From Nitrospira sp. (GTDB lineage: Bacteria; Nitrospirota; Nitrospiria; Nitrospirales; Nitrospiraceae), in NCBI GenBank assembly GCA_024331085.1, contig JANDJG010000004.1:1-54284 (forward strand): DNA of 54,284 bases, given 5' to 3'. Positions 1 to 54,284 of this stretch are shown one piece after another. The position numbers were made by a program, and so were the translations under genes. Below the pieces are notes generated by a model, which saw nothing but the letters and a program-made list of their open reading frames with translations, searched no databases and was not told the origin of the DNA. The first letter of the stretch is position 1. Every line of letters starts with the position of its first letter.

Positions 1-314
1 CCGACGGCGAAATTTTGATACCGACTGGATTTGGCTTGGCCGTCCCAGAGCGGCTCGTCCTCCAATCGAATCGCCGCCAGTTCCGAGATGTCTTCGAAGC
101 AGATGACGACGTGGCCGAGGTCGGCGATGGAAGCATGGCCGTAGTCGAAGTAGAACTGCTCCCAAAACTTCTCCGACGAGTGGCCGTGAACCCACCGGAT
201 GCTGTTTTCAATGGAGTCCGGTGAACGGCTGTACCGCGCCAACGCATACGCGCATTTTTCGGGGGGCATCGGCCCGATCGCGATTACTCGGCCGGTCGAC
301 CGTTCGTGTTCCAT
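1..314 (-). CDS. ThyX-like (flavin-dependent thymidylate synthase family) protein, N-terminal part, truncated by window start
   Basis: Minus-strand reading from ATG (cat at 312-314) gives MEHERSTGRVIAIGPMPPEKCAYALARYSRSPDSIENSIRWVHGHSSEKFWEQFYFDYGHASIADLGHVVICFEDISELAAIRLEDEPLWDGQAKSSRYQNFAV; open to the window edge, divergent from hisS; GHASIAD..H / IS / SRYQ pattern resembles ThyX. Confidence 0.6.
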   Translation of the reverse strand, partial: MEHERSTGRVIAIGPMPPEKCAYALARYSRSPDSIENSIRWVHGHSSEKFWEQFYFDYGHASIADLGHVVICFEDISELAAIRLEDEPLWDGQAKSSRYQNFAV

Positions 315-497
315 CGTGAAACGTCGAGACTCCTCAATAGAGGCAGGAGCGCACTATACCCCCCCTGCGTACTCGGCGCAAGAATCGTTTCGTTGAGGAT
401 AACGTCTCATCTCCGTTGACTTGTTTCAGAGGGCGTCGTTATAGTCCGCCGCGTACGGCGATGGGTCGCCCATGGAAGAAGGACCTCGAAGGACTTC

Positions 498-1766
498 ATG
501 AATACGATCAAGGGGATCAAGGGGGTCAAAGACGTCTTGCCGGAAGAGACGCCCCGATGGAGGTTGATCGAGGAGACCGCGAGGCGTTGGGCCGATCTCT
601 ACGGCTTCCGTGAAATCCGAGTGCCCATATTCGAGGTGACCGAGTTGTTTGCCAGAAGTATCGGGACCTCGACCGACATCGTAGAAAAAGAGATGTACAC
701 CTTCCAGGATCGGGATGGAACGTCGCTCACGCTCCGCCCCGAGGGAACCGCGGGTACGGTTCGCGCCTACATCGAACACAACCGCGCAGCCGATCCCACT
801 CCTCAAAAATTTTTCTATTCCGGGCCGATGTTCCGCCACGAGCGTCCACAGGCGGGACGACTCCGCCAATTTCATCAATTCGGCGTCGAATCGTTCGGCA
901 TGGCCGATCCGCGCGCCGATGTGGAAGTGATCGCTTTGCTCTGGCGCATCCTGTCGGATCTCAAGCTGCCGGCCCTGACTCTTGAGATCAACAATCTGGG
1001 TTCCGCCGAAGACCGCGCGGCATATCGGCCCCGCTTGGTCGAGTTTCTCCGCACTGTCGCCGACGTTCTCTGTATCAACTGTCGCCGACGTCTCGATACG
1101 AACCCGCTGCGTGTGTTGGACTGCAAGGTTCCCGGCTGTCGAGCCGCGACAGAGCCTGCTCCTCGCCTGGCCGATAGTCTATCGAATGAGGCCCGTGCCT
1201 ATTTTGCCGGTGTGCTGAACGGTCTCGATTCAATCGGTATTTCCTATCGCTTGAATCACCGCCTTGTCCGAGGGCTGGATTATTATTGCCTGACGACCTT
1301 CGAGGTCACGTCCACCGCTCTCGGCGCTCAAAACGCCGTCGGAGCCGGAGGACGCTATGACGGTCTCGTGGAGGCCCTGGGAGGTCCTCCAACTCCGGCC
1401 GTTGGTTTTGCAATGGGACTGGAGAGAATTGCGCTGATGTTGCCGCAGACTGCAGATCTTCCGTCTCCTTGGCCGGCAACCGTTTACGTCGCCGGGTTCG
1501 GTGTCTCCGGAGCACCTGCCGGTTTATCGGCCCTTGAAGAGCTCCGTCTTGCGGGAATACCGGCCGTTGCCGATTTCCGAGCCACATCTCTCAAATCGCA
1601 TCTCCGTCAGGCCGATCGGCTTGCCGTTGGGTTCACCCTGATCATCGGCGATGATGAAGTCGATAAGGGGCAGGGAATCCTACGGAATATGAACACGAAA
1701 GATCAGTACACGGTCTCTCTGGCTTCCCTTCGTGGTGACATCTCCTCCTGCATCCGAAGATCCTAG
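498..1766 (+). CDS. hisS: Histidyl-tRNA synthetase
   Basis: MNTIKGIKGVKDVLPEETPRWRLIEETARRWADLYGFREIRVPIFE; class II motifs (LRPEGTAGTVRA, FRHERPQAGRLRQFHQFGVE, GLDYYCLTTFE). Confidence 0.97.
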   Translation: MNTIKGIKGVKDVLPEETPRWRLIEETARRWADLYGFREIRVPIFEVTELFARSIGTSTDIVEKEMYTFQDRDGTSLTLRPEGTAGTVRAYIEHNRAADPTPQKFFYSGPMFRHERPQAGRLRQFHQFGVESFGMADPRADVEVIALLWRILSDLKLPALTLEINNLGSAEDRAAYRPRLVEFLRTVADVLCINCRRRLDTNPLRVLDCKVPGCRAATEPAPRLADSLSNEARAYFAGVLNGLDSIGISYRLNHRLVRGLDYYCLTTFEVTSTALGAQNAVGAGGRYDGLVEALGGPPTPAVGFAMGLERIALMLPQTADLPSPWPATVYVAGFGVSGAPAGLSALEELRLAGIPAVADFRATSLKSHLRQADRLAVGFTLIIGDDEVDKGQGILRNMNTKDQYTVSLASLRGDISSCIRRS

Positions 1767-1854
1767 TCGTTTTTGCCCGTTGACTTTTGACTAAAAACCC
1801 CGTAGTTTCCTACATCTTGTAAACATAAGACATTATTATTACAAAGGTTTTTTT

Positions 1855-2184
1855 GTGGATTTTTCTATGAGACGGAAATTGGGAATCCTACTCGCGCTTC
1901 CTCCGGCTGACAAAAGCGCCACCGTCGTTCACGGTTTGGCTCAAGCTGCATGTAAGGCCGGTCATGAGGTGTACCTCTACTTGATCGACGAGGGGGTCAA
2001 GAACCTGAACTCTCCGTCTTATCGGAACCTGGCCGCATCGGGAGTGCGCATGTTTGCCTGTGCGTATGGGTGCCAGCAACATCGTGTCTCGACGGCCGAT
2101 CTTGATCCATCGATTTCTCTTTCAGGACTTGTCGTTCTTTCCGGTCTCATCGACGCATGTGAGCCGTTTTTGTCGTTCACATAA
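1855..2184 (+). CDS. DsrE/TusD-like sulfur-relay family protein
   Basis: ~110 aa alpha/beta protein (LGILLALPPADKSATVVHGLAQAACKAGHEVYLYLIDEGV...MFACAYGC); first of three small DsrEFH-like ORFs; GTG start with aaagg upstream, or ATG 1867. Confidence 0.7.
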   Translation: MDFSMRRKLGILLALPPADKSATVVHGLAQAACKAGHEVYLYLIDEGVKNLNSPSYRNLAASGVRMFACAYGCQQHRVSTADLDPSISLSGLVVLSGLIDACEPFLSFT

Positions 2185-2198
2185 GGCACAAGAAACTT

Positions 2199-2540
2199 AT
2201 GGCTAAAACCGTCGTTGTTGTCATTCAGGAGGACCCTACAAAAACTCACCGCCCGGTTGAAGCACTGCGTATCGCCCTCGGCCTGGTCGCGGGATCCCAT
2301 TCAACGACGGTGGTCCTTCTCGGCGAAGCGATCCAGCTTTTATCCGGTGACATGGAGGATATCGTCGATGCGGATATCTTGGAGAAATATCTCCCGTCGA
2401 TTCATCACCTGAATGTTCCCTTCATTCTCCCTCGTAACGCAAACCGATCCTTAGTTGATGAGAAGTTTTATGTCCGATACGAGTCAGAGGATGAAATTCG
2501 TTCTTTTGTTCATTCAGCCGACCGCGCTCTCATTTTTTAG
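2199..2540 (+). CDS. DsrF/TusC-like protein
   Basis: MAKTVVVVIQEDPTKTHRPVEALRIALGLVAGSHSTTVVLLGEAIQLLSGDMED; DsrE/F-like fold pattern, immediately downstream of DsrE-like ORF. Confidence 0.6.
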   Translation: MAKTVVVVIQEDPTKTHRPVEALRIALGLVAGSHSTTVVLLGEAIQLLSGDMEDIVDADILEKYLPSIHHLNVPFILPRNANRSLVDEKFYVRYESEDEIRSFVHSADRALIF

Positions 2541-2561
2541 GCGTTTGTAAAGTCTCTTTGT

Positions 2562-2756
2562 ATGGCATCGACTTTGTTTATCTTGCGTCAGGCGCCCGAG
2601 CTGATTTCAACGGCTCTTTACTCCCTCGGTGATCGTGAGAACTCCGCTTCTGTCCTTCTCTCTGAGGAGGGTTTACCCACTTTGGGAGGAGAGGGCATGA
2701 ATTATGAGAACTTTTTGAGGCTGGTCATAGATGCCGATAGGATTATTGTTCTTTAA
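2562..2756 (+). CDS. DsrH/TusB-like short protein
   Basis: 64 aa MASTLFILRQAPELISTALYSLGDRENSASVLLSEEGL...; third member of the E-F-H order. Confidence 0.5.
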   Translation: MASTLFILRQAPELISTALYSLGDRENSASVLLSEEGLPTLGGEGMNYENFLRLVIDADRIIVL

Positions 2757-2764
2757 TTTCACAC

Positions 2765-3062
2765 TAGGAAGAGAATATCAGCCGTCGTAACCGGAGTGGG
2801 AGTAGAAGGGATGGATAGTGGGGATAGAGAGAAACTCATTGTTTTTGTGGGGGAGATGTGGTCGATTTGCGGGGGAAAGTGCTGTGGGGCTCCTCTGGGA
2901 GATATGGGGATAGGGTGATGAAACGAAGTGAGGAAGTACCGAATGATCCGCCTGAATGTCCGGTTCAAATTCATCAGGTGAGCGAAAGAGAGAGACGTTC
3001 GAGAAGAATACAAGGGAAAATAACAGGTTATTCACAGGTGTGAATAATCCTGTGGGTAGAGA
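2765..3062. other. oriC: Putative chromosomal replication origin (oriC) / dnaA upstream region
   Basis: Non-coding gap upstream of dnaA with two perfect TTATTCACA boxes head-to-head (3028-3036 and 3039-3047), degenerate box-like 9-mers TGGGGATAG at 2819-2827 and 2905-2913, G-rich tracts; flanked by dnaA-dnaN-gyrB-gyrA. Confidence 0.65.
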
Positions 3063-4427
3063 GTGAATAAGGGTATGAGTGTCCAGATCCTTTGGCAGGA
3101 AGCGCTTCGGTATATTCAGGAGAAAGTCCCGCCCCAAGTCTATGACACGTGGTTTACTTGCGCGCATCTTGATCGGATAGAGGACACGGTAGCTTATGTT
3201 GTGGTTCCCAATAAATTTTTCGGAGACTGGCTTGATAAACACTACGAACGGCTCCTTGTCGAGGCAATCACGGTGTCGGGAAGTGGAGAAGGAGAGAAGG
3301 TCCAGTCCGTAAGTTTCAAGGTTGTTCCAAGTGAAGCCTTGCAGACGACGGAGGGAGAGGTATCGACCACGCCGCCTCGATTCGCGAATCAAACGAGAAC
3401 CCGACGCGGAGTCCAACTCAATCCGAAATATACTTTTGGAAGCTTCGTTGTCGGTTCAGGGAATCAGTTCGCCCATGCGGCCTGCATGGCCGTGGCGGAA
3501 CAACCGGGGAAGACATACAATCCACTGTTCATCTACGGGGGTGTCGGACTCGGAAAAACCCACCTGCTTAATGCCATCGGCAACCACGTCGCCGAGAAGA
3601 CGGATTTGCGGATCGCCTACCTGACGACGGAACAATTTACCAACGAAGTCATCAACTCCATCCGGTACGACAAGATGATGGATCTGCGGAAGCGCTACCG
3701 GCATATCGATATGCTGATGATCGACGACATCCAGTTCCTCGTCGGGAAAGAGCGCACGCAAGAGGAGTTTTTTCACACCTTCAATTCTCTCTACGAAGGA
3801 CATAAACAAATCGTTCTTTCGAGCGATCGTTTTCCTAAAGACATGCCCGACATTGAAGAAAGGCTCCGTTCCAGATTCGAGTGGGGATTGATCGCCGATC
3901 TGCAGCCGCCCGATGTGGAGACGCGTATTGCGATTCTGAGAAAAAAATCGGAGGACGAGGGCATCACGCTTCCCGAGGACGTCATCCAGTTTCTTTCCAA
4001 CACCATGAAAAGCAACATCCGGGAGCTGGAGGGAAGTCTTGTCCGGCTCGGGGCCTACTCGTCGTTGACGGGGCAGGCTATCACGCTGGAGATGGCTAAA
4101 AACGTGCTCCGCGATCTGATAGGGGACAAAAAGAAAGTCGTGGCGATGGACGACATTCAGGAAGCCGTGTGTGCACAGTTCCGCATCAAGATCACGGAGT
4201 TGAAATCTCGGCGGCGCAGCAAGACATTGGTGCATCCGAGACAAATCGCGATGTACCTGTGCCGCGAGCTGACGGATGCGTCCTACCCGGAGATAGGGCG
4301 CCACTTCGGTGGCAAGGACCACACGACGATCATGCACGCGTGCAGGCAAGTGGCGAAGGCAAAGGAAACGGACGAAGCGTTGCGCAACGCGATCGAGGCG
4401 CTGAAAGAGCAAATCTTGCGGGGGTAA
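3063..4427 (+). CDS. dnaA: Chromosomal replication initiator protein DnaA (GTG 3063 or ATG 3075 start)
   Basis: Walker A GGVGLGKTHLLNAIGNH; domain IV signature GRHFGGKDHTTIMHACRQV. Confidence 0.98.
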   Translation: MNKGMSVQILWQEALRYIQEKVPPQVYDTWFTCAHLDRIEDTVAYVVVPNKFFGDWLDKHYERLLVEAITVSGSGEGEKVQSVSFKVVPSEALQTTEGEVSTTPPRFANQTRTRRGVQLNPKYTFGSFVVGSGNQFAHAACMAVAEQPGKTYNPLFIYGGVGLGKTHLLNAIGNHVAEKTDLRIAYLTTEQFTNEVINSIRYDKMMDLRKRYRHIDMLMIDDIQFLVGKERTQEEFFHTFNSLYEGHKQIVLSSDRFPKDMPDIEERLRSRFEWGLIADLQPPDVETRIAILRKKSEDEGITLPEDVIQFLSNTMKSNIRELEGSLVRLGAYSSLTGQAITLEMAKNVLRDLIGDKKKVVAMDDIQEAVCAQFRIKITELKSRRRSKTLVHPRQIAMYLCRELTDASYPEIGRHFGGKDHTTIMHACRQVAKAKETDEALRNAIEALKEQILRG

Positions 4428-4454
4428 AATGGAGAATCTTGTGGAGACGACGCT

Positions 4455-5588
4455 ATGCCTATGAAAGTGCGGATTGCGCGGGAAGAATTGTTGACGGGGC
4501 TGCAACGGGTACAGGGCGTGGTGGAAAAACGCAATACCATGCCGATTCTGTCGAACGTGCTGCTGGAAGCCAAACAAGACGGAGCCGAAATCGTGGCGAC
4601 GGACCTTGAAATCGCCGTGCGAGGCCTCTACAAAGCGACCGTCTTCGAGGCCGGAGGCATCACCATTTCGGCCCGCAAGCTCTTTGAAATCATCAAAGAA
4701 CTGCCGCCCGGCGACATCGAACTGACGGTCGGCGAGAACCACTGGACGACGATCCACGCCGGCAAAAGCCAGTTCAAGATCGTCGGATTGCCGAGCACGG
4801 ACTACCCGGCCTTGCCGACCATCGAGCGGGAGGGACTGACGCCTCTGTCGGGAGAAGGATTCAGGGAGTTGATCCGTAAGACGTTGTTTGCGGCCGGGGA
4901 CAATGACGCGCGGTACATCTTAAACGGCCTGTTGGTCACGCTCGTGGTCACCGACAAGAAGACGACGCTTCGACTGGTCGGCACGGACGGTCACCGCCTG
5001 GCCGTGGCCGAACAAGAGGTCGGCAGGACCGTCGGCAAAGGAGCTCCACAGGAAATCAAGGCGATCATTCCCAAGAAAGCGGCGCAGGAAATGCGGCGGC
5101 TGCTTGAAGAAGGAGACGACAGCGAGCCGTTGATCGGTTTCGCCAAGAATTTGATGATCTTCCGAAAAAGCGGGCTGCTCCTCACGTCCCGCCTGATGGA
5201 AGGCAGTTATCCCAATTACCAACAGGTGATCCCCAAGGACGGCGGTCGGCGAATCAGCGTGAATCGGCGCGAGCTGGAAAGCGCGTTGCGCCGGGTGTCG
5301 GTGCTGTCGAAAGAAAAAGCCAACGCCGTCAAGGTCTCGTTTGCGCCGGGGGCGATGACGTTGTTTTCCAGCAGTCCGGATTATGGAGAGGCCGTGGAGG
5401 AATTGCCGGCCCGGTATGAAGGCGAAACGCTCAGCTCGGGATTCAACGCCCGGTACCTGTTGGACGTCTTCAGCGTCATGGACGGCGAAACCGTCTCTCT
5501 GCAAATGGAGACGCCGCTCAGCCCCTGTTTGATCCAAGAGCCTGAGAGCCCCGGATTCAAGTGTGTCGTCATGCCGATCAAAATTTGA
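4455..5588 (+). CDS. dnaN: DNA polymerase III beta sliding clamp
   Basis: MKVRIAREELLTGLQRVQGVVEKRNTMPILSNVLLEA...; C-term CVVMPIKI; follows dnaA. Confidence 0.97.
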   Translation: MPMKVRIAREELLTGLQRVQGVVEKRNTMPILSNVLLEAKQDGAEIVATDLEIAVRGLYKATVFEAGGITISARKLFEIIKELPPGDIELTVGENHWTTIHAGKSQFKIVGLPSTDYPALPTIEREGLTPLSGEGFRELIRKTLFAAGDNDARYILNGLLVTLVVTDKKTTLRLVGTDGHRLAVAEQEVGRTVGKGAPQEIKAIIPKKAAQEMRRLLEEGDDSEPLIGFAKNLMIFRKSGLLLTSRLMEGSYPNYQQVIPKDGGRRISVNRRELESALRRVSVLSKEKANAVKVSFAPGAMTLFSSSPDYGEAVEELPARYEGETLSSGFNARYLLDVFSVMDGETVSLQMETPLSPCLIQEPESPGFKCVVMPIKI

Positions 5589-8108
<2,520 letters not shown>

Positions 8109-8125
8109 AAGACGTCATGTGACGA

Positions 8126-10630
8126 GTGACGGTTGACCAGGAGTTCGAAATGCCGCCCGATGAACGGTTAGGCCACATCGCCATCGAAGACGAGATGAAG
8201 TCGTCCTATTTGGATTACGCCATGAGCGTGATCGTGGGGCGGGCGCTGCCGGACGTGCGCGACGGGTTGAAGCCCGTCCACCGGCGCATCCTCTTCGGCA
8301 TGCAGGAGATGGGTCTCACGTCCGCGCGGGCCTACCGCAAATCCGCGAAGATCGTGGGCGAAATCATGGGGAACTACCACCCCCATGGCGATTCCGCGAT
8401 TTACGACACCCTTGTGCGGATGGCGCAGGACTTCAATATGCGCTATCCGCTCATCGACGGCCAGGGCAACTACGGCTCGATGGACGGCGACTCGCCGGCG
8501 GCCATGCGCTACACCGAAGCGCGCATGACGAAGCTGGCCGAGGAACTGCTGGCGGACATCGACAAGGACACCGTCGACTTCGGGCCGAACTACGACGAAT
8601 CGCGCCGGGAGCCGCTCGTGCTCCCCACCCGCGTGCCCAATCTCTTGATCAACGGCGCGGGCGGCATCGCCGTGGGGTATGCGACCAACATTCCGACGCA
8701 CAACATCGCCGAAGTGATCGACGGGCTGTTGCTGCTGCTGGAGAACCCGGAGGCCACCGTCGAGCAGCTCATGAAGAAGATTCCGGGTCCCGATTTTCCG
8801 ACCGCCGGCTTCATTTACGGCGTGAGCGGGATCAAAGAGGCCTACGAAACGGGGCGGGGACTGCTCAAGCTGCGGGCGAGGGTCGCGGTGGAAGTCGACG
8901 AGCGGACGGAGCGCGAGCGGCTCATCGTCACGGAGATTCCGTTCCAGCAGAATAAGGCCAAGCTGATCGAAAAGATCGCCGAACTGATTCAAGAAGACCG
9001 CTTGAAGGGCATTGCCGACTTGCGCGACGAATCCTCCGATCGGGAAGGGGTGCGGATCGTCATCGAGTTGAAACGCAATGAGATCCCGCAGGTGGTCTTG
9101 AACAATCTGTATAAGAATACGCAGCTTGAAACCACCTTCGGCGTCAACATGTTGGCGCTGGTCAACAACCGCCCCGAAGTTCTGAATCTCAAGCAGATCC
9201 TGCACCACTTCATCGAGCATCGGCGCGAGGTGGTGGTGCGCCGCACCGCCTACGAGCTCCGCAAGGCGGAGGAGCGCGCGCATATTCTCGAAGGGCTCAA
9301 GATCGCGCTCGACAATCTGGACGCCGTGATCGCGTTGATCCGACGGTCCCAGTCTCCCGATGAAGCCCGCGCGGGCTTGATGCGGCAGTTCTCGCTCAGC
9401 GAGCTCCAGGCCAACGCGATTCTCGACATGCGCCTGCAACGGCTCACGCAGCTCGAGCGCAGCAAGCTGATCGAGGAATATCAGGAGGTGCTGAAGCGGA
9501 TCGAATATCTGAAGTCCGTGCTGGCCAGCGAAGCGCTCGTGCGAACGATCATCAAGGACGAGTTGACGGAGATCCGCGAGACGTACAAGGACGAGCGGCG
9601 CACCCAGATCGTGAAGGAAGAGGCGGAGATCAGCCTGGAAGATTTGATCGCCGAGGAAGAGGTGATCGTCACGATCTCGCACGCGGGCTACATCAAGCGC
9701 AACGCGGTGTCGCTCTATCGCGCGCAGCGGCGGGGCGGCAAGGGCAAGATCGGCATGGGCATCAAGGACGAGGATTTCGTCGAGACCCTCTTCACCGCCT
9801 CGACGCACGACACGCTGCTCTTCTTCACGGACGCGGGCAAGGTCTATTGGCTCAAGGTGCACGAGATTCCCGAAGCAGGACGCGCCGCGAAGGGGAAGGC
9901 CCTGGTGAACCTCCTCCCCCTGTCCGGCAACGAAAAGGTGACGGCGACGCTCCCCGTCAAGGAATTCCGCGACGACCGCTACGTGGTCATGGCGACGAAG
10001 AAGGGACTGGTCAAAAAGACGGAGCTGTCGGCCTACGGCAACCCCCGGCAGGGCGGCATCATCGCCCTCGGTTTGGAAGAAGGCGACAAACTCATCGGCG
10101 TCCATTTGACCGACGGGCAGCGGGAAATCCTGCTCGGCACGCGGCAGGGCATCACGATCCGCTTCAAGGAGGACGAAGTGCGTCCCATGGGCCGGACCGC
10201 CTACGGTGTGAAAGGAATCACGCTCGAGGAAGGCAACGAAGTGATCGGCATGGAAACGATCACGCCGGATTCCACGACCGCGATCCTGACCGTCACCGAG
10301 GGCGGATACGGCAAGCGCACGCCGGTGGGCGAGTATCGCGTGCAGGGCCGCGGCGGCAAGGGCATCATCAGCGTCAAGACGACCGAGAAGAACGGGCCCG
10401 CGGTCGGGTTCCTTCAGGTCCGCGACGGCGACGAAATCATGCTGATGGCCGCGCAAGGGAAGGTCCTGCGCTGCAAAGTGGACGACATCCGCGAGGTGGG
10501 ACGCAACACGCAGGGCGTCCGCATCCTTGACCTTGACGGAGAGAACGATCGCGTCGTGGGTGTCGCACGGTTGGCCGAAGCGGGCGACCGGGACGAGCCG
10601 GCGTCGGAGGACGGCCCCTCCGAAATCTAG
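8126..10630 (+). CDS. gyrA: DNA gyrase subunit A (GTG 8126 or more likely ATG 8150, preceded by ccaggag)
   Basis: SYLDYAMSVIVGRALPDVRDGLKPVHRRILF; GyrA-box AQRRGGKGK; QRDR-type HPHGDSAIYDTLVRMAQDF. Confidence 0.98.
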   Translation: MTVDQEFEMPPDERLGHIAIEDEMKSSYLDYAMSVIVGRALPDVRDGLKPVHRRILFGMQEMGLTSARAYRKSAKIVGEIMGNYHPHGDSAIYDTLVRMAQDFNMRYPLIDGQGNYGSMDGDSPAAMRYTEARMTKLAEELLADIDKDTVDFGPNYDESRREPLVLPTRVPNLLINGAGGIAVGYATNIPTHNIAEVIDGLLLLLENPEATVEQLMKKIPGPDFPTAGFIYGVSGIKEAYETGRGLLKLRARVAVEVDERTERERLIVTEIPFQQNKAKLIEKIAELIQEDRLKGIADLRDESSDREGVRIVIELKRNEIPQVVLNNLYKNTQLETTFGVNMLALVNNRPEVLNLKQILHHFIEHRREVVVRRTAYELRKAEERAHILEGLKIALDNLDAVIALIRRSQSPDEARAGLMRQFSLSELQANAILDMRLQRLTQLERSKLIEEYQEVLKRIEYLKSVLASEALVRTIIKDELTEIRETYKDERRTQIVKEEAEISLEDLIAEEEVIVTISHAGYIKRNAVSLYRAQRRGGKGKIGMGIKDEDFVETLFTASTHDTLLFFTDAGKVYWLKVHEIPEAGRAAKGKALVNLLPLSGNEKVTATLPVKEFRDDRYVVMATKKGLVKKTELSAYGNPRQGGIIALGLEEGDKLIGVHLTDGQREILLGTRQGITIRFKEDEVRPMGRTAYGVKGITLEEGNEVIGMETITPDSTTAILTVTEGGYGKRTPVGEYRVQGRGGKGIISVKTTEKNGPAVGFLQVRDGDEIMLMAAQGKVLRCKVDDIREVGRNTQGVRILDLDGENDRVVGVARLAEAGDRDEPASEDGPSEI

Positions 10631-10699
10631 CGGCGTCCGGATGCCCGGCGGCGGATCGACTGTCGCCGCGTTCTTCTCTCTTCGGCGAGTGTCGTTACC

Positions 10700-11290
10700 A
10701 TGTCTTCTTCCGATCCTCCGACGAAAAAGCCGCTGGACATCGTCGTCAAAATGGGGCTCGGCGTCTTCGTGGGTTCGTTCGCTCTCATTTGGGGGGGCAT
10801 GTACCTGAGCCGCCCCGACCGATCCATTCCTCCCTATACCGTCGGGGCTCAAAGCGGGCATCTCGTGGCGGCCCATGTGCCGCGGGATACCACGGATCAG
10901 CAGGTTGAAAAACTGCTGCGCCGGTTTCGCAAGGTGGGTCATGACAGCCGCGATTTCGGTCCCATGAAGATCTATCCGACCACGCCGGGAGACATCGGAG
11001 GTCGGTACCGAAGCATGTTCATTTTCGTGTTCAGTGACGATGGATGGGCCGATCCGGAGAAATTGGAGAAGTACAAAGCGGGGGACCCCTCGGTTGTCGA
11101 AGGGTTTGAACGGTCGGTTCGAGGATACTATCGGTTGGAGGGCGAGGAGGAAGAAGGGGGGATCGGTCCCGTCTCCAAGAGCGGAACGGTCTTCGAGAAC
11201 ACGACCATTCTCTTTAAGGGACGTGTCACGGATCCTTTGCCGGTCGAGACCGAGCCTGCCGAAACGGGTATCTCGCTATCGCCTCTGTGA
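10700..11290 (+). CDS. Hypothetical protein with one N-terminal transmembrane segment
   Basis: MSSSDPPTKKPLDIVVKMGLGVFVGSFALIWGGMYLSRPD...; no family recognised. Confidence 0.75.
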   Translation: MSSSDPPTKKPLDIVVKMGLGVFVGSFALIWGGMYLSRPDRSIPPYTVGAQSGHLVAAHVPRDTTDQQVEKLLRRFRKVGHDSRDFGPMKIYPTTPGDIGGRYRSMFIFVFSDDGWADPEKLEKYKAGDPSVVEGFERSVRGYYRLEGEEEEGGIGPVSKSGTVFENTTILFKGRVTDPLPVETEPAETGISLSPL

Positions 11291-11714
11291 ACCGCCTGCG
11301 GAGCTCGGGATCGCGAATACCGATCGCAAGAGGGGCGGTCTCGACCTCGTCGCGGGCCGTCGGCCGGCCGGAGAGGACGGGATCGTTCTCGGAAGGGACC
11401 GCCGGCGCGGGGATCTCTCCCACACGGAGAACGATGTCTTTGATCGGTTCCATGCCCACGGCCCGACCGACTTGGTCCAAAAGAGAGGGTTTCAAGAACG
11501 TGAGCTGTTGAAGCCAGACGGAGTTTCGAACGACCAGGTACAGTTTTTTGAAACGAATGTGGGCCGGCCAGGTTTGCGAAGCGAGGGGCTCCCCGACGAT
11601 ATCACGCCACTGGCGCTGCAAGCGGAACTCCAGGAGCTTGGTCTCAAGGCCCAGCCGTTTGGAGAGACCGGATAGAATGGCGCCGCATGAGTCGAGGGAG
11701 CCGGTACGAGGCAT
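11226..11714 (-). CDS. dciA: DUF721 / DciA-like protein (replicative helicase loader family)
   Basis: [65 protein letters not shown]721 pattern; near dnaA/dnaN/gyrAB. Confidence 0.8.
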
Positions 11715-11828
11715 GGTTCCATCTTAGCAAACGCGAATGGAAATGTCCGAAGATCAAAAAAAAGACGGCGACAACGGGGGCGGCGAGTTTCTTCGGCTTC
11801 CCCTTCTCGATCCGTTCCCGGTGAGATC

Positions 11829-12305
11829 ATGACGCGCGCCGGATCGGAAGACAGCGAAAAGATCATTACGACCAATCGCAAGGCCTACCACGATTATTTT
11901 ATCGAGGAGAAGTTCGAGGCCGGCATCGTGTTGACGGGCACGGAAGTCAAATCGCTCCGTGACGGGCGGGCGAATCTTCAAGACAGCTATGCCGCCGTCA
12001 AGGACGGCGAGGTCTATCTCTATCACTGCCACATCAGCCCTTATCGTCACGGCAATATCATGAATCACGATCCCACCAGGACTCGGAAACTGCTGCTCCA
12101 TCATAAGGAGATCGATAAGCTCATTGGAAAAACGCAGCAGAAAGGGCTGACGCTCGTGCCGCTTCGGATGTATTTTTCTCCTCGGGGCAAGGTGAAGGTT
12201 GAACTTGGATTGGCCAAGGGCAAAAAACAATACGACCGGCGGGAATCAATCAAGGCGCGGGACGCGGGACGCGAAATCGAACGAACAGTTAAGGAGAGAA
12301 GGTAG
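11829..12305 (+). CDS. smpB: SsrA-binding protein SmpB
   Basis: [40 protein letters not shown]...[31 protein letters not shown]. Confidence 0.97.
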
Positions 12306-12351
12306 AACCGGCTTCGGAGAAGATCGGAAGACATCCACCCGCGCCACATGC

Positions 12352-12374
12352 TCCGTTCTTTGAACAAGAACGGA
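12352..12374. terminator. Perfect 9-bp hairpin downstream of smpB, possible (bidirectional) terminator
   Basis: TCCGTTCTT-TGAAC-AAGAACGGA followed by ttcttcc. Confidence 0.5.
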
Positions 12375-12522
12375 TTCTTCCGTCCGGTCCGCGCCTCGTT
12401 CGAGCTGAGTCGAGGTTGCCGGTTCAACGGGGAGCTTCTCAGGCACCCCATCGCTCACTGAAGCGGCAACCTGTCCGCAGCCCGTGAGACGGAGGATCGC
12501 TTTCCGACTCCTCCCCCGGGGC

Positions 12523-12621
12523 TTACTTGTTATGCACGTGCGAGACCGTATAAACCAACGCCGTGTACATGACTACCAACACCGCGCTTCCCGCCAATAC
12601 TCCGACAATCAATGCGACCAT
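12523..12621 (-). CDS. Small single-TM membrane protein, 32 aa (not in supplied ORF list)
   Basis: Minus ATG at 12621: MVALIVGVLAGSAVLVVMYTALVYTVSHVHNK*; GGAGGT Shine-Dalgarno 7 nt upstream (12634-12629). Confidence 0.65.
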   Translation of the reverse strand: MVALIVGVLAGSAVLVVMYTALVYTVSHVHNK

Positions 12622-12670
12622 GGTATGTACCTCCGTTCTTGAATGCCTAGTGTCACACTACTCCGGCTCT

Positions 12671-12699
12671 ATGAAGACTCCATGAGGAGAGCATGAAGA
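12671..12699 (-). promoter_or_regulatory. Three phased direct repeats, candidate OmpR/PhoB-family response-regulator binding site
   Basis: Minus strand TCTTCAT-N4-TCCTCAT-N4-TCTTCAT (plus: ATGAAGA 12671, ATGAGGA 12682, ATGAAGA 12693; exact 11-bp period), 50 bp upstream of the small ORF. Confidence 0.5.
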
Positions 12700-12796
12700 A
12701 TCCTTCATAATGACGGGAGCGTCGTTGACGGCGGAATCGCGTTTTCAACCCAAGAAGGGGCGGCGGGACGGCTTTCGTCGAGGTTCGGGGCGAGCG

Positions 12797-14233
12797 CTAG
12801 GCGAGCATCGTTTGTTGGAGATAGGCGGGGATGCGCAACGTAAAGACAGAGCCCTGCCCCACGCGGCTGGTTACGGAGATGGTTCCGCCGTGGGCTTCCA
12901 CGATCTCTTTGACGATGGGGAGACCCAAGCCCGTTCCGGCTGCGTCCTCGGCTTTTGCCCATTCGGTCCGATAGAATCGCTCGAACAGATGGGGAATGTG
13001 CTCAGGCTCGATGCCATGGCCCGTGTCCTCGACCTCGATCAATACCTCGCGCCCCTCCGCTCGCGCGCGGACGGTCACGGTTCCGCCCGCGGGGGTGTAG
13101 CGCAGAGCGTTATCGAGCAGATTGATCATCGCTTGCTTGAGCCACTGCGGGTCGCCGAGAATGGGAGGAACCGCCCGAGCGTCCAACGACAGGGTGATCC
13201 GCCGGTCATTCGCCAACAACGCCAGTTCCTGCACGATCTCGTGAAGGAAGGGTTCTACCTCAAGAGGAGCCAGTTGGACGGGCGGTTTACTGCTCGTGAA
13301 TTTGGCGAGCGTCAACAAAGGTCTGGTCAAGGCGATGAGCCGATCCACCTGTTCGAGATTGCTGAGGAGCACGTCGCGGTATTCGTCGGCGGTCCTGGCC
13401 TTGAGAAGCGCCACCTCCAAGTTGCCGCGCAGGATGGTCAAGGGCGTTTTCATTTCGTGGGCCGCGATCTCGCAAAAATTTCGCTGGGTCTCGCTGTTCC
13501 GTTGGAATTGATCCAACACGGAGTTGACGGCCTGGGTGAGCCGCCGGAACTCGGTATAAGGAGAATCCAAGGCTAACCGCTTCCCCAAATCGGCCTCGGA
13601 CATGGTTTCGGCGCCAGCGCACAAGGCCTCGATCGGGGTCAGCACCTTCTTGGCCAGCCACAGGCTGCCCAGCCAGGTGACGAGCAGCGTGGCGCCGGAG
13701 CTTATGATCAGCAAGACCAAGAGTTCGCTGAGCGCCGTCTGATAATGAAGCAGCGACGTTTCCGCTTGCAGCACGTAGCGCACGACTCCTTGGCGGGTGA
13801 CGGAGACAAACAGCCGCCGGGCGGGCGTGCCGTCCGGCATCGCCACCGTTTCATAGACCGTGCGTTCGAGCAGCACGCGGTCGAGCATGCGGGGCGAGAT
13901 CAGCGGAAAAGCCGAAGCATTGGGACTTTTCCATAATAACCGGCCGTCCGGCGAGAACACGCGGAGCGAGTGGACGACGCCGTGCAGGTCACGTTGTTCC
14001 TTGATGCCGAGATTGGCGTCGGATGGAAATCCCGCGTCTTGTCCGCGGTTGTCGAGGATGTCGGGGTGGCGATCGATGATCCCGGCGAGGGTCTCCGCCA
14101 ACTCCAACAGCCGTCCATCCACGAATCGATGGAGCAGGGTTTCGTTCGCGAAATACACCAGCGCGGAAAATCCCAGCAGCCAGGCCATGAGCATGAGCGC
14201 GAATCGGCTGATGAGATCGCGCAACGATGTCAT
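12797..14233 (-). CDS. Sensor histidine kinase (HAMP-HisKA-HATPase)
   Basis: Two TM segments, AAHEMKTPLTILRGNLEVAL H-box, NLLDNALRYTPAGG N-box, GTGLGLPIVKEIVEAHGG G-box. Confidence 0.95.
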   Translation of the reverse strand: MTSLRDLISRFALMLMAWLLGFSALVYFANETLLHRFVDGRLLELAETLAGIIDRHPDILDNRGQDAGFPSDANLGIKEQRDLHGVVHSLRVFSPDGRLLWKSPNASAFPLISPRMLDRVLLERTVYETVAMPDGTPARRLFVSVTRQGVVRYVLQAETSLLHYQTALSELLVLLIISSGATLLVTWLGSLWLAKKVLTPIEALCAGAETMSEADLGKRLALDSPYTEFRRLTQAVNSVLDQFQRNSETQRNFCEIAAHEMKTPLTILRGNLEVALLKARTADEYRDVLLSNLEQVDRLIALTRPLLTLAKFTSSKPPVQLAPLEVEPFLHEIVQELALLANDRRITLSLDARAVPPILGDPQWLKQAMINLLDNALRYTPAGGTVTVRARAEGREVLIEVEDTGHGIEPEHIPHLFERFYRTEWAKAEDAAGTGLGLPIVKEIVEAHGGTISVTSRVGQGSVFTLRIPAYLQQTMLA

Positions 14234-14913
14234 GCCGACTGCTCCGGGTCCTCCAGCATGTAGCCCGCGCCGCGCACCGTCGTGATGAGCGGCGGAGAAA
14301 AATTATGGTCGATCTTCGCCCGCAGGGCTCGAATATGGGCGTCCACGATGTTGGTCATGGGGTCGTAGCTGATGTCCCAGACGTGTTCGATGATGACCGT
14401 TCGGGTCAGGACGCGGTTCTTGTTCCGAAGGAGAAATTCCAGCAGCGCGTATTCCTTGTTGGTCAGCGAGATTTCCTGACCGGCCCGCCAGACGCGGTGT
14501 GTCACCGGGTCCAGCGTCAAATCGGCCGCGTGCAAATGAGCCGACGGCTGGGCGCCGCCCCGACGCAGAAGGGCCCTGATGCGCGCCAACAATTCGACGA
14601 AGGCAAAGGGCTTCGCCATAAATTGATCCGCGCCGATGTCAAAACCGGACACCTTCGTCTCCACGGTGTTGCGCGCGGTCAACAGCAGGACCGGCGTCAT
14701 GTTGCCTTTGGCTCGAATGCTCCGGCAAAGAGCAAGGCCGTCAAGCTTGGGAAGCATGACGTCCAAAATCAGCAGGTCGTAGGGATTGCTCAACGCCATG
14801 GCGAGCCCCGCTTCACCGTCCGCCGCGAAGTCCACGGCATAGTTTTCTTCCTTGAGGCCCTTGCGGATGAACTGCGCCAGATCCAAGTCGTCTTCGACGA
14901 GGAGAATGCGCAT
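14230..14913 (-). CDS. OmpR/PhoB-family response regulator
   Basis: MRILLVEDDLDLAQFIRKGLKEENYAVDFAADGEAGLAMA...LDVMLPKLDG; C-terminal winged helix (LTNKEYALLEFLLRNKNRVLTRTVIIEHVW); stop overlaps HK start. Confidence 0.96.
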   Translation of the reverse strand: MRILLVEDDLDLAQFIRKGLKEENYAVDFAADGEAGLAMALSNPYDLLILDVMLPKLDGLALCRSIRAKGNMTPVLLLTARNTVETKVSGFDIGADQFMAKPFAFVELLARIRALLRRGGAQPSAHLHAADLTLDPVTHRVWRAGQEISLTNKEYALLEFLLRNKNRVLTRTVIIEHVWDISYDPMTNIVDAHIRALRAKIDHNFSPPLITTVRGAGYMLEDPEQSA

Positions 14914-14931
14914 GGCGCTCCTTCCTTCCGG

Positions 14932-15369
14932 TCACGGAAGTTGCGAACTCGTCGGTGCTTCGCCCGGTCTCGAAACCTGACCCGCCGCTTTGTGCTTGAG
15001 CGCGCGTCCTTTCCCCGGGGTGGGGTCGGGAACGATCCCATAGATTTCCCGGCCTTCATGCCCTTCTGGGAGATATTCGGTGATCGGCATGCCGTCTTCG
15101 CGGACGAAGAGCAGGCAATGACAATACTTGTAGATCTGCATTTCGTCGCAGGCGCAGATCCAACGCCGCAGTTTGGCTTCCGCCTGCTTATCCTTGTAAA
15201 AATTGCATGGGCAGAGCGGTTTGCCAAGCTCGTCCACGTGCATCGCCAGACCCTTGACGACCGCCTCGGTAACGGAGGGGTTGGGATGCATGACGGTGCC
15301 GCTCTTCTCGGCGTATCCCCGCACGAACTTGACGATCTTCTCGAGACTCTCTTGTGTTGGTTCAGCCAC
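14932..15369 (-). CDS. ftrB: Ferredoxin-thioredoxin reductase catalytic (beta) chain
   Basis: CPC-X16-CAC-X8-CHC: CPCNFYKDKQAEAKLRRWICACDEMQIYKYCHC. Confidence 0.88.
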   Translation of the reverse strand: MAEPTQESLEKIVKFVRGYAEKSGTVMHPNPSVTEAVVKGLAMHVDELGKPLCPCNFYKDKQAEAKLRRWICACDEMQIYKYCHCLLFVREDGMPITEYLPEGHEGREIYGIVPDPTPGKGRALKHKAAGQVSRPGEAPTSSQLP

Positions 15370-15473
15370 GGACCGCTCCTCTCTATTTCAAGCAGAAACG
15401 ACGCTGTCCGCTAGTTTACAGGGGAATTTTGCTCCATTACAATCGAGGCCTTTCATCCTTAGCCGTGGGACTC

Positions 15474-18400
15474 ATGAGCGACGGTTCGGTCCAAAGTGTA
15501 TTGGCAAACCGGCTGGCCGCCGGCCTGGGCGCCGAGGCCGCTCGCGCGTTTGTCGCGCGGACGGAAGCGGCGGCGGATCGGCCCGATGCCGTGGCGCACG
15601 TCGCGATCCTGTTGGACGAGCTCGAGGCGACATCGGCCAAGGTGGCACGGGCTGCGGTTGACGCACTCCCCGAGCTTGATCGGCACGGCGGACTTTCCGT
15701 GATCGTTCCATGGCTGGACATGGGCGTCGTGTTGGCTCAATCGTCCGGAGCCGCCGCCTTGAGATACTTCAAGGAAAGCCCCATGATCCTCGGTTTGCTG
15801 AAACGAACCGAGACGCGCAGGGAGGCCCTCGCCGTCGGGATCGAAGCCGCCGATCGCGACGTCATGGCGGCGTGGGAATTTTTGCGCGTCGCGCCGGATC
15901 TTGAGAGGACGATGCCGTTCGAGGAGGCCAGGCGCTGGCTCGACGTCGGTCTTGAACTGGCGGCGGTCGACTCGGTGGCGGGCATCGAGTACGTCCGGCA
16001 AATGGCCCGCGTGGCCGCCGTGCTGCGAATCGAGGACGTCCGAACGTGGCTGTCGGTGGGCACGCATCTCGTCACTCCCAATACGTTGGGCAAGCCGGAT
16101 TATCTGGCCATGATCGAGTTCATGCGCACGAGCCCGACGGTGTTGGGGGAAATCGAACAGCCCGCCGTTCGTGCGCAGTCGCTGCGGGTGGCATCGTCGT
16201 TGGCCGAACGTTCTCCTGAGTCGGCGGTCGCATGGCTTGCGGAGTCTCCACAGATTCTGCGCGCGCTTCCGTCGGAGGAGCGGCGGCTCGAATTGCTGCG
16301 ATATGCCGTCCTGCTTGCCGAACGCGACGCGGAGGCGGCACTTCTCTACCTTCGGCGCGGCCCGGATATCATGGCGTTGATCGGAGAGGGACCTCAAGCC
16401 CGATCCCGGTTTGAGACGTGGCTGAAGGCCGGCATGGACGTGTTGACCTACAGCCGGGAGGGGGGACGGGTCTATTTTGGGATGGAATCCCGCAACGCCC
16501 TTGCCTCGCTTGAACGGGCGATGGCGGGTGTCCCGCTTCGGCGGGTCGCCCGGAGGATCAAACTGTTCGTTCAGGGACTCTGCGGAACGGATGTCACGAT
16601 CGCAGCGCTTCCCGAGTCGGCGTCGGCCGGCGCCAGAGCGACGGTCAGCCCGGACGGACGCACGATGTTCTTGCCGGCGATCCTTCGCCGCTACGCCACA
16701 GCAGAGGAAAATGAACGGTGGGCCATGGTCATGGCGGCGCACGAAGCCGGTCACTTGCAATTCGGCACGTATCGGCTCAGGCTGGCGGCGCTAGCCGATG
16801 TGATCGAGGAGGTCCGGCAACGATACGGCCGTTTATTGCATCCCGTCCCCGGGACGTTGAACGCGTTGTTTCAACTTTATCCGTTGCCCAAGCTGGCGCA
16901 GGATCTATGGATCATCTTGGAGGATGCGCGGGTTGAGTTCCTGCTCCAAACGGAATACCCGGGATTGCGGCGCGATCTCGCCCTCTTGGCGGCCGAGGCC
17001 GTGACGTCTCGGCGCAGCGATCAGACGACCACGGTCACGGAACTGATGGTCGACGGGCTCTTTCGACTTTCGACGGGCGAGTCTCCCGATTCGGCGGTCC
17101 CTCGGGCGATCAAGCGGGAGGTCTCCGAGCTGTGGGCTCTGTGCCGGCCGCTTTTCCGGAAGGAGGCGACGGCGGAGGATGCCGTGCGTCTGGCCGACGA
17201 GCTGTACGTCAAGATCGAGGAACTGGCGGCGTCGCGCTCGAAGCGACCGGGGGATGATTCGTGGAAGGACCGGACGGCCGATGAAAGTCAGACGGCACCG
17301 TCGTCCCCCGTCGTTTCGGAACAACCGACCGATATGTACCGTCCTTTGATCAACCACGCTCATCGCGGTGAGATGAATCCGGAGTTCATTACGTGGGGCG
17401 GGGAGCCGATCGAACGGGGCGATGAACAAGACGACAAGGGAAGCGGGACGACCGGTGCCGGTCAAGAAGGCTCGTTTTCCGGCCGAAGCGACGCGGTCTC
17501 TGGCGCCGAGCGGGGAGGTCGCAGGCCCGATGCGAGCGACACGCCGGCCGGCGGTCAGCGGATGCCCGCCGCCGTTGAGGAGTTGCTGTCGGTCGATGTC
17601 GAGCAGAGATTGAAGCCTGAATCGGCGGTGTCCGCGGAACGGACCGTCCGTTATCCGGAGTGGGATTATTCGATTCAGGATTACCGCGTCAACCGCTGCC
17701 GAGTCATCGAACGGCCTGCGGATACCGGCTCCGACGACGGCATCGAGACGATTCTTGCGAGTCGTCGCAGCGAGATCGCGTCGCTTCGGAAACTCTTTGA
17801 GAGCCTGCGTCCCGTCGCCTACCGCCGCGTCCCCGGACAACCGGAGGGGGACGATCCGGACCTCGACGCCGTCGTCCGAAGGGCCGCGGAATTGCGGGCG
17901 GGGCTGGAGGGAAGCGATCGTGTGTATATTCGACGGGACAAGCGGGATCGTAGCGTCGCCGCCGCGTTCTTGGTCGATATCAGCGGATCGACGAGCCGGA
18001 AGCTCGACGGCGGGCGCCGGGTCATCGATATCGAGAAGGAAAGCCTGGTGCTGCTCTGTGAGGCGCTGGAGGCGGTCGGGGATCAATACGGTCTCTACGC
18101 CTATTCCGGCGAGGGGGCCGCGTCGGTCGATTTTTTCGTCGTCAAGGATTTCGACGATCGATTGGGAACGGTTGCCGCTCATCGGTTGGGGGGACTCGGC
18201 CCTCAACGACAAAATCGAGACGGGGCGGCGATTCGCCACGCCTCGGCCAAGTTGCTCAAGCGGAGCGCTAAGCATCGACTGTTGATCCTCCTGAGCGACG
18301 GCAGGCCGCTGGACGGGGACGATTACAAGGACGACTACGCCGTGGAGGATACCAAGAAAGCGTTGCAAGAGGCTCGGCGGCACGGCATCCATCCGTTTTG

Positions 18401-18530
18401 CGTGACCATCGACGGCGAGACGACCGAGTACCAACGGCGCATGTACGGCGACGTGCGATTCGTGGTCATCGATCGCGTCGAGTCGCTGCCGACGCGACTG
18501 CCGAACGTGTATCGGCGGCTGACGGCGTGA
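15474..18530 (+). CDS. NorD/CbbO-like VWA-domain protein with internal HEAGH motif
   Basis: C-terminal VWA MIDAS AAFLVDISGSTSRK..., LILLSDGRPLDG; middle AAHEAGHLQFGTY; start chosen as ATG 15474 (ORF open from 15354). Confidence 0.8.
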   Translation: MSDGSVQSVLANRLAAGLGAEAARAFVARTEAAADRPDAVAHVAILLDELEATSAKVARAAVDALPELDRHGGLSVIVPWLDMGVVLAQSSGAAALRYFKESPMILGLLKRTETRREALAVGIEAADRDVMAAWEFLRVAPDLERTMPFEEARRWLDVGLELAAVDSVAGIEYVRQMARVAAVLRIEDVRTWLSVGTHLVTPNTLGKPDYLAMIEFMRTSPTVLGEIEQPAVRAQSLRVASSLAERSPESAVAWLAESPQILRALPSEERRLELLRYAVLLAERDAEAALLYLRRGPDIMALIGEGPQARSRFETWLKAGMDVLTYSREGGRVYFGMESRNALASLERAMAGVPLRRVARRIKLFVQGLCGTDVTIAALPESASAGARATVSPDGRTMFLPAILRRYATAEENERWAMVMAAHEAGHLQFGTYRLRLAALADVIEEVRQRYGRLLHPVPGTLNALFQLYPLPKLAQDLWIILEDARVEFLLQTEYPGLRRDLALLAAEAVTSRRSDQTTTVTELMVDGLFRLSTGESPDSAVPRAIKREVSELWALCRPLFRKEATAEDAVRLADELYVKIEELAASRSKRPGDDSWKDRTADESQTAPSSPVVSEQPTDMYRPLINHAHRGEMNPEFITWGGEPIERGDEQDDKGSGTTGAGQEGSFSGRSDAVSGAERGGRRPDASDTPAGGQRMPAAVEELLSVDVEQRLKPESAVSAERTVRYPEWDYSIQDYRVNRCRVIERPADTGSDDGIETILASRRSEIASLRKLFESLRPVAYRRVPGQPEGDDPDLDAVVRRAAELRAGLEGSDRVYIRRDKRDRSVAAAFLVDISGSTSRKLDGGRRVIDIEKESLVLLCEALEAVGDQYGLYAYSGEGAASVDFFVVKDFDDRLGTVAAHRLGGLGPQRQNRDGAAIRHASAKLLKRSAKHRLLILLSDGRPLDGDDYKDDYAVEDTKKALQEARRHGIHPFCVTIDGETTEYQRRMYGDVRFVVIDRVESLPTRLPNVYRRLTA

Positions 18531-18546
18531 AAGACGACAAAAGCGA

Positions 18547-18957
18547 ATGCAAGAGGGAAAAGTGACGGGAAAACCGTCCGTTCCGCCATGGCTCTATAAA
18601 CTGTTTACGGGGCACCAGTATCCCTACGTCCGCCGGTTGGCCAAGTTCGCCCAACCGATGGCGCCGGGACAGGATCGTCCTGAGCCGACCAAGGAGATGA
18701 TCGAAGCCAAGTTCTGGGAGGTCTTTCCGCGTTGTCGCGTCAAGGTGTTGCAAGAAGTAAAGGAAGGGATGATCGTCGTATTTCACGAACTGGGAGAGTA
18801 TCCGCCCGGGGGGTATGGGGAGCTGGTCGAGAATCCCGAAGAGTTTCTGGCAAGCCGGTACGGCAAAAAGAAGATCAAACTCAATTTTTACGATGGAGAG
18901 AATTTTGTCTGCACGATCAACTTCAAAGTGGCGGGTTGGACGGAACATGAGGGGTGA
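18547..18957 (+). CDS. Conserved hypothetical protein
   Basis: 136-aa ORF 17 nt after the VWA gene, same strand; WLYKLFTGHQYPYVRRLAKFAQPM... Confidence 0.7.
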   Translation: MQEGKVTGKPSVPPWLYKLFTGHQYPYVRRLAKFAQPMAPGQDRPEPTKEMIEAKFWEVFPRCRVKVLQEVKEGMIVVFHELGEYPPGGYGELVENPEEFLASRYGKKKIKLNFYDGENFVCTINFKVAGWTEHEG

Positions 18958-19038
18958 AGGACAGGCCGATGCCGAGCGAGCAAGCCGGCGAATCTTGACG
19001 CGGTGGTCAACTATGCCTTCGTGTGGGAGGGGCGGATT

Positions 19039-19977
19039 ATGAAACGAGCCAAAGTCACCGTAGTGGGCGCGGGGAACGTCGGGGGAACGACCGCTCAACG
19101 GCTGGCGGAGAAAGATACTTACGACGTAGTCCTGGTTGACATCGCCGAGGGGATCCCCCAGGGCAAGGCCCTCGATATTTCTCAGGCGGGACCGATCTGT
19201 GGATACAGCACCCGCGTGATCGGCACGAACGGCTACGCCGAGACGGCCGGCTCGGCGATCGCCGTGATCACGTCGGGTATGCCGCGAAAGCCGGGGATGA
19301 GCCGCGATGAGCTGTTGGCGACCAATGCAAAGATCGTCAAGTCCGTCGTGTCCGAGCTGGTGTCCCGTTCCCCGGACATCATTTTGATTCTTGTCACGAA
19401 TCCGCTGGACGCCATGGTGCACGTGGCGCGTCGCGTCAGCGGTCTGCCCAAGTCCAGGGTCATCGGCATGGGAGGGGTGTTGGATTCGGCCCGCATGCGC
19501 TCGTTCATCGCGGAGGAGTTGAACGTGCCGGGGCCGGACGTTCAGGCCATGGTGCTGGGCGGGCACGGCGATACGATGGTGCCGCTTCCCCGCTACACGA
19601 CGGTCCGAGGCACGCCCGTGTCGGCCCTGATGTCCAAGGAGAAGCTGGACGCGATCGTCAAGCGCACGCGCGACGGGGGAGCCGAGATCGTCGGTTTACT
19701 GAAGACGGGCAGCGCTTTCTACGCGCCGTCGGCTTCGGCCGTCGATATGGTGGAGGCGATTTACAAGGATGAAAAGCGGGTGATGCCGTGCTCCGTTCTC
19801 TGCGAAGGCGAGTACGGGCTCAAGAACGTGATCGTCGGCGTTCCGGTCAGGATCGGACGCGCCGGCGTCGAAGAGATCGTCGAATACGATCTTGAGCCCG
19901 ACGAACGAGCGGCGCTGAACGCGTCGGCCGATGCGGTGCGAGAGCTGTGCGCGAGGGTCGACGAGCTGATGGCGTAA
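19039..19977 (+). CDS. mdh: Malate dehydrogenase (LDH/MDH superfamily)
   Basis: [54 protein letters not shown]. Confidence 0.95.
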
Positions 19978-20141
19978 ACCTCGGCTGGTTGCTTACGGAA
20001 AAATGCGCGGTCGGGGACCGTCCCGTTCGGTGCCGCCGGTTCGTCGGCACCTTGTCGAAAGACCGGTGCGTTGACTTGACATTCGGAGAACGACTGAAGT
20101 AGAGACTCAGACTGATCGTCAACCGTGCGACAAGGAGGATT

Positions 20142-20729
20142 ATGAAATTTCTTGAAGATCCGATGCAGACCATGGCCGCGGGGTTTGCGCTCTCCGTTGT
20201 ATTGATCGTTGTCTATTTGGGATTGACCGGCATCGGCGCCGGCGAAGCCGATTGGCCCCAGATGATTCTCCGGTGGATCCATTTCCTGGCGGGGATCACC
20301 TGGATCGGCTTGTTGTATTTCTTTAACTTGATCAACGCCGCTTTTTTGAAAAGCCTGGATGGGCCGACCAAGAACATTGTGATTCCGAAACTCATGCCGG
20401 CCGCGCTCAATTGGTTCCGTCACGGGGCCACGGTGACGGTGCTTGCGGGCGTGCTCTTGTACGGCATGATGTACCACAAGGGCGGCACGGGAGCGGTGGC
20501 CCTGGCGATCGGAGGATTGCTCGGCATCATCATGATGGGCAACGTCCATGGGATCATCTGGCCGAACCAGAAGAAGATCATCGCCGCCGTGACCGCCGCC
20601 GCGCAGGGGACTCCGGCGCCGCCTGAAATGGCGCAATGGGGGCGGACCGCGTTGCTGGCCTCTCGCGTGAATTTTATGCTGTCGATCCCCATGTTGTTTT
20701 TCATGGGGGCCGGCAGTCACTTTCGGTAA
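20142..20729 (+). CDS. PuuD-like (urate hydroxylase family) integral membrane protein lacking a cytochrome c domain
   Basis: ILRWIHFLAGITWIGLLYFFNLINAAF...; multiple TM segments; RBS aggagg. Confidence 0.65.
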   Translation: MKFLEDPMQTMAAGFALSVVLIVVYLGLTGIGAGEADWPQMILRWIHFLAGITWIGLLYFFNLINAAFLKSLDGPTKNIVIPKLMPAALNWFRHGATVTVLAGVLLYGMMYHKGGTGAVALAIGGLLGIIMMGNVHGIIWPNQKKIIAAVTAAAQGTPAPPEMAQWGRTALLASRVNFMLSIPMLFFMGAGSHFR

Positions 20730-20741
20730 AGGCCGTCCTTG

Positions 20742-20769
20742 CCGCCGGTGGAAACGTTTCCACCGGCGG
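20742..20769. terminator. 28-bp perfect palindrome, probable terminator/stem
   Basis: CCGCCGGTGGAAAC|GTTTCCACCGGCGG immediately after the PuuD-like gene; weak T tract. Confidence 0.5.
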
Positions 20770-20867
20770 TATTCCCCCGGATTCAATCATCCCCTCTATG
20801 CCTAGAGGTTGATGGGTCTCCTAGCCCGTCGTATTCGACGATTGGGGCCTAGGCGTCGGCCATTGCC

Positions 20868-20897
20868 TTGACGGGCCGGGAAAAGGAGCCGTATAGT
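20868..20897 (+). promoter_or_regulatory. Candidate sigma70-type promoter for the NuoF-like gene
   Basis: TTGACG (20868-20873) - 18 bp - TATAGT (20892-20897). Confidence 0.5.
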
Positions 20898-20948
20898 GCC
20901 AGCGGGAGAAATCATCGCTGAAGGTCCATATAACAAGCGGAGTCGGTG

Positions 20949-22253
20949 ATGCTGATCGGTGAAGAGCCGCGACTGGTCCAGCCACTTGAAGGCGAGCCGT
21001 GGGAGATCGACGGCTACCTGAACGTGGGGGGCTATGAGGCGTGGAAACGCTGCGTCAAGGAATTGAGCGCGGCGCAAGTGGTGGACGAGCTCAAGAAATC
21101 CGGTCTGCGAGGGCGAGGGGGAGCCGGGTTCCCCACGGGAGTCAAGTGGGACAAGGTGCTCAATCATCGGGTCCGGGAGCGATATTTTGTCTGCAATGCC
21201 GGCGAACATGAACCGGGAACGTTCAAAGACCGTCATTTGCTGCGGATGCTCCCCCATCAATTGATCGAGGGGTGTTTAATTGCGTCGCACACCGTGAGGG
21301 CGAAGGCCGCCTTCATTTACGTCAATCATGAGTATCATGAAGAGCGGGAGAACCTGAAGAAGGCGCTGGATCAGGCGAAAGCGCGCGGTCTCCTGGGGAC
21401 CAACGTCTTCGGAAGCGGTCTCGACGTGGACCTGCAAATTTTTGAGGGTTATGGGAGCTATGTCGCGGGTGAAGAGACCGCCATGTTGGAATCGATGCAA
21501 GGGCGTCCGGCCATGCCCAGACAGAAACCGCCCTTTTATCCCACCGACTTCGGCTTGTATGGGAAGCCGACCCTGGTGAACAACGTCGAGACGCTCTGCA
21601 ACGTTCCTCGGATTCTCCAAAAAGGCGCGGCGTGGTTTACCCAAGTGGGGACGGAAAAATGTCCGGGCACTATGATGTTTTCATTGAGCGGGGCCGTCAA
21701 TCGTCCCGGTGTATATGAAATGCCCATGGGGGTGACGATCCGGACCTTGATCGAGCAGTGCGGAGGAGGCGTGCCGGGAGGTCGCAAGATCAAGGCGGTC
21801 TTTCCTGGTGGGCCGGCGTTTTCGATGGTGACGGCCGATCAACTCGACCTCCGCATGGACTTCGATTCGCTCAAGCAAGCGGGAACCGGCCTGGGCTCGG
21901 CGGGTGTCATCGTGGTGGACGACGCCACGTGCATGGTGGCGAAGACGCTCCAGTTCTCAAAGTTTTTCAAGAACGAGAGTTGCGGCCAATGTCCTCCCTG
22001 CCGGATGGGCACGATCAACTTGGCCGCGCTCATGACCAAGATCGAAGAAGGCCATGGGACGCAAAAGGATCTCGACAGTCTGTTGCAGCTCTGCGGTTTT
22101 GTCAAAGGCACCGGCTATTGCACCCTGGTGACGGGCGCATCGGTCTTGGTGCAAAGCAGCGTCAGGCTGTTCCGTCAGGAGTATGAAGAGCACATTCGGC
22201 TGGGGCGGTGTCCCTATCAGGCTGAAACGGCCGGTGTCGGCGCCCCATCGTGA
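20949..22253 (+). CDS. NuoF-like NADH-binding flavoprotein (51 kDa subunit family), stand-alone
   Basis: GLRGRGGAGFPTGVKWDKV; EPGTFKDRHLL; YGSYVAGEETAMLESMQG; ESCGQCPPCRMG. Confidence 0.92.
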   Translation: MLIGEEPRLVQPLEGEPWEIDGYLNVGGYEAWKRCVKELSAAQVVDELKKSGLRGRGGAGFPTGVKWDKVLNHRVRERYFVCNAGEHEPGTFKDRHLLRMLPHQLIEGCLIASHTVRAKAAFIYVNHEYHEERENLKKALDQAKARGLLGTNVFGSGLDVDLQIFEGYGSYVAGEETAMLESMQGRPAMPRQKPPFYPTDFGLYGKPTLVNNVETLCNVPRILQKGAAWFTQVGTEKCPGTMMFSLSGAVNRPGVYEMPMGVTIRTLIEQCGGGVPGGRKIKAVFPGGPAFSMVTADQLDLRMDFDSLKQAGTGLGSAGVIVVDDATCMVAKTLQFSKFFKNESCGQCPPCRMGTINLAALMTKIEEGHGTQKDLDSLLQLCGFVKGTGYCTLVTGASVLVQSSVRLFRQEYEEHIRLGRCPYQAETAGVGAPS

Positions 22254-22274
22254 TGGTGTGATGGTCGGGAGATC

Positions 22275-22607
22275 GTGATGCCGCGAGTGACTTTCCTGCA
22301 TCATGGAGAATGGAGCGGAGAGGTGGACGCCAATACGTCGCTTCTGGACGCGGCAAAAGCCCTGGGCTTGCCCCTGAATCACGATTGCGGCGGCAACGCG
22401 TCGTGCACGACCTGTCGGGTCGAAGTTGAAACGGGCGGGGAACATCTCTCCGAAATCGATTTTGACGAACAGGATCTCTTGGATCGTGAGGCGCTGAGCG
22501 ATCCTCGGCATCGATTGGCGTGTCAGGCGCGGGTGTTGGGCGACGTCGTTGTGCGCGTTCCGAAAAGCAAGTGGGAAACTCACGGCCGCGACCTGCCCGG
22601 CTTGTGA
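22275..22607 (+). CDS. 2Fe-2S ferredoxin
   Basis: CGGNASCTTC...RLACQ (C-x5-C-x2-C...C). Confidence 0.88.
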   Translation: MMPRVTFLHHGEWSGEVDANTSLLDAAKALGLPLNHDCGGNASCTTCRVEVETGGEHLSEIDFDEQDLLDREALSDPRHRLACQARVLGDVVVRVPKSKWETHGRDLPGL

Positions 22608-22705
22608 ACCGCCGGAGGATCGGGGTGTTGATCTTGGGGCAGGAGGTGCTACACTAAACGAGCCGAGTCCGTAAGGTACGGAATTCGAGAGAAGAGGAGG
22701 AAACC

Positions 22706-23026
22706 ATGCTGACGATTACGCCGGTGGCGGAACAGAAGATCAAGGAATTGATGGCCGAGGAAAAAGACGTCGTCGGGCTGCGCGTGTATGTCCGTGGCGG
22801 GGGATGCCACGGGTATCAATACGGGATGGCCTTTGAATCGAAAATGGCGGAAGACGACACGGTGATCGAAATGGGAGACGTCAAGGTGATCATGGACTCC
22901 CAAAGCGCCCCGCTCCTGCAAGGGGCGGAAGTCGATTACGTTGACAGCGTGCAGGGTTCGGGGTTTTCCATCAAGAACCCTCAGGCCAAAACGACCTGTG
23001 GCTGCGGCAGCTCGTTCAGTTACTGA
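22706..23026 (+). CDS. erpA: Iron-sulfur cluster insertion protein (HesB/IscA/ErpA family)
   Basis: LRVYVRGGGCHGYQYGMAF...GSGFSIKNPQAKTTCGCGSSF; conserved C...CGC. Confidence 0.92.
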   Translation: MLTITPVAEQKIKELMAEEKDVVGLRVYVRGGGCHGYQYGMAFESKMAEDDTVIEMGDVKVIMDSQSAPLLQGAEVDYVDSVQGSGFSIKNPQAKTTCGCGSSFSY

Positions 23027-23080
23027 GGCCGTCGCCGGCACTTCCGGCAGGGCCTCTTTTGGGCATAGAATCAACATGAG

Positions 23081-23116
23081 GCCAGGGTTGCTCGTGCGCG
23101 AGTGATCCTGGCTTTT
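23081..23116 (+). terminator. Intrinsic terminator downstream of erpA
   Basis: GCCAGG...(CTCG-TGCG-CGAG inner stem)...CCTGGC followed by TTTT. Confidence 0.7.
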
Positions 23117-23151
23117 CTTCATGCGATGAGGCGGAGAAGAGAACGTTTCAC

Positions 23152-23547
23152 ATGATGATTACCAGACGCTATCGGTTCTGCGCCGCCCATCGGCTTCACA
23201 GCGATCGCCTCACCGATGACGAAAATCGAGCCGCGTTCGGAAAATGCAACAATCCCAACGGCCACGGCCACAATTACGTGGTTTTGGTCACCATCAACGG
23301 GGACGGAGAAAATGAGGGGCAAGAGATTGCGTCTCTCGATCGAACGGTCGCCGAAACCGTTCTCAAACGGTTTGATCATCATGATCTCAATTGCGACCCC
23401 GCGTTCACCGATTGCACGACCACGGGAGAAAATCTGGTGAAATTGATTTGGGATCTGTTGGAGCCGAAGCTGCTGTGCGGGAAGCTGCGCAAGGTGGGGG
23501 TCATTGAGACAAGGGACAATTATTTCGAATACGCCGGTACGGCTTGA
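23152..23547 (+). CDS. 6-pyruvoyl-tetrahydropterin synthase family protein
   Basis: FCAAHRL...[16 protein letters not shown]...FDHHDLN...TTGENL...[11 protein letters not shown]. Confidence 0.92.
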
Positions 23548-23563
23548 TACCAGGGAGGATCGT

Positions 23564-24211
23564 GTGGCGAGGCGGGGAAAAGGGAAAACGGTTGAGGAGA
23601 CGGGCGAGGACGTGAGCGGCAACGGTCGCCCCGCCGACGTGGACGCCTTGCGGTCGCTGGTGACGCGGATGTTGACGGCGCTCGGTGAGAAACCGGGCAG
23701 AAACGGTTTGCTCAAGACTCCCGAACGGGTGGCCAAAGCGCTGGCCTTCATGACGCAGGGTTATCAGCGGGATATCGACCACCTCTTGAACGGTGCGCTG
23801 TTCCCCATCCAATACGACGAGATGGTCATCGTGAAGGACATCGATTTCTTCAGCATGTGCGAACACCACCTGTTGCCGTTCTTCGGCAAGGTCCATGTCG
23901 GCTATTTGCCCAACAAAAAGGTGGTGGGTCTCAGCAAGATTCCCCGCATCGTCGATGCCTTTGCCAGGCGGCTTCAGGTGCAGGAGCGGCTCACCGTCCA
24001 AATCGCGGAGACCCTCAACGAGAAATTAAATGCGAAGGGGGTGGGCGTCGTGGTCGAAGCCAGGCATCTTTGCATGATGATGCGGGGAGTGGAAAAGCAG
24101 AACACGGTGGCCGTCACCAGTTCGATGTTAGGAGAATTTCGAAGTCAGCCGCAAACCCGCTTGGAATTTCTGAAACTCATTCAGAAAACCAGCGTAGGCG
24201 ACGCGGACTAA
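23564..24211 (+). CDS. folE: GTP cyclohydrolase I (GTG start 23564 after ggagga; ORF opens at 23504)
   Basis: [66 protein letters not shown]. Confidence 0.96.
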
Positions 24212-24239
24212 CTGCAGTTGCTCCGTTTCCTCCCCTTTT

Positions 24240-25037
24240 CTACTTTTCGGCCAGGCTCCCGCTGAATGCTCGAACCACGCGATTGAAGGCGTCGGGCTGT
24301 TCCAGATTCGACAGGTGCCCGGCCTGTGAAATGACGGTCATGCGGGAGCCGGCGATACGATCGGCCATGAGTTTCGCGTCGGCCGGCGGGGTGGCCTGGT
24401 CCAGCTCCCCGGCGATGACGTGAACCGGGCAGGTGATCGATTCCAACAACGGAATCGAATCGGTCCGTTCGGCCATGGCCATCAAGTCTCCCGCGATTCC
24501 GCTGATCTCGGTGCGCTCAATCATGGCTCGAACCTTGCGGACGAGATCCGGACGGGTCTCGATCGTGAGAGGGGAGAGCAGTTTCGGGATCATGAGGTCG
24601 GCGATGGAGGCCGGGCCCTTTTTATAAGCGATTTGAGCCATTTGGAAGCGGGCCTCTTTCCCTTCCGCCGTGTCCGCTTGGGCTCTTGTGTTGGCCAAGA
24701 TGAGGCCCTTTATACGGTCGGGGTATCGGCGATAGAACGTGAAAAGAATGTAGCCCCCCATCGAGAGCCCGACCAGCACCGCCTGTCCGATCGACAAATG
24801 GTCCATTAAAGCCCGCACATCCTCCGCAGCCTGGTCGAGGGTGTAACGCCAAAGAGGGGCATCCGACTCTCCATGGCCGCGGAGATCAACGGTGACGACG
24901 CGAAACTCCGATGAGAGCGCTTCGACCTGCGGCTCCCACATGGTTCGGTTGAGGGGAAAGGCGTGCAGAAAGATGAGCGGCAACCCCGTTCCCTGGTCGC
25001 TGTAAGCGAGAGAGATGCCGTTGACACGGACGTTCAT
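24240..25037 (-). CDS. Alpha/beta hydrolase
   Basis: MNVRVNGISLAYSDQGTGLPLIFLHAFPLNRTMWEP...VLVGLSMGGYILF; start chosen at ATG 25037. Confidence 0.88.
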   Translation of the reverse strand: MNVRVNGISLAYSDQGTGLPLIFLHAFPLNRTMWEPQVEALSSEFRVVTVDLRGHGESDAPLWRYTLDQAAEDVRALMDHLSIGQAVLVGLSMGGYILFTFYRRYPDRIKGLILANTRAQADTAEGKEARFQMAQIAYKKGPASIADLMIPKLLSPLTIETRPDLVRKVRAMIERTEISGIAGDLMAMAERTDSIPLLESITCPVHVIAGELDQATPPADAKLMADRIAGSRMTVISQAGHLSNLEQPDAFNRVVRAFSGSLAEK

Positions 25038-25151
25038 GCTTGCACCAAATAACGGGCCAGCCCTTTCCCTACCATCGCCCCTCACCGTCGTCAAGGGCCT
25101 TCCGGGACGGTTTGCGGGGGCAAGGACGGGGTGTATAGAATCGCTGAGACG

Positions 25152-26459
25152 ATGAGGATTCCGATGAACGAGGAAAGAGATGACACCCCCGGTTTGTTCG
25201 ATGTTCGTCAACGCCAGGAGGCGGCTTCCGCTCCGTTGGCCGAACGGATGCGTCCGCGGGAGTTCGACGAATTCGTCGGACAGGAAGACATTATGGCGCC
25301 GGATCGACCCTTACGCCGGGCCATTGAAACGGACCGACTGACGTCCGTGATCTTTTGGGGACCTCCCGGATCGGGAAAAACGACCCTCGCCCACCTGATC
25401 GCTCGACATACGAAAGCGCAGTTTGTTCCCTTCTCGGCCGTGACCGGCGGAGTCCAGGAGCTGCGGGCGATCATCAAGTCGGCCGAACAGCGGCAAGCGC
25501 TTGAGGGTAAGCGGACGATTCTGTTTGTGGATGAAATTCATCGGTTCAATAAAGCCCAACAGGACGCCTTCCTTCCCCACGTCGAACGGGGAACCGTCAT
25601 TCTGGTGGGAGCGACCACCGAAAATCCGTCCTTCGAGGTGATCAGCCCCCTCTTGTCTCGCTCGCTGGTCGTGGTCCTGAAGCCCCTCTCCGAACGGGCG
25701 TTGGGGCAGGTGCTGGACCGGGCCCTCAGCGATTCGGAAAGAGGACTGGGCGGCCAGACCGTGCGGCTCTCGGCCGAGGCCAGGCGACGGCTGATCGCAT
25801 ACGGAAACGGGGACGCGCGGGCCATGCTGACCGCGCTGGAATTTGTCGTCACTCACGTCTCCGCCGGCCAGGCCGGTGAGCGCGAGATCGACGAGGCTTT
25901 GCTGGAAGAAGCGTTGGGCAGGCACGCGCTGCGGTACGACAAAGGCGGCGAAGAACATTACAACGTCATCTCCGCGTACATCAAAAGCCTTCGCGACTCG
26001 GACCCTGACGGCGCCCTTTACTGGCTGGCGCGCATGGTGGAAGGAGGAGAAGATCCCAAGTTCATCGCCCGCCGAATGGTCATCTTTGCCTCGGAAGATA
26101 TCGGCAACGCCGACCCGATGGCCCTGGTGGTCGCCACGGCGGTGGCGCAGGCCGTCCAATTCGTAGGGTTGCCCGAGGCACAGATCAATCTCGCCCATGG
26201 CACGACCTACCTGGCGTCCCGACCGAAAGACAATGCGTCCTATGTCGGGCTGTTGGAAGCCATCCGTGACGTAAAAACCCATGGAAATCTGGGGGTTCCG
26301 CTTCATCTTCGGAATGCCGAGACCTCCCTGATGAAGGCGCTGGGGTATGGAGAGGGCTACCGGTATGTCCACGACGACCCCGGCGCGGAGACCGAACAGC
26401 GTCACCTCCCGGACCCCTTGCACGGCCGGCGGTATTATCGCCCAAAAAATCGGCGATAG
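25152..26459 (+). CDS. rarA: Replication-associated recombination protein A (AAA+ ATPase)
   Basis: MRPREFDEFVGQEDI; IFWGPPGSGKTTLAHLIA; LFVDEIHRFNKAQQDAFLP; C-term HLRNAETSLMKALGYG. Confidence 0.94.
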   Translation: MRIPMNEERDDTPGLFDVRQRQEAASAPLAERMRPREFDEFVGQEDIMAPDRPLRRAIETDRLTSVIFWGPPGSGKTTLAHLIARHTKAQFVPFSAVTGGVQELRAIIKSAEQRQALEGKRTILFVDEIHRFNKAQQDAFLPHVERGTVILVGATTENPSFEVISPLLSRSLVVVLKPLSERALGQVLDRALSDSERGLGGQTVRLSAEARRRLIAYGNGDARAMLTALEFVVTHVSAGQAGEREIDEALLEEALGRHALRYDKGGEEHYNVISAYIKSLRDSDPDGALYWLARMVEGGEDPKFIARRMVIFASEDIGNADPMALVVATAVAQAVQFVGLPEAQINLAHGTTYLASRPKDNASYVGLLEAIRDVKTHGNLGVPLHLRNAETSLMKALGYGEGYRYVHDDPGAETEQRHLPDPLHGRRYYRPKNRR

Positions 26460-26511
26460 GGGCGATTTGCTCGTGTACAATCCGCTCTAATCGGTTATAC
26501 TTAATCAGGTT

Positions 26512-26904
26512 ATGAAGCGAAACGAAGGAAAATGGCCCGGCGCCATGGCGACGGTCAACGAACGAAGAAAATTCGTGCGGGCCACGCTGGTGGGTTCCGC
26601 CCTGGTGATTCCCCACGATGGAAAACGGGCGAGCACCGCCGTGTTGGACAATGTGAACAAAATCGGCGCCGGTCTTCATACGAAGGACCGCTTTGTTCCC
26701 AAGACGCGAGTGACCGTTTCGCTCGCATTCCTGGATTCCAATCAGGTTGAACAGCAGGAAAAGCTGGACGGCATGATCGCCTGGGTCAAGCCCTGGGGCA
26801 AGAAGGGGTTTTTGATCGGGGTCGTGTGGGACGACGTCGTGACGGAAGAAAAAAATCGCTGGCTCTACTACTACCTGGAGGAAACGCTCAAGACGTCACG
26901 CTAA
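26512..26904 (+). CDS. PilZ-domain-like protein
   Basis: ERRKFVRATLVGSALV...LDNVNKIGAGLHTK; degenerate RxxxR / [DN]xSxxG motifs. Confidence 0.65.
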   Translation: MKRNEGKWPGAMATVNERRKFVRATLVGSALVIPHDGKRASTAVLDNVNKIGAGLHTKDRFVPKTRVTVSLAFLDSNQVEQQEKLDGMIAWVKPWGKKGFLIGVVWDDVVTEEKNRWLYYYLEETLKTSR

Positions 26905-28748
26905 CGCAGCGCCGTCAGCTTGTGTTTGACCTCTTCCAACTCGGCCGACAGCGATTCCCAGCGGGCGGTCAATCGCTCGAGATCGCGCTTCCATCCGTCC
27001 TGTTCCTGGTGCAGGACGTTCCACTTCCCAAAGTCCCGGTACAGTTCGGGATCGGCCAACTCGACGTCTCGGGCCTTCACTTTCTGTTCGAGGTCCGCGA
27101 TCTCTCCTTCCAATCGAGCCACTTGTTTTTCGAGACGAGCGTGGGTTTTGGTCAAATCGCGCCGGTCGCCTCCGGACGGTTTGGACGCGGCGGGAATCTG
27201 CTGCGCCATCGCCCGCGTCGGCTCCGGCGACTTGCCGCGTGATTTGCCGGCGAGCTCCTCCGTAGTCTCCGTGATCGATTCCAGCTCCTGCGCTTTTTTC
27301 CAGAGATAGTACTCGTAGTTGCCGTGGAAGTTCCGGGCCCGCCCGTCCTCGATTTCCACCACGCGCGTCGCGATCCTCGTCAGGAAGGTGGGATCGTGCG
27401 AAATGAACACGATCGTTCCGGGAAATTCGGCGAGGGCGTCGGTCAGGACGTCGACGGAAGCCGGGTCCAGATGATTCGTCGGCTCGTCCAGGAGCAGCGT
27501 ATTGGCCGGCTCGACGAGCATGCGGGCCAGCGCCACGCGATTGCGCTCTCCTCCGCTCAACGCCTTGATCGGTTTTTTCTGTTCTTGGCCGGAGAAGAGA
27601 AACGCGCCGGCGATGCCGCGCAAAAAGTTCATCTCGGCGTGCTTGGTCACCTCTTCCAGCGATTCCAGGATCGTGTGTTCGGGGTTCAAAGCTTCCGCCT
27701 GGTGTTGCGCGAAGTAATGCAGCGTCACGCCGTGTCCCACGATGCGCGTGCCCGAATCGGGTGCAAGGACGCCGGCGAGGATCTTTAAGAGCGTGCTTTT
27801 CCCCGCGCCGTTTTCTCCGACCAGCGCCACCCGTTGTCCGCGCTCGACGGAAAAATCCAGCGACTCATAGACGACCTTGTCTCCATAGCGTTTGCTCACG
27901 CCCGCGAGATCGAGCACCTGTCTGCCGCTGGCCGGCGGTTCCGGGAATCTGAACCGGACCCGCTTGGGGTCCCGTTGGAGCTCGATGCGTTTGACCTTTT
28001 CGAGCTGTTTCAGGCGGGACTGGACCTGACTGGCTTTGTTGGCTTGGTAGCGGAATCGGTCCACGAATTTCTGGACGCGGGCGATTTCTTTGGCCTGGCG
28101 GGCCGCGGCGGCCTGGAGTTGAGCGTCCCGTTCCGCGCGGAGTCTGCGGAAGGTGGAGTAGTTGCCTCGATACTCCTCGATCTTATGATGCCGAAGTTCC
28201 CAGATATGGGTGACGACACGATCGAGGAACGCCGTGTCATGGCTGATGATCAGCAGCGTCATGTCCGAATCCAACAAAAACTGCTCGAACCAACGCTGCG
28301 TGGGTTTGTCCAGATGGTTGGTCGGTTCGTCCAGCATCAGGACGTCGGGATTGGAAAGCAGGAGGTGCGCGAGCGCCACGCGCATGCGGTAGCCGCCGGA
28401 CAAGGTTTCAATCGGCCGAGCGAAATCCGGCTCGGAAAAACCGAGGCCCATCAGAATGCGTTTGGCTTCGTGCTCGGGAAATTCGTCCCGATGCGCCGCG
28501 TCGAGCACGGTCTTGCCGATGATGGTCTCGAGTTCCTGCGGCAGATAGCCGATGCGGAGTCTCGGACGGAGATGGATGGACCCCTTGTCGGGCGATTCTT
28601 CTCCCAGGATCATGCGGAAGAGCGTCGTTTTGCCCGCGCCGTTCGGGCCGACCAGGCCGACTCGCGAATTGGGCCGAAGATGCGCGGATGCCTCGGTGAG
28701 CAGCACCTTGGTCGAATATTGTTTGCTGACGGAATCGATCTGCAGCAT
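26901..28748 (-). CDS. ABC-F family ATPase (Uup/YheS-like)
   Basis: Two ABC domains: GPNGAGKTTLFRMILG, GENGAGKSTLLKILAG; LSGGYRMRVALAHLLLSNPDVLMLDEPTNHLD; LSGGERNRVALARMLVEPANTLLLDEPTNHLD; no TM. Confidence 0.95.
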   Translation of the reverse strand: MLQIDSVSKQYSTKVLLTEASAHLRPNSRVGLVGPNGAGKTTLFRMILGEESPDKGSIHLRPRLRIGYLPQELETIIGKTVLDAAHRDEFPEHEAKRILMGLGFSEPDFARPIETLSGGYRMRVALAHLLLSNPDVLMLDEPTNHLDKPTQRWFEQFLLDSDMTLLIISHDTAFLDRVVTHIWELRHHKIEEYRGNYSTFRRLRAERDAQLQAAAARQAKEIARVQKFVDRFRYQANKASQVQSRLKQLEKVKRIELQRDPKRVRFRFPEPPASGRQVLDLAGVSKRYGDKVVYESLDFSVERGQRVALVGENGAGKSTLLKILAGVLAPDSGTRIVGHGVTLHYFAQHQAEALNPEHTILESLEEVTKHAEMNFLRGIAGAFLFSGQEQKKPIKALSGGERNRVALARMLVEPANTLLLDEPTNHLDPASVDVLTDALAEFPGTIVFISHDPTFLTRIATRVVEIEDGRARNFHGNYEYYLWKKAQELESITETTEELAGKSRGKSPEPTRAMAQQIPAASKPSGGDRRDLTKTHARLEKQVARLEGEIADLEQKVKARDVELADPELYRDFGKWNVLHQEQDGWKRDLERLTARWESLSAELEEVKHKLTALR

Positions 28749-28863
28749 GCAACGCTAGGCGATACGCGGGTGGCCGGCGCTACTAAAAGGACCGAAGACT
28801 CTCTCCGTGCCCATCGCTTTCGATAAGACGAGAAGGAGTATGCGGTTCAACCACGGGTTGGGA

Positions 28864-28939
28864 TGGTGGAGCTGGCGGGGATTGAACCCGCGACCTCGTG
28901 AATGCCATTCACGCGCGCTCCCAGCTGCGCCACAGCCCC
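28864..28939 (-). tRNA. tRNA-Ala (anticodon GGC)
   Basis: GGGGCTGTGGCGCAGCTGGGAGCGCGCGTGAATGGCATTCACGAGGTCGCGGGTTCAATCCCCGCCAGCTCCACCA; anticodon loop ATGGCAT; CCA encoded. Confidence 0.95.
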
Positions 28940-29149
28940 ACGCTCATTGGGATATTTCGATGAACTGAACCTGCAAGATGGAGGGCATGCTAACACGCAG
29001 GTCTAGGCCAGTCAAGAAAACCTCCCCCCCTTCGGAGGCCGATCCTTCGCCCCCGTTCCGTTCGTGATTCAAGCCACGATCCACGATGAAACCGTTGCGG
29101 ATCGGTTCGACCTCTCAACCTGAACCGCGAAACAAGGGGGAGGACCGGC

Positions 29150-29179
29150 TTGACAAAGGCCGAACGGGAATCCTACCAT
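29150..29179 (+). promoter_or_regulatory. Candidate purA promoter
   Basis: TTGACA (29150-29155) - 18 bp - TACCAT (29174-29179). Confidence 0.5.
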
Positions 29180-29189
29180 GTCGCTCCAC

Positions 29190-29225
29190 GGCTCTGATCT
29201 CGGAGGTAGGTCAGAGCCATTTTTT
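29190..29225 (+). terminator. Terminator-like hairpin in purA leader (possible attenuator)
   Basis: GGCTCTGA-N13-TCAGAGCC perfect 8-bp stem, then A + T6, 32 nt before purA ATG. Confidence 0.65.
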
Positions 29226-29257
29226 CGTGTTCACCGGCGGGACGGGAGCGGCTGCCA

Positions 29258-30571
29258 ATGGGCAATTTGGTCATTATCGGCGCCCAATGGGGCGATGAAG
29301 GCAAGGGCAAGATCGTGGACATCTTGGCCCGGGACGCCGACGTCGTGGTGCGCTATCAAGGCGGCTCCAACGCGGGCCATACGGTCATCAACGAGCGGGG
29401 CACGTACGTCTTTCACCTGATTCCATCAGGTATTTTGTACCGAGGCGTCACCTGCGCGATCGGCAACGGCGTGGTGGTGGACCCGGGCGCTCTGATCGAA
29501 GAAATGGATCAGCTCCAGACCAAGGGCATCGCCATCGGCAAGAACTTCGCCGTGAGCGACCGCGCACATCTCATCTTGCCGTACCACAAGGCGATCGAGC
29601 GCGCATCGGAACAGTCGAAGGGGTCGCGGCGGATCGGCACCACGGGCCGCGGGATCGGTCCTTCCTATGCCGATAAAATGGCGAGGATCGGCATTCGCGT
29701 GGGCGATCTCCTCAATCCTCCGCTGTTCAGAAGGAAGCTGGAAGAAAATCTCGTCGAGATGAATTGGTTTTTGGAACAGTTTCACAAGGTCGAGACCTAT
29801 CAAGTCGACAAGGTTTTTCATCAGTATATGGGCTATGCCGACCGTCTCAAGAGCCATGTCACCGATACGACCACGTTGCTCAATCGGGCGATTCGGAGGA
29901 ACAAGACGGTCCTTTTCGAGGGCGCGCAAGGGACGCATCTCGACGTGGATTTCGGCACCTATCCCTATGTGACGTCCTCCAGCGCCTCGGCAGGCGGCGC
30001 CTGCACCGGCACGGGGGTCGGCCCCACGATGATCGACGGCGTGTTGGGCATCGCAAAGGCCTATACCACCAGGGTGGGCAGCGGTCCGTTTCCCACCGAA
30101 CTGACCGAAGAGACCGGTCAACGGTTGCAAGAGCGGGGAAATGAATTCGGATCGACCACCGGGCGTCCCAGACGGTGCGGATGGTTCGACGCCGTGCTGG
30201 TGCGGTACGCCGCGCAGGTGAACGGCCTCACGTCGCTCGCGCTCACCAAGCTTGACGTGCTCGACGGGCACCGGGAAGTACTGCTCTGCACCGGATACCG
30301 GCACGGAGAGAAGCTCTATAAAGAGATGCCCTCGGATCTCGACGTCTTGACCGACTGTCGGCCGGTGTACCAACGGATGAAGGGGTGGGTTGCTTCGACG
30401 ACGGGCGCCACGACATACAAGCGGCTGCCGGCGGAAGCCAAACGGTACCTGGGCCGCATTGAAGAACTGGTTCAATGCCGAATCGACATGATTTCGACGG
30501 GCTCCAAACGGGCCGACACGATCATGCTTCGCAATCCGTTGGACTGTTCTCCCCGCCGTTCAAAACGCTGA
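29258..30571 (+). CDS. purA: Adenylosuccinate synthetase
   Basis: VIIGAQWGDEGKGKIVDILA; QGGSNAGHTV; GTTGRGIGPSYADK; FEGAQGTHLDVDFGTYPYVTSSS. Confidence 0.98.
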   Translation: MGNLVIIGAQWGDEGKGKIVDILARDADVVVRYQGGSNAGHTVINERGTYVFHLIPSGILYRGVTCAIGNGVVVDPGALIEEMDQLQTKGIAIGKNFAVSDRAHLILPYHKAIERASEQSKGSRRIGTTGRGIGPSYADKMARIGIRVGDLLNPPLFRRKLEENLVEMNWFLEQFHKVETYQVDKVFHQYMGYADRLKSHVTDTTTLLNRAIRRNKTVLFEGAQGTHLDVDFGTYPYVTSSSASAGGACTGTGVGPTMIDGVLGIAKAYTTRVGSGPFPTELTEETGQRLQERGNEFGSTTGRPRRCGWFDAVLVRYAAQVNGLTSLALTKLDVLDGHREVLLCTGYRHGEKLYKEMPSDLDVLTDCRPVYQRMKGWVASTTGATTYKRLPAEAKRYLGRIEELVQCRIDMISTGSKRADTIMLRNPLDCSPRRSKR

Positions 30572-30678
30572 CGATCGTCGATGGTCAATCATCGGTCGTC
30601 GATGATAGGATGGAGGCTCGTTTTTCCTGACTCGTTCGGTTTGTCGATTGACGTTTCACGAACCACGCCTCATCACGT

Positions 30679-30754
30679 GAGCCGGTAGCTCAGTCGGTAG
30701 AGCATCGCCCTTTTAAGGCGAGGGCCCTGGGTTCGAGTCCCAGCCGGCTCACCA
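30679..30754 (+). tRNA. tRNA-Lys (anticodon TTT)
   Basis: GAGCCGGTAGCTCAGTCGGTAGAGCATCGCCCTTTTAAGGCGAGGGCCCTGGGTTCGAGTCCCAGCCGGCTCACCA; 7-bp acceptor stem, anticodon loop CTTTTAA. Confidence 0.96.
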
Positions 30755-30805
30755 ACCTGTCAGTCCTCGTTCTCTATGCGGCATAGCGGGATGTGGGAGC
30801 AGGCC

Positions 30806-32803
30806 TCAGAGTGGTTGACCGCGTGATGTCAACAATGGGGGTCTCGCCAGGGAGTCAGATGACCGGTCATGCTCGGCCTGCTCGGCCGTTGAAGCCTGGG
30901 TGGCGGCGGGGCGGTAGTCGTGGAGTCGGCGAGGAATAATGCCGTCGCTCAACCAACGATAGGTTCCCTCCGCGGCCTCCTTGCCGATCGTTGCCACGGT
31001 CTGGTCGTGATTGGATCCGCGGATCTCGCGGATCGCTCGATCAATTCGTTCTCTTGCCTCTGTGGCGATCAGCTCAACCAATCTCCACTTCGAAGGGTCG
31101 CCTGTCGCGTCACTTGATGACACGGCCTGCAAGGTTGCCGTCGTCATGACGAGCAGATCTTCTGCCACCATCTCCATGCGATTCTGTCGGCCTTGATCGT
31201 CCCGCAGCGCTTGTCCATGGCGGACCATCGCCCAGAAGATCGCCTTGGCCAGGCGGCGGCTGGTCCGCTCGACATATCGAAGCAGAGGCGTCGCGAGCGG
31301 ATGGCGAAACGCCGGCCTGTCGGGAAGCGGTCTGGGTCGCCACAAGCTGAAATACCAGGGAATGTAGAAACGAGCCAGCGCGAGCCACTCGGCGAACTTC
31401 GCAGGGCCGCTCAGTTCCCTTGCGACGTAGCGCGCCGCTCGCTCAAGGTGAGGGTTCAATCCTTCGCGGGCGACAAACGGCCGGAGCACGTCCGTTGCTC
31501 CTTCGCCGATCCGGTACATTTCAGCATCCCGCACCAATTGCTCGATCCCGAACGCCGGCTCGCCGCGGGCTCGCTTGGAGTCGGCCGTTTCGTACCCCAT
31601 GCCGCCAAAGATGATGTGGGCGTCTTTGAGGAACTGAATGGTCCGTTCCGAGCAGAAGATCTTCGTGATCGCGGCCTCGATCCTCACATCGAACGTGTGG
31701 CGGTCGGCTAGGCGCCAGGCGGCCAGGGCCAGCGATTCCATTGCAAACAGATTGACCGCCATGTGCCCGAGTCTCATTCGTTGGGTCTGGTGGGCACTTA
31801 GGGGTTTTTGAAAGGTGAATCGTTCGTTGGCTCGGTCGAGTGTCGGTTGCCAAGCCTGTTTGGCCATGCCGAGGCAGATGGCCGGGATGCTGATGCCCCG
31901 CCCGATGTTCAGAATAGTCAGCGCATACTTCAACCCACGCCCCACTTCGCCGATCAGATTGGCGGCGGGAATCCGCACGTTGGTGAAGATCAAGTGGCCA
32001 TTTTCAATCCCGCGGCAGCCTTCGAATTGACACCGTTGCCGCACGGCGACGCCTGGCGCCTCCATATCAAGGATGAAGGCGGTGGGGACTTTGGCGTCAG
32101 CCCCTTTGCCTTCGGGGACCGGCACCCACATGGCCTTCCCTCCAGCCGTAACCTTTTTGGCTGGCACCTGCGCGATCAACGTGAGGTATCGGGCAATCGG
32201 GCCGTTGGTGCACCAGAGCTTCTCCCCGTTGACTACGAAGGTCTCACCGCCTGCTTCCAACACCGCTTCCGTTCGAATGTTGGCGGCATCGGAGCCGGTA
32301 GCCGGCTCGGTGAGGGCGAAGGCCGAGATTGCTTCGCGCGCGACCATCGGCAGGTAGGTTCGTCGTTGCTCCTCAGTACCAAACAGCAGGAGCGGCATGG
32401 CGATGCCGATGGACTGCGGCACCGCGACGGTCAGTGCGAGTACATTGCTCCAACTTGCGATCAGTGTGAGGGCGCGGCCGTAGTTGGTAGAGGAAAATCC
32501 CAGCCCCCCATAGGCCGGTGGGATTTTCATGGCGAAGGCGCCGAGCGCAAAAAGCCCCTTGAAGACTGATTCAGGGATCTTGCCGGTCCGTTCAATTTCG
32601 TCGGGATCGACCTGCGTGGTGAGGAAGGAGATGAGGCGGGGGCGATAGGCTTCCCAGGCCGCCACTTGGTCGGGAGGTTCCGCCTCGTGGAGGAGCAGCC
32701 CAAAATCAGGCTCCCCCATGAAGAGCCCGGCCATAAAACTCTGTCCTGAGAGCCGTTCGCGGGCCTCTTCGATCCGCTCGAACCCTTTGAACAGGGAGGT
32801 CAT
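30806..32803 (-). CDS. Acyl-CoA dehydrogenase (large, with C-terminal extension)
   Basis: AFALTEPATGSDAANIRTEA; HIIFGGMGYE; RDAEMYRIGEGATDVLR; 665 aa. Confidence 0.92.
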   Translation of the reverse strand: MTSLFKGFERIEEARERLSGQSFMAGLFMGEPDFGLLLHEAEPPDQVAAWEAYRPRLISFLTTQVDPDEIERTGKIPESVFKGLFALGAFAMKIPPAYGGLGFSSTNYGRALTLIASWSNVLALTVAVPQSIGIAMPLLLFGTEEQRRTYLPMVAREAISAFALTEPATGSDAANIRTEAVLEAGGETFVVNGEKLWCTNGPIARYLTLIAQVPAKKVTAGGKAMWVPVPEGKGADAKVPTAFILDMEAPGVAVRQRCQFEGCRGIENGHLIFTNVRIPAANLIGEVGRGLKYALTILNIGRGISIPAICLGMAKQAWQPTLDRANERFTFQKPLSAHQTQRMRLGHMAVNLFAMESLALAAWRLADRHTFDVRIEAAITKIFCSERTIQFLKDAHIIFGGMGYETADSKRARGEPAFGIEQLVRDAEMYRIGEGATDVLRPFVAREGLNPHLERAARYVARELSGPAKFAEWLALARFYIPWYFSLWRPRPLPDRPAFRHPLATPLLRYVERTSRRLAKAIFWAMVRHGQALRDDQGRQNRMEMVAEDLLVMTTATLQAVSSSDATGDPSKWRLVELIATEARERIDRAIREIRGSNHDQTVATIGKEAAEGTYRWLSDGIIPRRLHDYRPAATQASTAEQAEHDRSSDSLARPPLLTSRGQPL

Positions 32804-32846
32804 GGCCTCCTCCTTTGCTCGCCGCCGCTTCCCTCAACGGACCGGC

Positions 32847-33809
32847 TCACGCCACCGACTTTTTGAACCGGGTCACTTCCTGTTTAAACGCCTGGTGCCC
32901 TCCGTACTCGAAGACGTAGCGGGTCATGTCGAACAAGGGAGCTGGGTCCAGATCGCGCAGAAGCTCCGGCTTCCATGTGATCTCCAATTGATTGATCATC
33001 GTGAAAGGGGTCGGGGTACCGACCAGACCCAACGGGACCTGACCGTAGGAGCGGGAAAATAAGAGAATCTCCCGGTCGAACATCGCGGCGTTCATGTCCT
33101 GCGCGGCACCCTGTGCACGGTAGTCTTCCTCGAACCGCCGGAAGGCCGGCGCCCGCATCAACTCTTCCCGAAAGGCAAAGAAGACGTGAATGCCGGCCCG
33201 TTGTTGATCATCCATCACTCGCACGGCGTCCGCCACCACCGACTCCTGTTGCATCTGCTCTTTCGTCAAGATCAGCAGGCGGCGGATGACGACGCCCCGT
33301 TTGACGGCTTCTTGGTTGGCCAGCAGATAGGTCGGGTAGAGCGCCTCGCCTCGTTTCCAAATGTTCCACCGTTCCATGACCGCGTCGATGGATCGTTCGG
33401 CGGTTTGAACGAGTCGAACGGCTTCGGCGTTCGCCTCGGCTCCTTCGTACATCAAGGTTTGCGCCTCGAGTTGGCGAAGCTCCCGGCCGATGGCCTCCAC
33501 CTTCCGCGGCAGGTACTTGGGTGTTTTGGGCACATGCAGCATGACATCGACGGCTGTGAGAGCCAGCGTCCAATAGCCTTTCGCGGAGGCCGGCGCCTTG
33601 TCCTTCTGAGCAATCAGCAGCAGCTCGACCGGATTTTTATCAAGCAGCTTGGCGATCTTGATGCAGAGTTCCGGCTTGGGAATTTTTAAGCCACGGCGCA
33701 TCAAGTTGGCGTCCGGTTGCGTAATGCCCAGCTTGTCCGCGAGCGCGTAATCGCTCTTAAGCCCATAACGTTCTTTCACGGCTTCCAGGTATTTGGCGAT
33801 TTCGGTCAT
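32847..33809 (-). CDS. HTH-domain putative transcriptional regulator with large C-terminal domain
   Basis: YGLKSDYALADKLGITQPDANLMRRGLKIPKPELCIKIAKLLDKNPVELLLIAQ resembles an XRE/Cro-like HTH; C-terminal domain not assigned. Confidence 0.65.
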   Translation of the reverse strand: MTEIAKYLEAVKERYGLKSDYALADKLGITQPDANLMRRGLKIPKPELCIKIAKLLDKNPVELLLIAQKDKAPASAKGYWTLALTAVDVMLHVPKTPKYLPRKVEAIGRELRQLEAQTLMYEGAEANAEAVRLVQTAERSIDAVMERWNIWKRGEALYPTYLLANQEAVKRGVVIRRLLILTKEQMQQESVVADAVRVMDDQQRAGIHVFFAFREELMRAPAFRRFEEDYRAQGAAQDMNAAMFDREILLFSRSYGQVPLGLVGTPTPFTMINQLEITWKPELLRDLDPAPLFDMTRYVFEYGGHQAFKQEVTRFKKSVA

Positions 33810-33837
33810 GGTCCTTCGAGTCGCTCCTCACGATGAG

Positions 33838-34566
33838 TCATGCGGCCTGGTTGTGAGTCTGTGTGGCTGCTCCGTCGGGGGCGAGGCGGTCCAGTCCCAA
33901 CCAGAATCCTTCGAGATAGTTCAAGACAGCAAGCACACCTTCCCGAAAGGCCGCTTGGTCCTCCACCGGCAAACCGTGTCCGGCGCTGTGCTCCGCCGCG
34001 AGCACTGCCTGAGTCATGGCCTGTTCGTGCGTCGATTCGAGCTCGCGATGAAACGTGAAATAGGTGATGTCCATGTCGGGATAGCGCGACGCTTTCAGGA
34101 TCGTTAATCCTGGGATCAGATGATCCCACATCGTGATGGCCATGTTCTCAAGGCCGAAGGAAGCGCCGAGCGCCTTGGCGTGGTTTCCATCGCTGTAGAG
34201 CCGTTGCATGCCCTCGATGTAGGCACGGGTGGAGGGCAACATGGGCCTCGTCATGGCGAGGTGCACATCGATACCCACTGATCGGAGAAAGTTCCGGTAC
34301 AGCAATTCGTGGCGATGCGTGGGGTTGCCATCGCCCAGCTCCGAATAGAGCACCCTTGTCAGTTCGTCGGCGATCCGTTCGTCTTCCGTGTTCACCAATT
34401 GCGACGCGAGGATCTGAGGGAAAAACCGAGCGAAGTTGTAGAACTCGACCGCGAAGTCACGGAACTCTTGATCGGATAGGGCGCCGGATCGGAAACGGCG
34501 CAGGTAGCGGTTGTTAACGGCGCCGTGCGCCAGCACGACGCGCCGCATGTCGTCGTGGAAGGTCAT
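33838..34566 (-). CDS. Heme-oxygenase-like diiron (HDO/CADD/PqqC-like) iron-containing redox enzyme
   Basis: MTFHDDMRRVVLAHGAVNNRYLRRFRSGALSDQEFRDFAVEFYNFARFFPQIL...LYSELGDGNPTHRHELLYR...ENMAITMWDH...YFTFHRELESTHEQAM; GGAGGT RBS before ATG 34566. Confidence 0.72.
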   Translation of the reverse strand: MTFHDDMRRVVLAHGAVNNRYLRRFRSGALSDQEFRDFAVEFYNFARFFPQILASQLVNTEDERIADELTRVLYSELGDGNPTHRHELLYRNFLRSVGIDVHLAMTRPMLPSTRAYIEGMQRLYSDGNHAKALGASFGLENMAITMWDHLIPGLTILKASRYPDMDITYFTFHRELESTHEQAMTQAVLAAEHSAGHGLPVEDQAAFREGVLAVLNYLEGFWLGLDRLAPDGAATQTHNQAA

Positions 34567-34623
34567 GGGACACCTCCAAGTCACGAGCCTCGACGTGGCT
34601 GCCGAGGCAGCTTGAACCGGCAT

Positions 34624-34822
34624 GACGAAAGCAGCGATATAAAAATACTATCACTAAGCACAATCGCATGTTACCGAAATTTGCGGCATCTGCACAATAC
34701 AAATACATTGTTCAGGAAGAGAAAAGTTTTTTCACGATCAGAATTGACACAAAATGATTTAGATATGCTATCATGCGATAGCAAAATGTCGTTAACCGTT
34801 TCCCGCCGCAAGGAGGCCAGCC
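34624..34822. promoter_or_regulatory. AT-rich divergent intergenic region with promoter and palindromic operator candidate
   Basis: TTGACA at 34744-34749; palindrome GCTATC-ATGC-GATAGC 34767-34782 overlapping -10-like TATCAT (34769-34774). Confidence 0.55.
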
Positions 34823-35407
34823 ATGCGCCAGGCGATCGGGATCGACCACATCACCCTCTGCGTCGAAAGTCTCGAGGCCGCCGAGTTTCTCTTCACAAAA
34901 ATCCTGGGGTTCGAGGTGCTCTGGTCCGCTCGCGACGTAGGCACCGAGAAGTCATCCATGGATACGGTCGTGGTTCAGAGCGGCAATGCGAGGATCGCCC
35001 TCATGCAGGGTCGTGACAAGGTGATGCGGTCGCAGATCAACGACTTCATCGACAAATACGGTCAAGGGGTCCAGCATTTCGCCATCGAAGTGGATGACAT
35101 CGAGGCGACTTGCCGGGAATGGGAGGCCCATGGTGTGCGGTTCAGTGGACCGGTCAAAGAGGGGCGGGACGGATTCGGTCCCCTGCGGCAACGGTTTACC
35201 CAACCGATTTTTCCTGGGAGCGGGCTCTTCATTGAGTTGATCCAACGGAAGCACGGCGGAGAAAAGGCCACGACCTTCGTGCGAAGCACGGTAGAATCAC
35301 TGTATCGGGACATCGAGCGAGAGCAGGAGACAGGCCGAACAGAAACAATCGTCGATTACGACTCGTTGCCGCTACCCGGCAAGAAGGAGTTAAAACGGGC
35401 CTCGTGA
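34823..35407 (+). CDS. VOC-superfamily, 4-hydroxyphenylpyruvate dioxygenase-like protein (short, 194 aa)
   Basis: IDHITLCVESLEAAEFLFTKILGFE...GVQHFAIEVDDIEAT...GLFIELIQRKHG; candidate H...H...E ligands; upstream of hmgA. Confidence 0.75.
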   Translation: MRQAIGIDHITLCVESLEAAEFLFTKILGFEVLWSARDVGTEKSSMDTVVVQSGNARIALMQGRDKVMRSQINDFIDKYGQGVQHFAIEVDDIEATCREWEAHGVRFSGPVKEGRDGFGPLRQRFTQPIFPGSGLFIELIQRKHGGEKATTFVRSTVESLYRDIEREQETGRTETIVDYDSLPLPGKKELKRAS

Positions 35408-35438
35408 GCGGAGCCATTGGTGTGAGCGGAGGTGTCCC

Positions 35439-36548
35439 ATGTATCTCCTCAGAAAAGGAAAGACTCCTAACCAGGCCCATGTGGGGATTCCGGAAGGACT
35501 CTATGAGGAAGAACACGGACGGGATGGCTTCAGCGGTCCGGCGTCCCATCTCTATCGCACCCATCCTCCGACCGCTTGGGTCAGGATCGAAGGGCCATTG
35601 AAACCGCGAGCCTTTTCCTGCACGAAACTGTGGGAAGGAGATGGGCTGGTCCGAGACGGCGAGGCAATCCCGGTGATGAAAAGCCGAGATGCGATCCTTT
35701 CGGTGGTGCGCCACAAGGAGACCATGACCTCTTTCATCCGCAATGGGGACGGTGACGAACTGTGGTTTGTGCATAGAGGGCGAGGACGATTCGAGACGGA
35801 CTACGGAGTCCTCCCCTATGAGGCGGGAGACTACGTCGTTATTCCCAAGGGCACGACCTATCGGGTTCATGTGGACGATGGACCGACGGATGGCCTGATC
35901 GTCGAGACGCCGGAGCCGATCGTCATGCCGGACCGAGGCCCGTTGGGGCACCATGCCCTGTTCGATAAGGGGGTGTTGGTGGCACCGGAGTTGGAAGCGA
36001 TCGAGCCGTCGGAAGCAGAAGATCAGCCATGGGAAATCCGGATCAAACGGCAAGGGGCTTTCACCAACGTGGTCTATCCCTTCTATCCGATGGACGTCGT
36101 CGGGTGGAAAGGTGATCTCTGGGTTGCCAAGTTGAACGTGCGGGATTTTCGGCCGGTCACGAGCCCTCGCTACCATTTGCCGCCGAGCGCCCATGTCACC
36201 TTTCAGGCCGGAGGGTGCCTCGTGTCCACCTTTGCGCCAAGGCCGCTCGAGACAGACCCGGAGGCCCTGCGTGTGCCGTTCTATCACCGCAACATGGACT
36301 ACGACGAAGTGTTGTTTTACCACCAGGGCGAGTTCTTCAGTCGCGCCGGCATCGAAGCGGGCATGCTCACGCTGCATCCCCAGGGTATTCACCATGGACC
36401 GCAGCCGCAAGCCGTGCAGGCGGCCAAGGGAAAGACCTACACGAACGAGGTGGCGGTGATGATCGAATCCCAGTCGCCTTTTGAAGTGGCGCCACAGATG
36501 GAGAGAGTGGAAGTCGATAACTATGCCGTGAGTTGGAGTAGAGGATGA
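35439..36548 (+). CDS. hmgA: Homogentisate 1,2-dioxygenase-like protein
   Basis: DELWFVHRGRGRFETDYGVLPYEAGDYVVIPKGTTYRV...FYHRNMDYDEVLFYHQGEFFSRAGIEAGMLTLHPQGIHHGPQP. Confidence 0.88.
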   Translation: MYLLRKGKTPNQAHVGIPEGLYEEEHGRDGFSGPASHLYRTHPPTAWVRIEGPLKPRAFSCTKLWEGDGLVRDGEAIPVMKSRDAILSVVRHKETMTSFIRNGDGDELWFVHRGRGRFETDYGVLPYEAGDYVVIPKGTTYRVHVDDGPTDGLIVETPEPIVMPDRGPLGHHALFDKGVLVAPELEAIEPSEAEDQPWEIRIKRQGAFTNVVYPFYPMDVVGWKGDLWVAKLNVRDFRPVTSPRYHLPPSAHVTFQAGGCLVSTFAPRPLETDPEALRVPFYHRNMDYDEVLFYHQGEFFSRAGIEAGMLTLHPQGIHHGPQPQAVQAAKGKTYTNEVAVMIESQSPFEVAPQMERVEVDNYAVSWSRG

Positions 36549-37528
36549 AACTGGTCAGTTTTCGCGTTGTCACGCCGCTCGGCATCTTTACGAGGGTGGG
36601 AGCCTTTTATGATTCCCAAATCATCGATGTGAATATGGCCTACGCCCGTTGGCTGAAGGATCAAGGTGAGGCACAACCCTGTCGATTGGCCAACGCCCAC
36701 GTGCCGGCGACCATGTTGGAGTTTCTCGAAGGCGAAGCCTCGACTATGGCGGCGGCGCGCCGGGCTGTGGACTATGCGGTCCTACTTGGTTCCAAGGCCA
36801 GGGGGCCATCGGGTGAAATGGTCTGGTATCCCTTGGATGCCGTGCAACTGGCCGCGCCCCTCCCCAATCCTCCCTCGCTCCGTGACTTCATCGCGTTTGA
36901 AGCCCATATCGCCGCCACGTCGCAGAAACGAGGACAGCCGATTCCGCCCGAATGGTACCAGGCTCCCGTCTATTACAAGGGCAATCCGCGCACGATCATC
37001 GGGCCGGACGAGGACCTGCCTTGGCCCTTGGAGACGACCAAGTTGGACTATGAGCTGGAGCTTGCCTGCGTGATTGGGAAAAGGGGGCGCGATATTTCCG
37101 AACGGGACGCGCCGGACTATATCGCGGGCTACACGATCATGAACGACTTCAGCGCGCGCGACATCCAATTTCGAGAAATGGCCTGTCGATTGGGGCCGGC
37201 CAAGGGGAAAGATTTCGCGACCGTCCTCGGCCCGTGCCTGGTCACGCCGGACGAGATTGCCGATCTCAATTCGCTCGTGATGGTGGCGCGAGTTAACGGA
37301 GAGGAATGGTCGCGGGGCTGTTTCGGAACGATCCACTGGTCGTTCCCGCAGATGATCGCCCACGTCTCGCGCGGCGAGCCACTCTATCCCGGCGATGTGC
37401 TCGGATCGGGGACAGTGGGAGGGGGCTGTGGCCTTGAATTTGATCGGTACCTGAAACCGGGCGATGTGGTGGAACTAGAGATTCAGCCGATCGGCATCTT
37501 GCGAACCAGGGTGGTGGGCACGGCATGA
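36545..37528 (+). CDS. Fumarylacetoacetate hydrolase family protein
   Basis: LDYELELACVIGKRGRDISERDAPDYIAGYTIMNDFSARDIQ; SRGEPLYPGDVLGSGTVGGGCGLE; overlaps hmgA stop. Confidence 0.92.
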   Translation: MKLVSFRVVTPLGIFTRVGAFYDSQIIDVNMAYARWLKDQGEAQPCRLANAHVPATMLEFLEGEASTMAAARRAVDYAVLLGSKARGPSGEMVWYPLDAVQLAAPLPNPPSLRDFIAFEAHIAATSQKRGQPIPPEWYQAPVYYKGNPRTIIGPDEDLPWPLETTKLDYELELACVIGKRGRDISERDAPDYIAGYTIMNDFSARDIQFREMACRLGPAKGKDFATVLGPCLVTPDEIADLNSLVMVARVNGEEWSRGCFGTIHWSFPQMIAHVSRGEPLYPGDVLGSGTVGGGCGLEFDRYLKPGDVVELEIQPIGILRTRVVGTA

Positions 37529-37587
37529 CGGAACGGCGTGGAAGGCAAGCATGACCAGCACACACGCAGAAAAGAAAGGAGGCGGCC

Positions 37588-38340
37588 ATGACCACGATGA
37601 TGGATCGGATGGCACTCGAAGAGTTGACACGCCGCCACCTCGACCTCTATGCGGGTCCGGACATTGAAACCAAACTCAAGGCCGTGGTTCGCCTCGGCCC
37701 CCATAGCCGATGCTCGTTGGACGATCTGCTCGCCATCTTTCGTCTCTCCCGTTCGATCTTCTTCGAGACCCACGTCGAGACAGTATCTGGCCATCACACA
37801 GCGACATACTTGCGGTTTGAATCCATTGCTCGGTTCCCGGACTTGATCGCGCTGATCGCGCGCGACATGGCTGACTGGATCGACCGGACGTTTCGGGACC
37901 AGCCCCTTGCCGGCATCGTCGCCACGACCTCCGCTGCTCAAACGTTGGCAACGGCTGTCGCCGATCAATTGCGTGAGCGGAAGTCCCTGCGCCTGACCTT
38001 CACGCCGTACAACAGCGGAACCGGCCGAATCGGGACGGATATCGCGAGCGGGACCATCTATGCCGGCGAGCGGTTCCTCTCACTCAATGACGTGACGACG
38101 CGTGGCCAGTGTGTGAGAAAGCTCGGCAACGTCGTGACGGACCAGGGAGGGGTCTTGGCCGGCATGGCGGTCTTCGCCCGCCGGGACAGTGGCCAGTTTC
38201 CGTTGATGGACGAACTGATGAGCACCTATCCCTTTTATTACACAGTGGATCTACTGATGCCGCAGTGGGAACCGGCGGACTGTCCCTTGTGCCGGCAAGA
38301 TAGTCCCCTCCTGTCATGGAGAGAAATGCCGGCCTTGTGA
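37588..38340 (+). CDS. Phosphoribosyltransferase-like protein (orotate PRTase-like fold)
   Basis: GIVATTSAAQTLATAVADQL...FLSLNDVTTRGQCVRKLGNVVTDQGGVLAGMAVFARRD; degenerate PRPP motif (ND instead of DD/ED). Confidence 0.55.
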   Translation: MTTMMDRMALEELTRRHLDLYAGPDIETKLKAVVRLGPHSRCSLDDLLAIFRLSRSIFFETHVETVSGHHTATYLRFESIARFPDLIALIARDMADWIDRTFRDQPLAGIVATTSAAQTLATAVADQLRERKSLRLTFTPYNSGTGRIGTDIASGTIYAGERFLSLNDVTTRGQCVRKLGNVVTDQGGVLAGMAVFARRDSGQFPLMDELMSTYPFYYTVDLLMPQWEPADCPLCRQDSPLLSWREMPAL

Positions 38341-38403
38341 GGAGGGATGCCCCTTCGCGTGGGTGGGGAGGAGGGATCGAAAGAGGAACCCGAGGAGGAA
38401 CCG

Positions 38404-39401
38404 ATGGACCGAGTCGAAGTCGCCAACGAGATCAAACGGGCCGAGTGGCAGCAGATGTATTACTACCTGCGTCTCACCAGGTCGTTGGAGGACCGGATTT
38501 CGGCCCTCTATCGGCAGGGGCGGATCGTCGGTGGTTGTTATACCAGTCACGGGATGGAAGCAATTGCCGTCGGCTATGCCTCGGCGCTTGAACGGGACGA
38601 CGTGATCGCGCCGTTCCATCGCGATATGGGTGCCTTCTTGATTCGCGGCATCACGCCGGGCGAAGTGCTGGCTCAGTATCTGGGCAAACGGACCGGCCCG
38701 ACCAAGGGCAAGGACGGCAATGTCCACATGGGAGACTTAAAACGCGGCATCATCGGCTTCGTGAGTCATCTGGCCGACAACCTGCCGGTCGCGACGGGAG
38801 CGGCGCTGGCATTCAAAATCAGGGGAGAGCGGCGTGTTGTCTTCACGGGAACCGGCGATGGTGGCACGAGCCGCGGCGACTTTCACGAGGCGATGAATTT
38901 CGCCTCGGTGCGGAAGCTGCCGGTCGTGTTCTTTTGCAACAACAATCAATATGCCTATTCCACGCCACTCCGCCTGCAGATGGCAATCGCCAACGTCGTT
39001 GATCGAGCGAAGGCCTATGGGATGCCCGGCGAGATCGTGGATGGCAATGACGTGGCCGCGGTGTTTCTGGCCGCCAAACGGGCCATTGCGCGGGCCCGCG
39101 CGGGAGAAGGGCCGACGTTTCTCGAGTTTAAAACCATGAGGATGCATGGCCATTCGGAACATGATGCGGCCAAGTATGTGCCGCGTGAACTGCTGGAAGA
39201 ATGGAAAAAGAAAGATCCCATCCTCAGAGCCGAACAGCGGTTACTCGAACTGGGCTATGCCGATGAAGCGTACTTTCGCGACGTCGGCCTGAGAGTGCAG
39301 AAGGAAATCGATGCGGCGTTGGAATTCGCCGAACAGAGCCCCTTGCCGGAAGGACGGGAAGTATTGGAGGGAGTTTTTGCCAATCCCGACGAGGTGGAAC
39401 C

Positions 39402-39405
<4 letters not shown>
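38404..39405 (+). CDS. 2-oxoacid dehydrogenase E1 alpha (branched-chain/pyruvate type)
   Basis: GKDGNVHMGDLKRGIIGFVSHLADNLPVATGAALAFK; FTGTGDGGTSRGDFHEAMNFASVRKLPVVFFCNNNQYAYSTP. Confidence 0.93.
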
Positions 39406-40391
<986 letters not shown>

Positions 40392-40411
40392 AGGCCATCA
40401 AGAGGAGGGTC

Positions 40412-41641
40412 ATGGCGACGGACATCATCATGCCCCAGTTGGGGGAAAGCATCGCGGAGGGCACAGTCGTGAAATGGCTCATTCCGGCCGGCAGCATAGT
40501 CGAGCGTGATCAACCGCTCCTGGAGGTCGAGACCGAAAAGGTGGCGCTCGAAATTCCCTCTCCCGCCGCGGGGCGACTGTCCGAGATTCTCGTGAAGGAA
40601 GGGGAGACCGTGCCGGTCGGCACGGTGTTGGGCCGCATCGATGGCGTGCCCGTCACTGATGTCATCAATCGGGTGGGTGGCGTTGTGGTCCGTCCGATGG
40701 AGCCAGTCGCCAAACAGGGTGGAAAGGAGAGGGTGGCGACAGGGGAAACAGGCCAACGAAGTGAAGCCGGTGCCGAGGAAGGGGCCATGCCCCTCTCGCC
40801 GGCTGTTCGGCATCTGGCCAAACAACATGGTGTGGATCTCTCGCAAGTGAAGGGGACCGGCGCGGGTGGCCGGATCACCAAGAAAGACGTCGAGGACTTT
40901 ATCGCCCATTGCCGCACAGAAGCGGCTCAAACCGTCTCGCCGGCCGGCCGGCCGGCGGTAACCAACGAAGAAGAAACGGCCGACGAGATTGTCCCCCTCA
41001 CGCCGATGAGAAAGATCATCGCCGAACGGATGGTTAACAGCAGACGGACCGCCGCCCATGTGACAACGGTCTTCGAAGCGGATTTCTCGGCTATCGCCGC
41101 TTGCCGCAAAGACCGTCCGCTCACCTATCTGCCGTTCGTGGTCCATGCGGTGGCACGTGCGATCCGAGCGTTCCCCATCATGAACTCCTCGTGGAGCGAC
41201 GAAGGCATCGTGATCAAGCGCGCCATCCACATCGGTATCGCCACGGCGTTGGAAGAGGGGCTCCTGGTGCCGGTCGTGCGGCATGCGGATCGAAAGAGCG
41301 TGACCCATCTGGCTCAAGAGATCGCTGATCTGGCTGAGCGGGCGAGGAGCAAACGGTTGAATCCGGATGAGGTCTTGGGCGGGACCTTCTCGATCACCAA
41401 CCACGGCGGATTCGGCAGCCTGCTCAGTACGCCGATCATTCATCACCCGCAAATTGCGATCCTGGGGGTTGGCGCGGTGCAGAAACGACCGGTGGTCATC
41501 CATGACGCCATCGCGATCCGGTCAATGGCCTATTTGAGCCTCTCGTTCGACCATCGAGTGATCGACGGCGCCACGGCCGATCGGTTCATGGCCAAGGTCA
41601 AAGATGCAATCGAACAGAGTGACTGGGAGCGGAACCTATGA
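40412..41641 (+). CDS. 2-oxoacid dehydrogenase E2 (dihydrolipoamide acyltransferase)
   Basis: Lipoyl motif VETEKVALEIPSP; E3-binding-like domain PAVRHLAKQHGVDLSQVKGTGAGGRITKKDVEDF; LSFDHRVIDGATADRF. Confidence 0.95.
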   Translation: MATDIIMPQLGESIAEGTVVKWLIPAGSIVERDQPLLEVETEKVALEIPSPAAGRLSEILVKEGETVPVGTVLGRIDGVPVTDVINRVGGVVVRPMEPVAKQGGKERVATGETGQRSEAGAEEGAMPLSPAVRHLAKQHGVDLSQVKGTGAGGRITKKDVEDFIAHCRTEAAQTVSPAGRPAVTNEEETADEIVPLTPMRKIIAERMVNSRRTAAHVTTVFEADFSAIAACRKDRPLTYLPFVVHAVARAIRAFPIMNSSWSDEGIVIKRAIHIGIATALEEGLLVPVVRHADRKSVTHLAQEIADLAERARSKRLNPDEVLGGTFSITNHGGFGSLLSTPIIHHPQIAILGVGAVQKRPVVIHDAIAIRSMAYLSLSFDHRVIDGATADRFMAKVKDAIEQSDWERNL

Positions 41642-42834
41642 GTCCTCTTATGGGAGAACCAACAGTCATTGTGAGTGCGGCGCGCACGCCGATGGGGAGT
41701 TTTCAGGGCTGTTTCAGCCAGGTGCCGGCTACCAAGCTGGGCAGCATCGCGATTGCTGAGGCCTTGAAACGGGCTCAGGTCTCCCCTGGCCATGTGGACA
41801 CTGTGTATATGGGCTGCGTCTTAAGCGCGGGGCTAGGTCAGGCGCCGGCGAGACAAGCCTCGATCGGAGCCGGCATCCCCTACTCGGTCGGAGCCACGAC
41901 AGTGAACAAGGTCTGTGGTTCGAGCCTCCTGACGGTGATCCTCGCGTCGCAAGCCATTGCGCTCGGCGAGGCTAAGGTCGCAGTGGCCGGCGGCATGGAG
42001 AACATGACCCGTGCTCCCTATCTATTGGAGAAGGCGAGACAGGGGTACCGGTTGGGCCATGCGGAGTTGGTGGACAGTCTAGTGAAGGATGGGTTGTGGG
42101 ATGTCTATCACCAGTTCCACATGGGCAAGGGAGGGGAACTGTGCGCGGCCAAATACGGGCTGACGAGGCAAGAACTAGATGATTTCGCGCTGGAGAGTTA
42201 TCGCCGAGCCAGGGAGGCCATCGCGACCGGTCTCTTCAAGCGGGAGATCGTGCCGGTCGAGGTGCCGCAACGGAAAGGGCCGCCGGTGCTCGTTCAAGAG
42301 GATGAAGAGCCGAACCGCGTGGATCTGAGCAAGATGAGGGAACTCAAACCGGTGTTTCAGGAAGATGGGGTCTTGACGGTCGGCAATTCGCCCTCTTGCA
42401 ACGATGGAGCAGCGGCCTTGGTCCTGATGGCGGAAAGCGAGGCGGTTCGCCTCGGCCTCACGCCGTTAGCCCGGCTGGTCGGCTACGCCGGCGCGGCCTT
42501 GGCACCGGAATGGTTCACGGTCGCGCCGGTCGAGGCCATCAAACTGGCGCTCAAGAAAACCGGTCTCTCTATCGGGGCGATTGATCTCTTCGAGATCAAC
42601 GAGGCCTTCTCCGCTGTCTCACTGGCCATCAATCGGGAACTGGGACTGGACGTGAAGAAAGTGAACGTCCATGGGGGAGCGGTGGCGTTGGGCCATCCCA
42701 TCGGGGCCACAGGTGCAAGGATCCTCACGACCTTGATCCATGCCATGCAGGAGCGGAACGTCAGGCGAGGACTGGCGGCCCTCTGTATTGGAGGCGGAGA
42801 GGCTCTGGCAGTCGTTGTGGAGCGGGACATGTGA
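41638..42834 (+). CDS. Acetyl-CoA acetyltransferase (thiolase)
   Basis: VNKVCGSSLLTV; GGMENMTRAPYLL; NVHGGAVALGHPIGATGARI; CIGGGEALA. Confidence 0.95.
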   Translation: MSPLMGEPTVIVSAARTPMGSFQGCFSQVPATKLGSIAIAEALKRAQVSPGHVDTVYMGCVLSAGLGQAPARQASIGAGIPYSVGATTVNKVCGSSLLTVILASQAIALGEAKVAVAGGMENMTRAPYLLEKARQGYRLGHAELVDSLVKDGLWDVYHQFHMGKGGELCAAKYGLTRQELDDFALESYRRAREAIATGLFKREIVPVEVPQRKGPPVLVQEDEEPNRVDLSKMRELKPVFQEDGVLTVGNSPSCNDGAAALVLMAESEAVRLGLTPLARLVGYAGAALAPEWFTVAPVEAIKLALKKTGLSIGAIDLFEINEAFSAVSLAINRELGLDVKKVNVHGGAVALGHPIGATGARILTTLIHAMQERNVRRGLAALCIGGGEALAVVVERDM

Positions 42835-42908
42835 GGCGTGTGACGAGGAGCCAGGAACAGATGGAGCACCGCTATCAGTCTGGTGAGAAGGAAGTCGGGG
42901 TACCAACC

Positions 42909-43805
42909 ATGACCATCGACAGGGTCTCACGAATCGGCATCGTCGGGGCGGGCCAGATGGGTCGAGGGATCGCCCAGGTCTGTGCGGTGGCCGGCTATCA
43001 CGCGGAACTGATCGACGTAGGGGAAGTTCAATTAAAGGGAGCCGTCGCCAAGATTCGATCTGGACTCGAACGGGCTGTGGAACGAGGCACATTGGCGGCT
43101 GGTCGAGTGGAAGAGGTCCTGGCCCTCATTCATCCCTCGACCACCCTTGACCGATTGCACGAAGTCCACGTGGTCATCGAGGCGATTCCGGAAAACCAGG
43201 AGCAAAAACAGACGCTGTTTGCTGAACTGGGGCGGATCTGCCAACCGGAAACCGTGCTGGCGAGCAACACCTCGTCGATCCCGATCACGAAACTGGGAGC
43301 GGTCTCCGCTCGAGCCGATCGCGTTGTCGGGTTGCACTTCATGAATCCGGTCCCGGTGATGAACTTGGTGGAAGTCGTGCGAGGGCTCAACACGTCCGAA
43401 GAAACCATGGCGCTGGCGCTGGACCTTGCGAAGCACCTTGGCAAGACACCGGTCGTGGCGAACGATGTGCCGGGCTTTATTGTGAACCGGGTTTTGGTGC
43501 CGATGATCAACGAAGCGATCTTTGCGCTGGAGCAGGGAGTGGCGTCGGCGGAGGCGATCGATCAAGCGATGACGGCGGGAACCAATCATCCAGTGGGGCC
43601 GTTTGCCCTGGCGGATCGAATCGGCCTGGACACGGTGTTGGCGATTTGCGAGGTGCTGTATCGGGAGTTAGGTGATCCGAAATTTCGCCCCTGTCCCCTC
43701 CTCCGTCGCTATGTCGAAGCAGGATGGCTGGGGCGAAAAACCGGTCGCGGGTTTTATCGGTATGACGAAGTCGGGGAACGGGCAACGGTCACCGTGAGGA
43801 CCTAG
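42909..43805 (+). CDS. 3-hydroxybutyryl/3-hydroxyacyl-CoA dehydrogenase
   Basis: [95 protein letters not shown]. Confidence 0.95.
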
Positions 43806-43869
43806 CCACGGTGGGAGAGGCGTACTTTCTTGGCGCCCCTGTCACAGCCACTGTCGCGGAAGAGGCGGC

Positions 43870-45504
43870 ATGGAGAGGGAGATGGGGGACAAGCAGGAGA
43901 GGAAAGACATGAAGGAACGAAAACCTCGATTCACCTCCCTGTCAGGGATTGAGATCCATCGGCTGTATGGTCCCGGCGACCTCAAGGACTGGACACCAGA
44001 GCGGGAGTTGGGCGCGCCAGGTGAATTCCCCTATACGCGCGGCATCTATCCCACCATGTATCGAGGGCGGCTCTGGACCATGCGGCAGTTCGCCGGCTTC
44101 GGCTCTGCCGAAGACACTAACCGCCGGTTTCACTACCTGTTGGAGCATGGACAGAACGGGCTCAGCGTTGCGTTCGACATGCCCACGTTGATGGGGTTGG
44201 ATGCGGATGATCTGCTCGCGCGAGGCGAAGTGGGCCGCTGTGGTGTCTCGATTTCGTCGCTGGCCGACATGGAGCGGCTCTTCGAGGGGATTCCGCTTGA
44301 TCAGGTGACTGTCTCGATGACGATCAACGGGCCAGCGGCCGTGATCTTCGCCATGTACCTGGCGGTTGCAGAGAAGCGAGGCATTCCGTTTGACCGGCTG
44401 GGCGGTACCCTGCAAAACGACATTCTGAAAGAGTACATCGCTCAAAAAGAATGGCTGTTCCCGCCGGAGCCGTCTCTGCGCCTCGTGACCGATGTCATCG
44501 CCTATTGCGCACAGTCGGTGCCCAAGTGGCATCCGATCAGCATCAGCGGCTACCACATTCGCGAGGCTGGCGCAACGGCGGTTCAGGAACTGGCATTTAC
44601 CCTGTACGACGGCTTGACCTACGTGGAAGCGGCTGTGAAGGCAGGCCTCACGGTGGACCGGTTCGCGCCGCGGCTTTCGTTCTTTTTCAACGTCCACAAT
44701 GACTTCTTTGAAGAGATTGCGAAGTTTCGGGCGGCTCGGCGATTGTGGGCACGAGAGATGGCACGACGCTACCAGCCGAAAGACTCTCGTTCCTTGCAAT
44801 TGCGCTGCCATGCTCAAACAGCCGGCTGTTCGTTGACGGCGCAACAGCCTCTGAACAATGTGGTCCGTACCACGGTGCAGGCGTTGGCGGCGGTGTTGGG
44901 CGGCACACAGTCACTCCACACCAATTCGATGGATGAAACCCTGGCCCTCCCGACGGAGGAGGCGGTGCGGCTGGCGTTGCGGACGCAACAGATTCTCGCC
45001 GAGGAGAGTGAGGTGGCAAACACGGTCGATCCCTTGGGAGGTTCCTACTACGTTGAGGCCTTGACTAATCGGCTTGAAGAAGAAGCGCAAGCCTACTTCC
45101 GCAAGCTGGATGCGATAGGTGGCATGGTGGCTGCGATCGAACAGGGGTTCCCGCAACGGGAGATTCTGGAGGCCTCTCACTGGTATCAGCGCGAGATCGA
45201 GCGGAAGGAGCGGACGATCGTGGGCGTCAACCGGTATGTGGAGCAGGAGGAGCGGCCGATCCCCATTTTGAAGATCGATCCTGATGTGGAGCGGAGGCAG
45301 GTCGCTCGGCTCTCCGAGCTGCGCAAGATGCGAGATCCCTTCAAGATGGCCGGGGCGGTGGCGGCCTTACAAGAGGCGGTGGCCTGTGGAGAGAACGTCA
45401 TGCCGCCGCTGATCGAGGCGGTGAAGGCTCAGGCGACTGTGGGGGAACTCTGCGCGGCCTTGAAGGAGGTGTTGGGCACCTATCGAGAGCCGGTGGTGCT
45501 GTAG
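43870..45504 (+). CDS. B12-dependent acyl-CoA mutase large subunit (MCM/ICM family)
   Basis: [108 protein letters not shown]. Confidence 0.95.
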
Positions 45505-45586
45505 GGAGGCGCAATCGGTGATTGTGCCGTACACGAAGGAGGGTGTCGAGGCGATCGGGCGCAGTGGCGTGAGAGGCGCACCAACC

Positions 45587-46429
45587 ATGAAGCTCGGCTC
45601 ATTTGAACTGTATCCGATTTCGGACGGCCGGTTCCGGCTCGACGGCGGTGCGATGTTCGGCGTCGTCCCCAAGGTGCTGTGGGGAAAATGTTGCGCCGCC
45701 GATGAGCTGAACCGGATCGAGCTGAGTCTGACCTGTCTGCTCATCCGGGCGAACGGCAAGAACATTCTGGTGGATACGGGGATCGGCTCCAAGGAAGACG
45801 GCAAGTTCCATCGGATGTTCGCCTTGGATCGACGGCCGACCTTGCTCGATTCGTTGAAACAAGCGGGGCTCGACCCGGACGACATTCATCTGGTCATCAA
45901 CACGCACCTGCACTTCGACCACGCGGGCGGGAACACCACGAGGCGGGAGGATGGAATCCTGGCCCCCACGTTTCGCAAGGCGACCTACGTCGTGCAACGG
46001 AGCGAGTACGAGGACGCGGTCCATGCCAACGAACGGACCAAGGCCAGTTACAGAAAAGACAATGTCGTTCCTGTCTCCCTGGCGAATCAATGGGAATTTT
46101 TGTACGGCGACACGGAACTCTTGCCGGGTCTCAGCGCCGTCGTCACCGCCGGCCACACCCGCGCCCACCAAGGGGTGAAGATCACCTCGGAAGGCCGCAC
46201 CGCCTTCTTTCTCGGGGATTTGATTCCCACCGTGTCGCACCTGCCGCTTCCATACATCATGGGGTACGACCTCTATCCGATCCAGACGTTGGAAACCAAA
46301 CGATGGGTGTTGGACCTGGCCTTTGACGAACAGTGGCTCCTGTTCTTCGAACATGACCCCGTGATCCAGGCCGGCTACGTCAGGAAGGATCAAGAGGGCA
46401 AGTACTATCTCCAGGAGGTCCGGGCATGA
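45587..46429 (+). CDS. MBL-fold metallo-hydrolase
   Basis: [11 protein letters not shown] (HxHxDH); [18 protein letters not shown] opens at 45518, start chosen at ATG 45587. Confidence 0.88.
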
Positions 46430-46833
46430 CGGTGGCGGCGGCTCCCCTGCGGGTCTTGATCGGAAAGATCGGCCTCGACGGCCATGACCGCGGCGTCAAG
46501 TTGATCGCGCGTGCGTTGCGTGACGCCGGCATGGAAGTCATCTATACCGGTCTCCATCAGACGCCGGAACAGATCGTCAACACGGCGATTCAAGAAGATG
46601 TCGATGCGATCGGGTTGAGTGTCCTGTCCGGGGCGCACAATACGCTGTTCCGGCGCGTGTTGGAGCTGTTGAGAGAAGAGGAGGCACAGGACATCGTGGT
46701 CTTTGGCGGTGGGATCATCCCGAGCGAGGATGTGCCGGCGTTGAAAGAGGCGGGCGTCAAGGCCCTGTTCGGGCCTGGCACGCCGCTGGACGACATCGTG
46801 CGTTTCGTCAAGGAACTTCGCACGTCAAGGTGA
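46426..46833 (+). CDS. B12-binding small subunit of acyl-CoA mutase
   Basis: [43 protein letters not shown] (DxHxxG); VVFGGGIIP. Confidence 0.95.
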
Positions 46834-46869
46834 CGAGCCATGAGGGTGTTGGCCACGTCGGTGGCTTCA

Positions 46870-48441
46870 ATGTCCGATGACTATCGGTCGAATCGCCTCC
46901 ATTACGAAGGGCTGTTGGCCGACCTGCGCAAGCGGCTGGCTCTTGCCCAGGCCGGCGGGCCCGCTGAAGCGGTGGCACTGCACAAACAGCGGGGCAAGAT
47001 GACCGTCCGCGAGCGGATTGCCGCTCTGCTTGATCCGGACGAGCCCTGGTTGGAGCTGAGTCCCCTTGCTGCTTCCGGCCTGTATGAGGACCAAGTCCCC
47101 TGCGCCGGATTGGTGACCGGCGTCGGCGTCGTGTCCGGGCGGCCCTGCGTGATTGTCGCCAATGACGCTACCGTCAAGGGCGGCACCTACTTTCCCCTGA
47201 CGATCAAGAAACATCTACGAGCCCAGGAGATTGCCTTGGCCAACCGATTGCCCTGCATCTATCTAGTGGATTCAGGTGGTGTGTTTCTCCCGATGCAGGC
47301 GGAGGTCTTTGCCGACCGGGACCATTTCGGACGGATCTTCTACCACCAGGCCTGCATGTCCGCGCGGGGAATTCCGCAAATCGCCGTGGTGATGGGGCTG
47401 TGCACGGCGGGCGGGGCCTATGTGCCGGCCATGTGCGATGAAAACATCATCGTCAAGGGGACCGGCGCGATTTATTTGGCTGGCCCGCCGCTGGTGAAGG
47501 CGGCAACCGGTGAAGAGGTCACGGTGGAAGAATTGGGCGGCGCCGACCTCCACACGAGGCGATCCGGTGTCAGTGACCATCTGGCGAACGACGATCGGGA
47601 GGCGATCGAACTCTGCCGCTCGATCATGGACACGTTGCCGCGACGGCCAAGCCTGCGGAAGCAGGAGATCGAAGAGCCGCTCTACAAGTCTGAGGACCTG
47701 TATGGCCTCCTTCCAAACAATCTGAGGCAACCCTTTGATGTCCGCGAAGTGATCGCCCGGTTGGTGGATGGAAGTCGCTTTCATGAGTTCAAGGCTCGAT
47801 ACGGTTCCACATTGGTCTGCGGCTTTGCCCGCTGGATGGGCCATCTGGTCGGGATCATCGGCAACAATGGCGTGCTGTTGTCCGAGGCGGCGTTGAAGGG
47901 TGCGCATTTCGTGCAGCTCTGCGACCAGCGTCGCGTGCCGATCGTGTTCTTGCAAAACATCACGGGCTTCATGGTCGGCAAGGACTATGAAGCGAGGGGC
48001 ATCATCAAGGATGGCGCCAAGATGGTGCAGGCTGTGGCGACCGCCGGGGTGCCGATGATCACCGTCATCATCGGCGCGTCCCACGGAGCCGGCAATTACG
48101 CGATGTGTGGCAGGGCCTATGGGCCCAGGTGGTTGTTCCTCTGGCCCAATGCGCGCATCTCGGTGATGGGGGCGCATCAGGCGGCCCAGGTGCTGGTGAC
48201 GATCAAACAACAGCAACGGGCCAGGGAGGGAGCGACGTTGTCTCAAGAAGAAGTGCGCGTGATCTATGACGCGACCGTGGCTCAGTACGAGAAGGAGGGA
48301 GACCCGTACTTCAGCACCGCGCGACTCTGGGATGACGGCATCATCGATCCGGTTGAAACCAGAAAGGTCCTCGGATTCTGCTTGGACATCGTGATGACGG
48401 TGCCGGCACGGAGAGCCCGTCCCCCGGTCTTTCGGATGTGA
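46870..48441 (+). CDS. Acyl-CoA carboxylase carboxyltransferase (methylcrotonyl-CoA carboxylase beta-like)
   Basis: [75 protein letters not shown]. Confidence 0.92.
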
Positions 48442-48474
48442 GAGTCGATCAGAGTACAGATCAGGGTAGAGATC

Positions 48475-49278
48475 ATGAAGCAGCAGCGAACGATCCTCAT
48501 CGATCCCCTCGACCCGAACGGCAAGCTCCTACGTGTCACGCTCAATCGGCCGGAACGGCGCAATGCGTTTGATCATCTGATGGTCGATGAACTGTACCAG
48601 GCGTTTGTCGAGATCGGGAAGACTCGTTCTGTGTACGGCGTCATCCTGACCGGGGCCGGACCCGTCTTCTGTGCCGGTGCTGATCTCCATTGGATGGGAT
48701 CGGAAACTGTGACGATGGTGGAGGCCCGGAGGGATGCGGAGTCACTACTGGAACTGTTGCGAACTATCGACGCCTGTCCCTGTCCTGTGATCGGCAGGAT
48801 CCAGGGGCCGGCCTTTGGCGGAGGCATCGGCTTGATCGCCGCTTGCGACATCGTGATTGCGCGGGCCGACGCGACGTTGGCGTTCGGCGAAGTGCGGGTG
48901 GGGTTGGTCCCGGCGGTGATCGCGCCCTTTGTGTTGCGCAAGACCGGCTCCTCCTTTCTGCGCCGCTATGGACTGACCGGCGAGCCCTTTTCGGCCTCCC
49001 TCGCCAAGGAAGTAGGACTCGTCCATGAGGTGGTCGAGCCGTCCGAGCTGGACGACCGTGTCGATCATGTGGCGGAGCTGATCAACTGTTCGGCGCCGGG
49101 AGCTGCCCGGGAAACCAAGGCCCTGTTGCAGAAGTTGGGGACGCTCTCGGAAGACGAACAATGGAAACTAGCCGTGGAGACCAATGTGCGGGCTCGCCTC
49201 TCGTCGGAAGCACGGGAAGGGATGCGTGCCTTTCGCGAAAAGCGAAAGCCGCTCTGGCCGGGAACAATCACGGTCTAG
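48475..49278 (+). CDS. Enoyl-CoA hydratase/isomerase family (candidate methylglutaconyl-CoA hydratase)
   Basis: LNRPERRNAFDHLMVDELY; VFCAGADLHWM; GPAFGGGIGLIAACDIVIA. Confidence 0.9.
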   Translation: MKQQRTILIDPLDPNGKLLRVTLNRPERRNAFDHLMVDELYQAFVEIGKTRSVYGVILTGAGPVFCAGADLHWMGSETVTMVEARRDAESLLELLRTIDACPCPVIGRIQGPAFGGGIGLIAACDIVIARADATLAFGEVRVGLVPAVIAPFVLRKTGSSFLRRYGLTGEPFSASLAKEVGLVHEVVEPSELDDRVDHVAELINCSAPGAARETKALLQKLGTLSEDEQWKLAVETNVRARLSSEAREGMRAFREKRKPLWPGTITV

Positions 49279-49315
49279 CCATGGCATGGTGTCATGGTTT
49301 CGAACGAGGCATGGG

Positions 49316-50287
49316 ATGGCTGAACGAGCAATGACCGAATCGAAAGGCAATCGGTCTCCTCTGACTGACATTAGAATCGTTGAAGTCGGTCCGCGAGACG
49401 GATTGCAGCATGAGCCCGCGGTGCTGTCGATCGAGGACAAGGTGTCGTTCGTGAACGACCTGTCCCGGTCCGGTGTGGCAGAGATTGAAGTCGGCTCCTT
49501 TGTCTCGCCTCGCGCGGTGCCTCAAATGGCTGACACGGACCAGGTCTTCGCCAGGATCGATCGCCGTCTCGGGGTCCTCTATTCGGCGCTGGTGCCGAAC
49601 GAGCGGGGCTGGGAACGGGCGGAAGCGTCGCAGGTGGACAAGATCGCGCTGTTTACTGCCGCGTCCGACACGTTCACGCAACGGAACATCAACTGCACAA
49701 TCGGCGAATCGGTGCAGCGGTTTAGGCCGATTGTCTCGGCGGCGAAGCGAGGGGATGTCATGGTCCGGGGATACATTTCGACGGTCACGCACTGTCCGTT
49801 TGAAGGGCCTGTGCCTCCTTCCAAGGTGCTGGACGTGGCGAAGCGGCTGCTCGACCTGGGCATCGATGAGCTCTCGTTAGGGGAAACGATGGGGATGGCG
49901 GCTCCCAACCATATCAAACGATTGCTGGATGAGCTGTTGCGGCACATCCCGGCCGCGATGCTGTCCCTCCATGTCCACGATACCTATGGGCTTGGCATTG
50001 CCAATGTGTTGACCGCCTGGGCGGAGTACGGTCTGCGCACATTCGACACTTCCGCCGGAGGGTTGGGCGGCTGTCCCTTTGCGCCGGGAGCGACCGGTAA
50101 CGTGGCGACCGAGGACGTCGCCCATGCCTTGCGGACCTCTGGCGCTGCCGTGAAGGTGGATGAACGAGCGGTCGTCGCCGCGGCCCTGAAGCTGGAACCG
50201 GTGATAGGCCATCCCCTCGTCTCTCGGGTGTCGCGGGTGTTGCGTGAGGGGCTGCCCAGTGACGTCCGTTGTGAGGTTGTCCCATGA
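49316..50287 (+). CDS. Hydroxymethylglutaryl-CoA lyase
   Basis: VEVGPRDGLQHEP; SLHVHDTYGLGIANVL; FDTSAGGLGGCPFAPGATGNVATEDVAH; start chosen at ATG 49316. Confidence 0.94.
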   Translation: MAERAMTESKGNRSPLTDIRIVEVGPRDGLQHEPAVLSIEDKVSFVNDLSRSGVAEIEVGSFVSPRAVPQMADTDQVFARIDRRLGVLYSALVPNERGWERAEASQVDKIALFTAASDTFTQRNINCTIGESVQRFRPIVSAAKRGDVMVRGYISTVTHCPFEGPVPPSKVLDVAKRLLDLGIDELSLGETMGMAAPNHIKRLLDELLRHIPAAMLSLHVHDTYGLGIANVLTAWAEYGLRTFDTSAGGLGGCPFAPGATGNVATEDVAHALRTSGAAVKVDERAVVAAALKLEPVIGHPLVSRVSRVLREGLPSDVRCEVVP

Positions 50288-51078
50288 CGAGGTTCGGCAT
50301 CTATCTGAACAAGCCGGACAAGCAGGTCCATTCCGCATCAACGCTCGCCGAGCTGGTGAAGCAAGGACAGGTCCGGGCGGTGGCGAGGCTGATTACGTTG
50401 CTCGAGTGCGGAGAGCAGGAAGGACACGATGCGCTCCGCTTGTTGGAGGTCGATACGCCCCGTGCCGCCATCATTGGCGTCACCGGCTATCCGGGAGCGG
50501 GGAAAAGCACGATCATCGATCAGCTTGTGGCCGCCTATCGCAGGCTGGGACACAAAGTGGGGGTGTTGGCCGTCGATATGACCAGCCCCCTGACGGGCGG
50601 CGCCTTGTTGGGAGATCGCATCAGGATGCAACAGCACGCACTCGATCCTGGTGTGTTTATCAGGAGCCTGGCGACCAGGGGCCACCAGGGAGGACTCGCC
50701 TCCGTGACCGGTGAAGCAGTCTCGGTCTTGGAGGCGGCCGGCTACGACGTGATTTTCATCGAAACCGTGGGAGTCGGACAGGGAGAACTTGAGATTGCCA
50801 CGGTGGTGCCGACAGTGGTGGCGGTCGTCGCGCCGGGTTTGGGCGACGAAGTACAGGCGATGAAGGCCGGATTGTTGGAAGTGGCCCATGTCATCGTGGT
50901 CAACAAAGGTGATCATCCGGAGGCGGACCGGACCCTGCGGGAACTCAAGGAGTGGCATCGGAGCGTGCTAAAGGTCACGGCCACGACCGGCGAGGGTATT
51001 CCGGAATTGATCGCCGCGATTGCGGAACAGCAGCGGCTCCACGACCTGGAGGGAGCACCGACTCGCGCGGGCCCATAA
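50284..51078 (+). CDS. MeaB/ArgK-type G3E GTPase (acyl-CoA mutase chaperone)
   Basis: GVTGYPGAGKSTIIDQLV; DMTSPLTGGALLGDRIRMQ; ETVGVGQGELEIA; VNKGDH. Confidence 0.93.
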   Translation: MTRFGIYLNKPDKQVHSASTLAELVKQGQVRAVARLITLLECGEQEGHDALRLLEVDTPRAAIIGVTGYPGAGKSTIIDQLVAAYRRLGHKVGVLAVDMTSPLTGGALLGDRIRMQQHALDPGVFIRSLATRGHQGGLASVTGEAVSVLEAAGYDVIFIETVGVGQGELEIATVVPTVVAVVAPGLGDEVQAMKAGLLEVAHVIVVNKGDHPEADRTLRELKEWHRSVLKVTATTGEGIPELIAAIAEQQRLHDLEGAPTRAGP

Positions 51079-51181
51079 AGAGCCGACTGGCAGGTCCATT
51101 GATGTTGCCCATTGTGCCAAGGTCCTGTCGTGATGCCGCCGAGATGGAGAGCGGCGAGAGGATGGAGAAGGGGAGACCATC

Positions 51182-51967
51182 ATGCCGCATCAATTGCTGA
51201 CCGTGACGCACCACATCGCCCGGATCACGCTTCACAATCCTCCGGCCAACGCGCTTAATCTTTCCGTCTTGAAAGAACTGGATCAGGTCATCACCGAGGT
51301 CGAACAGGATGACTATGTTCGAGCGGTGATCGTGACCGGTTCTGGCCGGTTTTTCTGTGCCGGCGCGGATCTCAACGAATTGGCTCGCCTGACGACCGTT
51401 CATGGTGGGGTGGAATTCGCTGAACGGGGTCAAGCCCTCTTCAACCGGATCGAGCGGCTGAACAAACCGGTCCTGGCAGCGATCAACGGCCTCTGCCTCG
51501 GCGGAGGGCTTGAACTGGCCTTGGCCTGTCATGTTCGTCTCGCCGCGACCGGAGCCGCGATGGGGCTTCCAGAAGTCACGCTCGGCCTCATTCCCGGCTT
51601 CGGCGGGACGCAACGGCTTCCACGGGTGGTCGGAGCGTCCCGTGCGGCGGAGATGATTTTGACGGGGGAGCGTCTCTCTGCAGAAACCGCGGCTCACATC
51701 GGCCTGGTGAGCTATGTTGTGCCGTCCGAGGAGTTGTTGGCGAGGACGGAATCGCTTGCGACCACAATTGCCGAGCGGGGAAGGGCGGCGGTCGAAGCGG
51801 CTCTCCATGCCATTCGTGGGGGGCTAGACATTCCCCTCTCGGAAGGGTTGGCGAGAGAAGCGGAACTGTTCGGCCGGTTGTGTGTGACACCGGAGATGAA
51901 AGAGGCGGTGCGGGCCTTTCTGGAGAAGCGGCGACCCAAACAAGGTGGCGAGGAGGCGGTCTCATGA
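51182..51967 (+). CDS. Enoyl-CoA hydratase
   Basis: [53 protein letters not shown]. Confidence 0.93.
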
Positions 51968-53403
51968 CTCGTGGGCAGCAAGGGATGGACGACACAAGCT
52001 CGGCGACGTTGGCGTCCAGGCTTGCCCGGTACAGTCGAGCGTTCCGGTACAAGGGGTTGCCGGGCGAGGTGATCCATGAGGTCAAGCGGCGCGTGCTGGA
52101 CAGTCTGGCCTGTGCGATGGGGGCGTGGCAGGCTCCTCCCTGTCGGATCGCACGAGAGGTGGCCCAGTCCGTGATGGTGCCGGGCGGCGCCACGATTTGG
52201 GGGACTGAGCACAAGACATCGCCTGATCTTGCGACCTTCGCGAACGGCTCACTGGTGCGGTATTTCGACTTCAACGATACATATCTTTCCAAGGAGCCGG
52301 CCCACCCGTCGGACAACATCGCGGCGGTGCTGGCTGCCGGTGAGGCCGTTCATGCCTCCGGTGAGCAGGTGATTGCGGCGATCGCCCTCGCCTACGAAGT
52401 GCATTGCCGTCTCTGCGATGCAGCGGCACTCCGGCCGCGCGGCTGGGATCATGTGACCTATGGAGCCTTTTCCTCTTCGTTGGGTGCCGCGCATGTCATG
52501 AATCTGTCACTGGCTCAGACGGAGCAGGCTGTGAACCTGGCCGGAGTCTCCAATATCGCCTTGCGGCAGACAAGGGTGGGGGCGATCTCGATGTGGAAGG
52601 CCTGCGCGTTTGCCAACGCGGCGCGTAACGGGGTGTTCGCCGCCCTGATGGCTCGCCGGGGGATGACCGGCCCTGCTCCGATTTTCGAGGGCGAAAAAGG
52701 GTTCATGCCACTGGTCTCGGGGTTCTTTGAGTTGCCTCTGATGGGAGGAGAGACGACGCCGAACGGCGATTCGGTGCCCTTCAAGATACTCGACACCTAC
52801 ATCAAACCGGTTCCGGTGGAGTACCACGCGCAAACAGCGGTCGAGGCGGCGGTAGCCGTCAGGTCGGCGTTGGTGGAGGCGGAGGGAGTCGAGGCCCCCG
52901 CCGAGATCGAGGACATTGAAATCGGCAGTTACGACGTGGCGATTGAAATCATCGGGCGCGATCCGGAGAAGTGGCGGCCTGCTACGAGGGAGACGGCCGA
53001 TCACAGTTTCCCCTACTGCGTGGCAGTAGCGTTGTTGGATGGCAAGGTGACCTTGCGATCGTTTGCTCCCAAACGATTGAGCGATCCGGCCGTCCAAGCG
53101 TTGATGCAAAAGGTCCGGGTTGTGCCGGTTCCTGAGTTGGCCGGTCTTTATCCTCAAGCGATGCCGTCGCGGATCACAGTGAAGACAAAAAGAGGGAAAG
53201 TCTATTGCCGGCAGATTGACCATCCCCTTGGCCACCCCCGTCGGCCCATGTCGGACCGCGAGATCGAACAGAAGTTTTTCCGATTAACAGTGGGGAAGAT
53301 GCGTCCCTCCCAGGTTGAACGGGTACTTGAAACAGTCTGGGGGCTTGAACGGATAGCAGAGATCAACGATGTGATGCCGCTGTTACGAATTCATCGACGG
53401 TGA
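51964..53403 (+). CDS. MmgE/PrpD family protein (2-methylcitrate dehydratase-like)
   Basis: VIHEVKRRVLDSLACAMGA; ANGSLVRYFDFNDTYLSKEPAHPSDNIAAVLA; WKACAFANAARNGVFAALMA. Confidence 0.9.
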   Translation: MTRGQQGMDDTSSATLASRLARYSRAFRYKGLPGEVIHEVKRRVLDSLACAMGAWQAPPCRIAREVAQSVMVPGGATIWGTEHKTSPDLATFANGSLVRYFDFNDTYLSKEPAHPSDNIAAVLAAGEAVHASGEQVIAAIALAYEVHCRLCDAAALRPRGWDHVTYGAFSSSLGAAHVMNLSLAQTEQAVNLAGVSNIALRQTRVGAISMWKACAFANAARNGVFAALMARRGMTGPAPIFEGEKGFMPLVSGFFELPLMGGETTPNGDSVPFKILDTYIKPVPVEYHAQTAVEAAVAVRSALVEAEGVEAPAEIEDIEIGSYDVAIEIIGRDPEKWRPATRETADHSFPYCVAVALLDGKVTLRSFAPKRLSDPAVQALMQKVRVVPVPELAGLYPQAMPSRITVKTKRGKVYCRQIDHPLGHPRRPMSDREIEQKFFRLTVGKMRPSQVERVLETVWGLERIAEINDVMPLLRIHRR

Positions 53404-53458
53404 GGGGGATGGGGGAGATGAGGATCACGTGGGACAGATCTGAAAAAGGAAGCGTCTC

Positions 53459-54284
53459 ATGATGGGTGGTGCAGGCCACAGTCCCGGTACGAAGCTTCGT
53501 GAGGCGATCGACCGGGGCACCGTTGTGTTGCCCGGAGCATTCAATGCGCTGACGGCGCTGCAAATCGAGCAGGCTGGGTTCCAAGCCCTCTATGTCTCGG
53601 GGGCTGGACTCGCCGCAGCCAGGGGGCTTCCGGATCTGGGGCTTTTATCCATGGCGGAAGTGATAGCCGACGCAGCGGCGATTGCTCGAGCCGTGTCGAT
53701 CCCCGCGATCGTGGACGTCGATACAGGGTTCGGCCCTCCGCTGGCCGTGATGCGGACGGTAGAGGAATGTGAACGGGCGGGGCTGGCGGGGATCCAGATA
53801 GAAGATCAAGAATTGCCCAAGAGGTGCGGGCACCTGCCGGGAAAACGGTTGGTCTCCCTTGACGAGATGACCAGCAAGATCCACGCGGCCTGTCACGCCC
53901 GGCATGATCCGGCGCTGGTGATCATTGCGCGAACGGACGCGCGGGCGGTCGAGGGGCTGGAAGGAGCCGTTACGCGGGCGAGGGCCTATGTCGAGGCGGG
54001 AGCTGACGTGATCTTTCCGGAGGCGCTGGAGTCTGCCGAGGAGTTCCGCCGTTTCGCTGATCAACTCGCCAAGGAGGGCTCCACCGTCCCGTTACTTGCC
54101 AACATGACCGAATTCGGCAGGACACCGTACTTGAGTGTGGCGGAGTTCGAATCGCTCGGCTACCGCGTGGTGTTGTTCCCCGTGACGGCCCTGCGCGTGG
54201 CGGCCAAGGCTGTCGAGCTGTTGCTGGCGGAGTTAAAACGCCAGGGCTCTCAGCGACACTTGGTTGAACAGATGCAGACCAGGC
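53459..54284 (+). CDS. Methylisocitrate lyase-like (isocitrate lyase/PEP mutase superfamily), 3' truncated by window end; absent from ORF list
   Basis: Translation MMGGAGHSPGTKLREAIDRG...LYVSGAGLAAARGLPDLGLLSMAEV...IVDVDTGFG...IQIEDQELPKRCGHLPGK...LIARTDARAVEG; KRCGH motif. Confidence 0.9.
   Translation, partial: MMGGAGHSPGTKLREAIDRGTVVLPGAFNALTALQIEQAGFQALYVSGAGLAAARGLPDLGLLSMAEVIADAAAIARAVSIPAIVDVDTGFGPPLAVMRTVEECERAGLAGIQIEDQELPKRCGHLPGKRLVSLDEMTSKIHAACHARHDPALVIIARTDARAVEGLEGAVTRARAYVEAGADVIFPEALESAEEFRRFADQLAKEGSTVPLLANMTEFGRTPYLSVAEFESLGYRVVLFPVTALRVAAKAVELLLAELKRQGSQRHLVEQMQTR

Follow-up and report, generated by a model that had tools for sequence, protein, structure and literature searches.

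Does the tiny open reading frame that lies directly downstream of a sensor histidine kinase gene in a Nitrospira genome encode a functional protein and, if so, what controls its expression and what could the product do? We addressed this question by computational analysis of a 54,284-nucleotide stretch of DNA (hereinafter, the window), which is contig C46 of a 2.7-Mb MAG that is 84% complete. The nitrite oxidizers and complete ammonia oxidizers of the genus Nitrospira are important worldwide, and the regulation of envelope stress in these bacteria is little known. The result of the analysis is a testable two-component system, with an operator and targets delineated at base resolution, along with a micro-protein family that is absent from the libraries searched.

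The tiny gene and its conservation

The gene in question occupies positions 12523..12621 of the minus strand, from the ATG at 12621 to the TAA stop codon ending at 12523, and translation of this segment (12621-12523) yields MVALIVGVLAGSAVLVVMYTALVYTVSHVHNK followed by the stop. The ATG is preceded, at a distance of 7 nt, by the Shine-Dalgarno (SD) sequence GGAGGT (12629..12634, minus strand; 12634-12629 in the direction of reading), which is kept in relatives; the unlisted 32-aa frame with a strong SD is exactly as claimed in the initial annotation. When the 54-kb window was screened for ATG-started frames of 20-45 aa with a 19-residue mean hydropathy of at least 2.0 and an SD of at least 5, this was the sole frame to pass all the cuts. 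The hydropathy cut as such was passed by 1 of the 371 ATG-started frames of 20-45 aa in the window, namely the one at 12621-12523, and in 60 shuffles of the window under a dinucleotide model, no frame passed both the hydropathy and the SD cuts. For the 32-mer, AlphaFold2 predicts a single helix that spans residues 2-30, with a mean pLDDT of 92.6, and this prediction, together with the only transmembrane-grade hydropathy among the window's frames of this class, bears out the near-ideal transmembrane (TM) helix envisaged at the outset. The His-rich tail that had been noted along with it is present in the allele of the window, but the histidines are not conserved across the family described below. 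Because lysine or arginine is always present in the C-terminal part of the protein and absent near the N-terminus (after residue 17, one or the other occurs in all 56 distinct peptides of the family, and within the first ten residues, in 0 of the 56), the positive-inside rule predicts that the N-terminus faces out and the C-terminus faces in.

In a search of 99 genomes, homologs of the 32-mer were confined to the same genus, with clear matches that are 55-100% identical, and the named genomes among these relatives are Nitrospira MAGs. The identical 32-mer is encoded with synonymous DNA differences in three genomes (G008, G009 and G040). The clear homologs keep the ATG, the frame and the SD behind an almost identical promoter block, so that all three features, the lack of which in relatives had been named as grounds for rejecting the gene, turned out to be conserved. 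Pairwise dN/dS values, obtained with the Nei-Gojobori method, are 0.205, 0.200 and 0.177 in three subfamilies, compared to pN/pS values of 0.86-2.3 when the same DNA is read off frame. Because the ratio is about 0.2 in frame and at least 0.86 off frame, the protein is subject to purifying selection, and the segment 12523-12621 of the minus strand is a conserved protein-coding gene. A chance frame is ruled out by the frame-specific constraint combined with the screens of the window and its shuffles.

The adjacent two-component system and the operator

The tiny gene terminates the gene order FeThRed_B - RR - HK - tiny frame, which is convergent with smpB. The adjacency to a two-component system, already pointed out in the initial annotation, was confirmed: the sensor histidine kinase (HK; 12797..14233, minus strand) is CusS/CopS-like and contains HAMP, HisKA and HATPase_c domains according to Pfam, and the response regulator (RR; 14230..14913, minus strand) belongs, also according to Pfam, to the OmpR family, is CusR/CopR-like and is the presumed activator of the operator considered below. 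Membership in the CusRS/CopRS heavy-metal systems was not supported, given that the scores of both proteins lie under the curated cut-offs (247.8 bits against 292.55 for HK with TIGR01386, and 257.9 bits against 279.2 for RR with TIGR01387). The RR of the window is 94-100% identical to the RRs of named Nitrospira MAGs; the recognition helix, MTNIVDAHIRALRAKID, is unchanged in the inspected RRs of 78-100% identity; it is slightly different in N. defluvii, the RR of which is 77% identical, and in the deepest RRs (VDVH for VDAH). The gene for the ferredoxin-thioredoxin reductase catalytic chain (FeThRed_B; 14932..15369, minus strand), assigned by Pfam and by synteny in relatives, is located 18 nt upstream of the RR gene and is probably the first gene of the operon. 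The start of this gene overlaps by 16 nt (15354-15369) the divergent start of the gene for a 1058-aa VWA protein, and a shared promoter region of the two is possible.

Upstream of the tiny gene, at 12671..12708 of the minus strand, the candidate operator that had been suspected there was indeed recognized. It reads ATGAAG GATT CTTCAT GCTCT CCTCAT GGAGT CTTCAT (12708-12671), that is, an inverted half-site, ATGAAG (12708-12703), precedes three direct repeats in 11-bp steps, CTTCAT (12698-12693), CCTCAT (12687-12682) and CTTCAT (12676-12671), and the same block is found in the homologs. The inferred -10 element, TAGTGT (12655..12660, minus strand), starts 10 nt past the last repeat, and neither a sigma-70 -35/-10 pair nor an intrinsic terminator was found near the tiny gene. 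The TA of the -10 element is invariant in 64 of the 64 distinct promoters, at columns that were not used in selecting the sites, and the distance from the operator start to the ATG is 83-89 nt in 53 of them. This is the layout of an OmpR/PhoB-type class II activator site, with repeats that are spaced by a helical turn and end about 10 nt before the -10 element, and with no -35 element; PhoB-type class II activator sites share this geometry of repeats and -10. As judged from its sequence and position, the operator is the likely switch site of the neighboring two-component system.

When 16 genomes of the clade were scanned, allowing at most three mismatches, 32 operator sites were revealed, 29 of these before tiny genes, one before the RR gene (G005) and two weak ones (G056), compared to 0 sites for the reversed pattern that served as the control in the same genomes. 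Given that some of these promoters were used to derive the pattern, the scan could have overlooked weaker targets, and the genome assemblies are not complete. With a looser pattern applied to 24 genomes, the counts were far above the controls as well. The window's own genome contains only two operator sites, each preceding a tiny gene: the one at 12708-12671 and another one on contig C178 (G000:C178:1-127; L133), detected in the operator scan of this genome, where the end of the contig truncates a second tiny TM gene so that only its start, MAVIVLGTIGATLL..., is available. In G005 and G101, the gene for the RR is itself preceded by a weaker operator.

With strict RR orthologs defined by E < 1e-118, 59 of the 79 genomes of the genus possess the regulator and 20 lack it; the tiny gene is present in 58 of the 59 and in 3 of the 20, respectively (Fisher p = 2.5e-13, with counts uncorrected for shared ancestry). 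Among the genomes that depart from this pattern, G047 has the two-component system and no tiny gene that we could find, G103 and G048 keep the tiny gene with its operator and have no detected cognate kinase or regulator, and G004 keeps a family member, with the system not detected; incomplete assembly could account for each of these. The perfect operator and tiny gene of G103 (C4:52664-52701) belong to a genome that is 99% complete, where no RR (at E <= 1e-90) and no HK ortholog was found. No tiny gene was detected in any of the five genomes of the genus with a divergent RR of the kind seen in the deeper relatives. The family and the operator are shown to be present chiefly where the genome encodes this RR. 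From the co-occurrence and the autoregulation sites, we infer that the RR binds the operator. We are highly confident that, taken jointly, the gene is real and is controlled by this two-component system.

The micro-protein family and other genes behind the operator

By sequence comparison, the tiny gene is a member of what appears to be an undescribed family of single-helix proteins of 24-32 aa that is represented across Nitrospira. Scanning with the promoter block added 27-mers, such as MMALILGILAVSTVFGIMYKALRVGNE, MAVIVLGAIGATLLFGVLYKALSAGSE and MTTIFFALLALTAVFGFMYKSVFLDGE, and 26-mers, such as MISFIEVFLLAAIFGVLYAMLQLASR. Tyr19 is near-invariant, being present in more than 90% of the 33 aligned family sequences, and cysteine is absent from all the family members listed. 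A profile of the 32-mers and 27-mers reaches MTTIFF-type peptides at E of about 1e-4 to 1e-3 per genome; for the 26-mers, homology to other members is not proven, and their putative assignment is based on the common promoter, length, tyrosine and topology. Pfam and NCBIfam scans of the tested family members gave no credible match.

Some genomes encompass several tiny genes with one operator each; these are either arranged as a tandem array that separates HK from smpB or scattered. The contexts of the dispersed copies are conserved within lineages, yet mutually unrelated (naming the neighbors by eye from their sequences, we take these to be Ppx/GppA-like, GcvP-like and dicarboxylate-symporter-like), and the neighborhoods of these copies, unrelated to each other as they are, indicate no interaction partner. 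The existence of dispersed single-gene copies in unrelated contexts argues for a product that acts in trans.

The presumably operator-controlled gene beside the two-component system differs by lineage and can encode a tiny TM protein, a 78-aa Cys-tailed TM protein, a PepSY protein, a lipoprotein, AmoC or a nitrite-oxidoreductase-like subunit. In two relatives, amoC (PF04896, E 1.8e-102) is located downstream of the same two-component system (L155:3446-4475 and L161:9734-10777), with a close operator match and the TA of a -10 element at 10 nt, and could be under stress control in these organisms. In two other loci (L166:8203-11227 and L201:3304), the operator precedes a gene for a TAT-signal molybdopterin oxidoreductase beside the same system; Pfam identifies only the Molybdopterin domain, and judging by its sequence, we tentatively take this protein to be nitrite-oxidoreductase-alpha-like. 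Because the same operator precedes amoC and the nitrite-oxidoreductase-like gene in relatives, the stimulus that the system senses may be relevant to how nitrification proceeds under stress. A TM protein of 75-79 aa with the tail CKVCFIPGCPVFAPR and no Pfam match is encoded after HK behind an operator variant in L151, L155, L156, L161, L163, L165 and L206. In deeper relatives (L193, L194, L196, L207-L209 and L211-L213), a PepSY gene lies ahead of RR-HK behind an operator variant. Genes for Slp-family outer-membrane lipoproteins also occur behind the operator (L122:2583-3268; L121:9113-9865 in G010; L125 in G024), which suggests an envelope-stress regulon in these larger genomes.

Possible functions of the micro-protein and comparison with known systems

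The explanation that, in our assessment, best accounts for the observations as a whole, and that we favor with moderate confidence, is that the RR turns on the expression of a small membrane effector; for the effector role as such, we put the chances at about even. Under this scenario, a stimulus would cause the CusS-like kinase to phosphorylate the OmpR-type regulator, which would then bind CTTCAT-N5-CCTCAT-N5-CTTCAT and contact the RNA polymerase, substituting for the -35 element (class II activation), so that a short mRNA would be initiated near 12648. The helix of about 32 aa would insert in the membrane, with its K/R-bearing C-terminus on the cytoplasmic side, and would make a larger protein of the inner membrane more or less active or stable, a mode of action comparable to that of PmrR or MgtS. 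Conceivably, although we offer this tentatively, the dispersed micro-protein family is the main or only output of the two-component system in this clade, that is, the pathway would load the membrane with helices of 24-32 aa, peptides that the variation of the operator-controlled gene between lineages would link to the control of nitrification enzymes.

The main rival explanation, which appears rather unlikely to us, is that the micro-protein is a feedback regulator that binds the transmembrane/HAMP region of HK and dampens or tunes the kinase in the manner of MgrB. The position of the gene directly 3' of HK, the probable induction by the cognate RR (to which the operator, the spacing of the -10 element and the co-occurrence with RR all point) and the presence that follows HK/RR all fit such a role, and the 47-aa PhoQ inhibitor MgrB, likewise a bitopic micro-protein induced by a two-component system, is a precedent of a regulon member that inhibits its own kinase, for which its TM region is needed in binding PhoQ (PMC8404706). 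However, whereas MgrB possesses two conserved periplasmic cysteines and a functional periplasmic part (PMC8404706), the family of the window has hardly any periplasmic part, carries a C-terminal K/R tail and includes no listed member with a periplasmic Cys pair of the MgrB type. Another precedent is the PepSY protein DbfQ, which in Vibrio binds the DbfS system and holds it in check (PMC12714742): in deeper relatives (for example, L193 and L209), the operator variant drives a PepSY gene that precedes RR in its operon, an arrangement reminiscent of DbfQ with DbfRS/BqsRS-type systems, but in the clade of the window, where we observed no PepSY gene, the operator-linked product is the tiny TM gene. 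Dispersed copies and multiple paralogs per genome are, moreover, atypical of a feedback peptide, and across the 33 pairs compared, the similarity to the first TM segment (TM1) of HK is weak in the clade (z of about 1.4-2.8) and mostly about 0 in the 26-mer and MTTIFF-type subfamilies, a comparison that says little about a physical contact with the kinase. Mimicry of TM1, in the form of the string 'SALVY' that is found in the kinase TM1 and in some paralogs, was not adopted in view of the weak z and the opposite predicted topology. The effector is preferred to pure feedback because nearly every detectable site in the clade precedes a tiny gene, so that with feedback alone, hardly any further output of the system could be detected; sequence cannot, however, separate the two.

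Quite improbable, in our judgment, is a membrane-perturbing stress peptide that, similarly to YohP or TisB, lowers the membrane potential and slows metabolism. The small size and the lone hydrophobic helix are in line with this role, as are the Slp lipoprotein and PepSY genes behind the operator, which suggest an envelope response, and the 27-aa YohP is reported to lower the membrane potential and to be associated with stress (PMC12719787). However, the near-invariant Tyr19 and the strong purifying selection suggest a specific contact, and no antitoxin partner was recognized at the locus with Rfam.

No more probable is that the protein serves as an accessory subunit, with a structural role, in a complex for respiration or transport. 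The initial annotation had likened the protein, by analogy only, to CydX, CcoQ and KdpF, single-TM proteins of about 30-40 aa that are indeed similar in size and topology, and certain relatives have the operator in front of amoC and of the gene for a nitrite-oxidoreductase-like subunit. Membership in these families found no support: family members scanned against Pfam and NCBIfam, with E values as high as 10 admitted, matched none of the three, and the context differs, in that we saw no operon encoding a complex of this kind among the loci that were read. The neighbors of the tiny gene are the two-component system and smpB rather than cydAB; the gene is not within ccoNOQP, as would be expected of CcoQ/FixQ, and it is not the first gene of kdpFABC. 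One paralog showed a non-significant match to FixP_N (E 0.16, 12.2 bits versus a cut-off of 24.9). Finally, a spurious frame on a regulatory RNA or an untranslated leader, an option compatible with the shortness of the frame and with a strand that has no large downstream gene, is extremely improbable given the codon-level conservation, the frame-specific constraint, the SD, an RNA fold no better than that of shuffles (z = -0.13) and the lack of an Rfam match at the locus (tRNA is the only Rfam family in the window).

For the small membrane effector, parallels exist among known systems. In the openly available literature, we found no account of small (membrane) proteins associated with two-component or response-regulator systems in Nitrospira. 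Micro-proteins controlled by response regulators are already known; as far as we searched, the new aspects are the family, the operator and the multi-copy output of one two-component system. The operators of PhoB, PmrA and BqsR are direct repeats spaced by 11 bp that end about 10 nt before the -10 element; by comparison, the repeat of the window is YTTCAT, in three copies with an inverted fourth half-site. MgtS and MgtR are PhoP-controlled membrane proteins of about 30 aa, and MgtS protects MgtA. The protein described here resembles them, by analogy, in size, topology, control by a two-component system and, as we expect, in having a larger membrane protein as the target, but MgtS and MgtR are encoded away from their two-component system, and the family of the window is multi-copy with a near-invariant tyrosine. 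A further analogy, one of type, is with the enterobacterial PmrR, a membrane peptide under the control of PmrA that acts as an inhibitor of LpxT (PMC8129183). The pmrR gene is divergent to its operon and overlaps pmrB, whereas the gene of the window follows HK in line and has dispersed paralogs; in both cases, however, a bitopic peptide of about 30 aa is encoded beside the two-component system that induces it and possesses its own box of the response-regulator type, the use of which is, in the case of the Nitrospira gene, predicted.
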